Source: Pezizomycotina sp. ARF18 (taxonomy: Eukaryota; Ascomycota). From it: a stretch of 64,000 bases of DNA. The position numbers and the translations under genes were made by a program. The stretch lies in contig AZLU01000071.1 of the NCBI GenBank assembly GCA_002224055.1, positions 59,438-123,437 on the forward strand, written 5' to 3'. The notes beneath the pieces were generated by a model, which was given only the letters and a program-made list of their open reading frames with translations, had not been told where the DNA came from and made no database searches. Each line of letters opens with the position of its first letter. The stretch's first letter is position 1. Shown piece after piece: positions 1 through 64,000 of this stretch.

Positions 1-23
1 ATCATAGAAACACGCCATTACAC

Positions 24-54
<31 letters not shown>

Positions 55-232
55 CGTCATGCGTTACAAAAGAAAAAGATTCAAGAAAGGGCATTCAAAA
101 ATAAAGCCTGCGCGACAAAAAACCAAAAACCAAAGAGTACAAAGAAAAACGAGCGTCTATTCCCTCACGCGACCACTGTCAAGACAACACGGGTAGTCCC
201 CGCACGCCCAGTACGCCCGGCGACAACTCTAT
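1..232. other. 3' flank of the glucoamylase gene, AT-rich spacer
   Basis: This stretch lies downstream of the minus-strand glucoamylase stop at 233-235. It holds an A homopolymer at 27-54 and A-rich unique sequence. I see no coding pattern, RNA gene or clear terminator. Confidence 0.6.
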
Positions 233-2116
<1,884 letters not shown>

Positions 2117-4280
2117 GATGCCGTTCTCTGAGAGTTTGTCGATGAGGTTCGAGCAGATCGAGACAGCTGCTTCGTGGGCGGAGGAGAAGGAGGGGAGGAG
2201 GAGGAATTGGTGTTGATGCTTTGGAGAACTATTTGGGAAGCCATGATGGGCATCTCTGGACGTATTTATATATAAAAAAAAGAGGAAAAAAAAAAAAAAA
2301 ACTAAAAAGGGTTTATTCTAATAAATTAGAAAGAGGAATAATTGCCTCCCTTTCCTTTCTCCTAGTGGTATATCGTGGTATCGTGGGATTGTCGTCGTCA
2401 ACTTCCCAAAGGGTGAAAGAGGTTTATTCAGGCTACACCGCAACTCTCAACACCTAGCGAAATTAACCAAGATTTGATATTCTTTATTATTGTTTATTTT
2501 AGACCCTAAGAGCAAAAGAAGATTATCTTAGCCAGGAAGTAGGAGGCTTCAATACGCCACTAACCACTTACCACTTACCTACCATACGCTCGAAGTAATC
2601 TTCTCCCGTTTGTCTCCTTTTCTCAGGGACCGGGGGTGGTTCTCTGGATTCCACTCCGAGGTCGTCGTTCTTCCCACGTTGACGTTGCCTATTTCCTCTC
2701 CCGGTTCTCCTTCATTTGATTCAACAGGGGGTTACCAAATCTTCAGCTAGGAAGAAAGAGATCTGTTTCTCAGGATGATTTGACCGTCAGGAGCAGCAAG
2801 TAAAGTAAGTATTCTTATTGACAACCTCCTAGTATTTCCTTTTTTTTTCTTTCTATCATTTTTCAGCGTCGGACGTGGTCAATGTCGTAGGTTCACCGTT
2901 CTGCCCCCCAAATCTGCGCGTGTTTGTCTTGGGGAGTGGAGATCATGGGTTTTGCAGCTCGTGGTTGGCTGGGATGCAAAAAGAAATAAGGCTCGGTAAC
3001 TCCCGATTACGGTAGAAGCTTTCTTCTCCCGCCATTCCCGATTCTCTTAATTTCTTCAACGAGCCACATGATTTTTTTTTGTTTTTTTGACCACCAACAC
3101 CGACACACCCTTATCATGTCATTATCACTCAGAATCTTGCATCAAAAGATCAGGGACCGAATAGAATCAATTATCGATATCTACTGGTTCTTACTTTTTT
3201 TTTTTCTTCTTCTTCTTATACCACCAACCAGTAAAGGGGCTTCCGTCAAACAAGGCTATTTTTTCTAGAAACAAAAAATCCTCAGCCCCCTTTTCGAATC
3301 TGCTCCTCTCTTCGAGCTCCTCAATGCCGCAAATGTCTCCGCCGGTCCCGTTCAAACCGAACCCCCAGAAGTAAACCCAGAAGTACCTATTGGAAAACAG
3401 AAGAGAGATTGAGGAGGAGACAAGCATTATACCTTTTCCTACCAGTTTTATTTTTTTTTTTTGCTTTTGCTTTTTCGCAGGTTTCGCTAGCTCCGAAAGA
3501 GGCTAAATGCAGCTTGAAAGAGGGAGAGGAGGAACAAAGTGAGGGTAACAATGAATTGCTAAGACCTTTCACCTGGGAATCATGAGCATGCAGTGCTACG
3601 AACTGCTGCTGAAGAATCCTGGTCCGGTCATTGAGCTCGTGGGAAGGACAAGAAAAATTGGAGAATAGGGCCGGTTTGTGGGGAGCGCAAGGGGGGACCA
3701 AAACCAGGATCTAGGATCCTTTTTTTTTTTTTTTTTTTTTTTTCAGAAGTTAGTGCTGCTAGCAGTAGCCAGAGCTAATTTTATCTAACAGCAGTAACCG
3801 CTTCTAGTTCTCCTCCGCAGTCCGATATTACCGTATACGTCAATTCCTTCGATTCTTTCTGATACCCCAAGATCGCGGAGTATCTCCTTCTTGTTTCTGA
3901 CACAAAAAGGATCGTCGTCATCTTTCTTGTTTCCATTGAGGAAGTTGAATGCAATTGCGGGAATGTGAGGTTCAATTCGTGGCTGTTTAGCGTCGGTCGG
4001 TGGTTAAATGTGTGGGTGGTGGCCACGCTTGTTGTTTCATCTCATTTTTTCCGGAAACGAAACGGCTTCACCGGAACGACAAGGATCGCGAGGTCGAGTT
4101 TATAGAACAACAAACTACATTAGAACCTTCCACCATGTCTAGTGTCTTGTGGTCTCGTGGACGCCATTTTTTTTCTTCCCTGGGGTAATTTTGCTTACTC
4201 GATTCGGAGGCTTACAGTTACACTCCTGCACCTATAACCGAATTTCGAGCAAAAAATTTTTTTTTTGCCCAGGGTTGCTT
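2117..4280. other. Spacer upstream of the glucoamylase gene
   Basis: AT-rich DNA with T runs, including one of about 23 T at 3720-3742, and pyrimidine-rich stretches. It should contain the glucoamylase promoter. A minus-strand stretch at about 3200-3700 could hold two exons (pieces ELNDRTRILQQQF and YFWVYFWGFG, the second following an AATAG acceptor), but I recognise nothing in it and do not call a gene. Confidence 0.4.
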
Positions 4281-4281
4281 C

Positions 4282-5530
4282 TTGCTCTCTCCGCCGAGAA
4301 AGAACTCTTCCAAGACCTCACGATCCTCAAGAAATAGCACATGCAAGCCGAAGCTCGTACACACGCGGCCATTTGCCGCTCCTGCAGAAGAAGAAGAATC
4401 AGAAAATTTTCATTTCTCTCTAGCTCCAAGACTGCTCAAAACGTCAAATTGTTCCTGGACCCGGTCAGAGCCCACCTGTGGCGAAGAAGTCTCCTTCTCC
4501 AAGGCCTTGCTATTCAAATTTGATCGTTCCGTTCAGTCATTTTTCTCAAGATCGAAAAATGCTAACGCGCTGACGAATTTGCCTAGATCTTAGCTTCATG
4601 GATAAATTTTTTATCCACCGGATGAAAAGAACCGGCCAAGAATAGTTTTCAATTTCGATGATGTTTCGAAGTCTGAATTTTGCCTAAGCGTTCAATATCC
4701 AAATGCACGTCAGCCGCCCGAGAAGCAGTTGCTAAGGGTTCTGCAGCTGCACCATCGATTGAATCCGAGACCCGCATAGAGGTAAAAATGTGGGGATCCG
4801 CATGCAGGTGGATTTTGACAGCTCCGAGCGCGCGAATCTCAATCAATTTGCGGGGTTGCTTGAGCAACTGCCAGAAACCCCGCAAGATCGTCCGTTGCTT
4901 TTCGATAAATTAAAATTTCTAGTATCGCAATATGAAAACAGCTACCTCAGTTGATCCAAGACAGAAAACATACAACGTAAAGGAGCATTATTAGCCGTCT
5001 CTCCTTCCTAACACTTTGATTTTCAGCGCTAAGGCAGATCTTCAGGAGAAAAAGGAAAAGGAATAAGAAATAATAAGCTTTTCTTTCCAGGTGACAATCC
5101 CTGGTCTGTTTGAAAATCCCTCAGCCATTCTAGGAAACTACCCCGCACGTTTTCTTCGCGTGCAGTTAGATCTTCCAAACGTCATCTCTATCCCCCCGAA
5201 GCTCGAAGCGGTTTTAACTTATCCTGCAAGATGAGTGGGTAAAAGAACATTTCTCCAATATCGATATCCGAAACTCTTCATAGTGCCTAGAGCAACACAA
5301 GCTGAGAATCTCTACATGAGGTACGCAATTGCGAGTTCTCTCTCATTGTCTCCGCTACATGGCGAGACTTTCGGAGCTGAAAGGGAGTACCATTTCAACA
5401 ATGGTTGAACTCTCTTCGCGTCATCAAGGTGTCTCCACTGAAGGTGCAGCTCAAACCGAGCTACTGCAGCGTATTTCGAGTTGTAATTAAGCTCCACAAT
5501 GGCGAAACCTACGCCATGGCGGGCTCATTT
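4282..5530 (+). CDS. Unrecognised frame-broken coding region
   Basis: I do not recognise the family. Several long plus-strand open stretches in changing frames read like real protein and follow one another: KALLFKFDRSVQSFF (4.5 kb), VFNFDDVSKSEF to LHHRLNPRPA (4.64-4.78 kb), QVDFDSSERANLNQ to FLVSQYENSY (4790-4954), VTIPGLFENPSAI to EAVLTYPAR (5.09-5.23 kb), and FLQYRYPKLFIVPRATQ to FGAEREYHFNNG (5.24-5.41 kb). Between 4955 and 5028 there is intron-like sequence ending in a CTAAC branch point and TTTTCAG. The break pattern matches that of the recognisable genes, so this may be a normal gene with indels, or a decayed one. The boundaries are rough. No domain or catalytic motif is visible. Confidence 0.35.
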
Positions 5531-7332
5531 CCAGTGCAGCAGCACCAATCTTAGAACGAAAGCTCTCCACCTTTACAAATATCTGGTATTAGCCAGATAT
5601 TCGTACGGCTTCTCGTTCTACAGGATACATACTTTACCGAGTCAGCTCCAAAAGAGTTCACTTGACTTTGAACCTATAATGACATACACATGCTTGTGCA
5701 ATCATCTTTTATTGAAATCTTGCAACTTGGTACCCCAGGGAAGCTCCGTAGTGAATTTATTCCGCTATCTGGAACGATCTCATTACTAGCTGAGAGATAT
5801 GAGAATTTAGAAGCGCGCATTACAATTTAGCTCTGGTTTTCTCTCGCATTGTGTTTACTATTCCACAATGCCTAAATTTAGGCAAACCACCAGCTTAACT
5901 CTGAATGCTCGCTAGTCTACTGTAAATCAGCATACCTAACTATGTTCAGCTTTTGTTTGTTCACAGACTGGACATTGGCGAAATAGCTGTACCAGTAATT
6001 TCCAGCAAATTTGCTTGGGCATCATGACAAGATTTATAATCTCTTTCTATATATCCAGCAGGACATAAAGTTAAAAATAAATATAAAGCTACGACTGTAT
6101 ATATTTATCCAGATCGAGTATACGTTTATGTACATTTTCGTGGTCAACATTCATTTTGCCGAGATGAGAGCACACACACACCAGGTCTAATACACCTTTG
6201 AAATATAGATAATATGCCATACTTATTAATATCGTTCAATCAACAACCTAGAGAACTCAAATCTAACGTGCAGAATTTTGGTATTCCTGTGCTCTCGCCT
6301 CTCTTCTACCCCTCCCCCCGGGTGGCCCTCTTCTTTTTTTTCTCTCCGTAAACAAATAAGTCATATATCTGCAAATGTGTTTTATAAGTATACTTACCAC
6401 TTCTTGCAAGCAGATCTACCTAGGTAGTGAATAACTCCCATTCGCATCTGCAACGCCTTTTCCCCTTCCATCGTCAAATCAAAACAAGAGGATCGGAATA
6501 GAGCTTTCTGCTAATTCTGATATTCTCCAGTGCTACGAGATAAGTAATTTCCAATAGTTCAGCGAGCTCAGCACTTGGCCTCGGTGAACCTCAGAAGACC
6601 GCGATCTGTACGTCGCATGCTGTGCAACGCAGCGGGAGATACCTTGCCGAGATGTAGCCCTCGAGGTCTCAAGAAGGGCTGTTTCGTTCGGGTATAAATG
6701 TTCACGGTACACCTCCAGCCTGAAAATATTTTTTCGCTTCTATAGATCTATATAGCGCTACCCAACTATCGCGCTGACCGCAACCGCACCAAACAATGTC
6801 GAAAAGCTTTTCGTCAACCTCTTCTCGATTTTCAGGACAAAGCCCGCCCCGCTCACGCGGTTTAACCCTAACAACATTAAATGGGCATGACATTCAATGT
6901 GACGTGCTTTTTTTTTATTTTATTTTATTTTTTCTTGATCTCTTGTGGGAATTGGATGGAGGGTCTTTAAAATAAACTATTCCATGAAAACTTTTCTCCT
7001 TTCCCTTTTTCTTCCAAACATCATCATCCCATTCATCAGTCTAATTCCGCAACGCGTTAACGATCTTATAATCATCCCCCTCCATTTTTTTCCCCCTGCT
7101 CTAATTATACAAAATCACCCTTAATACTCGGTCTTAAAAGAATACAGAAATAATATAGAAGAGAAGAGAGAGAAAGATATCTAATTGATCGAAGAAAAGC
7201 CATAAAAGAAGAAGAAAGAAAGATACATAATACGGAAGTCGTCGTCAAAAGTCAAGAAACGTACACTTGTCGATCTCGATCCCGCAATTCTTCCTATCAT
7301 ATTCCTTTAATAAACAATCAGAAAGCACAAAA
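5531..7332. other. AT-rich spacer
   Basis: No gene is recognised. The last kilobase is A/T-rich with TTTTA repeats near 6907-6935, and runs into the leader of the coiled-coil gene that starts at 7333. Confidence 0.45.
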
Positions 7333-8986
7333 ATGACGCACGGAACCCCTTCCCAAGTCTCCAACCCCTCCTCCACCACCAAAGCCAAAGCCAACGCGGG
7401 CGTCAGATAACTACCCCATGAAAGCTCCCCAAAACCCCTCAACTTCAAAGAAGCCTTGAACGATCTCCCAACTGGAAGCGCACGTCCGCAAAGCTAGAGC
7501 AGGACATCTACGTGATCACGCGCGAGCGCGACCGCCTCACGATGGACATGAACGGCGCCTCCGCTAACATTGACAACCTCGAGGCCGAGCTCGCCGCGTC
7601 GCGGAACGAGTGCGCCCGCCTCCTCGAGCAGAACGAGTTCCTCGTTAGAGATTTTTGACGGCGCGATGGGGTTTTACGTTAATGCGTACATGAACCATCC
7701 GTTACCAGAGCATAGGCGTGGTATGTATACTTTTTGCCTTTTTTTTGGGGGTTGGTCTTTGGTGATTTTGCTTTAGAGATTCTTGCGATTAGCCTTTTTT
7801 TTTTTTTTTTCGATATTAACATGCTTGCGAGTATCGTGCTAACATTCCCTTGTCCCGAAATAAAGGCCAGTTCGAGTTCATCCAGAACAAGATTCGCCGT
7901 GCTGGTTCCATCCCCAGGAATTCCCCACTCGCCAATGTTTTCAAGGCCCCTGGACAGGAACACGAACTCGGTCCTCTCGACAGGTAACCTCTCCTCTTCA
8001 AAATTTTCCCATCTTCTAACTCTCATCCCAAGAGTATATATCTTCCATGCTGACATCTTCAACGCAGGTACTTCCTCGGCTTCGGCGACATGAGGGACTT
8101 CCGCTTTACCCGCATGCACGAGGACATCATCGTCGCGTTCAACAGCCTCACCCACGCGCTCAAGATCCCGCACCACACGACGGGTTCCGCGCCGAGCTAC
8201 ACCGCTTCCGCCAGGCGGTCATGAACGAGATCGACTTCCGCTTCCAGAAGACGTACGCGCTTCCAGACTTACGTCAGGGGACCGTACCAGATGGTCAACG
8301 CCAAGCAGTTGCTTGCTGCTGTTACTGAACACCAGTTAAGGATCTAGTAAGCTTCCCTCTCCTTTTCTGTTCTACATGTATGACCCTAACATCTCCATTG
8401 AGTCGTCGTTTGTTTGCCAAAAAAAAAATTTTTTTGGCAGATTTTGTCATCTTTATCGTCATAATGCACAATGAACTTGTCAATTTTTTTTGTTTGTCGC
8501 TTTAATTCTTTGATCTTACTTCATTGGCTAACTATCTCTAACCTAATACAATAGTTTAACAAGCACATGGTCAACATCCTGAACATCAACGTCAACATCA
8601 TCGACGTCGTCGAGTACCTCCGCCACCCGAGCTGGCCAGAGGTCCTGACTCCAGGCCCCACGTCACCGTCTTCAGCCACCTCGGCGAGCTCCAGCTATAT
8701 AACCAGAGCACCGACAGGTACCTCCCCGCCCGCTACGTCCGCAGCACCCCCTGGAGCGCTGTTCAGGCAGATGGTCGATTACGGGCACGTCGATGAGGAA
8801 CCCGTGCCGCACCAGGACTAGGCTACTCCATCCTATCAGGCTGCCCAGCAGATGCTTCGCGATCAGCAGGAGCGTCTGAGGAATCAGCAGCTCGAGCAAC
8901 AGCAGCAGCAGAACGCACTTCAGCAGCGGTATCCGCAGAGGCCGCAGAGGCCACCTAGGCCGACGGAATCGGGAACTCCTTTTTAA
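7333..8986 (+). CDS. Coiled-coil protein of unknown function
   Basis: Function unknown. The start MTHGTPSQVSNPSSTTKAKA is followed by a heptad-rich helix (pieces KLEQDIYVITRERDRL and NLEAELAASRNECARLLEQ), which predicts a coiled coil. A globular part with many aromatic residues follows (DGAMGFYVNAYMNHPLPEH, GQFEFIQNKIRRAGSIPRN, YFLGFGDMRDFRFTRMHED, MNEIDFRFQKTYAL, MVNILNINVNIIDVVEYL). The tail is Gln-rich, ending QRPPRPTESGTPF at the stop 8984-8986. Introns fit at 7721..7865, 7984..8067 (phase-exact) and 8347..8554. Frame changes are needed near 7410, 7470, 7640, 8190-8270 and 8650-8820. No signal peptide or membrane segment is seen, so it is probably intracellular. It looks like a fungal-specific conserved protein, but I cannot name it. 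Confidence 0.7.
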
Positions 8987-11900
8987 TTCCTATCTCAACA
9001 AACAATAACTACTAATCGGTCATGTCGAAGAAAATATTAATAATCTGGGATGTCGACTTCTTCAAAAAAAGTGTTTCAAAAAATACATACAGCTAATGCT
9101 AAATAATAATCACAAGAAAGAAGTTAATTGATATGGTTCTTTCGACAAATAGGAGAGCCATCTGGTATTTGAGAGAAAGTCTTTTATTCGGAAACAAAAA
9201 TCTTTTTTTCTATTCATCACAAAACAAAAGGGAGTTTATTATATATATTTTTCTTATTTCACTTACTCACGATATTTCCCTCTTCTTAATCATTTTATAG
9301 GTTCATTGGTTCTTCTTTCCTTTGATATTCCCCTCAATCTTTCCTAACTCACATACATCATGACCACTTGGTCCCAACACTCTTTCAAATTGCTTCTTAA
9401 TGGCTTTTTCATATTAGCACACTGGCTCTTTTGTTTTATTATATTCCAACCTCATAAACCTTCTTTGCTCATTTCTTACTTAATCATGTCTTTCTTTTAT
9501 CTATTCATTCTGTTTATATTCGATATATCGATCACCAAAGAACCACCCAGAAACATATACTCTCCTATCGTCATTTGTCTATTCTTTCTTTTGTTTGGCT
9601 TGTATTCTCTAATATTTTCTTTTATAATCGTTGCTTGCTTTTCTTACTTTTTCTTAATCTGTTTCCCTCTAATTTGTGTTCTCCGATATTAAAAGGCATC
9701 ATCCGTAAATCAAAATTTCTTTTCATATTTTCTCTTCCTTGTTAGTTTTGTATTCAGACGACGACGACAATGTTCACATTCTAAACAATGTTCCTCTACT
9801 CTTTTTTTTTTGCTATTATATCAAATCTGTTATTAATAACAGAGCATTTTCGTTAGAAGAATTTGTTCACTTTCTCCGAGGTTTCGGTTTTGTATTGTCT
9901 TAACCTGGAATTCACGGCGTTCACGACAGTAATACTTCCTTTACTATTTTTCACTTTCTTCCCTTAATGGTATGCTTTGCATTTACAGGCGAAATCGACT
10001 GTTTTCTTGCTGTTGTAATCGTCTGTTCTTCACGCATTTATAATAAACAGGCGGTGCTTTTAAATATTCCCTCTCCTTACTCTAATTTCATTAAGAATTG
10101 TTAAATCTCCCATATATACATCCTGTTGATGAATCTTACGTCTTACGTCTTCAGCTCTAACTCTGTATAATAATAATGATACTTAGTATATAATAATATC
10201 TCACATTCTAAAATTTTTTTTTATTTATTCTCTTCCTTGCTATTTCGAATCCATATTCAAAAGCATTTTTCGGCAAAGCATCTGTCATGGGTCTTTCTCC
10301 CAGCTTTCCGTTTTCTCTTTTCTTCTTACTCTGAGTGCATTAACTATAACTTTTTTTTTTTACTCTTTTCACTTTTTGCCTCTCAAGCTACTTAGGTTTC
10401 TGCGTTTCTCGAGGAATTCTGCCTTTTCTCTTTTCCTGCTGTGTAACTTTTACTCAAGTATTATTATAGACAAGGCGCATTTAATATTTCTCAGGGTAGT
10501 ATTTTTGAAATTATTGTTTAAATCTCTCATATTTATCGTTCGACGAATCTTAAGCCTTACGTCTTCTGCCTTAATTTTTGTAATCCTATTTTTTCTCCAA
10601 AAAATCGCAATTAAGCGCCGCTACTACCCTGCCCTAGAGCCCTTGCCTTCTTCGTCACGGTTTTGCCGACACCTCCGGCTTCAAGGGCAAGGTTCAGCGT
10701 TATTTTCCTTTTCCTTCTTGTCTTATACTTTCACACTTTCGTCCCTTTTCGGCGTTCTGGACCCTTTGCGCCTCGGAACATGGATTTGGAGATATATAAT
10801 TACACCATCTACGACGTCTATGACCATTTCGTTGTTGGTAGTATATATATATATAGAATAGAAACAAAAATTCTAGATTTAATCGAGCGAATTTTTTCCT
10901 CAGAGTGTTGGTAAATGAGCATACCGGAAAACTGGGATATGTTAACATGTTACCTGTGCTTACGGAGACGTGAAAGATGAAGGATAGGACAGGTTAAGGT
11001 AACCTGTACTTCCCGCTGCTGAAAGAACAGGGAAACAAAGACGAGGCGGTTTCTGTATGGGTTTGCCATGTCATAGACCTCCGCGGATGTCTTTGTTAGA
11101 TACTTTGAAGAAAAAAAAATTTTTTTTTCTCCAATGATTAATTCGAGTGCTTTCGAGTTTTACAGATAACGTCGCGGCATAACGTTAGGACGTCAAGTGC
11201 AATATCCGATATCGTCAATGCGTTCAGAAAATATACGAATTTATATCGCTTTTGCCGCCATCTGATATCTTTGACACACGTTGTACTGAATATTTCATCT
11301 AGAAGGATATTTGACAGAATAGAAAGAAGTGTCAAGTATAAACGGTGCAACGTCCATTAGAAGAATAAAGGGCACGGACACCAACACTACTCGGTTAAAT
11401 GCAACATTCAGAAGTTAAAGTCTATCCGCATTATGTGGTGTTTTTTCGGAGTTGATTACTCGAATTCATTTTTTAAGACAAATTTTTTCGTCTCGCGACG
11501 TAACTCGGACTTTTGCTTCGCTCTGTATTGTATTTTATTTCTTCCACGGCCCGAAATTCACGGCCCGAAAAAATTCCAGAGAAGATGATGAGGTGAACTT
11601 GCTGCTACTTGTATTTTTCAAGATAGTTGAGAGCTTTTTTGAAGAACTCCAATGAACCTTCATGTTGTTGTTGGATTTTCTGTCAATACTCGGACGGTTA
11701 GTGCCGCGTCTTATCCTGACAATTTTCTTGGTCGTACGTAATAAGAGCTCTAAGGGAAAGAAATTGAATAAGGAAAGGGAGTATCGTACTTCGAGGTTAG
11801 CTTCAACGCTCTAGCCGCTTGGAAAATAAAAAAGTTCACGATGTTTATTCGGTAAATTTCGGTAAACTAAGAGAGAATTAAATATTCTTATTATCTCGTG

Positions 11901-14900
11901 AAAAACCAAGAGACAACTTCGGTTAATAATTTCCCCTTTATCAAATTCGTCAAGTGTCGTAGACATTTTGTTTTGCTATAAAATCCTCTGAACATTTGTA
12001 ATCACGTCCACAAGATTCGCGAATGTCTGCAAGTGCCTATCGATATTTTTCATGTCTTCCTCCTTTTCCACGTTCACAGATATGTGATTACTTTGGACAG
12101 CAAAGACAGTACGTTCGAGTCAGCTGCAACTACGTTTTTGCGAGAGACACGATAATGAGTGTAGTCTTAGGACTATCACACAAATATGAGGCGTAACCAC
12201 CGCCTATCGATTTAAGCGTGTAATGTGCGGAGAAAGTCTTGAGGTCTTTTTTCAACATCAGATTATAATCTAAACCTTCGTATTAACTTTCACTTCTTTG
12301 AAACAACAAGGTCGTAATTCGTATTTTTATTTCTTTTAGCCTCTCATGAATTTGCAATCACCGTTACGAATTATCGCATTTCCCTTTGAGATATATATAT
12401 CTCTTCCTTTCGTATCGATGAAGTAGGAAAATGATAGACGTCCTTGGAGATTACAATTGGCAGCTCTTTTTTTTTTTTTTTTTTTTTTGAGAATATTTTA
12501 GGGTTAAACTTTTTCGCTTTCTGACGCGCCGAACGTTGACGCTGGCTAAGAATAAATATTTTATTTACTATCACAGCAGCTAGTCGAAAAGCTTAAAGGA
12601 AATAAAAAAGGGGAAGAAAAGTGTGAGTTAGTTGAGCGTTAAGGGCTTCTCTTTCGATCGAGATATCACCTGTAATCAAGAGCTTATTCATTTCAGTAAA
12701 TATAACGAGGTAGATAAGTTTGATATATACGAATTATACGTATTTCGGCTCTCAAGTCTTCTATATTATTTCTGATTAAATATCGTAATAAGTCTTTTTA
12801 GGCATTACTTATTCATAACGGAGTATAATCTCGGGGGATTGCTCTTCTAAAACTTCCTGGAAGTTAAGGCTGCTTTATCACTGATTTATCTTACTACCTG
12901 TAATTCTATCACGATATATAGTAATATATTGATCCGAAATTCTACAGCGCCGGAGGTTTAGAGAAAGTAAAGAAAGGAAAAGATCGATATCCACTTTTTT
13001 TTTATCTGCGCTCTGCATGTTTTCGCCGCCATCTCGGCACGGACTACACGTTTCAGCGACAGTCCCAATAAATATTCAGGATGATCGACAGCAAATATTT
13101 TATCGAATTACTTACAGCGCATTAGATACTTTTGCTATAATCACACGGCCTTTACTCCCTTTTCATCCTCTCTTTGCTAACCATCTATTGCTCTTTGCTG
13201 TTACCCGCCATGACCTTTTTGCACGTCGATTACTGTAACGTAAGATTCTATCGATAAGACTCAATCTCATCATACCATGCTAATATAGTGCTGTCTAAGC
13301 GTCCAGACCTTCCGTTGCCCTCTTTATTCTTCTTTTTCCCTTGTGATCCAATTTCGATTCGTATCCTACCCTTGCCAGCTAGCTGAGCCAGGACAGTAGT
13401 CATTGTTATTCCTCAGCGGCGTTTTGACATTTTTTTTTTTTCTGGCCAGCTACTCTCGAGCCACATACGACATGGGCTGCAATTGCGAAGCAGATCGTGC
13501 CCAGATTCCTGGTGCACCGAGCCGCAAATTTGTAGATTTGAACAAAATAAATAAATTGACGGGCGCGTGATTCCATGGAAGGAAAAAAATGGAGCCGTCG
13601 CCAAAACCGCAAGCGTTTTTGGACATCTCGAGGCGAAAATAGGATCGGTAATGACTATCCCTCATATAGTTTCCCCAGATTATTAGATACCGGGGCGATT
13701 TTCTAGTGAAACGGGGTATTTTCTGTGTTCGTTTGATAGTCGATAGAGTTTTTCTTTCACTTTTCACGGAGTACTGTCTGCATACTGTAATTTATCTGCT
13801 TCGGTGGACGGTGCGTTTTTTTTTTACTTTTTGAGCCCCCAAGGCGGTCCCGTTCGCTTTTCCAGGAATTTGCTCCTTCTCCCATTTGCTGCCTTTAATC
13901 TTCAAATTTCAGCAGGAAGTAAGTAATCCACTTTCACCCCAACTGTGACTTACTCTACTACGCAGCCGAAATACACCCATGTCTCAAGCAAGCCACCGGA
14001 GGATTTGGATCGACAAGACGCAATAATCGTTACTCTTGCAGAATAAAGTAAGGTAAAGGTAAAGTAAATAACAACGATATTGTCTCTGTTTGTCCTTTTT
14101 TTTTTTTTGCTTTGAGATTATCTACCGAAATCGGAGGCCTATAGCAGAGCTCTGCTGTACACGATTACGGTATTATGGGCCCCGATGTATCCCCCCAAAA
14201 GTTTCAAATACCGCGTGGGTTGGATGTTTTGTAAGGCGCATGCTCAATATGAAGAGATATAAAATATCATCAGAACATACTATTGATTAATGAACGTTTC
14301 TCCGAACTCCCGGTTACCCCATGGCTTCGGGAGTACCTGATGAGATCCGATGGGGGGGGGGGGCAAGGACGAAAGGTAGCCTACAGCAGCGTTTAAGGTT
14401 GAAAACATTTCGGCCAAGATATACCTATTTCGACGCTAACGTTTTATCTTTCGAGGATCATTTTTAGCAGAAGTTTTCCATAGTGGAACCATATACCTAT
14501 CTATCCAAGCGACTTAGCGTATTTACTTTTTTGGGTGGACTTTGAAAGGTCGGCTAGTACCTGGACTAGAAACAGAGTTAAGAACGCTTAGTAGATACCT
14601 TTTGGTGATGTCGATCTATTGCTCGTTAAGCGTAATCGAGTCGGTCGTTCTGACCTCCCTAGGTGTTATTTTTATTTCCCTTTCCCTCTTCGTCTTAGTT
14701 TTAATGTCCTTTTTCCTCTAGGACATGGGTACCTTTTTAATCCTAGACACCGACAGAGAAAAGCCCGCTTCTTGATGGACTGGACGTACTCCAAGTGGTC
14801 AGTGGGTACTTTATTATTTATTTACGAGCCAGGATGCTTATATGGCTAGTATCTATGTATTAAGGGTTGGCCAGCTACGGTAGCCGGAGGTAGGGTTCCT

Positions 14901-15510
14901 CATTCTGAACTTATTCCCTCTATTCCCAAGCGAGAGGTACGGGTTCGGGTCCATTTTCTGTTTTTGATCAAACCATTTTCAGTCTCTTGTCTCTAATCAC
15001 ATGGGTGACCCAGGGACTATATGTAGACCGACGATCAAATTTATAGCTTCTTTGCTTTTTGCTGCTATCAGCTCTCGTTCTATCGGGACTTGCTTCCCTA
15101 CAGTCTGCAGTTCAAAATCCTGACAGTTCCATACAGAAACGCAATGACGATCACTTGTTGTGTGATATCGTTCGATAATTATCATCTCGGATATTGGACA
15201 ACGCACAATAGAGTATGCTGCGGACGAAGAACTCCTTGTAATGTACTATCGCAAGAAAGCAGTCGTCTTGTTCCGTTCGTAGGGCTGGGTTACGTTAATA
15301 GCGGAAATACCATTTTCTACTAGAGGTCATGAAGTATAAAGAGAACCTCATTTCCTCTCGTTCAACTTCTTCTTTCCTCATCAGCTCAACAGCATCGAAG
15401 AATCTGAACTTCATCAGTCACTCTTTACTACACTCTCTTTTCACTCTCTAACTTAATACACTCTCTTTAATAACGAACTCTTTAGTTCTTTTAATAACTT
15501 GACATTCAAA
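8987..15510. other. Long AT-rich spacer (6.5 kb)
   Basis: No gene recognised. The segment holds the diverged tandem duplication at 9.7-10.6 kb, an A/T inverted repeat at about 11105-11132, a G run at 14352-14363, and short ORFs without family resemblance. The last 90 bases before 15511 form a pyrimidine-rich leader with repeated CACTCTCTTT-like words, as is common in strongly expressed fungal genes. Confidence 0.5.
9705..10600. repeat. Diverged tandem duplication, about 0.42-0.5 kb unit
   Basis: Two adjacent copies line up by eye. AAAATTTCTTTTCATATTTT at 9711 matches AAAATTTTTTTTTATTTATT near 10209. AGCATTTTCG at 9843 matches AGCATTTTTCGGC near 10263. TTAAATCTCCCATAT at about 10102 matches TTAAATCTCTCATAT at about 10518. 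GAATCTTACGTCTTACGTC at about 10132 matches GAATCTTAAGCCTTACGTC at about 10546. The offset is about 500 bp at the left end and about 415-420 bp elsewhere, because copy 1 has roughly 80 extra bases near 9760-9843. The copies are clearly diverged and have no coding capacity, so the duplication is old. Confidence 0.55.
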
Positions 15511-16139
15511 ATGAAGTTCTTCTCCACCCTCTTCCTCGCTGCTCCGCTCTTCAGCTCCTTCGTTTCCGCGGCCGTTCTCCCCCGCGATGACGCTGCCGAC
15601 CTCATTCAGGCCCCCGCCGCTCAGGACGTGAGCGCCGGCCAGTCCCAGTACACCCTCGTCCAGCACTTTCAGTCCTGCTACGAGGGCGTCTCCCCCAAGG
15701 CTGACCACATCTACAAGGTCATCGCCAACCGACCACTCCCGTCAAAATCGAAATCGTCCATGATGTCAAGAAGGTCCTCGGGGAAATCATCGAGCTTATC
15801 CAGGAAGTCATCGAAGTCATCGGCGTTGCTCAGTACGACGATTCCCGCGACCACGTTACCCTCGTCAAGATCGTCGCCGATCTCCTCGTCCTCGTCATCG
15901 AGCTGGTTGTCTTCCTCCTCGACCTCATCTTCAAGGGTCTCCTTCCGGACCTTTTCAGCATCGTCCTCGAGCTCGTCAGAGTCATGAGCTCCTCTCCAGG
16001 CTCTCCTCGCTCTCGTTGCCACCCTCGTCAGTGACATCCTCGCCATCGTTGCCGTTATCCTCAAGGATCTCCTCCGGTGTCAACTACTCGTGCCGATGTT
16101 CTTTCTTTCGTCTTCAAGCTCCTCGGCCTTGTCCTGTGA
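15511..16139 (+). CDS. Small secreted hydrophobic helical protein
   Basis: Function unknown. The start MKFFSTLFLAAPLFSSFVSA is a clear signal peptide ending near SAAVLPRD. A 45-residue mature N-terminus with one Cys follows (QHFQSCYEGVSP). After a frame change near 15730 come Ile/Val/Leu-rich helices: IEIVHDVKKVLGEIIELIQE, VTLVKIVADLLVLVIELVVF, LDLIFKGLLPDLFSIVLELV. A further frame change near 15985 leads to LALVATLVSDILAIVAVIL and the end SFVFKLLGLVL (stop 16137-16139). About 205 residues are encoded and no intron is needed. Acidic residues recur every 3-4 positions, giving amphipathic helices that could insert in membranes or coat interfaces. The long minus-strand ORF here is an antisense shadow. 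Confidence 0.75.
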
Positions 16140-17512
16140 AGGATTTTTTCATCATGGAAATCGTTCATATTTAACAATGAATGATGATGACTATTTTTTT
16201 TTGTTGCATCTAGAGCCTTTCATATTACTCCTTTGTTTTCAATTATGTTTGTAAAATAATAACGCTAGTTACTTAATATATTATTATTATTACTCAACCA
16301 ACGTATCCTTCTTTTCGTGAAAATGTGTCTTTCTGTGATGAATTGCTCTTGTTAATATTATGACAAGTGTGTGAAACCTTTCTTTTCTTTCTTTCTTTAC
16401 ATTCAGAGCCTGCTAATATGCTGGAATTAACCAGATCATCGCGATTTGGAGAGAAAGCTACGACGGACACTAACCAATTTTCACAGAACGGCTTGTATCT
16501 CCTGCAGATTAGAGTACCACTAACTTAATATTTTAGCTACGACCAAGGAATCTATGGCTCTCACAGACTCATCTTTATATCGTGTATACTATTCGAGACG
16601 TACGGTTTCTTTCCAATTTGACTTTTCCTACAAATTTATAAACGGATCATAGTAACGGTATTGAAGAGAACAAGAAGTGATCGTGATATTTAAATTGCCG
16701 CGTCTCTCACATTTTTCGTCGCGTTTAATGGAACACGGCGTGGCCGGGGACAGAAGTAGTAAGCTATCTTAAACAAAAGTTCATCTAATTGGTATAGTCG
16801 GTGCTGGAGCAAAATCATCGTACCATTGATAGGGGGAGGCGCTCGAGGCGGGGTAAATTGAAGGGATTGATATAAATTTATTTATTTATTTTTTTTTGAA
16901 TTTATATTTAACTTGAAGCAATGATGGCATCTGCTAATGAGTCTTCGCAGTTGAACTATAAAGTAGGATTTTTCAAAATGGGACGACGCAGCGGAAAAGG
17001 GGGGGGGGGGGGAAAGTATAGGAGAATATTTGACAGATTATTAAATCATCGATACTGGTGTGCGAGTACGAGGGAGTTACATCTATCAAAATTAAATCTT
17101 GCCCGGCTTGCCCGGAAAGATCTCGAAGCCAAATATTAGTAGTTATCAATCACGAATAATTCCAGGATATATAGGAAAAATTTACGGCGATAAGTGAGAA
17201 GAAGAATGAAAAAAGTTATTAGACCCGTATTCTGTCGATATGTACATATATACCTAGGTATCTATCTATCTATAGCTATAATTTCGTGGTGCTTATATAC
17301 GTTTACCACGTTACGCCAAACTCCAATCGCGAATGCTATAGTATTCTTGAATATTGACGTCTCAAACTCAAACAAAGGAACGGGAAAACAAGCAACGCTT
17401 CTTCGGCGGATACTAAATTCGTATTATATCGGTGCATGGTCGGACTTTCTTTCCTTTCCTTTCTTTTCTTTTCTTTCTTTTCTTTTCTTTTCTTTTCTTT
17501 TCTTTCCTTTCC

Positions 17513-17547
<35 letters not shown>

Positions 17548-18668
17548 CTAAAGAGAGGTGTTAAATTTGCGCACGTCCGCTCCTACCGCGAGTGTCATGC
17601 TTGGGAGGCGCTTCCGCATCTCGACGCCACTCGTGCTGGAAAGCGTTACACCGGCGTCTCCCGCTAAGTGTACAGACGGAAAAATAAGCGGCGTTTTCGC
17701 ATCCCTTAGCACCGCCCGTCGGCCTGTCCTCCGGGCGCCGCCGCCGCATGCTCCAGAGCACGGGGCTATATGTTTTTGAGGAGTTCGAGGACAGATAACA
17801 GCATCTCTCTGAAGAGCGGGGAAGTAATTACAGTCTCTCTCTCTCTCTCTCGATCGTTCCATATCACGATAATATGTAATAATAGCTTGTTCGGGATCTC
17901 TGTAGAAATACGTATTCTTTTGCAAAGATAGTTCTAGGCCATCTGAACCACGTACTACAAAAAAGCCTTATTTTTTTTTTCGAAATGAAACCCGCGGATA
18001 AATTTTAATTTCATCCAATACCTTTCCTTAATGTCTGCTTCTTAATTTTTTTTTAAAACGCTCCGCTTAAATTAAGGCCTGGTAATGAGGACCGATACCC
18101 GCCTTCGAGGAGTATTCCAATAAAATAATTGAATATAGCTTATCAACAATTCATCTTTTATATCATGCCTCGACTTCACATTCCTGCTAGCTACTGGCAA
18201 TCCTATATGGGAGAGTTGTGACTCAATGTCTGCTTTTTTTTTTTTCTTTTTTTTTTTTTGATACATCTTAGATTCAATTACATATTGTTATCTGTATATC
18301 GTTTCTATCATGGAGCGGAAAAGCCACCCGCCACGGAGGATGTTCCAACCGGGGACAATCACAAGACGAACTGTACTGGTCTGATAACTTATTCTGGCTA
18401 GTTAAGTTTTCTAGTGCATATATATTTACGCCTTTTCTTGTCAGTACGCCTTGTACACAAATCATAAAACCGACATTGGCGTTGGCGTTGAAAGAGAAAA
18501 TTAAGGTCGTGATAGTGAAAATTGCGCCGCATTTCCTGTGGTGTTTCAATGCGCCCCCGGGTGGGGGACAACGTGCCTGCCAAGAGGTGGCACTTGACAC
18601 ACCTTGAAAAGCGCACAGCCTTATCTACGGGGGCTGAGTTTCTTTTTCAATTCATACAAAGGGCAGAA

Positions 18669-18703
<35 letters not shown>

Positions 18704-19114
18704 ACCCTTCCCCTTGGCCCTTGCAACTTGTGATATAATATATGTTCCACCCATTGAGTTGGAGTCATGCATAACTCAATTCCGCACACATACGAGCTTG
18801 ACTCAACATCCGTCATTCTTCCTCTTCTTTACCGGCCCCTGCGAATAGAACAGCTCCTCTTTCTTGCATAACCCTAAGCTTTAATTATAAAAGACTGCGT
18901 ATCAGGGTTTCATCTTGATTTTTTTATTTTATTTTATTTTTTCAGCCTTTATTTTTCGATATCAAAGCTTTTCATTATACATCACAGCTTTACAAGAGCG
19001 CCAAAATTGAGACCATCTTACGGCTTAATAGCTGGTTCAGTTCTTATTTCCCATTCCTTTTTCACATCAACAACGCCTAGGGAAAAAAGAAGATATTCAG
19101 CAAGTACAATTACC
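16140..19114. other. AT-rich spacer with microsatellite and GC island
   Basis: No gene recognised. Contents: a G run at 16999-17012, a TTTTC microsatellite at about 17450-17547, an unusually GC-rich island at about 17560-17770, a (TC)n run at about 17834-17851, and a long A run at about 18673-18700. The 3' part should hold the promoter of the RNA-repair gene. Confidence 0.45.
17450..17547. repeat. (TTTTC)n microsatellite
   Basis: Near-perfect TTTCC/TTTTC pentamers run for about 80 bases and end in a pure T run. It is simple-sequence DNA with no coding meaning, although it opens a spurious Phe/Leu/Ser frame. Confidence 0.9.
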
Positions 19115-22100
19115 ATGGCGTCAGATCCAGATTCCTCTTCTGCGACGATCCAGCTCTCTACGAGCCCCAATACCGCCTTGGCCTACCTACCACCGGTCGA
19201 GCTGCTTGACATCATACAGCAATTCCGTTCGTATACGACCAAGCGGGCACCAAATGGCCACACACATCAATATCCTATACCCATTCGTCCCAGATACTCC
19301 CTGTCCGCCGCATCCTCCATTATCTCTCAATCTGCAGCGACCACTTCACCGTCAAGGTATCGTTCATCAGGGCGGAAGCATGGAGGTTTAAATCGCATGT
19401 CACGATCGTACTCATCCCCTCCATCGACTCATCTAACGCTATGGAAGATCTAGACGAAGAGCTGTCGCACGTTTTTCCACGCGGACCGAAGGCGAAGAAC
19501 GTCGGAGATGGAACGTTCAAACCGCACTTGACGATCGGACAGGCTCCCGCCGACGACGAAGTAAAGATCGAAAGCTTGAGGCGGAAGGCGGAGATGCTGT
19601 GGCGAGCGCCTCGGGGAGACAACGTGGAGTTTATCCTCCCTGGTGCGGAAGAGCGGGAATATGAAGCTCTTCGAGAACTTCGGGTCGGATTACGACGGTA
19701 GTATTTCGCTGAGTCCCGATGCGGTCGACGGTAGCGTTATCAAACGGCCGACGTACAGGCACGACACTTCGGCCACAATGTGGGCGGAGTATAAGGTCGT
19801 AATGTGGTCGGAGTACAAAGATGTTGAGCTTCAAGGGTTACCGACGAATATCACGGTGGGGACGTATAACGTCATGTACGAGCTTGACAATTCTCTGGGA
19901 CGGTATAAAATTGCGGTATCCAATATCATAGCCTCGAACGCGGACGTGCTGGTGCTTCAGGAGGTAACCGACGGCTTTTTGGAATTTATGATGTGCAACG
20001 TCGACGTCGCGACCAAGTACCCGTACTGTACGCACTGTCCCGGCTTGCCGCTCGTGCGCATGCACAATTGCGTACTACTGAGCTCGCAGCCGTTCGAGTG
20101 GGAGGAACTTGTGGTAGATAAGACGAAGAGCGCCGTCATTGCGAAGTTCGGCAAGGTTGAGGAGGGAAGTGATAGGAAAGGATTGGTGGTATGCGGTGTA
20201 CACCTCCCTGCACATCTCACGGAGAGCAGCATCGCAAGGAAGCGGTCGTATTATAAGACCGTAGACGAACATTTATCTAAGATATATCCGGAACAAGCTT
20301 GTATTGTTGCTGGCGATTTTAACCTTCACGAGGAGGATGTCGTTGAGAAGGCCGTCTCGGAGCTCGGCCTCATCAGCAGGGAAGACGCCAATTTGCTCGG
20401 CGAAGTATTCCCACCGGCGCAGTACGTCAACGCCTGGCAGGCCGCCGGCGACGACGTGTACGGTTCATCAGGGGCCACGTTCGACCCTTTCACGAACGAC
20501 CTAGCGCGGCAAACCGCGGAGAAGCACTCCAAACTACCCCTCGCGAAGCACAGCTTCGACAAAATCCTCGTACGCACCGAGGTAGCGAGAACGTCAACAT
20601 CCGCGAAGCCAAAAATTCGGAAAACCCAAGCTTACCGGATTACCGGTCGGCAGCGACCATTACGGCCTACAGCGGAAATACACTTCAAAGAACCGCAGGA
20701 GAGCATGAGCGAGGAACCGTTGGAGCTCATGGAGGCTGCATTTACAACTGAAGACGTGAAGCAGCTCGTGCTCGAAGAGGGGCTCGTGCCTACGGCCGAA
20801 GATACGTTGCTACGAGAACAAGCCGTCAGCGTCCTTAAGCGTTGCCTGCGCGGCGATTCTCACGGTAGCGATGCGTCGAGCGCGAAGGAGGAACGTTCAA
20901 GATGGAGCTCCGCGTTGTGGGAAGTACAGCCATCGGCACGTACGACGGCGATTCGGACATCGACTGCCTCGTCGCCGGTAACATCACCGCGAAGGTATTC
21001 TGGAAGGTCGCGCGGCAGAGGATACGGCGGTGGGGAGGCGCGGACGGTAGTCACCACATGGGCATCAAGGTAGTTCGGTACGTCGACGCCGCCGTGCCCA
21101 TGCTGGTACTGCTCGTCGGGGGTAGTATTAGGGTTGATTTGCAGTATTGCACTGCCGTGCGACTTGTTGAAGCGTAAGTTGCTGTTATTCCCTTTTTACG
21201 TATTGTGGTTGAAGAAATTTGAAGCTGATGTTCTAATTAAGTGGCAAACACGCCCGAACATCCCGCCGACGGACCCGCTGTTTAACCTACCCGTCATGAC
21301 GCTCAAAAAGCTCCGACCGGTCCGGGACATGGACCACATCCTCTCCGTCCTCCCGCACCTACCGAACTTCCGCCTCGCCTACCGCTTCATAAAACTGTGG
21401 GCCATGCGCCGCGGGATTTACTCCTCCAAGTTCGGATACCTCGGCGGCATCCACATCACCCTAATGCTCGCCCGAATCTGCATTTTACTCCCCGCCGACG
21501 CTACGGTTCCGCAGCTCCTCCGCGTGTTCTTCAACCAGTACGCGAACTGGGACTGGGCGGATAAAGAGGTCGTTCTGCCGATTTTACCGAGGACGATAAG
21601 GTACCAGCGCGGCGCGAGGGAGCCGATGGTTATACTTACTATTACGACGCCGGCGACGAACGCGGCGTTTAACGCGAGCAGGCATACCGTGCACGCTATA
21701 CAGAGGGAGATGAGGGTTGCGGATTCGAGGCTTGCTACTTTAAGTGGCGACGAATGGTCGAGTCTTTTCGGGGAGTCGTGGAGGGATAGCGCGCAGGCTG
21801 GGGCTGCGGAGTTTTTGTCGGCGTTTCCGACGTATATAAAGGTCGAGCTGCAATTCTGGGGCAGGTGAAATCTAAAGGGAGGGCGCTCGTGGGATTTGTA
21901 GAGAGCCGATGCGTCATGTTACTCGTTTTACTGGCGGAGAAGTTTCCGGGCGTATCAGCACGGATCTGGCCGAAGCGGTTCCGCGAGGTATCCTCGTCGC
22001 TGGATGGGGATAAGGATAGCGAAGAGCTACGCGGGTTTTACCTCATCGGCCTAACGAATTCCTCCGAGACAACGCTTACAAAAGGAGAGAAGAAACTTGC

Positions 22101-22699
22101 AGAGTCGAAGATTACGGAGGCGATACGCACGTTCGAGACGACGCTGAAGAACAACATGGACGAATCGACCACGTTCTTACAAGTCAGCGCCGTCAAGCGG
22201 TCCGAGCTTTCAACCCTCAAAAACCACACCGTTAAGATCGACGACTCGGGTATCTGGGACGGCAACGTCGGCGAAGAAGAATCCATCGACGCCTTGTCTT
22301 TGTCTGACGACGAAGACGAAGAAATCGATAACAACGACGAAGCCGCCGCCGCCGCTAGCTTATCAACTAATATTCTCCGCCCGGTGTTCACCGTAACGGA
22401 AGCGGCGGTAAGAAGCGGCACGAAATAACGGCAGGACGCCGAAGCTGCGTACTAGCTTGGATATATATAATCGGTTGATGTGGGATGATAAGTACGACTC
22501 GTCGGATTACTTGATCGGGTACGAGGATAGGTTTAAGGGAGTGATGGAGATGGACGTCGTGAATTGGAAGACGGAGATGAGCGACGAGGAGTTCGTGCCC
22601 ATGCACCGCGTCGTGTACTTTAAGAGGAAGAGCGACGGGGTTAAAGTGTGGGACAGGGTGTGGAAGAAGGATTTGATCTTTGGGAGCGGAGTCGTATAG
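19115..22699 (+). CDS. RNA-repair fusion: 2H + EEP + PAP-like NTase + MJ1316
   Basis: A large multidomain protein probably acting on damaged or cyclic-phosphate RNA ends. Order: (1) 2H phosphoesterase (LigT/AKAP18-like), with HINILYPFVP at 19263 and FKPHLTIGQ at 19525 supplying the paired H-x-N/T motifs. (2) EEP phosphatase of TDP2-like type, with NITVGTYNVMYE, VLVLQEVTD, VVCGVHLPAH, IVAGDFNLHEED and KHSFDKILV. (3) Poly(A)-polymerase-type nucleotidyltransferase, with VVGSTAIGTYDGDSDIDCLV and the third acidic strand IRVDLQYC, then the PAP central domain (FRLAYRFIKLWAMRRGIYSS, FGYLGGIHITLMLARIC) and the PAP C-terminal domain (YIKVELQFWG onward). (4) MJ1316/DUF504 domain, with YLIGYEDRFKGVMEM, VYFKRKSDGVKVWDRVW and LIFGSGVV at the stop. 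About 1,180 residues are encoded. I chose the ATG in TACCATGGCG. Frame changes occur near 19220, 19350, 19690, 20910, 21170, 21860 and 22430. The acidic linker near 22300 should be disordered. Confidence 0.88.
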
Positions 22700-22883
22700 T
22701 AAACGAACGAGTGCTCCTTATATTATGTTTAGATTTTGTTTTTTTGGGTCGTGTTTTTTTGCTTGCATTGGAATTATATAGAGTCATAGAATTACAAAAT
22801 CATGGAATTAGAAGCCATTAAAGAAACGAAGTTATCCAATATTTTAATATCCAATATATCTAAGTAAACCCATCTTTTACAGC

Positions 22884-23439
22884 TCATCCTTCTTCCCTCC
22901 TTTCTCCTCCACAACCCCCCTCCAAACCTCCACGACCCCTTACCCACCCCCAAACAGGATCACTATCCGGCAACCCCACCTCACTAAATATCCTCCTCCG
23001 CTCCTCACCAACATCCTTCCTCTCATCGCTGTACTGCATATCCCAACTTTTACTCCCCGGGTACGCCCCCACCATGCAAAACCATCCTCCTTTTCTTCCA
23101 GCATCATGTGCGATACGCCCGCCGGTACTATTATAACGTCTCCCGTTTTTACATCGATTTCTTTCCCCTCCGTGTTTGTTTCAGTTTGGTCGGAGTTATC
23201 GTGGCCGCCGAAGCGTAAAAGCGCTGCTCCCGAAACACGCCGAGGGCTTCGTGCGTGTTGGAGTGTAGTGCGATTGCTTGTACATCGGGTAACGCCATTG
23301 GGGGTCCAGTTGTTTGAGGAGAAGGTGTGTTCGATTGTTGTTGGTGAGACGGTGGAGGGAAGGCGGAGGGGTAGAGAGTGAGGGGGAGGGGGAGTTGGGA
23401 TTTTGGAGGTTGGGGGAGGTGGATGTGGAGTGGTTTCAT
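22884..23439 (-). CDS. YjlB-type cupin protein
   Basis: A small single-domain cupin of the bacterial/fungal YjlB-like family (COG4297), whose substrate is unknown. On the minus strand the N-terminus MKPLHIHLPQPPKSQLPL leads to FSSNNWTPNGV. The first cupin motif is HSNTHEALGVFR, then ALLRFGGHD, and the second motif is GDVIIVPAGVSHMML. The family-typical tail MVGAYPGSKSWDMQYSDE and VGLPDSDPVWG follows. The His and Glu residues expected for metal binding are present. About 180 residues are encoded and there is no intron. The parts lie in three frames. The gene ends tail-to-tail with the RNA-repair gene, 184 bp apart, so their 3' ends converge. Nothing links the two functions. Confidence 0.78.
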
Positions 23440-24190
23440 TGCTGGTGATGCTGGTGGCGTTGGTGAGTATGGATGTGAGCAGAAGGTTTGTTGGTGGATG
23501 GGTTTTGAGTATGCGCCCGGTGGATGTTGTCGTTTGCATAAATTTGATGCAGTTCTGATGGATCGTGAGATCTTTGAGATTTCTACTTAGTAGTAGGGAG
23601 GTGAGATTGATCGATCTTGATCCGTGCGATAGAGGTGAGGGAGGTAAGGGGTTTGTATGAGATGGTTTCCGCCCAGACCCGATGTTTCATGGAAGTTGAA
23701 CCTCGGCCGAGACGTCATCCCCCCCCCCCCCCCGCAAAAGTGGCTCGCAGGGGAAGGTTACACGAAGATTCCCAGGCAATATCCGTAAAAGGACGCCCCG
23801 CAGAACGCACATTATACACACATATTGGACACCATACGAGTCTCGTTGATTTCGAAGGATTTTATACCGGTTTCGCCATTTATAATATTTGCGTCGGCTG
23901 CTTTCTCGAATTTCGGCGTAATAAAGGTGCGGAGGGCGCTCGGTCTTCGAAGACGGAATGTTATATGCTTGAGCGCATACTTAAACAGAATATGCAGATA
24001 CCAATTGCAGAAAAACGCTCTAATATGTTTCATTATATTTTCTTCGAAACGCTAGAAGAACGCTTGCCGCTCCTGATAAAACATTTGCTACTTGACGACG
24101 AAATAAAGCAAAAATAAGAGAAAAAAAGGAATCCCATGCATATGCTCAACTACCAAAACTCGACCAAAAAAACCACAACGACGCATCAAC
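23440..24190. other. Spacer between the cupin and TOK genes
   Basis: Contains a C run at 23719-23733 and a 166-codon plus-strand ORF crossing that run. The ORF has no family resemblance and is probably chance. The interval should include the promoter of the minus-strand cupin gene and the 3' end of the TOK gene. Confidence 0.4.
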
Positions 24191-26542
24191 TCAAAGACCA
24201 TCGATCTGCCTCCGTAACCCTCCCTCCAGTCTCACCGCAATAGCCTTAACCAGCCACTCCGCCTCCGTCCCTTCGCCATGAGCGGCGAATTTTCCTCCAT
24301 CCAATCCCTCTTCGCCACACCTTTACTCTCCGCACTACCTTCCCCTTCTTCCCTTCCTTATCCTTCGCCGCATCCCTCAAACCCGCCGCGTCCGCCTCGT
24401 CGATTAAATCCAAATACCTCCTCCACTGCTTATACTCATACCTCTTCGGCGGACTAGCGTTCAAATCCGGCAGTGTCTCCTGCAGTGCCATCGCGAGCTT
24501 ATGGTGTAACTCAGCACCTTATGCCTTTCGCGCTCGGCATCTGCACTACGACGGTCCTCCTCTTGTTCTTCGTGCTGTTCTTCGTGCTGTTCTTCTTCGA
24601 CGAGGCGCTCGCCGGCTTCGCGGAGGGACTCTGTGTCGTCGTTTGCTGCTTGGTCGTCGGAAGCTTGACCCTTTTTGTCTTCGACGACGCGGCGGGGTGC
24701 TTCTTCGGAGCGGGATTTCTTGTCGAGGCGTTGCCGGCCGCGCTGTTCGGGGAGGAGGGTGTATTCGCCGACCCAGAGGGTTAGGTCTTTGAAGCCGAGG
24801 ATTACGGTGTCGCCGAGGTTTGAGATGAAGATTGTTATTGCTGGGATGGCTGGTTGGTGGGGATTTTGGGTTAGTTTCACGATTCAAAAGAAGATTACTG
24901 AGGGTTCGTTAGAAAGAATGGGGGGGGGACTGTTTACTAAATCGACCAGATCACGAAAAATGGCTTCCCGGAGTTTGAATACGGCACGAAATCGCCGTAA
25001 CCAATAGTGAGGAGCGAAGTGAAGGTAAAGTAGACGGACTGGAAGTACGTCCAATCTTGCCTATTCTGTAAGCAGGAAAAAAAAACGGTTTAGGTATGAG
25101 TAGAGTGACTCTAAGTAGCAATAAGTAGATGGGGGAAGAAAGAGAGAGAGAGAGAGAGATGACCTACCTCGGACATCGTAAACACGAACCCCCAACAACC
25201 AGAACACCAGCACCCAAACAATACTAGTCCCCAAGCTCATCCACTTCCTCCTCCGATCCGCGAGCGCCTGCACCTTCTCATGATCTCAAAGTGCTTCTTA
25301 TCATTCTCCCTCTCACCGTCGTGCGACTCCTCCCAGATGCGGTCAGAAGCCCTCTCGTCTTCCAAAAACTCCACGCGCAATTTCTCCAGCATGCGCCGCT
25401 TAACTTTCCTCTTCGCCTCTCGAGTACTAAACCTCTAATACTCCCCACTATCAAACCGAGCATTACCACTCCAATACCCGCGTACGGGAATAGTAAAGCC
25501 CGCCCGGCGTTCGTAGTAAGCGCGAAGTCACCCATTCCGATCGTCAACAGCGTCGTATTGCAGAAGTGTATACCGTCCACGAACGTCCAGCTCTCCAGCT
25601 TACTAAACACTCCCGCCCCAAACATAACCACGTCATAAGGCTCATCGTCTGTAACATCATCGTCCTCTGCGGAACACTTAAATTGAAATGCCTGTTGTAC
25701 TTCCCCCGTAACGCTCCCGCGAAGTTACACGTTAATAAAGTCGCGATGAAGAAGTATAAGGAGGCCGCGATGATGGCGTAGTAGAAGGACTCGGAGTACG
25801 CATGGGATTTTCGGGGTAGCAGGCGGAGGACCGTGACGTAGAGGATTACGAGGATTACGAGGAGGGTGAAGGCGAGGTACCAGAGGGCTATTGTTACGGG
25901 TTGGGCGAGAGTGGGGGAGATGCGCTTGGCGAGGTTTAGGAGGAGCATGGCGTTGGCGCCGACACCGGCGGCGAGGGAGATTGCGTTTATGGCGATTACC
26001 CTGGGAGTTTGATCAGCAGAGAGTTTAAAGAGATAGAAATTTATTGAGATGTGTACCAGTGCGGATCTTCGATGCGATCGCCGACACCCTCGTTCGAACC
26101 GGGTGGGATGTACAGGCGCCAGGGATATACGAGCGCGCATATGGACATTACATTTGCGATGGGACCGAGCGTCGCCGCGGTGAGCGGGAAGAGGGTGCTG
26201 TACATCCACAGACCACTATAAAAAACAAAACCAAGATTCATTAGCTAAAAAAATATTCAAAGATATGCTATGAAATATATCTGTGACAAAGGTAGATTTT
26301 TTTTTTTTTTGTGTTTACCCTGTGAGTTCGTCTTCGACGGCATGTGTTTCGCCCTCTCCTTTTCCTTGCGGTCCCGGTGCATCTGGCATTTACTCCAAAA
26401 GAGGCGCGGGTTGCCTTTGCTCCAGCCGGACCTCGTTTTGGCTTCTGATCTCGGCTTCGGTGTGCGTGCCCCTGTCGCCGATCTGATCCTCGAGCTGGTC
26501 CGCCCCTTCCTCTATCGGCTCGTCGAGTCCTGGGTCGTTCAT
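24191..26542 (-). CDS. TOK-type two-pore outward-rectifying K+ channel
   Basis: Fungal plasma-membrane K+ channel with eight membrane segments and two pore loops in one chain. From the minus strand: an acidic cytosolic start MNDPGLDEPIEEGADQ; TM1 STLFPLTAATLGPIANVMSI; TM2 AINAISLAAGVGANAMLLL; TM3 ALWYLAFTLLVILVILYVTV; TM4 YYAIIAASLYFFIATLL; pore 1 with filter TIGMGDF (25524-25544); TM6 FPYAGIGVVMLGLIVGSI; pore 2 with filter TIGYGDF (24988-25008) followed by VPYSNSGKPFFVIWSI. A long charged cytosolic tail follows (KDLTLWVGEYTLLPEQRGRQ, Glu/Arg/Gln-rich coiled coil, LPDLNASPPKRYEYKQWRRY) and ends RRQIDGL. Introns fit at about 26218..26319, 26003..26056 and 25066..25167. Several frame changes are needed. 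Length is typical. It is divergent from the GNAT gene. Confidence 0.9.
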
Positions 26543-27551
26543 CGTGAAGATTTAAACTTTCAGCGAGGGATGCGTTTCGTAGCATGTCCTTACGCTGAGA
26601 AGAAGGAAAGGGAGGAGATCCATTGAATCCGGAGTATATATATGGAAGGGCAAGCTACCAAGAGTCTGAGACCGGAAAAACCGCGTGAGTTCTTTTTCAT
26701 TGTTTGTGCCAAGTTCGAGTTTTTGATCACCCCGAAATTTTAGTGGCTTGCATGCGTGCGTGACGGTGACGTAGTGGAGAGATTCGGCGTTCCCCCCCGT
26801 CCATGTTCGCTTCATCTGCCCAATCAACCGCAGCCGTGGGAAGCAAAAAAACAAGCATTTTTTTTCCCGGGGGATCGGCGGCGTAGATGGTCCCGGATTA
26901 TCCCCAGGGACGGCGACCGATGACGGTGTAACTTGAGAAGGACTACTGAAATGAAATGAAACGGAGATGAGGCTCTTTCATACGTAATGTAGGTATATCG
27001 TGAAATATTTTCGGGAGAGAGGAAACCGTCGCTACTCATTTTATTTGGCGATATATATATATTGAAATAATAAAGAGTATAGCAAAGTATATGATGGTGA
27101 ACGGTGACCTGCAGTTTCTGGTCACGCCGAGGTCTCGGTCTTGGCCGATGGAATGGTTCTTTCTGTTCTTGACGGTGGTGAGTCAACGCGCGCGAGGAAA
27201 AAAACCGTGGAAAGTTTTTATAATGAGTAAAACAGTTTTGAATTGAGTTCATTCCCTTAATCCTACGTCTACTTGCAGACCCGGGAGCCGACAGAATCCG
27301 CAGCGACTCTTAACCTGCCCCCAATTCCCTCTCCCGTTCTGAATCAAAAGCTAATCCACCAGATTGACTCACCTTCCAGGATTCGCGAAAGGATAGATAC
27401 CATAGAGCGATTGAGTTTTAGAGCAGGATAAGAAAGCACATAAATACCGCCCCTTTTCAACTAAATTTCCTACTTCAATCCTCACCAAACCCAATCCTCA
27501 TGATCGAGCGATAACACCTACCCAACCCAACCATCTCAATCAAATCCAACA
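26543..27551. other. Divergent promoter region, TOK / GNAT
   Basis: About 1 kb between two divergently transcribed genes, so it should carry both promoters. It includes TATATATA words at about 26636-26643 and 27051-27062. Open frames here are short and unlike any family I know. Confidence 0.45.
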
Positions 27552-28338
27552 ATGGACGCCTCAACGCCCTCCACCCCCTCCCTCCATCCTCAATCCCACC
27601 ATCTCCACCACCTCCTACGAAATCCGTATCGCAACGCAATCCACCGCGCCACCGCACTACGTAACCTCCATAACATCCCTCGTCCACGCCTCCTTCTCCT
27701 CCGACCGCTCCACGATCCTCCGGTGGCGCGCATGTCGCAGTACCCACACCACTACCGCGACTTCATCTCCCGCATCGCGCGCGTGAAATTACTGGAACCG
27801 ACGTCGTACATGCTTACCATATCCGATCCTCTTACCGGGGCGATAATAGCGCACGCGGACTGGGAGCGCCGCGGTCCGATCGGTACTGCTAAAATGATCG
27901 AGGAGAGGGGTAGCTGGCTCATGAATCTCGAGAAGAATATTTTAGAACACTGGGATGGAATGGTAACGAACCGGCTACTCTTCCCCAACCCGGCCGCGGA
28001 TTACACCGCGATAGACAAAATGGTCGAAACGTGGGGCACTATCCGTAAAAATTACTGGAGCAAAGAGACGAGGGTTGAGCAGTGGCATTTAAATTTCCTA
28101 TGCGTGCATCCGGATTATAGGCGGAAGGGATTAGGTGCTATGCTTGTCAAATGGGTTTGGAGAAGGCACGGAGTGAAGGCGTTGTTGCGGCGCTGGAGGC
28201 TAGTAGGATGGGGAGGGGGATGTATGAAAGTTTGGGGTTTAGGGTTTTGGGGACCCAGGACGCTTTTGGGATGAGGAGAGCGTGGGGTACGTTATGATGT
28301 GGGATGGGTGCGGCGTTGAGGGTGGGGGAGGACGGTGA
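27552..28338 (+). CDS. GNAT-family N-acetyltransferase
   Basis: Acetyl-CoA-dependent acyltransferase of the fungal GNAT type; the acceptor is unknown. An N-terminal part in two frames (TISTTSYEIRIATQSTAP, then YPHHYRDFISRIARVKLLE) leads to the first strands MLTISDPLTGAIIAHADWER. An insert follows (LMNLEKNILEHWDGMVTNR and an acidic helix). The acetyl-CoA-binding motif FLCVHPDYRRKGLGAMLVKW contains the R/Q-x-x-G-x-G/A signature as RRKGLG. After a frame change near 28160 the C-terminal part reads EKARSEGVVAALEASRMGRG, MYESLGFRVLGT and finally GYVMMWDGCGVEGGGGR, stop 28336-28338, which is the usual GNAT ending. About 255 residues are encoded, with no intron required. No signal or TM segment is seen, so it is probably cytosolic. 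Confidence 0.82.
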
Positions 28339-29651
28339 GGCATCGTGACGGCAATTTTTGCTGTTCACAAAAAAAAAGTTTTTCGTTTGTTATCGGACGC
28401 TCATAGCTTTTCTTTCTGTATACTGTACTATTTTGGTCAGAGGGGTTTTTTTTTTTTTTTTTTTTTTTCATCGTATTGTTTAATAGAAATAGACCTTCTC
28501 CTTCCTTATTGCTTTTGTATTCTTTGTTTCATACAACATCGCGATAATATAGACTTTGTAAGCATAGATAAAGATACCTCTAAATACCTAAAAAAAAACC
28601 GTTTCTGCAGCAAATCTTTGATATGTCACCTTTAAAAAGTATACCTACAAGTGATTTCTCCAAAGCTGTACTGGTGGTAGTCGAACAAATAATCGTCTCC
28701 CACCGTGAAAAGGTGAATACATGAGGTACACGCGACAAGACCAACACAGCGCAAAGTGAAAACGCATTAGTATATATATCAAAACCTCGAACACCTCGGT
28801 GAAGAACAAACTTCAATAATATATATCGATATCAAGCTCGTGGGGTTCTGATATATATATCAGCCTAAAGAAAAGATAAATTTAAAAACCAACCGGTCCC
28901 GAGGTTGGGTATAATCGGCCCATTTCAAAATAACTGTTTTAAAACATCGACGTGAGAAAAAAAAAAAAAAAAAACACCGGGCGCACCGGCAGTTGTCTTT
29001 TTACTATCGTGAGCTCACGATACTCAAAATACTCAGAAGATGGTATGCCTGGATAGTGGATATATCATATACGCCAAGAAAAGAAGACGGGTCATGCATA
29101 AGTACAAACTGACATTTCGACTTTCGGCGAATCGGTTCAAGTAATCCAAGCAACATCAACATGCAAGCCTGAAGAAAAACAGGACGGGCCTCTCGGTGCC
29201 GGGACTCCGCACTTTTTGTCTGCCTAGGAAACGCCAAAGGAATGCATACAATGTCTATTTTGTATCTTTCTTCTTCTTCTTGTTTCGCGGTTGATCATCG
29301 ATCCATTTTTTTAAGCTTAAAGCCGTTCGGGGAAGGTGGGTGGTGTGTGATACGAAGGAAAGAGAAATGATGATGCTCTCCGTCGGCGGCTTGTGATACC
29401 TGCATCGCAAGGTTGAAATTGGCGTTCTTCAAGGTATCGAAATAAGTAATATCAAAATAGAAGTACCAACCAATCGGTTTGATTCCTGAGCGTAGGTATA
29501 GATCGATTAGATAAGATAAGAGATATATTCTGCTTTGATTTTGCATAGGGCGCTTGTGGAAACAATAAGATTGTTGAAGAATTTTCTCTCTATTATTATT
29601 ATTGTTCTGGAGGAATGAATGATTGCCCCAAAAATAGAAATCCCCCCCCCC

Positions 29652-29686
<35 letters not shown>

Positions 29687-31456
29687 ATAAAAAGAAAAAA
29701 AAGCGAGGAGAATTTCAAGGCGTGACACAACGACTCAGAGGGCCAACAGCAAGCGAGATGCCCATGTCAATTCCCACCAAGTGAAACCTCGGCCCTTGTG
29801 AGGGTACTGAGGGGAAACTTTTACTGACAGCCAATCCAAAGGCGTCTTTCAAGGTCGCCCCCAGAATCTCGTTTCATAAGAGCCTTAACACACGATTCAT
29901 TTACATCGAATCAAACCTATATTATAACAGCGTATCAACTATAATACGGCCAACTCACCTTATCATATCCCAATATATCGAAGAGGGCGTCTAATATAAC
30001 GAGACCTTGATAGATTACTACCAAAAAAACGTGGGAAATCTCACCGGATGATCCCAGCAGACCACCCCCCCCCCCCCCGAAAGTGGAAAGAAGTCGTTCA
30101 CTGATTCTTCCTCTCTTCCATTTTGGCACAGTTTTGCAAAATGAGATGAAATAATTACCCATGAACTGAATCGATAGGTATCGCTAAGCGTAACGTTCAA
30201 GGGAAGCTTTCCGTTCTCATTTCAGTAACACTAAAAATACTTTCAATATTTCGCTTCTTTTTCTTGACTCGGTCTAGCTTGGTTCGTATTAGAGCTGATA
30301 CTGAGAAAAAAGAGAAGAAAATGGAATGATATACTCGTACTATAGTTAGAGAAAATAGAAATAGTAGTATAGGTATGAAATTAGAGGTTGAGGTTTACCC
30401 CACGACGCGCCCGCGGCCAACGATAGGCATGCAACGCCAACCAAAGGAACGGGTATCGGGAGGAGCACTTCACGTTTAATCCCAGCAAATGAGAGAGCTT
30501 AGAGCGACTATTTTGAAAAAAAAAAAAAAATGAGGCTATTTACTCTTTTTTTTTTCGAATACGTGGACTTGAGAGTGGAGACTTGCTAGAATTGAGAAAT
30601 TTTTTGTAAGGTTGAGGAGAGTTTAGTGGTGTTCAACCTGCATACCCGAAAATATGCAGCATGTGCCTTGAAGAATATATATATGCCTGCAAGACTACGC
30701 CCCATTCAAAGATATTTTTTTTTTTGAGTTCGTGATCTTCTCTATTTTCCATGTGTTAAGTATCTTTTTCCTTTTCCTTTTCCTGTTTTTTTTTTTTTTT
30801 TTTTGTTAGCATTTGCATTGTCACGAATTTCCTTCTCTTTTTTTTTTTCTTTGCATTCTATTCTCTTCCATCTGAATTTTTAAATTATTTTTTTTTAATC
30901 CAATTAAAAAAAAATATTTTAGTTTTTTCTTGCGCTTGCGCGGAATATATAAATTTTTACTATCACAGCTTCAACCTTTTCACCACAACATATCACACTC
31001 ACTTGTCTGCGACAACCACCCAACAACCACAAAAAAAACAAAAAAAAAAAAAACTATTCATTCCCTTTCCCTTGCCCCTCCCTTACTACTTTCTCTTCAA
31101 ATAACAAGTCAGCGACTTTTCTCTTCTTTCCTTTCCTTTCCTTTTCTACTTTCTCTTCTTTCTATACAAAAACCGACAACGTTCCCTTGCACTTGTGCAT
31201 ATATCGCCCTATATCTTCTACGACATCACATCCCAGACAGCCCTCCCTCCTTTTTTTTCCTAAAAAAAAAAAAAAAAAGGACGACGATCCTTCTCTTGGT
31301 GCTGTGCACACGTTCACTTTTTTTTTTAAAAAGAAGATCAAGAAGTCGTAGATCTTATAAGAAGGATACTTCAGTGTTCAAACATATACAACCTTCAAAA
31401 AAGAGAAAGACTATATAAAAAAGACATTATATAAAACAAAACAAAAAACAATTCAA
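28339..31456. other. AT-rich spacer and leader of the Fig1-like gene
   Basis: No gene recognised. It holds T and A runs (28446-28469, 29653-29684), C runs (29642-29652 and 30064-30078), and from about 30720 a long pyrimidine-rich, then A-rich, leader. A 162-codon ORF at 30930-31418 is low-complexity leader sequence. The last 30 bases before the ATG at 31457 are almost pure A/C, as expected for a fungal 5' untranslated leader. Confidence 0.5.
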
Positions 31457-32529
31457 ATGGTCAACTTGGTTCGTTTCGCTCGTGGAGCTCCTTGCACCAG
31501 TAAGTTTTCTATCTTTTCATATCTATCCTAGCTTCCTCTATATAGCCATATACAGCTTGCTAAACATGTTTCTTCAACAGAGGTCCTCATGGGCATCGCC
31601 TCCCTCTGCGTGATGGTCGCCTTCATCCTCTCCACCGTCATCGTAACCTCCGGCAAGCAACCCTCCTCGCGCAACTTCTACCTCGTCTCATTCCAGTACA
31701 ACCACCCGTCAAACCACTCCGCCGCGGGCGCCGCCGCAAAGTTCATAAGCTCCGTCGACAACCTCCTCTCCTCCGACAAGAACGAAAGCACGAGCTTCTC
31801 ATCCGTCCGCGTCGGCTACTCCGGCGTCTGCGTGCACATCTCCTCATCCGACGACCAGGCCGACTCCTGGAGATGCGGTAACGTCGCATCGACCAATAAC
31901 CTCGGCAAGTCCGCTTCCGGAGATCCCTTCGATCTTATCGAAGTCGCGGCATTCTACAAGGATAAGATCGCGTTCGCGCTGCCGTGGTGGATCGCTACCG
32001 CGTCGCTGGGTATTGCGATGCTGTGCATCTTTATCAACAGCGTTCCTTTGATCCCCATCCGCCGTCGTTTCCCGCATCGCGGCCGGTCTGGCTATCCTCG
32101 GTTCGCTTTCGCTGCTGGGTGGGTTGGTACTCATGCACGTAACCACCAACGCCGTCGTCACGCTCTCTACTAGGTTGACTATGGATACCGTTCAGGCTCA
32201 CGCGGGTACGGCGAACCAGGCGTTCGGATGGGCTGCTTTCGCGCTCGCTACTATCGCTACCATCTGCGTTACCGCGGTCGCGTCGGCGGAGTACGTCCTC
32301 CAGCGCGCTGAGATGCGCACGCAGCGTGCCATCGACCGCGTTAACGAGAAGGTCGCCGAGCGCGTCCCGTTCCCGTTACGGGACTCGGTCGCAGCCTGGC
32401 GGCCTTTAAGGGCGTCGAGGGAGTTGCCGAATTGGCGAGGGCTAAGACGAGGGGGAGAGGCTGCACACTATCGCTAGCGTGGTTACGTCGAAGGAGAAGG
32501 GCGGACACCACGGTGATAACGTTGTTTAA
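31457..32529 (+). CDS. Fig1-like four-TM membrane protein
   Basis: Resembles the Fig1 family of claudin-fold membrane proteins, which in fungi act in Ca2+ influx and cell fusion during mating. Exon 1 encodes MVNLVRFARGAPCT. A phase-exact intron at 31500..31580 follows. Exon 2 opens with TM1 LMGIASLCVMVAFILSTVIV. The extracellular loop has N-glycosylation sequons and the claudin-superfamily signature GYSGVCVHISS...WRC (G-Y-x-G-x-C then C). Then TM2 PWWIATASLGIAMLCIFIN, TM3 AAGLAILGSLSLLGGLVL (after a frame change near 32060), TM4 GWAAFALATIATICVTAVA, and a charged cytosolic tail ending KEKGGHHGDNVV at stop 32527-32529. About 330 residues are encoded. Frame changes are near 32060-32120 and 32390-32460. 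The assignment rests on topology and the Cys motif, so a related SUR7/PalI-type protein is possible. Confidence 0.72.
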
Positions 32530-33459
32530 ACTGTTGCAACAACGAGGGCAAAACGGGGAGGAAGCGGCCAGGTCTCGTCTTTTCTAACCTTTGAGAGAAG
32601 CGGATATTGGCCATTAGCTTTCACCATTTACATACAAGAAGGAAAAAAAAGTTGTAAAAAGGCGTCCAAGCGTTCTTTTGTTTTTTGTCATTTTTCAATC
32701 ATTTATAATGTCTTTTTCCTTTGTCACATCTAGTCTTCTTTTCTCTTTTTCATATGTTTGTCATACATTCTTCACCTTCGTTTTCTTCACGGTTGTTCTT
32801 TGTACTCTGCATTGCGATTTGTTTTTCATAATCTTCTCTCATTTTTTTTTACGAAGCGGCACATCTGTTTGATCATTGTACTCATTCTTAACAAGAAACA
32901 GAACCAAAAAAAAGGGGACAAACATGGTCGCGCTGTTATTTAGTTTCCAGATAACTTTTCAGATACTACACTTGGTCACAAATACTACTTACTCCTCTAC
33001 TACAAAAAACTCTCTTGACCTTGATACTATTGCTTTGTGAAAAAAAAAAAAAAAAAAAAAAAAAACGAAAGGGGGGTTCATTGATCGTGTGAGAAGACAA
33101 AAGACACATGCTAATACAAACTTCGTGAGAAATGAAAGCCTTGGAACAGAACACTGTAATAATATTGGTGAGAAATGCCGCGAAAGCTACAAGCTGCCCA
33201 AGCTCCAGCTTTTGTGCGGCAAATCACCGGCAATCTCCGATGTATCTAGCTTACGTTCATGGCCATGCCGAGATCTCCCTCAACCACGCTTTTTGGCTGA
33301 TTACGTTTATCTTTGTGCGACCCACACACACAAGTCCCCCACCAAACAAAAAACCTTCCCTCAACACCTTTCGGCCTTATCCCTAAACCTACACGCGTAC
33401 ACACGACACCCCTTTAACTCTAACCTCCAGCCGAACCGTAACCTTATCACGACCTAACG
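32530..33459. other. Spacer between the Fig1-like and CFEM genes
   Basis: T-rich 3' flank, then an A run at about 33040-33065 and a C/A-rich leader running into the CFEM start. No gene is seen. Confidence 0.5.
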
Positions 33460-34142
33460 ATGAGACTACACAATCTCCTCTCGCTACTCTGCGCCGCGTT
33501 CTTCGTCACGGTAGAGGCGAAGGATCCGGCGGATAATTTGGGTGCTTGCGCCGTAAGTTTCTTCCTCCCATCCTCCTCCTCTTCCACTCTAATTCCACCT
33601 TTCTCCGCTTCTTCCCCCCCCCCTTTCTCCCGCCATTACCTCTATTCTCTAAAACATCACTAACCTCCCTCCGTCATATTTGCAGAAAAAAATGCCTCTC
33701 AACAACCCTCCTCTCCTCTTCCTCCCCGAACACCTGCGGCTCCGCACTAACAGACTGGCCGTGCCTCTGCTCCAACACCCCCACCACACTCTCCTCCCAA
33801 ACAACCTCCCCCGAAACCTCCCCCGAATGGGCTACGTCTCTGAAATCCTGCCACGACGCCTGCTCCATCGGCCAGCGCGAGGATTGTACAAGCTACTCTC
33901 GAAGGATAAAAGTTGTAAACACCTGCTTGCATACCTGAAGTTGGTAGATCGGAGGTTTTGAGGAAGAGGGGGAGGAGAGGGAGCGGCAGAAGGTTTTAGG
34001 GAAGGAGGAGGCGGAGAAGAAGAAGGTGGAAGAGGCGGAGAGGAAGGGGAAGGGGAAGGAGAAGGATAATACTACGCTTTATAGCATATTGACCGCGGTG
34101 GGCGTGTTGATTTTTAGCGTCGTTGTGGGGAATATGCTGTAA
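33460..34142 (+). CDS. CFEM-domain protein with C-terminal membrane segment
   Basis: Cell-surface protein with a CFEM (eight-cysteine) domain, a family used for haem or iron capture, wall structure or host contact. Signal peptide MRLHNLLSLLCAAFFVTVEA; exon 1 ends LGACA at 33552. An intron at 33553..33685 follows. Exon 2 gives KKCLSTTLL, NTCGSALTDWPCLCSN, SLKSCHDACSIGQREDC. With exon 1 this makes eight Cys in CFEM spacing, including the C-x-C pair and the Asp just before it, which in known members helps bind haem. A Lys/Glu-rich stretch and a C-terminal TM segment follow (TLYSILTAVGVLIFSVVVG) and end at stop 34140-34142. The hydrophobic end may be a TM anchor or a GPI signal. Exon 2 begins in a seven-A run where one base must be lost to keep frame. 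About 180 residues are encoded. Confidence 0.82.
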
Positions 34143-34268
34143 GAAAATTGGTTGTGTTGGGATGGGTTAAGAGGTATTTGGAATCATGTCCTGCTAGTAC
34201 TTTTGCGATTGTACTTTTTTTTTTTAGAAGATATAGGTCGCGAAACAAAGAGCGTTTTTTTTATGAAC

Positions 34269-34300
<32 letters not shown>

Positions 34301-35172
34301 CTACCGATATAGGGACGCTAGTTTTGGTTGTCGTGAGATGGATGGTAGTTGTAGTTATAATTTCTTTCTTTCCTTCATAGGTTCTGAGAAAGGAGAGGGG
34401 GAAGGGGGGGGGATTACGACTTCGTTCGTGAAGTCGTATTTGAATACCATTGCTATTACGAGAGTCCTGTTGGTAGATAACATGCACGGGCAATCATAGC
34501 CTTTGGTAGGCTAGATGCGGGGAGGAGAGGGCAAAGGATCGGATAATTGCCCTCACGATCTTTTACGATCACGTTTATCGTGGAGAGAAAAAAAAAAATC
34601 TTGTTGAGGTGGAAGGTGACGTAAGAGCGGTGAACGTGTTTTGTCAAAGCTGAGTGAGAGCTGGTACTTTTCTAAGCTAAAAAGAAAGAGAGCATGCTGA
34701 AGTAACAATTAATAATAATTATGTGTGTATTCAAGCTCGAGATATTTTACAATTGTTGTCAGAGAACAAACCCCCGTTACTCTATCTTCTATCCTATCGC
34801 ATCGAACGCGACGGAAATACATGGAAACAATTCAGAGTAATGCATAAAAAGTCGAAGATTGGAGAATTTTGCAGCTGGAGCTTCTGTCCTTTTTCAATTT
34901 TTTTTTTTTTTTTTTCATTTTTCTTTTTTAGCCTGGGGATTAATTATCGTGGGTTTGCCATCAAGGATGAAGATAGAGGGTAGCGTCCAACTCTTCTTCA
35001 GGATTTCAGTCATACGGTGTCGAAGACGATGGAAAAGACGTGGGAAATAATTCAGAGTGTAGGTGCGATGTCGAACACCTAGAGCTATCTCGCCTGAAGC
35101 TTGTGTCTTTTCCCTCTCTTGCAAATGAATCGCATCGTGAGTTCGTGATCGGCGTAATGAAAGATGGAAATA

Positions 35173-35174
35173 TG

Positions 35175-35209
<35 letters not shown>

Positions 35210-35217
35210 TTATATAT
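35173..35217. repeat. TA-rich microsatellite
   Basis: Alternating TATATA interrupted by two TTTA steps. It is simple-sequence DNA. Confidence 0.85.
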
Positions 35218-35842
35218 AGTTTCGCCGTGGAAGGTCAACTTCTACTATCATTCTTCAGAACCGTATCTTCTTAAATATTTTGTGCTAGCGGCATATATCT
35301 ATTGGTATATGAAAAGTAACAAGTTTTAGTAAGAAGAGAAGAATTCCACCTTGAAAGTAGATCATCTAGAATCTGCAGGCAATTGAGAAAAAAGAGAAAG
35401 AAAAAAAAAGATGAATAACCTATCATTTACCGTGAACCAAAATCACAATGGCGGTAGAGAAAGGCGTACGAGCTCGTTAAATCGGGATCAGTTAATTAGT
35501 GCCATGGAGAAAGCTATAGGGATAGATACGAAAAAAGACACGAAAAGGGCACGATAAAAGGCACATGGGGATTTGTTGATCGACTGATCGAAGAGCACAT
35601 AACTATGTGCACCTGCAGCAGGGTCGTAAGCTGGGACTTTCAAAAGTCGCTCCCTTTCTACGATAACATGACAGGTATAGAATGCCGAGTATTTGAGGAG
35701 GAAGTGCCTTGCGTCCTCCTCTGCGTGGCACCCTCGCTTAGTGTGAGAAAATGGCTAGAGTTTAGGCAGTTCGTCATGGGCAAGATTTGCAGGTTCAGCG
35801 AGGGGGATCGTGAAAGGGGGAGAGGCCCTTACGCAAGTTAAC

Positions 35843-36010
35843 AATGGAGGGCTAATGAAGAGAACAATAGGGCCGAGATAGCAGCTTCTTTAGGCGTACA
35901 CATCGCCGCTAAAACGTTAAAAGAAGCAGCACCGAGGCTCTTGGACGCATATGAGAAGTCTCAAGCCAGTGAAGGCGGTAAGAGAAATGAGACGTTTGAA
36001 ATCTTGGTAT
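35843..36010 (+). pseudogene. Possible DNA-transposon helix-turn-helix remnant
   Basis: One plus-strand frame reads RAEIAASLGVHIAAKTLKEA and continues APRLLDAYEKSQ before a stop. The pattern resembles the second DNA-binding helix-turn-helix of fungal Tc1/mariner-type transposases (E-I-A-x-x-L-G-V...T-L-x-x-A). No DDE catalytic motif, terminal repeats or TA target duplication are visible nearby, so at most a fragment remains. It could also be chance. Confidence 0.2.
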
Positions 36011-39000
36011 GATCAATCCCCTCTTCTTCTAATATTTACGCTGTCTCATTGTTCTAATGAGAGCCCCCCTCCCTTTTTTTTTTTTTTGGGGGGGAGGGGA
36101 ACATGTTCTGTGATATTAATGATATACCAGACTCTAGAGAATAGATAAATAGAAGGTTACCCATGTGTGGATGTCCTGAAGCCCCGGAAGTACCCGATGA
36201 TAATTTTGGTTTAGTAGAGGGCTCTTTCTATTGATATTACTACGCGTGCTACTAAAGGGTCTTAAATTATTGTTACCAACCAACAGCGAGTATTTTCATA
36301 TTACTTCCCTTCCCTTCCAATTTAAGAAGACATTTGACGTATTAGTTAGTGTAAAGAAGAGAAAGAATGGACGAAGGTAAGAAAGAAGAAGATTTCGCAT
36401 AGTCTTTCCTTGATTAAACCCCTAAATATTGAAACTGTAGAAGATCAGCGACTAACCCCTCTTGAGAATCATCTTTTGACGCCATATGCTTCCATGTCGA
36501 AGCTCGGCATCGATACATGGTGGAGAGTTTCCATGGATACGGGAAATATTTCTGATAGGATTAAAAAGACTTATGATAGATCTCATGCTGGTGCTTGTAT
36601 CGCTTTTTCTTTTCTGACGGGCGTCGCGTCATCGAATGACCGGGATCTAAGTAATATAATAATTTACTCCTTGTCGGCACCGTAAATTGACATTCATGAC
36701 CTAAAACCTAGCGCGCTGCCTCGGCAATAAAGTTAATCTTGTCTCAGAAAGGCACGCTGAGTATTAATGGATGGTTTTACGAGCTAGTTCATTAAATCAT
36801 ATCAGATTTCAGGTGGCATTTAGCGGGCATTTTAATACACGTACACCACATTCGTTTTCTTGCCAACTATATAGTATCGCAGGAAACATAATTCTAGAGC
36901 ATGGTTCGACCTTGAAATGCACGTATTATTGTGAGGTTTCGAAAAGTGATTGCAGCATACGTATAAAAAGTTGATATTTAATATTACGACGCATGTAAAG
37001 ACGAAATCCTCTCGACTGGACAGATACCGTTGAGATCAACATTATTCATCCGTCTTTACGAAGTAGCATTTATCCTAACTTCGTTTACCTTGAATTCGTT
37101 TAAAAAACGGTCAGAAACGAAGTAGCTATGTCGTCATAAAAACCGTCATGGAAAGTTTCGAAACAAGGAATATTTCGGAGTAATTCAGGGCGAATTGTTT
37201 CTGGAAATTTCTCACCGAATTCGACCGTCCTTATAGGTTATATCTAATCCTCTAGACGTTTTATTCTAAATGAGTATTCTGTAGATCTCGCTATCAATTA
37301 TTGTCTTGAGCTGACTAGCGCTTGCGGATTATCAACTTTACCGGAAACTGCTATACAGCGTGATCTTCATCTTGTACCTGGTCGACCAGCCGGGAGTTTA
37401 TTTCTCTACTATGGTTAGGCTATGCTAGTAAGGAGGGAATTTTCCCCTATATGACACGGTTGTCGTATTCGGTTCTTTTTTGTCCTACCTTTACCAGTAA
37501 TTTATCAACTGCGGTTATCGGTAACGAGCGACATTGTGGAACGTTGCTACCAGGCAAATTCAGGCAATTCGGCATGGATGATCCCTACCTGGTAGTCCCC
37601 AAAAATATATACTGGAAAGTTGAAATGCCAATGCTCGATAGAATGGATCTGGAATCCTGCTTTTCTATCTTTGCACTGGAGATCAAAATTCTTGGAGCTC
37701 TTGGAGACAAAACCGTTTCTCGCTTTTCGAATATATGTTCTGCTACCTCGAAACGTTCTCTCGAGCGATTTGAGGAGTCCGAAGAGGACGGGAAGGAGGA
37801 AACTTTGGAAAACTTACCGAACTCCCTCGTGAGACGACAGATGTCTCAATTTTTCGAGTAATTTTTTTATTGGCACTTTGTGCCTCGCTACGGTGGAACA
37901 TTTTTTCTCTTGTATGGAGTTCGTGAATCCTTCGGGCGGAACCCCCCATATGTCTTGCATTAACCTTCTTATGGCCACTGAACGAACGGATATGAACTTT
38001 ATTCCCTTTGAAGATTAATTTCTGGAGAATCTACGAGCGCAGGCGTTTACGTATATCATGGTAAGTACACATTATAAAAATTTTACGGTACTGGTGGATG
38101 AATATTAATTACGAGGGAAAGAAACGTCGCTACACGTTGACCACGCGGCCGCAAAACGTGACGAAAATGTCCGCGTTCGCTTTTCTTAGCATGATCGTAT
38201 TTAAGTTGAAAAATGAAAACCACTGAGGACTCCACGGGAACAAAATGCACCACCCTACAGCAAAAAATTTGCATTTAATGTCAAAGCAGTATGGGCATGA
38301 TCTTCATCGGTCGATAGAGAAGAGAGCAAACGGAGGAGAGGAAATGAAAATCATGACATGAAAATAAATCGGATGAAATGAAGGTTAGGCTCCTTTTCAA
38401 ATTTTTAATTTGGGTGTTTTGCTCAATCTGGTGTGCGGATCTCCATACGAAACCGCCGAAGGTGCCTCGCCTGCCGAATGCATCATCAATGGAGAGTCTT
38501 CTTGGCAGCTCTAGATGTTCCATCCCTCGACCGCATTTCAGAGCCTCATCATAGTTGCACAACGCAAGGGACTAATGATAACATAGGCAAATATAGGATT
38601 TCCGACATTGACATCGCAAGCCACCGATTCCCTGTACGTCCCGCTCAATCATCATAGAGATACGAGAAAGAGGGTTTCTGTCCGGTCGGAACGAAGTGTG
38701 GCTAGACCTAAGGTATCGTTTACCTTCCCAAGAAGTGTTGGGGATAGATTTTCCTCTTGAACAATCCTCCATTTATCGCGCATAATATTCATGGATATTA
38801 CGTTTAGAAGCGAAATTCTAGAAGTTCTGCCTGAGCGCCTTCAAACATGGCGTCTTACCTTCTTAAAGTTCTCCGCGTGAAATTCCAGTACGCTAGTCGG
38901 ATGTAGATTAATGAAAATCGCCTGATCATGAACGTTTATCGATGGCCCGTTTCAATCTACTAAGTTACCTCCATTTCTGGTTGGAACAAAAAGGTAGCCG

Positions 39001-39750
39001 CAACGTTAGCGAAGGAACGTTTAATTTCATTGCACAATCTAGAGCTTTCTGGATGCGGGGACATTTTCTCTGCCGTTTTTTTTCTTGTTCTAGTTGTTTA
39101 TAGCTCAAAGTGACAGAAAATGCTAAAACGATCTTTTCTAGCTCTGGGCAGACGAGGATATCGATACATCACGGTAGTAAACATAGTAAAACGGGAACGA
39201 GGTGAAGGGCCGAGAAATGTTTCTGAGACTCTACTGCGAAACAACCTGGCAAGTTTGTTTATTAGATAGCCCCGGCCGCCTGCCAGCTGCCAATGTTCAC
39301 TAGGATCTCCTGATCTGATTTGCAAAGAAGCGAGATCATTATATTACTTAAATATGCACGTGTAAGCAAGCGCAAGCAGGAACACTTTGAGAAAAACACT
39401 TAAGCATTACACACTGGGATTTTCTACCCCATGCTTGGATTCCCAAGAACTATTCTCCGGGGGTGGTCGTGATAACCAGAATGGAAGGCACAGACTCTGC
39501 CTGATACTACTATCCCAAGTCACCGACATGATGGTTCCTTCCTCTGCGCGGGCAGCGTCACTATGAGCTACGCATTACGAATAAGAGCTCTTTTCTCTAT
39601 TCCAGTCAGCCGATTGGTGCCTTTTTTTCTTCTCATTGATTAGCTTCTATTATACAGAATTTACCGTTTGTTCCTTTTTTTTTTTTTTTTTTTTGGTCCC
39701 TGAACCTTTCCATGATTTCTTTTTTCCTAGCCTTGCTCCTCCTGCAACTG

Positions 39751-39850
39751 CGCCTTTTTTCGTCGTTTGCCATTTCCCTTGTTTGCCCTTTTCGCTGTTT
39801 GCCCGTTTTTCATTGCTTGCCCGTTTTTCGCCGTTTGCCTTTTTCTTACC
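39751..39850. repeat. Imperfect 16-18 bp tandem repeat
   Basis: About five and a half copies of a unit like TTTGCCCGTTTTTCGCTG, in register at 39766, 39782, 39798, 39816 and 39834. It lies about 260-360 bp upstream of the tyrosinase ATG, so it could be promoter sequence or a chance simple repeat. Confidence 0.7.
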
Positions 39851-40110
39851 TTGACCAAGTTCTAATCCATCTAGCTTGAATACTACTAATCTTGCAGATA
39901 TCTGGTTGACTTGGCCTTCACGTCATGTGTTCTATAAAGTGGTTTGAGTATATATTGCTGAACATGTCGCTCCCTCTTGGTCTTATCTTCACATCCTTAC
40001 GCTCGTTGACATCGGATTGCAAGTGTAGTGATAACGAACAACAATCCTTTACTTTCGTTTCTATTCAAGTCTTTTTTTTTTTTTTTTTTTTTTCCCTTTA
40101 GAATCACAAA

Positions 40111-42335
40111 ATGGCCGTTTTCCCTACCTTGAGAAATACCGCGCTAGCGGTCTTAACCCTCGCCGCGATCGCGCAGCAGCTGTCGCTCTGCCAATGGATC
40201 GAGCTCGAGTTCGATTGATTTCGATCGCCCTACGAAACTATTTGCCAGGCAGTCCCAGGTCTCCATTACCCCGCTCAATACTAGCGAGGGTCAGATACCA
40301 TTCCGAAGAGAATGGTACCAATTCCAGCAAGATAACTATGCTTTCAACATTTACCTACTCGCTATGGAAAGGCTACAGGCACAATCCCAGAGTGCTAGCA
40401 ACCCTACCGGTTATTATCAACTCGCCGGAATACATGGAGCGCCTTTTACCGCTTGGGATCAAGTGTCTGGGGAAATGATAGGGGGGCTACTGCCTGCACG
40501 GAGACCAATGTAAGCAAACTTACCACGCTAATTTAAGAAAACAAGCGACGCTTTGATAACGATTCTAACAATGATAAACCCCACCAAAAAGTATTTCCGA
40601 GCTGGCACAGACCTTATTTGCTTCTGATGGAGGCGCAGATATACAAACATGCCAACGACATCGCTAAAGAGTTCACGGACCCCTATAACAGGCAGCTCCA
40701 CATGAACGCGGCGGCTAATTTCCGCATGCCGTACTGGGATTGGGCCACCAACCCCGCTGTGCCTGACGCTATCGGCAGTTGGTCGCAGATCACCGTGCTT
40801 AGGCCTGATGGGAAATCTACACTATCCATAACCCGCTGTACAGCTACAGGTTCCAAGACCTCTCGGAGCTTCCAGGTGCTCCTTTCAATCAAATGCCGGA
40901 GACGGTTAGAAACCCTGGCTGGGACGGAAGGCAATACGTCTCGCAGCCGGCAGTTACGAACCGGAATATGATCAACATTGGCCAGAACTTGCGCTCTCGC
41001 GCTTACAATCTGCTCACCGCGTATCATGAGTTCGCTTCCTTCTCGAATCACGCCCCTGGTAGCGCTTCGGGCCAGGGCTTTGACTCTATCGAGGTAAGAA
41101 TTTTCCTAAATATTCTTTAATTTTGGTTCTAAGGAAAATAAAGTTAACAACGTTGTTTATCTAAGTCGCTACACGATACTGTTCATGGTACAGTTGGTGG
41201 CAGGTAAGTTTTGAAATCAATTATTTCCCGTGTTATCGATCTTAACCATGATATTAACGGTTCCTGAAAAAACAGGAACGGACACATGAGTATCATCGAT
41301 TATGCCGCTTTCGACCCGATTTTCTGGCTTCACCATACCAACATCGACCGCCTTGTAGCACTTTGGCAAGCGATTCACCCGGCACCTGGGTCGGCAACTC
41401 GGTCAATAACAACGGAACCTTTTCGCAGCCACCGGGAACCGTCGAGAACGGCAATACGCCGTTGACGCCATTCCACGCCTCTTCTAATTCCTGGTGGACT
41501 TCGAACAGCGTTATGGACATTAGGAGGCTCGGGTACAATTATCCCGAGCTGGCGGACTCCGGAAACGTCGGTGGTTCCATAATTTCTTACGTCCAGCGTA
41601 CTTATGGAGATAATCAGCCCCCCATGGCGCTCTTCAATGCAAACCCCAGCATGGTTTCTAAGCGAATTATCGGCTCCACGATGCCGACCAACAACACGGA
41701 GCGCACCTCCCCATGGCCGCTGCGCCGCATCCTAAGACCCTCGCTCAGGCTCCGTCGCCGGGACAACTTACAGGCCACCACGAGAAGCTCGTGGAGGATA
41801 ACTCCTACAACGAGTACATCACGAACATCCAATGCAACGCCGCCTCCCTCGGTGGGTCTTTCAATGTCCACGTCTTCTTCGGCGATGTACCGGAGGATAA
41901 GGCCGAATACGCTACTTCCCCCAACCTCGTCGGAACTTACACCGTCTTCACGATGGCCGATCCGATGAGCAATATGGTCGCCGGTACGGTGCCGCTTACC
42001 TCCGCTCTCCTGAACAAGGTCGTGGAGCAGGAGCTCGAGAACCTGAAGCCAGAGACTGTTCACGAATACCTCGACCAGAAAATGCAATGGCGTGTCGCAG
42101 CAGTCGACGCTAGCAATGATAAGGACCACTGTCACGTCCAGGAGCTCAAGATCCAGGTCGTCACAGCTAAGGTTCAGCTGCCATCTCCGTCGACGAGCTG
42201 CCGGAGTGGGGACCGTTCGAGGTGCTCAAGGACGTTACGCAGAAGCCTACAAGTCAACCTTCTACTACCCAGTCGGCCGCTGAGACTGGCACTGATGCTA
42301 GCTCCCAATCTGAAACTCAACCTACTGATCAGTAA
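40111..42335 (+). CDS. Tyrosinase (type-3 copper polyphenol oxidase)
   Basis: Oxidises monophenols and o-diphenols to quinones in melanin-type pigment formation. The start [20 protein letters not shown] is hydrophobic and may be a signal peptide or anchor. CuA region: [20 protein letters not shown], then [17 protein letters not shown] and [16 protein letters not shown]. CuB region: [19 protein letters not shown] and [18 protein letters not shown]. The His ligands are therefore all visible. The C-terminal domain contains [18 protein letters not shown] and [11 protein letters not shown], ending in a Ser/Thr/Gln-rich tail at stop 42333-42335. Introns fit at about 40510..40591, 41094..41165 and 41204..41275. 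At least five frame changes are needed. About 640 residues are encoded, as usual for the long ascomycete type whose C-terminus shields the active site. Confidence 0.92.
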
Positions 42336-45300
42336 ATGATCGGGAGTTCTTAAAGAATTTTGAAAGGATGCGATACCCAAGTCTTTAAGATGAATATTTT
42401 TCCCTTCGCATAAATTTTGGTTCACGCAAAATACCATAAATTTATTTTCTTTTTGTCATTTAAATTTTTTTTTTTGGATCATTAGACGTTGCGAGATAGA
42501 GCTTGCATAATTGCTGATTGCAGTAGTAGTAGTTGACTATACTAGTAAAATATTATAATTCTTATAATTCTAGAAGAATCGTTTAGTGAAGTTACATACT
42601 TAAGTAATCATAGCACCTATTAAATTGTTGCTAAATGTAGATAAATCTATAAATCTATATATATTTTCACAAATAAATATATTATAGTCTGTTTGTCATA
42701 CTGCAAACATACCTAGTAGTATTGCTATAACCGTATCGTATAAACTTTGCATTTGTGAGGTTGTTATTAATACTAATAGCTTAGGCAAGATTCGTTACAA
42801 GTACTACAGGCTAGAGGTTCACTATCTTACAGATCATACAATAACAAAAAAAAACATTATATTACGCATAAAGGATAAAACACAAAAATACAAGCACTTA
42901 TACTTTTAAATACAGAAATATATAGTTAGAGTAAATACGTATTTATAATGAAAGTGCTAATAGGGAAAGGAATAACGAATTTTTCTTCGTTGAGGTCTTA
43001 AACCTAGAGTTTTGGCTAGATGCAACGACATCGCGGATATATGTATATGGTGGCTGTCAGGGTAAACCAAGCCTTTTCTTGCCCGTAAGCTTGGGTTAAG
43101 GCTTGTACACCAACATGAACTAATCGGCTAAGTAGTTATTGACGAGTACTTTACGTTTACACGCAAGGATTTAGACGCTGTATAGGGCCGGTTCTACGAA
43201 ACATTCACCAAGATAACTTTGACTAAGCTAATATCGCACTTATATAAAGTGCCGAGCTAAGAGATATCTACAAGCCGTCGTCATAGCATTCTTTTGCCAT
43301 TTCTCTAGGTAACTATTAGACAGGTTGTAAAAACTCAAAGCCGGTCTGAACACATATCAATAGCGATCACGTTTGTATGCTGATCCGTTTTCACATGGTC
43401 CAAATAAACTACTTTCCAGAATCGGGGATATCAAGGAATGGAAAGCATTAATCCGATTGCAATAAACAGAGTTGGGCCGTCTGATATACAGTCAAACTAA
43501 TCAGCGTGAAGGACTTTATGTTGGCCCGGAATATAATCTCGGCCCGCAAGATGCCGGGAACTGTACGTGAGCTCGCTGAAGCATTGACCAGGGTCCATGT
43601 CTTGTCCTCTACGCACATCGCTAAAAAAGATACAAATGATGCTTGCGAGACTACGGGAACATCGGCACAACCGCTCGCTTTTAAGATTAACAAGGAGAAT
43701 ATACCACGTTGATATTCATTTCATGAATCAAAAAATCACTTATAAGTAGCTAGGCGTGAGACTTCGACAAATCTAAGCATGAATATTGAATGTCTGTTTA
43801 GCTTAGGTTTATAATGGAATATACCTGAGCAAGATCTGTGAGCGTATGTATTTCTCGAACTGGAAAATTTGTTGGTAAATCAGAAATTAGTACAGATCAG
43901 TTATAAAGATCTTCTCTGTGGGATATTCGCCAGTGTATGAATGCGCAATAAATAAGATTAATCTGGTAATGTGCTGCTTCGTAAACGAGATGTAAAGATT
44001 TTTTACGTCTCTTAAGCCAAGGAAACCAACCATATCATGAATGACTCCGAAACTTGCGCAATTTCAAATTACATCGATGTCTTCGGAAGTGTTCCGTAGT
44101 ATACATAGTCTGTTGTATAAATTTTCAGTGAACTCTTCTGAGCTTTACCATGAGGAATAAAAATAGGATATAATCACGAGAAAGAGAATAAGATAGGAGA
44201 ATACGGATAGAGCGTTTCACGATATGACAAATCTGAGGGTATACCAAGGAAGAGAGCTGAGAACCAAGCACCGCGAGACGGGACTAGAACATCCGAGAAG
44301 AAATCCCTGCATGAAGGGGAGAGGCGAACTGGTGGCTTGCAGAAAGTATGCAGCCCTATTAGCCAAAAACTTCTCCTTTGTCAAACACAAGAAAAACTGA
44401 CCTTTTTTTCAAAAAATATAAATAAATAAAAAATAAATAAAAATAAAAACAAGCCTTTCGAGCGTCAAATCGATATTTCGTGAATTATAAAATTTTTTTC
44501 CCCTTTCGCGATACAAAAAGAATAGACCCGCAGCCTCGCAAGGATTGTATTATTAGAATAGAGTCATTTAGTCATTCCTTCATGAAAAGTCGCGAGGTAA
44601 AATACAGATTAAAAACGTCAATGCAGCTGCCAGGTGATCAATCGGTTTAACGTTCATTGGCCAAATATAGTAGGGCTTCGAATAAGTAGGTGCCATATAT
44701 AGCGCCGTTGACCGCGATCGTCAAGGTCCATCCTCGAGCTCGCACTGAATGGTCTTTTATCGAACCAAACAATACGCTTATTGGCTGGATTGTAATATAA
44801 AGCTATTCTCTCTCAGAAACTCTCTTAAACTGTGTCTTGGAAAGGAAGTGATATATTAAAATACCGCTCTCCACATTATAGTTTGCCAATGCATAAACAA
44901 GACGGTTTTGTTTGGCTTGGTTGATGCTTAGCTAGTCGCGCGTTGGTGTTGATTGCCAGTGACAAAATGTTGGAGATTAATTGAATTTTCGATTTTAAAG
45001 GAATTACGGTCGGCAATGACAACTGAGTGTCGCGGAATGTTTCCTATTGGCCGCGTTTTAACCAATTACCTAAATACTCAGCGGCTGAAGTAAAGTAGAG
45101 AAAGTATAAACCAAACATTCATATATTTCAGACTCTTTATCGGCAGGAATTCTTAGCCTTGAAAAGCTTGTGTACAAATGTATCCATGAAAAAGAGAAAA
45201 GAAAAATTACTATCAGTGAGCCAAAGATATGATGGCGCCATTGTGAACATCTAGATATATACGTTGTGAGAAACCAGAAAAAAAAAAAAAAAAACAAGGA

Positions 45301-45742
45301 ATCCAAACCTTACTCTATCGTAACTATCAGCTTTACTATCGCGGTTACTGGGCTTTGGGGTAGCTGGCAGTTTGCTCAAACACCTATATACCTTGCTACT
45401 GAGAAAGGAATTGGCAGTTTAAAGTCAGTCGGCAATCTCCCAGGCCATGCGCTTTGTCAAAGCTGTGACGGATGAGAAAAACTCGGGGGAAGATTCGTGA
45501 TAATGCCCATGTATCAACGGCGCCGCCGTTCAAAAAAAAAAGAAAAAAAAAAAAAAAAAAAGGATAAATAGTTCGATAGCTACTTGACGCTGACAAAATA
45601 ATGATACGATACCGGCTTCCGAATTCCTCTTTTTAACTAAATTTAGCACTTAATCCTTTTATCTTATCTAGATAAAACCTTTCCAGGCTCCCTTTAATCT
45701 GTTTCTTGCCTATTTATCAGCAAAACACGTCGCGGGAAGCGG

Positions 45743-45781
<39 letters not shown>

Positions 45782-46326
45782 GTTTCATTATTGTGAGCTC
45801 TTGCCAAAAGGTCTCCAATTTGCCGGACGTGTGGGTTTACTAGAAAGGGCAATCACTATCTGGTGGTGTCTTTTCTCTCGTGTTGAAACGAGGGTTTCAC
45901 CGAATTCAAAACACACCCGAACCCCCCTTCCTTCCTTCAATCACTTTATGGAAACAATAAAAGGTAACTTTCTGGACAGGGCGAGGATTTCGGTGCATCA
46001 TTCGCAGTTTTGAGCGAAGCGGAAAAACATGGGGATTTGGTTCTCCGGGTCCAGGTCTAACGATGTCATCCTGAAGAGCCAAGTCCACGTGACGGTTTCT
46101 ACCGACTTTCCTTTAATCGAGGATCATGCTTCTAGTTGAGCGAGACTTATTGTTGTATTTCTTTCCTTTTTTTTCTCTCCTGTTGATCGTTGATCCTGAT
46201 GATGGTTACAAGACGCGATTTTTATAGTGGGGAGAACAGCATAGAGGATCCTCGTCTCCAAATCCTTCAATATTGTCTAAGAGCAAGAATAACCGCAAGC
46301 CGAAAGATCAGCTTTCAGATGAACAA

Positions 46327-46357
<31 letters not shown>

Positions 46358-49299
46358 GATCTTTTCGGCTCGAGAAAGTCTTAGACAAAGTATTGAGATG
46401 CAACGCCCACTTAAAATATTCACACGAGTGAGACCGAGACGCGCACAGCGTTGCGCGATGCTGAACCTTGTGCGTTTTTCGCACAAGAGAAAGCCGATAT
46501 GTCAAAAAAACAAGACAGGCACGCACATTCCTGTTGATCCACTCGTATGGCTAAACATCTTGTTTTAATTCAAGGGCTTCCTTCTTAAAATCAAGCCTTT
46601 CACGAATTATTGAATATCTTGTCCATTTTCCTACTGACACTAAAATAAATACATAATTGAAAACTGACGAAAGACAAGCTTTTTTTGTAGAACGTTGGGG
46701 CCTTTCTCTATCCATATTGTTTGGTATCGCAAAGTTAGTATCGTCAAAGCTTGGCTGCTTCCGAAAGCAAGATTGCGTGAAGGACTCCTAGTAAATATCC
46801 AGCATGTTAGAGAAGTGTATTGGACACTTAATACAGCGTCTAGTCGCGATTAAAGAAATGGGGTTGAAAATTAATATATCGTTTCTCAACGAAAAAAGAA
46901 TCAATATATCATTTTCATATAAAAGAGTGTTCATGTTTGGAAGGCGTTTCCCATCGGCTTATCTCAACCGCGAAATACCGCTATCGCTGAGTCTCCCGGG
47001 CTCCTCGTTAGCACGACAGACGATGATCATTGATTCCGAGTTATCCGAGAAGAAAACCACGCTAGCCACGATTAAATATCGATATATCGTCTTGAATAAG
47101 ACGTTTTCTGCTTATCCGGAGCGTGGTTGCCTCTCGTTTTCTGCTCAATAATTTCGGATAAACGGCCTGGGCGAGCTGTTTATTGATGAACGAGACCCTC
47201 TCCGTACCCTTAGCTGATGATTCTGTGAATATAGGGCTTCCTTTTGGTTCGGCTTTCCCCAAACGACCGTGGCGTGGGTGAAAAGGCTTCTGCGACACTA
47301 GTTACGAAACCCGCTAGGTAGTCTTGATCCCTCATTTTATTGCTACGAAAACTTTCTATATTTACACGATTCAGAACGTTAACGCGTTGATTATTAATAA
47401 TAGTAATAATACTACTATACTACTCTCTGTTTTCTCAACAGGACAAATTTGCGATAGGAAGGACTTACCTTAATATTTGAAATATTCAACGGTATTTTTG
47501 TATCTATTTAATACTTCTGAAACCGCACTGGTCAAGCGGAGGGACGAGTATTCTTATATAAAAAGGAGGGTGAGAAAAGGATTGTGATCGGAAGAGGTGA
47601 TCGGGAGTGATCAGAGCATGTAACTCCCCTACTAAAGCAATCTTTGCCCCACCTTGAACGCACAATGTCCGACTTTAATGACATCCCGAAACAGCGGGAA
47701 AAGACCCTGCAACGCTATACCCATCGTGTGGCGCCCGCGAACAGCAGGCGGGAGAGTTACATACAAACAAGCAGAACTTTTTTTGGCTAGCGTTTCCTAC
47801 TATTATCGACAGTCTGGGGGCGTTGGTCTAGTCCTCTTTACCCTCTACTCTCGGGGTTCACACGCAGTGCCATCGTTGCTGACAGAGAACCTCCACTATT
47901 TACCCTCTCCATTTCACATGGTGGAGGAGTACCTCGCCCCATTCACAAATTTCCGAGCCTTTTTCTAGTTTCGAATTGAGTCCACACTCTCAATCACCTC
48001 CTCCTTCTACAATGGAAGAGCCGCTTAGCAATAAATACGTTGTACACAAGATCGCCTTAACGACAAATATCAAAAAGGGAGAATATACGCCGTGTATAGA
48101 GTAGTTATATTTCCTTTTTCCTATATTGTTTCCCCCTCTTGTGCTAAGTATATATACTTCCCCTCTTTCGCGCTTTGTATTTGTTTCTGACAAGGGTTCC
48201 GAGTGTAAACACAAATCTGAGGAGTAGTAGGAGGTGGTGATGATGAAGATTACCACCTGTCGCCTGTGAACAGCGACAGACACACTACTCTTAGACAAAA
48301 TACAACCACAGCAACAACCACACTGCAGGAACCGCGACACCAATATTCCTAAAACATTTGCTTCCAAAGCGATAGGAGGATGATGGATAGAGAAAGAGAG
48401 AGAGAGCGCGGTGTATATTCCTCATTTTTTGAGACACCTTTCTATTTTTTTAAATTATTATTGCGCCCCACTATTCAGTACAATGCTACAAATGCGATAC
48501 AAGGGTCATGAAATGCATGTATTGCTCACATTTGCTTTTTTTTCTTTCTTTGCTTTCTGTTGCTTTCTTTTTTGATAGTCGCACACGAGGTGAATCACGG
48601 AAAGTACATCACCCGATGTACACTGTCATTCCCTACTTAGTACAGACGACAGTCTGAAGGGTTGGATTGTCGCTATTCCCCAGATACTCACTCGTTCCAA
48701 TTGCATACGTGAGAAACTGCACAGGTCCAAAAAAAGGTACCTCGAGGATTGTTCACTTCCAGACGGCGAGACGCACTATACCATCCTTGTGCAGATCGAT
48801 CCGGCTTGGTATTGCTTGGTATTTTGCCCTTATTCTTTAGAAATTGCTTGGTTGTTTCGCGAAACATCCCGCAAAAAAAATAATAATATGCGACCCCTAC
48901 GATATCGTCCTTCCATCATGTTATATAAGAGCAGGCGTCCGCTCATCTCTGGGCATTTTTTTTCTTCCTCTCTCATCATCGACTCTTGGAAGAAAAGATC
49001 CCCTTTGTTCTTTCTTTTTCGTTCGTTCTTTCCTTTCCCGTTCCTTTCCCCTCGGCCTGGTGCCTTTCTTTCCTTTCCTTTCTTCATCGCTCGCTCTTAC
49101 GCCTGGTGCACGTGTGTTTTACTAGCCCTTCTCCTTGGCCTTTTCTATTCTTCCTTTTCGCTCCTCCTTCGTCTTTGAAAGATTGAATCGAGAGCAAGGT
49201 TCCTGGGGAACATATATTTTTCTTACGACAAATAACTTGAAACGCTTGTTGCATTGTTCATATATATACCTTTTGTATCTTATATATACATAAGTCACC
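42336..49299. other. Long AT-rich spacer (7 kb)
   Basis: No confident gene. It contains a GC-richer ORF at 43506-43712 (68 codons, unrecognised), an AAATAA-type repeat near 44410-44450, an A run at 45743-45779, T run 46328-46357, and a 115-codon ORF at 46804-47151 without family resemblance. From 48.9 kb the sequence becomes a pyrimidine-rich leader for the gene at 49300. Confidence 0.45.
45743..45779. repeat. Poly(A) homopolymer, 37 bases
   Basis: Pure A run, the longest of many A/T homopolymers here. No coding retroelement sequence abuts it and no target-site duplication was seen. Confidence 0.9.
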
Positions 49300-49479
49300 A
49301 TGAAGTTCTCTGTATCAGCATTGTAGCCGCCGCAGTGGCTCTCGATGCCGTGGCACCGGTCTTCGCCATGCCTTCCGCCGCCCCTGCCGAGCACGGTTCC
49401 CTCGTCCGCCGGCAAGGAGCAACAACACCAACAGCAGAGGCAGCAGCAGCAGAGGCAGCAGCAGCAACAACAACAACAA

Positions 49480-49511
<32 letters not shown>

Positions 49512-51286
49512 ACAGCAGCAACAGCAGCAACAGCAGCAACAACAGCAACAACAGCAGCAACAGCAGCAGCAGCAGCAAGGTGGAGCTAAGCAAGCGGCTA
49601 ATGGTCAGAATGCGCAGAACAACCAGAACAACAATGCGAATAACAAAAACAACGCCAACAACAATAACCAGAACAACCAGAACAATAACCAGAACTCGCA
49701 GCTGTGCCTAACCCTAACAACGTTCAGCAGGCTTCGATTCGACTGGTCAGAACGGTGCTAATGTTCAAGCCGGTCAGGTCAACTCGCGACTGACCCGGCC
49801 AACTTCATCAACTTCTGCTCTGGTAAGACTTTAACCAACGGTCTCCAGGTCAAGTCTGGCAGCTGTAACGGTGTTGTTATGGGTGATATCCCCGCCTCGA
49901 ACAAGATGTCTCGACCGTCATCACCTTCCGCCGCTCGGTCAGGATTTGCCCCCCAACCAGGACTTCCAGATCAAGCTCAAGGTGAACAACCTGCAAGCCG
50001 GTTCCTTCACCAACGCTGCCGCTACCTACTACTGCTCCCCAGCAGCTCAACAACCAGGGCCAGATCATCGGTCACGTTCACGTCACCGTCAGGCTATGGA
50101 CTTCACCCAGACCCAGCCTGCCGACGCCTCCGTCTTCGCCTTCTCAAGGTATCAACGACAACGGTGACGGCCAGGGTGATCTCCAGGCTGACGTCGCCGG
50201 CGGTCTCCCCGCTGGTAGCTACCGTGTCTGCACCCTTACCGGTGCTAGCAACCATCAGCCCGTCCTCATGCCCGTCGCCCAGCGTGGTGCTCAGGATGAC
50301 TGCAAGTACTTTACCGTCGGCCAGGGCTCAAACGCCTTGAACAACGGTAACAAAGGCAATGCCAACAACGGTAACGCTAATGCTAACAACGGCAATGCCA
50401 ACAACAACCAAAATGCCCAGAACGGCCAGCAGGCGCAAAACGGCCAGCAAAACCAGAACGGTCAGCAGGCGCAAACCGGCCAGCAGAACCAGAGCGGTCA
50501 GCAAAACCAGAACGGTCAGCAGGCGCAAACCGGCCAGCAGAACCAGAGCGGTCAGCAAACCAGAACGGTCAGCAAGCGCAAACCGGCCAGCAGAACCAGA
50601 GCGGTCAGCAAAACCAGAGCGGTCAGCAAACCAGAACGGTCAGCAAGCGCAAACCGGCCAGCAGAACCAGAGCGGTCAGCAAAACCAGAACGGTCAGCAA
50701 GCGCAGAAGGGTCAACAGAACCAGAACGGTCGCAACCGCGAGGTCAGCAGCAGCAGCGAGGTGGCCGCAACGGAGGTCGCAATGGTGAGCAAAATTCAAT
50801 TCATTCAACTCCAACACCAACACAAGCTCCACATCATCCAACTCCGGCTCCAGCTCTTCAAGCTCTTCCACCACATTCAGTCTGGCGGTTCGGCTACTAG
50901 AGGTGGCGCCAAGCAAGTTGTGAACAGCAATACGAACAGCAACGCCAGCAGCGGCGGCAGCGCAGCCACCGGCGCGATCGTCACTGCTCCCGTTTCTAGT
51001 TCCAACATGAACCCGTTTAAGCAATCTCTCAACACTTCCCGCCACCTCCGCCTATTACTAAAAGCAATCAACAGGGCGCTAAGTTCCAGTGCGAGTTGGA
51101 GCTTTTCGATCAGTTTGAGCAAGCCTGCGAGAAGAGCTGCAACGCCCAGCAAACTTCCTGCCTGCAGACGACCTGGGCCGGCCACAACGGTAACCAGTGC
51201 AAGACCCAGAACTCCAGTGCATCAGCAGGTGCTTCGCAGCCAAGGAAATCGCCGAAGACATCGTCCTCTCCAGCAAGTTCAACTGA
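49300..51286 (+). CDS. Secreted Gln/Asn-rich repeat protein with Cys-rich tail
   Basis: Extracellular protein of unknown role. Signal peptide MKFSVSA, then IVAAAVALDAVAPVFA, in a CACCATG context. A Kex2-like site follows at LVRR. Next is a Gln tract encoded by mixed CAG/CAA codons (49423-49578), then an Asn/Gln region (GQNAQNNQNNNANNKNN). The globular core reads DPANFINFC, NGLQVKSGSCNGVVMGDIPA, FQIKLKVNNLQAGSFTNA, GQIIGHVHVTV, GLPAGSYRVCTLTGASNHQP and VLMPVAQRGAQDDCKYFTV. I recall this core from many ascomycete secretomes, but know no function. Tandem QxQxGQ repeats follow (about 50405-50735), then a Ser-rich linker. The Cys-rich end FDQFEQACEKSCNAQQTSC, QCKTQELQCISRCFAAKE stops at 51284-51286. 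At least six frame changes occur, two of them where an AAAA in the repeat becomes AAA. About 650 residues are encoded. Confidence 0.82.
49423..49578 (+). repeat. (CAG/CAA)n glutamine-coding microsatellite
   Basis: About 150 bases of almost pure CAG and CAA codons, with two CAG-AGG interruptions at the left end. The codon mixing shows the run is old or selected for Gln and is not a fresh pure-repeat expansion. The opposite strand gives a meaningless poly-Leu frame. Confidence 0.92.
50405..50735 (+). repeat. 18-bp coding tandem repeat in a 54-bp higher order
   Basis: The basic unit is 18 bp and encodes Q-(N/A)-Q-x-G-Q. Three variants alternate (QNQNGQ, QAQTGQ, QNQSGQ) to form a 54-bp unit. About 18 basic units are present. 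Nearly identical copies imply recent unequal exchange or slippage. Confidence 0.88.
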
Positions 51287-52988
51287 AGCTGAGAACAAAA
51301 TAAAGCTTCCTCTCATTAATAATTTAGACCCATTCCTCCATCTGTAAACTCTGGCGTGTTATTTGTTTTCCTTATGTACGATAGTGTTGCGTATTACTCT
51401 GGTTTTTTTCTCTTTTGTCGTTATTTTAAACATCTGAATCTCCTTGTAATTCTTTTTTTCTTTCTTTCTCTCTTTTCCTTTTTTTAGAAAAATTTTTATT
51501 TTACGGATGATGAGTTATTGGAAGGGAAGTTGGTTGTAGCGAAGGGGAATGGGCTTTTATTACATTTTTAACTCCGATTGTTTTCGTATTTTTGATACCA
51601 AGTAGTCTGATCATAGTTATCAGTAGTTTGGAGGAAGGATAAGGGGAGTCCTTCGGAAAGGAAAGGGCGACGACAAGCAATTGTAACTAAAAAAAATTAA
51701 GAAAAAAGGGTCTTAATTTCTTTTCTTCATCTATTGTTCCCATTCGTATGTAAAACGTGACGTATCAACTATTATCAAGTACTCAATCATACGTATTCAA
51801 AGCTATTTGTAGCTGGGGAATGGCTTAGATTGTCGAAGTTCGCAGGCGAAGATGTGTGTTCATAGAGACGTAAAGTAATACATTTACGTAAGTATAGGAA
51901 CTGAGTCCGTACTTGACCTTTCCTCTTCCGTATCAAGTTCGTCAGATAACCCATTCGTAATCACCACGGCTGGACCTGGAAGCATTATATTCGTCAGATA
52001 CATGTATATATATCATTGTAATAACATGATGTCGGTGATTCGAATATATGTAAATAGAATGAGATATTGACAAGGTACCATCCTGTCGGTTACTGTTAAC
52101 GTCCGCGGCACGAAGCCGAACTTCCTATCACGATTATCGACTATACTTGCTATCAGTGGACAAAGGCGGGCATTTTACGGACCCGAGCTACAAAATGCAA
52201 GGGTGTACAAAACATGTTCGAAATAATAATTAAAGGTTTAGTACCCCTCCGAGAATAAATGATTAGTGTCGTATATTGATGGTTGTCCTAAACACCTAAT
52301 TACTATAATTCAATATATACTACAATCAATTGCTGCAGTTTTGAGTGCATTTGAATCAGGGAAATAGCCGGTGATTTTCTATTGATTATGAGATCAGTAA
52401 AAGACCGTGCTTATTTATATATTCTTGGGGAGGTATTCTTTGACCAGAGACCTCGCGCAGCCATTCTACCTGACGCCTTGGTTTATAAGATTTTGCCTGG
52501 TCATCTGTTTATTCGTTAATAATCTAGGCATTCCATGATTGCTTAATAGGAAACGTTGCGTGATTCTCTAAGATTAAGCGTCATGTCTTTTTTAGCAAGA
52601 GTGGAGATTCGATGTCGTTTAAAAAAAAAAAATAGTCTTCTTTAACTACTTGCATAACGAAATCTTATACTCTCTGCAGCGTAAGATGTGCCTATACATA
52701 TATACTACTAGTATTGTCCGCCCCCTTTTTTTTTTCTCTTTGCGTTGATTTCGTCTGCCATCGTTAGTCTTTGCACCTCCTAGCACAAGATGGCAGAATG
52801 CTCATGGGTATACAGCGACATCCGCCAATCCACGGTCGCTGTTGATGATATTTACCCGCGTGGTGTCGGGGGATCAGTGCGGGCTTATTTTGAGCATATT
52901 TCTTCATCCCAAAACGCCTGTTGTTGAAAAGTAGACTCCAACATCTCCATCACCAACAATCAATCACCGAACTTCAGCATAAACAAAA
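51287..52988. other. AT-rich spacer
   Basis: No gene recognised. It contains the 3' flank of the repeat protein, and the promoter of the membrane-protein gene with a T run at about 52726-52735. Confidence 0.5.
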
Positions 52989-54149
52989 ATGGCTTCTTCG
53001 AGTTTAATTCTTCGATCTTCCTCCTCGTCCTCATAGATGTTTTTGCCGTCTGGTCCATGGCCATCCTCCAGACGAAAAACGGCTTCCAAACCGGCGTCGA
53101 CACCATCCGCGACTACCCTCCGTTCATGCTCGCAGGTTACAATGCTCCTCTCATTACGAATATACTGGGATCGGACCGTTGGACTACTTCCTGGCGACCA
53201 TACAGATTGTATCTCATTTGTGTTCGACGGAGCGTCGCCGGCGCTGACATTGTTTCGTTCTACTTTGCGGGCAGTGTGTGCCGATACTTGCGGTAATGTT
53301 GGCTGAAGGTTATCGGGAGGGAAACAAGGGAAGATTGGTATCACTGTATGTTTCCCTCTCGGCACTCTTCTTCGAATGCGTCACTAATACAAATACCAAT
53401 CGAACAGGTCTACACTATTCCTCATGGCTTTCCAGTTCTTCGGCTTTGGTATAATAATGCCGCTCTACTGCATCCTCTACCTCCTCACATCACCAACAAC
53501 CGCCTCCTCGCTACGGATTACGGACGTGGATTCGCTTGGAACCCTGATACCGTCAATAATAACCGGTTCATCATCCCATCGGTGGTAATATCACTCCGTG
53601 GCTATACACCGCAACGCACCACCAGCAACTCGTCGCAGCCTGGCATTCTTACCAATCCTAGTTTTACTCTCACAGCACTACTTAAACTCATCGGCGGCGC
53701 GAATAAAAATAATTCTTCAACCCGCAAAACAGTGTACTGCCCGCGAAAGTTATACACCTTCTCCATAGCCTGCGCGACGATCATACAGGTAACCACTTTC
53801 GAATAATTACGGTGTCGAGTATTGCGCCGCATACGCTGCCGGTTTACTTGAGGGGTTTGAGCTTGAAGGATCTGTTCGTGCCGCAGCCGTTTTGGTCGGC
53901 GGAGAAGATGAGGGATATGGCGCACGGCGCGCACAGTATTTTCCTGTATGATCTCTACGCGGGGTCTGCGGCGGGTATAGTTTTAGCGGCGACGGTGTAC
54001 GCCAGGTCGAGCGGTAGGAAACCGGTCGAAAATCGTCCTCGTGGGAGGTTATGCAGGCCAGTTTACTAGCTGGATTCGGAGGTGTCATCGTTGCATTTTT
54101 GCGGCGGCGGGATGAGGAGGCCATTGAGGCGGAGAAGAAGACAGATTGA
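52989..54149 (+). CDS. Polytopic membrane protein, unknown function
   Basis: I do not recognise the family. Hydrophobic segments follow in order across several frames: SSIFLLVLIDVFAVWSMAIL, then the loop TKNGFQTGVDTIRDYPPFML; DYFLATIQIV; the conserved-looking ILAVMLAEGYREGNKGRLVS; AMAFQFFGFGIIMPLYCILY; SLGTLIPSII and IIPSVVISLRG; HQQLVAAW; YTFSIACATIIQV; SIAPHTLPVYLRGLSLKDLF, FLYDLYAGSAAGIVLAATVY; and last VMQASLLAGFGGVIVAFLRR. The end IEAEKKTD is cytosol-like. That suggests about seven or eight TM helices in roughly 370 residues. An intron may lie near 53330-53408. It is followed 254 bp later by a P450 on the same strand, so the two could belong to one small biosynthetic locus. That link is only inference. 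Confidence 0.62.
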
Positions 54150-54402
54150 GAGGATAGCTACTTGTTATTAGTATTCTTGGGGGAGTTTAACTCGCTCTCC
54201 AATAATGGGCAATTGAGATGTTTTACGTAATTGGCACTAATAATCATGGACGCCTCATGACAGACTTCCGTGATCGGAGGAGGGGAGCTCCCTTATCTCT
54301 CACGTGACCATTCCAACCTGCTAGAAGCTCTGAACGTCCTTGAACGTCCTGTCTTTGTTTCCTGCTTCGTTATCGTGGAGCACTTTTGCGATATTTACCA
54401 AG

Positions 54403-56122
54403 ATGCTGAATATAAAATCCCTTGCTGCTATCGTGGTCTCGCTACCCTTGTATACAGATACATAATCTACCCTCTCTCCTCTCGCCTCTATCCCGAATAC
54501 CGTCATCGCACTGGACCGCCCCATTCTCCCCACTATGGATCCTGTACGTCCGCCACAGCCGCCGCGAAACCGCACAATCTACGCCGCGCACGTTAAATAC
54601 GGCCCCATAGTCCGCCTGGGCCCCAATGAAATAAGCGTGAACTGCGTCGATCACGGTATCCGCTCCATATACGCCGGCGGATTCGAGAAGCACGCCTTTT
54701 ACCGAACCTGTTCCCGAACTACGGAAACGTGCCGAACATGTTTCTACCGTCGAGGGAAACCGCATTCGGTAAGGAAGAGGATGATTTCGAACGTTTACTC
54801 GAAGTCGTATTTGCAGTCTTCGAGAACGATGGCGGGTGTGTCGCTGGCTATCGTGCGGCGGAGGTTATTACCGCGGATATATAGCGCGGCGGAGGAAGTG
54901 AAAATGTCAATGTTTTTAGGTTTTTTAATGCGGTTACTATGGATTTCGTTACGTGTTACCAGTTTGGATTGCGAAACGGTGCGAAATTCATACAGGATGA
55001 AGGGATGGCGGATCGGTGGTTCGAAGATTACCAGAGCAGGAAGAAGTTTGTGTTCTGGCCGCAGGAGGTCCCTACTTCACGGATTTAATGGCGAAACTTG
55101 GCATACAGTTATCGCCGAAGTGGTTCCAGAAGCGAATAAGCGTCTCGAGGCGTGGTGTATGGCGCGATGTGATGCCGCTGATGCTTCTGCGACGGAATTA
55201 GACGAGGAGAGCCATCCTGAGGATATCCCCGTCGTATACGGCAACTAAAAATAGCACTGGCAACAGAGTGTAATAAATCACCTCTGCCGACGTCTATGAC
55301 GCCTGCAACGGAAGCTCAGCAGCGTCTATCCCGCGCAAGCGAGATGCTAGACCAATTATCCGCCGGTCAAGAAACGAGCGCGATAACATTAACATACCTG
55401 TTCCACGAATTATGCATTGACCAATCGCTGCAGGATGCTTTACGCGCGGAGCTTCTATCCAACGTTCCAGTCTACGTATATCAACTGACGAAACGAGGCA
55501 CTACCGCCTGCGAAAGTAATAGACACATTACCGCTCCTCAACGCAATAGTAACGGAAACGCTCCGACGACACGCCGCCATACCGGGTCCGCAACCACGTA
55601 TCACGCCGCACGTAAAAGGCGTATATCACTCGCTGGCTACAATAACATTCCCGATGGTGTGCGCGTATCCAGCATGCCGTACGCGCTGCACCGTAATACG
55701 GATGTATTTCCGACCCGGAGAAATTCGATCCGTACAGGTGGTTCAACGGTAACACGGCGGAGATGAATAGGTGGTTCTGGCCGTTTAGCTCCGGCGGGAG
55801 AATGTGCATCGGATCTCATCTTGCGGTACAGCAGATGAAGCTGATTACGGCTTGCTTGGTTGTTAATTTTGTTGTGAGTGTTGCGGAAGGTGGTGATGAG
55901 GGTATTGAGCAGGAGGATGAGTATACGGCGCCGCCGAAGGGGTTGAAGTTGGTATTGAAGTTGAGAACATCTAGAGTAGACACTCACTTTCGTATATTGC
56001 TTGTATACAATGAGAGCGGGAACAGCAAGGTATACGGTACAGTCTGGCGAAGAAAATATGTAGTTAAGAACTTATATTTCATTGTAACAATATGCTGCGC
56101 TATCTATTTGTCAGAGGAGTAG
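54403..56122 (+). CDS. Cytochrome P450 monooxygenase
   Basis: Haem-thiolate monooxygenase, presumably anchored in the ER membrane; the substrate is unknown. The N-terminus MLNIKSLAAIVVSL gives a short hydrophobic anchor, then HVKYGPIVRLGPNEISVNCV and IYAGGFEKHAFYR. The early motif KRMISNVYSKSYLQSS follows. The I-helix is LSAGQETSAITLTYLFHE (A-G-x-E-T). The K-helix ExxR is ETLRRHAAIPGPQPRITP at 55555. The PERF region is FDPYRWFNG. The haem loop FSSGGRMCIGSHLAVQQMK has the ligand Cys at 55805-55807. The end is PPKGLKLVLKLR. The true stop is probably close to 55975, and the open frame runs on to 56122. At least six frame changes are needed. Length (about 520 residues) fits the class E group I type common in fungal secondary metabolism. 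Confidence 0.9.
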
Positions 56123-56490
56123 CTGTCTACAAAAAAGCCGGTACAGGAAAGCTAGAGTATATTATTGTAATACTACGCATTGATCTTTATTCAAAGGCCC
56201 TGATTTTGAGTGTAGGCGCTTAATATCAGCTAGATTAAACCAGTATATCTCGCCATCATTGGCCTTATTAAAGTTCTTTAGCAACGTCCAACTTATGTTT
56301 TATGTTTACTAATGCTTTCCCCAATGATGTCTACGGGGAGCCTTCATAACTTAATCAACTCGTTTATTCCCCTTCTAATTACTCGTGCTTCTTTCAAAAC
56401 AAACAAACAAACGAAAAAAAAAAAAAAAAAACTTGTCCTTCAACGCATTACCGCCATTCAGAAAAAAGAAAAGTAGGTAAAGTCGAAGGA
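56123..56490. other. 3' spacer between convergent genes
   Basis: Short AT-rich sequence with an A run near 56414-56431, between the P450 end and the 3' end of the minus-strand reading below. Nothing else seen. Confidence 0.5.
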
Positions 56491-57350
56491 TTATACAGCA
56501 ATGTCGTAGGAAGCAGCGGTGGTGGTGATTGCCTTAGAGGCTGAAAGAGGGGGGGTTCGGGATGATGGGGCCTGCTTGTTTAGGACTCCTTGAGTGTCGG
56601 GGAGGATGTTCCGTTCGTCACAACGATCCTCGGTGTCCAAGTTGTTATTGTTGACGACAATTGTTTCCTCAAATACGGTGCGCGGCGCAGCGGGCTGAAT
56701 TCGGGCCGGAGATATCGGAGCTCGAACTCTGGTTCACGATGGTAGGGCTGGGTACCATAGGCAAGAAGGATAGTATCTTCAGAGAGCTATTAGCGCTTGT
56801 TTCTTCTTTTTTGAGCTATTTCGAGAAACCCTTGAATATATCAACGTACCGGCGAGCTAGACTCCGGCTTGAGTTTCGTCCCATCCGCTACCAGGCTGCA
56901 TCTCCAGGGCGGTAGATGCATGCTCACTGACACTCCACCACCACTCTCCTTAGGGGTATCTCGCCTTGAGCATCTGACGGTAGAGATAGAGGGTACCCTC
57001 CAAAAAAAGAACCGCCACAAAGATCCCAACGGTCCACCCTGTCTCGACTTTGACGATAGTCATTAGGGTCTCGTTATTTTCGGTATCTTCGGAAACCAAC
57101 CCTCAGCAACGACAAAGGAGCACGCTCAAAGGTACAAGGATCCCGATAATCCAACCGAGAAGACCTAAATGCACCAGTGATTAATCTTAGTTTTCCGCTC
57201 TATGACTTCTGATAACCGCAAAACGAACAGTTATCAAGTGAGTATCAATATTTACCAGGTACGTAGTACCTGGATGGTCGAGGAGACCACTGACACAAAC
57301 TCGGATTATGTCCTGATTAGTCAGTAATTTCAAGAATAGGGACGTACAAA
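56491..57350 (-). CDS. Possible membrane-protein gene, 3' part
   Basis: Function unknown. On the minus strand a series of readable pieces ends in a stop at 56491: DIIRVCVSGLLDHPGTTYL followed by a GTAAAT donor, then VHLGLLGWIIGILVPLSV, then VKVETGWTVGIFVAVLFLEG and TLYLYRQMLKARYP, then a polar tail (GVSVSMHLPPWRCSLVADG), a possible intron (GTACGT ... CCCAG), and SKAITTTAASYDIAV. At least two TM helices are visible, and the layout recalls fungal seven-TM RTA-like proteins. I cannot find the 5' half, and the frames change, so this may be a truncated gene or one damaged by indels. Confidence 0.4.
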
Positions 57351-60147
57351 AGATATAAAATGTACAAGGGACCCACCGTGTGCTAAAGGTTAAGATCGTC
57401 CTTTTCGGAATGCTGCTCCTCCGTCCAGGCTTAAGCCTGGATACCTAATACGTTAGGATACAGAAACCTTGGTTCTCTCGGGAAAATGGAAGAAAGAATC
57501 GAGATCAGCGACTTTTTCAAACGTTACATATAAGTAAATATATATGAACAAGCTACTTGAGTAGATAGAAGAGAGGGCAATATGCAAATACTTATTTGTG
57601 TATATGTATAGTATATAGTATTATGGGTGGTACCGGGTATCACCCTTATTGGTTAAGTATAATTTGTCTACATATTATAGAACGGTACAGACCGTCTACT
57701 TCTATTTTCGCATAGATTCCATCACACTGCAATTGAAATAACTAATTTATATTGCTGCAACCTGGGACCCTATTCGTAGGGTACGAGACTGGCACTACTA
57801 TTTTAGATGCATTAAATGGACGAATGCTAGAGAGACCTCCGCAACTGCAAATTGTAAATAGGTGCGGTCATATACGATGCATAGGCATGCCGAAATCAGA
57901 ATTTTGATCCATATCACTCCATTGGTAATAAAAAGCATTGGAATTTAATAAAATCTAACTCCGTAGATCAGGAATTTGGAATACATCCAGCTTAGTGAAG
58001 AGCTAAATCAGACAATGCCTTTTAGTGAAGGTTTCGTAGCGAACCAGCCAAAGGTCTATACAGTAGGTATCGAAGCTGGACAAACGGCCTCCGCGGAGAA
58101 TCTCGGTATATCGATATCCGCGCCTGAGCCGCCGCCCTGGCGCTGCAAAGATTTTAAGCTTGAGACAGCATATTGTCAGCCTTAAACATTCGCGTTCTAC
58201 CAGAATTTTGGATTCCTATCGGCGCCGCCGGGATTCTGGGGCTCGCGTAAGCTTTGATACTGGGAAAGATGGTGTAAGCGTTAAATATAACGATACTTCG
58301 TTGAAAAAGCCTGAGGAGCTAAGAGCTCCGTCCGATCTTTTCGCTTGAAGTGCGAACAAATGTCAGGTGGCCATGGAATATTGAATTCCAAATCGACCTT
58401 AAAACAGGGGACGTTTGCCCATCTGTAGGCTGCTTATTAGTTAGCAGTAATGTTAGATAACGGCAGCGTCCATACAAGAACGGGAAAGTAGGACACAGTA
58501 GCTGTTCATGTCAATAAAACGTCGTGGGATCTCTCGGAGGTCCCATATCCCAGCTCCGCGGATAAACTCTCGAGTGCGCTTTTGCTCTCCTCTGTTCCCC
58601 GGAAATCAACTGTCCCACTTTTCCCAGAGTATCCACTGGATTGCATTCCCTCGGTTGAAAAACGAGCACCCGTGAGTCGCGAGTCGTGCATCGTGAGCAT
58701 GTTTCCATTAGCTTGCTCTCGTAACGAAACGAAGCGTGTGTTGGTTGGTATGTACCCTTACTTTTTTACTTTCCCGCCAGAGCCGAGACCTGCAGAGCTC
58801 CAAACATTGTTTTTGCAACGGCAATTGCCATTGTCAATCCCTGTTGCAATTGCTCGCCAAGTAGAACAGGAGCTCGAGCCTACCAGGATGATGATGTCGT
58901 GGAACGTTGAAAAAGCCGCTTGGCTTTTCCCCTCTTTTTTCTTGCCTCGAAGTGTTCGTACTAAATGTGTGTACGGCAAGTTTCTGTTGTTTCTTTTCGC
59001 GCGGAGAAAGACGAAGCCAACTGAACCAGTGTAAACCAGCACCCGGTCTGTTTCCGGACAGATGGGGCTTGCGTACGCGAAGTAGCGGTTGCGAGAACAG
59101 AAATGGCCATCATCCCTCCCACACACACCCGAAAAGAGGTACTGGGGGTTGACCGTCGATCAGCGCCTATATCCACAGCGGGGTTATTGGTGAGTAGTGA
59201 GGGGTCCCACTGCAGCTTTTTTTTCCAACAACCCCCACCCCAGACCAACCAATGTACAGTAAGCTCCATTATTGGACCGCTGTCAACCTTTTTGACCCTA
59301 GCTGCGTGTGTGCACGAGAAAAAAGGTAGACAGCATGAAATGGGAGGATTCCCGGCGGGATGCAGCTAATAAAAGAAGTTAATGATATGTTACTTTTTGC
59401 TAAACCCGACGTTAAACACGCAGTTCTACTAGTTTCGGGATAGGAAAAGCAAAGCGGGGGAGGCGTTTTCCCCCCTCCTACCTGAGAACGTACCTTGTAG
59501 ACCTTGTCTCTCTGCCATGTAGCTCCATTCCCTTGCATATACGAGAGACGACTCAAGAGGTATAGCATGTGCTACGAGCTACAGAGCGAAAAGAGGTCGA
59601 GAATTGCCCATGCTTTGCCATGCTTGTCTCGTAGCTTATGCTGTCGGAAGCCATCCATGGAGATCCAGTTATCGCCGAACGAGGGCCCCCGCATCCGAAT
59701 GATGATGATGATGATGTTGTTGTTGTTGTTGGATTCAGCTGGAGTTGTAGGTGAAGAAAATTTTTCTTATAAATTGGACGGAGGTTGACGGTCGTGATGA
59801 ATTTTATCCAATCTGCTCCAATTAAGTTTTTTTTTTTTTTTTTTCTATCATTTTATTATTTTATACAACGACGACGACATTGACTGCTATTTTCATCAAT
59901 TGAATTTTATATTTATTTTATTTTATTTATTTAATTTCTCCCAATTTATTCTATTTGTTTTATTTATAAGAACCCCCCCTTCACCACACTCCATCGTCCT
60001 CTCATCATCTTAATCTTCTCTTTCTCTCCTCGACACGAATTACACCATCGATCATCAGCTTCGACTATTACAGCATCTTTGAACCCAGTAGCATACTCAC
60101 TTACATTACAATCGACCAAGCTCTACCTAGGTATTAAAGATACAGCT
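57351..60147. other. Spacer upstream of the GMC oxidoreductase gene
   Basis: No gene recognised. It holds an 18-bp perfect palindrome at 57424-57441, a 150-codon ORF at 58582-59034 without family resemblance, a (ATG)n/(TTG)n run at about 59699-59730, and a T-rich to C/T-rich leader from 59.8 kb to the ATG at 60148. Confidence 0.45.
59699..59730. repeat. (ATG)n-(TTG)n trinucleotide run
   Basis: Six ATG units followed by five TTG units. It is simple-sequence DNA upstream of the GMC gene. Confidence 0.85.
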
Positions 60148-62329
60148 ATGACTATCTCAAACAACTCCTCAGGATTCCCGGATGAGTTCGACATCATCGT
60201 GCAGGAGGTGAGAGAGAAAGAAATGAATCTAGCCATTCCTTTTAAAAAATAGGGCAACCTGTTGCATTCAACGAAAGAAAAACCCGTTTGTGTTCGCTAA
60301 CGAGGAATGCTGTGTAACTTTTGCAGGCGGTAGCGCCGGATGCGTCGTTGCCGGCCGCCTCGCCAAGGCCGATCCAAGCCTGAAGATCCTGGTCGTCGAG
60401 CACGGTATCAACAACAGGGACCACCCGAACGTCGTCAACCCGGGCGTCTTTCCTACGAACCTCAGGGCCGACTCGGACACCATGTCCTTTTACAAGGGCA
60501 ATGAGTCGAAGGACTGAACGGGAGGGCGCCGATCGTTCCTATCGGTAAGATTTTCTTGCTTTGCCCGCTCGAGATGTGGGCGAATATGGAAAAAGGTGTG
60601 GGGGCTGATAGAGATGATTTTCAGGCAACGCTTTGGGCGGTTCTGGATCTGTCAATTTCATGATGTACACCCGCGCGCAAGGTATCGATTACGATAGCTG
60701 GAAGACGGAAGGATGGTACGAGAAGGACCTTATCCTCTCTTGAAGAAGGTATTGCATGAAGCTCTTTCTATCCATTTTTGGAGAATTTTTGCGAATTGAT
60801 GCTGAATGAGAATCGGTATTGTAGATGGAAACCATCCATGCCGACGGCGAAGAGTATGATATGTCCATTCACGGCACGTCGGGACCATTCCAAATCTCCG
60901 ATGGAACCTTTACCGTCGGCTCCCTCACCGAAGACTTCATCCAGGCAGCAGAACAGATCGGCATCCCGAGGGCAGTTGATTGTCAGGATCTCAAGCAAGG
61001 GCACGCGGTTGCCAAGTGGAAGAAGTGGATTGACCCCAAGACCGGTCGCCGCCAGGATGCCGCGCACGTCATGATCCACCCGCAACTCGATGCGGGTAAT
61101 ACCGGCCTGCACGTTCTCACCGAACACGAAGTCGTCCGCGTCCTCTTTGACGGCAACAAGGCAAACGGTATTGAAGTTACGCCTACGAAGAAGGGTCAGA
61201 CGGAGCTCGTGGTCGCTGTAGATGCGAGCGAGGCGATAGCTAAAAAGACCTTTAAGGCGAAGAAGACAGTCGTCGTCTCATGCGGGTCTCTGTCTTCGTC
61301 GCGCGTGCTTGAGAGGTCTGGCGTCGGCAACAAGGAACTACTTGAGAAGCTAGGAATCGATGTTGTTTCGGACGTCCCCGCTGTAGGTGAGAACTACCAG
61401 GACCACAACCTCCTCCTATATACCTACAGGTCCAAAGTCTCTCCCGAAGAGTCTCTCGACGCCCTTCTCGCCGCCGTAAAACCTTCGAAGCAGCTAGCAA
61501 TGAGCTGAAGACAACCGGCAAGTCGACCCTCGGCTGGAACGGTATTGACGCCGCGATGAAGTTCCGCCCGACGGAGGAAGAAGTCAAAGCCATGGGCCCA
61601 GAGGTTCAAGCCCTCTGGGAGAAAGACTTCAGGAACCAGCCCTCGAAGCCGTTCATGTTGATTGCACTCGTGTCCGGCTTCCTGGTTGATCACAAGGCGC
61701 TCGGCGTTCCTGAGGGCCAGTACATGATGCTCGGACCGTACACCGCTTATCCATACTCCCGCGGCTCCATCCACATTACTTCGAGCGACGTGCACAGCGA
61801 GCCGAACTTCGAGACCGTTTCATGAGCCACGATGCGGACGTCAAGGCTCAGGCCTGGGCGTACAAGAAGCAGAGGGAGATTGCCAGGAGGATGAAGCTCA
61901 GCGGCGGACCGTTCGAAGCCGTGCCGACGCCGCGGTTCCGCGAGGGATCGAAAGCACTGGACGAGTCGGTGCAAGGTGAACTTCAGTACGACGAGGAAGA
62001 CGATAAAGCGATCGAGAAGTACATCAGGGATATGGTTCAGACCACGTGGCACAGCTGCGGTATTTGCGCGATGAGGCCCAAGGACGACATGGGAGTTGTC
62101 GATGGAAGTTTGAACGTCTACGGTACCGAGAACCTCAAGGTTGCTGATCTGAGCATTATTCCGGAGAATGTAAGTTTCCGAAACCCTCATAGCAAGTGGA
62201 GAAACCCCTCGTCGCATGAGCTAACGATGTCCGTTTACCCAGGTTGGTGCAAACACTTACCACACTGCCCTCCTCATTGGCGAAAAGTGCGCTACTATCA
62301 TTGCAAAGGAGCTGGGTATTCCGATGTGA
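60148..62329 (+). CDS. Alcohol-oxidase-like GMC flavoprotein oxidoreductase
   Basis: FAD-dependent glucose-methanol-choline oxidoreductase closest to fungal alcohol (methanol) oxidases, which oxidise short alcohols to aldehydes and make H2O2. The start MTISNNSSGFPDEFDIIVQE joins, after the intron at 60208..60326, GGSAGCVVAGRLAKADPSL (dinucleotide-binding fold). The second intron is 60545..60624, then GNALGGSGSVNFMMYTRAQG (GMC signature 1) and DYDSWKTEGW. The third intron is 60749..60824, then GTSGPFQISDGTFTVGSL. Signature 2 is VVVSCGSLSSSRVLERSGVG; then VPAVGENYQDHNLLLYTY, FMLIALVSGFLVDHKALGVP, AWAYKKQREIARRMKLSG, TTWHSCGICAM (active-site His). After the intron at about 62169..62242 comes GANTYHTALLIGEKCATI (active-site Asn), ending ELGIPM at stop 62327-62329. 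No canonical C-terminal peroxisomal tripeptide is visible. About four frame changes are needed. Confidence 0.9.
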
Positions 62330-64000
62330 ATAGATTGGTATTGACGTTTGAAATTGGAAAGCAACCTCCGGAAACACGAGATTATGCGAAAATTTGATGA
62401 AACTTACGATCCCAAAATAGAGGAAAAGCTCATGGTGGAAAATTGCTATAGTTATTCTTCCCTATTTCTTTTGGTTTGGTTTGCTGGTATGCTAAGTTGG
62501 TGATTACTACATGGGCTGGTTTTGCTTTGCGTTATTCTTGTCCTTATTTGCAGTTGGTTATTTCATTCATTAACCTCAATTCGCCTTGCTTCTCTTTGCT
62601 TTGATTTCTTCTTCTCTCTTAAGAAATATTCTTTGGTCTTCTCTGCGAAAAAATAGCTGGTTATTCTTTAGTCGTGCATTCTTAGGCAGTTCTTCGAATG
62701 AAATCTTCTATGGTGAGATGCTTCTTCCTCCGTGCGCTCGTATGATCTGTCGAAGCAGTGGGCTTTACGCTTGCCGAATGGTGAATCCCTGTAGCTTCAT
62801 GTTGGAGAGACCGTGAAGCTGTCAAAGCCGTCGCCGCTTCGTCCTCGATAACACCCGTCGCAGAGTGCGGACTTATAGCGGCGCTGATGCGGCGCCCGCC
62901 GCACATACGCCACATTTACAATTTCCCTTCCCATCACTCGTGAGGATTATTTTTCTCAGCATTCCTAAAAAAAAAAAAAACAAGCTTTTCGATATTTCAG
63001 CTATCCACAATGTATTTTTCATGCATGCAGATTATTTTTTTCCCCTGTCCGGTGCAGCTCAGCGTACATAATACCTTGTCTTTTTTCCCTACTACGAAAC
63101 GAAACTGACGTTTCAAGGGACTTTTTGGACTATCAGATGCAGAGGGGTGGTCTCAGCCACGATGGGGGGAATTCGGCTGTTTCTTTTTTTTTTCCTTCAA
63201 GGAACTTCTTGATTTTCGCAAAATGCGAAAAGGTAAAGCTTCGGTTTTGATACTATGATTATCAAATTGAAGCACAGAGGCTACGATGGTTGAAATTTTC
63301 GTGGGGTGGATTGTGTGCCGGGTGTCATTCGGTTAAGCGCCCAGCACTTCCTCGCCTTTTCATCATGATTTATTAGCGCCGGTGCGACCGTTGCTGGGAG
63401 TGGCTTGTATAGCAAAGCAAGGGCCCGAGAGCGCTCGGAAATCGTGGGCTCCCTGAACACTGGGGGCCATGAAAAGCTTAAGCGCTCGATAACCAACGGT
63501 CGGTCATCGTATTTTCATGGTCCAAGGTTTTTATAGAGGCGCTAGTGTTAAATATAGATAGCGGGATTGTGAATCGATTCCTAGCGATGGTAATTTTATA
63601 GGGTAAATAGTGTTACAGTTAGAGCTAGATGCTTGCTGACATAAATATATCGGTTCTATATATATCTTAAAATCCTCGATGGTAGGGTAGAAAACACCTA
63701 GGTCCGTGGATCTAACATGAGCGCTTGGTCTTTCAGCATTCACTCAGGGCGGTATAACGGTCCGTTTGAATCGCTCACTCCCTATAGGATATATGCAGAT
63801 CATCATGCCGTAATATCCAACCATGGCACGAGGGCTAAACGCAGCGAATATCTCATCCGGTAATTAAGCCTACAAGCAAACAATTACCAGAGAATTGATT
63901 CAAACATGTTAGGTTTTTTGTTTCCCGTTGTTATTAGAGTTAAACTTTCTTCCAAAGCTTCCTTCATATGTCGAACAATTTTCGGATCATTAAGAGATAG
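62330..64000. other. 3' flank and spacer
   Basis: AT-rich sequence with an A run at about 62968-62981. Short ORFs on both strands resemble no family. No gene or RNA is supported up to the window end. Confidence 0.5.

Follow-up and report, generated by a model that had tools for sequence, protein, structure and literature searches.

A fungal gene joining 2H, EEP, poly(A)-polymerase and MJ1316 modules that may heal the 3' ends of cleaved RNA, and its bacterial four-module counterparts

In a stretch of 64,000 nucleotides from Pezizomycotina sp. ARF18, here called the window, the region from 19115 to 22699 appears from its sequence to be one gene, and we consider it probable that the product of this gene is a multi-enzyme protein whose task is to find the 3' ends of cleaved RNA and heal them. 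The observed basis for this consists of the modules themselves with the active-site residues conserved in them, the fold predicted for the EEP module, and a bacterial counterpart that is often found beside an RNA ligase and an RNA kinase. The cleaning and re-extension of RNA ends is the most likely role because the bacterial four-part proteins so often adjoin these two enzymes, while the catalytic steps, their order and the RNA substrate are what we infer from these observations. A Pfam scan of the single-frame pieces places a 2H phosphoesterase, an EEP domain, a nucleotidyltransferase, a poly(A)-polymerase central domain and an MJ1316 domain on the plus strand in that order, and profiles built from bacterial homologues match the same five modules, as the sequence-only reading of this DNA had claimed. 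The features are as follows.

19115..19698, plus strand: 2H phosphoesterase module, in pieces, with the start codon at 19115
about 19170-19310, plus strand: N-terminal part of the 2H module, assigned by eye, with the first motif HIN near 19263
about 19294-19593, plus strand: C-terminal part of the 2H module, with the second motif HLT
19640..20700, plus strand: putative TDP2-like EEP (exo/endo-phosphatase) module, from Pfam PF03372, the bacterial EEP profile and the fold
near 20652, plus strand: last EEP strand with SDHYG, in another frame, assigned by eye
20869..21173, plus strand: nucleotidyltransferase palm of the poly(A)-polymerase type, with GS, DSDID and the third D in RVDL
21174..21241, plus strand: candidate spliceosomal intron of 68 bases, GTAAGT...CTGAT...AG, read from the sequence
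21242..21865, plus strand: poly(A)-polymerase central domain, from Pfam, the bacterial profile and a PDB match
21850..22425, plus strand: probable poly(A)-polymerase C-terminal (RNA-binding) region and acidic linker, weak bacterial-profile match (E 0.083)
22412..22699, plus strand: MJ1316 domain and stop codon, from Pfam PF04457 (E 5.9e-19)

The Pfam matches are 2_5_RNA_ligase2 (PF13563; E 3.2e-7, ORF 19210-19701, profile positions 46-133 of 152), Exo_endo_phos (PF03372; E 4.7e-8, ORF 19580-21073), NTP_transf_2 (PF01909; E 1.1e-6, ORF 20869-21177), PAP_central (PF04928; E 7.4e-24, ORF 21074-21868) and MJ1316 (ORF 22412-22699, at the E-value listed above); the pieces 19115-19453 and 21790-22428 gave no match in the same scan, and the PAP-central piece also matches a poly(A) polymerase in the PDB (E 1.1e-19). 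The 2H and MJ1316 parts, on which the sequence-only reading had staked itself, are both among these matches. That reading had also named the central and C-terminal domains of a poly(A) polymerase, and here the central domain stands, while the C-terminal domain, clear in the bacterial homologues, is matched in the fungus only weakly. One profile per module, built from 76 bacterial four-module sequences and run against all 1658 window ORFs of at least 25 aa, matched MJ1316 (3.6e-17), EEP (9e-22), 2H (2.2e-11), nucleotidyltransferase (4.2e-7) and PAP-central (6e-26), all within the fungal gene; elsewhere among these ORFs the only match at E up to 1 was one to MJ1316, at 0.79. The best pairwise identities were 44% over 82 residues for MJ1316 (a Polyangia MAG), 30% over 191 for PAP-central (Corallococcus) and 26% over 250 for EEP (Argonema).

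The active-site motifs of the three enzymes, also claimed to be readable, are all present, spread over several frames: HIN and HLT for the 2H module, LQEV, GDFN and HSFDK for the EEP, and GS, DSDID and VDL for the nucleotidyltransferase. By eye, the fungal pieces retain the residues equivalent to the bacterial catalytic columns, with W51 of MJ1316 changed to M. The textbook 2H motif is H-x-S/T, to which the second fungal motif conforms, and the first is H-x-N. The piece that carries this first histidine lies in another frame and is matched by the bacterial 2H profile at E 0.014 and by blastp at 0.010. In the EEP, the LQE, H, GD-N, D and SDH motifs are all carried, the last on the SDHYG piece assigned by eye, for which the best blastp match to a bacterial homologue (E 0.26) is level with that of a control ORF (0.29).

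Profile and predicted structure alike suggest that the EEP module is TDP2-like, in agreement with the earlier claim. A profile and an AlphaFold2 model of 19640-20590 (pLDDT 79.8, pTM 0.82), both built on an alignment with 41 bacterial homologues, gave TDP2, and not ANGEL2, as the nearest solved EEP relative by profile, and TDP2 as the first-ranked fold both by Foldseek and by VIA-align, although staphylococcal beta toxin, another EEP protein, scored nearly equally in Foldseek (5.8e-10 vs 4.9e-10). Against the PDB, phmmer found nothing with the EEP piece alone and nothing meaningful with MJ1316.

The genome of the window was searched as well (46.36 Mb assembly, 408 contigs). At E up to 0.001, MJ1316 (PF04457) and 2H (PF13563) each occur in a single place; PAP_central has one additional place, a separate gene on another contig (C69), and Exo_endo_phos was found in two places, one of them the four-module gene. 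Because a fungus would be expected to carry more than two Exo_endo_phos genes, these counts are lower bounds, with broken frames probably hiding some copies.

The bacterial counterparts are proteins of about 1000 aa that contain the same modules in the order MJ1316-EEP-2H-poly(A) polymerase, and they occur in cyanobacteria, actinobacteria, Myxococcota and a few other groups. A survey that covered 84,980 prokaryote species, with one genome per species, yielded 339 relatives, of which the best 80, a set biased toward the query, were kept, representing 79 distinct loci, grouped by record title: 21 cyanobacterial, 25 from Myxococcota or delta-/proteobacterial MAGs, 3 from acidobacteria or Bacteroidota, and 30 actinobacterial. 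The frame exceeds 850 aa in 76 of these 79 loci; L071, L074 and L092 were left out of the alignment. Among these best 80 of 339, the two 2H histidines are conserved in 76/76 sequences each, as are the EEP N, E, H, the D and N of GDFN, the D of LDR and the D and H of SDH, and the H, R, W and R of MJ1316; the three nucleotidyltransferase aspartates are conserved in 76, 75 and 74 of 76. The third position of the first 2H motif is N in 53 of these 76 sequences (best 80 of 339) and T in 23, with H-x-N in 18/19 cyanobacteria, 30/30 actinobacteria, 4/24 of the Myxococcota group and 1/3 of the others. Among 193 genomes sampled separately from the phylum of a Myxococcus, 63 had an MJ1316 match, and 45 of the 64 matches lay in frames of at least 1000 aa, the other 19 in shorter ones. 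With the order 2H-EEP-PAP-MJ1316, the fungal gene reads as a rearranged variant that stands outside the bacterial-order group, and in a tree of the concatenated modules the fungal row sits on a long branch without a firm position.

Profiles for a ligase and a kinase were grown from the genes beside the four-module gene of Embleya and run on all frames of the 79 loci. An ATP-dependent RNA ligase was found upstream on the same strand in 34 of the 79 loci (best 80 of 339) and downstream in none, and by group in 27/30 actinobacterial and 7/21 cyanobacterial loci. Matches to the kinase were found in 39 of the 79 loci (best 80 of 339), 37 on the same strand and 2 on the opposite one. The 27 actinobacterial ligase loci have the ligase and the Pnkp-like kinase fused in one frame. 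This frame ends between -14 and +12 bases relative to where the four-module match begins in 26 of these loci, and at +50 in the remaining one, the reference point being the match and not an established start codon. The seven cyanobacterial ligase loci have ligase and kinase in two consecutive frames. Two ligase-kinase proteins run against Pfam matched RNA_ligase (E 2.7e-34 and 7.5e-33) and AAA_33 (3.7e-21 each), and the nearest solved relative of the kinase is 4jst (E 4.9e-4), named metallophosphoesterase in the PDB, which we take to be the kinase domain of Clostridium thermocellum Pnkp. The ligase profile matched 0/25 of the Myxococcota or delta-/proteobacterial MAG loci and 0/3 of the acidobacterial or bacteroidete loci (best 80 of 339), and the Embleya-type kinase was absent from the same 25/25 and 3/3. 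This absence concerns ligases of the Embleya type, as distinct from RtcB and other types. At 7 of the 45 ligase-free loci (best 80 of 339) the contig reaches less than 2600 bases upstream; two of the three ligase-free actinobacterial loci belong to these seven, and both show the kinase. Ten neighbours sampled at six ligase-free loci comprised five with Pfam matches, none of them an RNA enzyme, and five without.

From these findings a pathway can be envisioned in which the MJ1316 domain would bind the 2',3'-cyclic phosphate end, the 2H module would open it to a phosphomonoester, the TDP2-like EEP would remove the remaining phosphate to leave a clean 3'-OH, and the poly(A)-polymerase module would add nucleotides, either to replace bases that trimming had taken away or to mark the end; a separate protein would carry out any sealing. 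Each step has a precedent or a proposal in print. MJ1316 is stated to recognise 2',3'-cyclic phosphate RNA ends in PMC6514570, in keeping with the sequence-only reading, which named this as a proposed role, and the same source carries the proposal that, in other repair systems, a nucleotidyltransferase restores trimmed RNA. The 2H domains of the yeast and plant tRNA ligases convert cyclic ends to 2'-P (PMC3400036, in excerpt). According to the accessible part of PMC9525292, ANGEL2, itself an EEP protein, can hydrolyse 2'-P and cyclic ends in vitro but does not remove 3'-P; in its absence some mitochondrial RNAs retain terminal phosphates and lose polyadenylation. Outside the two central comparative studies (Burroughs and Aravind 2016; Mazumder 2002), the literature searched yielded no activity or biochemical test of any member.

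Several observations speak against the healing of RNA ends, namely that the EEP is nearest to TDP2 and not to ANGEL2, that ANGEL2 itself leaves 3'-P in place in vitro (PMC9525292, in part), that the first 2H motif is H-x-N rather than H-x-S/T, that the Embleya-type ligase and kinase are missing from the Myxococcota/MAG, acidobacterial and bacteroidete loci (best 80 of 339), that the ten neighbours sampled at six ligase-free loci gave no RNA-enzyme Pfam match, and that a search of the fungal genome, weak on broken frames, gave no PF09414 ligase.

The strongest rival is that the protein is a surveillance enzyme, which, after cleaning the ends of a cleaved RNA, adds a tail that sends it to degradation instead of repair, and we give this a modest share of the probability. 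It fits the fungal gene itself, where Pfam at E up to 1 found neither a ligase nor a kinase domain in seven pieces; on this count the 'self-contained' repair machine of the sequence-only reading does not hold. It also fits the four-module genes that have no such ligase or kinase nearby at all 25 Myxococcota or delta-/proteobacterial MAG loci (best 80 of 339), and the phosphatase would remove the 2'-phosphate that yeast and plant tRNA ligases typically need (PMC3400036, as far as available). Nevertheless, in bacteria the homologous genes often come together with a ligase and a kinase, and ligases are able to act in trans, both of which favour end healing.

TDP2 is known for its action on 5'-phosphotyrosyl ends. 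The EEP module could then act in the same way on 5' protein-RNA (tyrosyl) adducts, and so clear RNA-protein links or viral genome-linked proteins. The place of TDP2 as nearest solved relative by profile and first by fold is in keeping with this, as are the host activity that cleaves 5' tyrosyl-RNA bonds (PMC3049768, in excerpt) and the naming of TDP2 as the VPg unlinkase (PMC7077319, in part). Such a role would, however, leave the 2H and MJ1316 partners unexplained, and the Pnkp-like kinase genes suit 5'-OH and cyclic ends, so that we regard it as improbable.

That all modules belong to one gene is not directly readable from the broken frames, and Met codons do precede the first strand in the EEP frame, so two adjacent genes could be imagined, for example a 2H gene followed by an EEP-polymerase-MJ1316 gene. 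Against this, the module frames overlap and leave little room for a promoter, the MJ1316 domain has no ATG of its own ahead of it (the first Met of its ORF is residue 23, inside the domain match at residues 13-82), and the MJ1316, EEP, 2H and nucleotidyltransferase columns occur together in 76 of the 79 bacterial loci (best 80 of 339); we therefore leave only a small chance to separate genes. Smaller still is the chance that the protein makes and breaks a nucleotide signal, with OAS/CD-NTase-like synthesis and the 2H and EEP modules as 2',5'-phosphodiesterases. Some 2H and EEP enzymes (AKAP7, PDE12) do degrade 2-5A, and the Calothrix protein weakly matches an oligonucleotide cyclase in PADLOC (1.9e-7), but the bacterial nucleotidyltransferase half aligns with whole poly(A) polymerases (E 2.8e-67, profile 588-961; Foldseek 2.9e-26), and ligase and kinase genes are often found nearby.

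The five strong module matches each lie in an ORF of their own, in two frames overall, and reading through the 3.6 kb takes about nine frame changes if the stretches recognised by eye are counted; the candidate intron, from GT at 21174 to AG at 21241, alone leaves the frame one base off. These breaks are better explained by assembly indels than by decay because HSP70-family genes of the same assembly are broken at about the same rate. At five HSP70 loci, 29 junctions between pieces comprised 9 intron-like ones and 20 frame changes, 17 of the latter by -1 or -2 bases, which amounts to about one change per 390 matched bases, compared with about one per 400 in the fungal gene by the by-eye count. 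A decaying pseudogene, suggested by several frame changes within 3.6 kb, is therefore very unlikely, given that rate and the active-site residues retained across the broken frames.

Set beside known proteins, the fungal gene has the same modules and catalytic residues as Calothrix brevissima BAY66805 (annotated thpR_2) and its kin, and shares the H-x-N first motif with 53 of 76 of them (best 80 of 339), but it differs in module order, and no ligase-kinase partner was found for it. It resembles TDP2 (tyrosyl-DNA phosphodiesterase 2; VPg unlinkase) in EEP profile and predicted fold, although here the EEP sits inside a multi-enzyme protein with RNA-type modules and its substrate is only proposed. 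With canonical eukaryotic poly(A) polymerase it has in common the palm with three aspartates and the central domain, and in bacteria the C-terminal region too, whereas the fungal gene fuses the polymerase to end-healing modules. Burroughs and Aravind reportedly described, in 2016, modular repair operons with ligases and nucleotidyltransferases. The proposed task is in outline also that of Pnkp-Rnl-Hen1 and Trl1, in which cleaved ends are healed before sealing (PMC3400036, PMC4411300, both in excerpt), but those systems contain or bind a ligase and a kinase, neither of which was found in the fungal gene. Since PMC6514570, in the part available, already reports diverse fusions of MJ1316 to RNA-repair domains across eukaryotes, citing a 2016 comparative study for them, we file the gene under a known kind: fusions of this sort have been reported, and what sets the fungal gene apart from the bacterial ones is its module order. 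The statement of the sequence-only reading that fungal fusions of this kind had been noted holds as far as MJ1316 fusions across eukaryotes go, and the earlier interpretation as a whole is supported in part.

A bolder proposal, which we offer tentatively and hold less likely than end healing as such, is that bacteria and fungi share a ligase-independent, one-protein path from the cyclic end to a re-extended or tailed 3' end, in which a TDP2-type EEP would serve as the terminal RNA phosphatase and the four modules, centred on a eukaryotic-type poly(A) polymerase, would have changed their order between the two kingdoms. To our knowledge, the fate of RNAs with 2',3'-cyclic-phosphate ends in filamentous fungi has been little studied. 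As the bacterial counterpart is a single open frame, coupled to a ligase-kinase in actinobacteria, the order of the chemical steps is directly testable with purified proteins. Such work would put to a biochemical test whether MJ1316 senses ends and whether a TDP2-like fold can act as a terminal phosphatase on RNA, and it would show what a eukaryotic-type poly(A) polymerase does in bacteria.

Relatives were also sought on mobile elements. In IMG/VR none turned up with the EEP, PAP or MJ1316 piece as a single-protein query, tblastn in phages found none for the MJ1316 piece or the Calothrix protein, and PHROGs gave no match for three window pieces and one weak match (1.7e-5) for the Calothrix protein. 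NCBIfam gave only matches below its cut-offs. Against plasmids, tblastn at E up to 1 returned seven records for the MJ1316 piece and one, also among these seven, for the EEP piece; all seven loci were retrieved, and ORFs were listed for six. Calothrix brevissima, Embleya sp. NBC_00896 and Nonomuraea gerenzanensis each encode one protein, some 975-990 aa long, in which MJ1316, EEP and 2H are joined to a part resembling poly(A) polymerase, and the Calothrix protein matches a second Embleya record over 94% of its length, in two pieces. Three Streptomyces plasmid loci carry a short MJ1316-2H gene in place of the four-module gene; two of these short genes read as intact, one of them having been run against Pfam, and the third looks truncated and is followed by transposase genes.

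Two of the bacterial loci examined have a fusion gene immediately 5' of the bacterial four-module gene, in which Pfam matches an RNA ligase (PF09414) and a P-loop kinase (AAA_33):

L024:4043-6001, RNA ligase-P-loop kinase fusion gene
L027:4214-6001, RNA ligase-P-loop kinase fusion gene

In both fusions, the ligase and kinase matches are separated by more than 200 residues, a stretch that is without any match in the Pfam scan.

Short genes that join MJ1316 and 2H are found at three loci on Streptomyces plasmids:

L028:6001-6909, short MJ1316-2H gene
L029:4298-5161, short MJ1316-2H gene
L026:5833-6513, short MJ1316-2H gene

The last of these, which is followed by transposase genes, looks truncated. 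Calothrix brevissima NIES-22 has two copies of the gene (L031 and L050), one on a conjugative plasmid and the other chromosomal; these are 82% identical, and the chromosomal frame, at 894 aa, is the shorter. In some genomes of the phylum of Myxococcus, MJ1316 lies in a short frame of 113-272 aa (L118, L125, L126 and L127), and the other three modules were absent beside it in the 3.2 kb examined per locus. In one genome of this phylum, the MJ1316 matches at G135:C333:6281-6472 and 9560-9775 fall in adjacent long frames of 1138 and 1060 aa, possibly a tandem pair of four-module genes.

In the fungal assembly itself, HSP70-family genes at five loci had 20 frame changes in a total of 7.7 kb of matched sequence. 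Single-base deletions thus seem to be abundant throughout the assembly, and gene calls anywhere in the Pezizomycotina sp. ARF18 genome need care. Other stretches of the window show resemblances by eye only:

350-1213, glucoamylase-like frame
41258-42339, tyrosinase-like frame
54466-55766, cytochrome-P450-like frame
60825-62397, GMC-oxidoreductase-like frame
22940-23686, minus strand, cupin-like stretch immediately downstream of the fungal four-module gene

By eye, some of the first four are also broken across frames.
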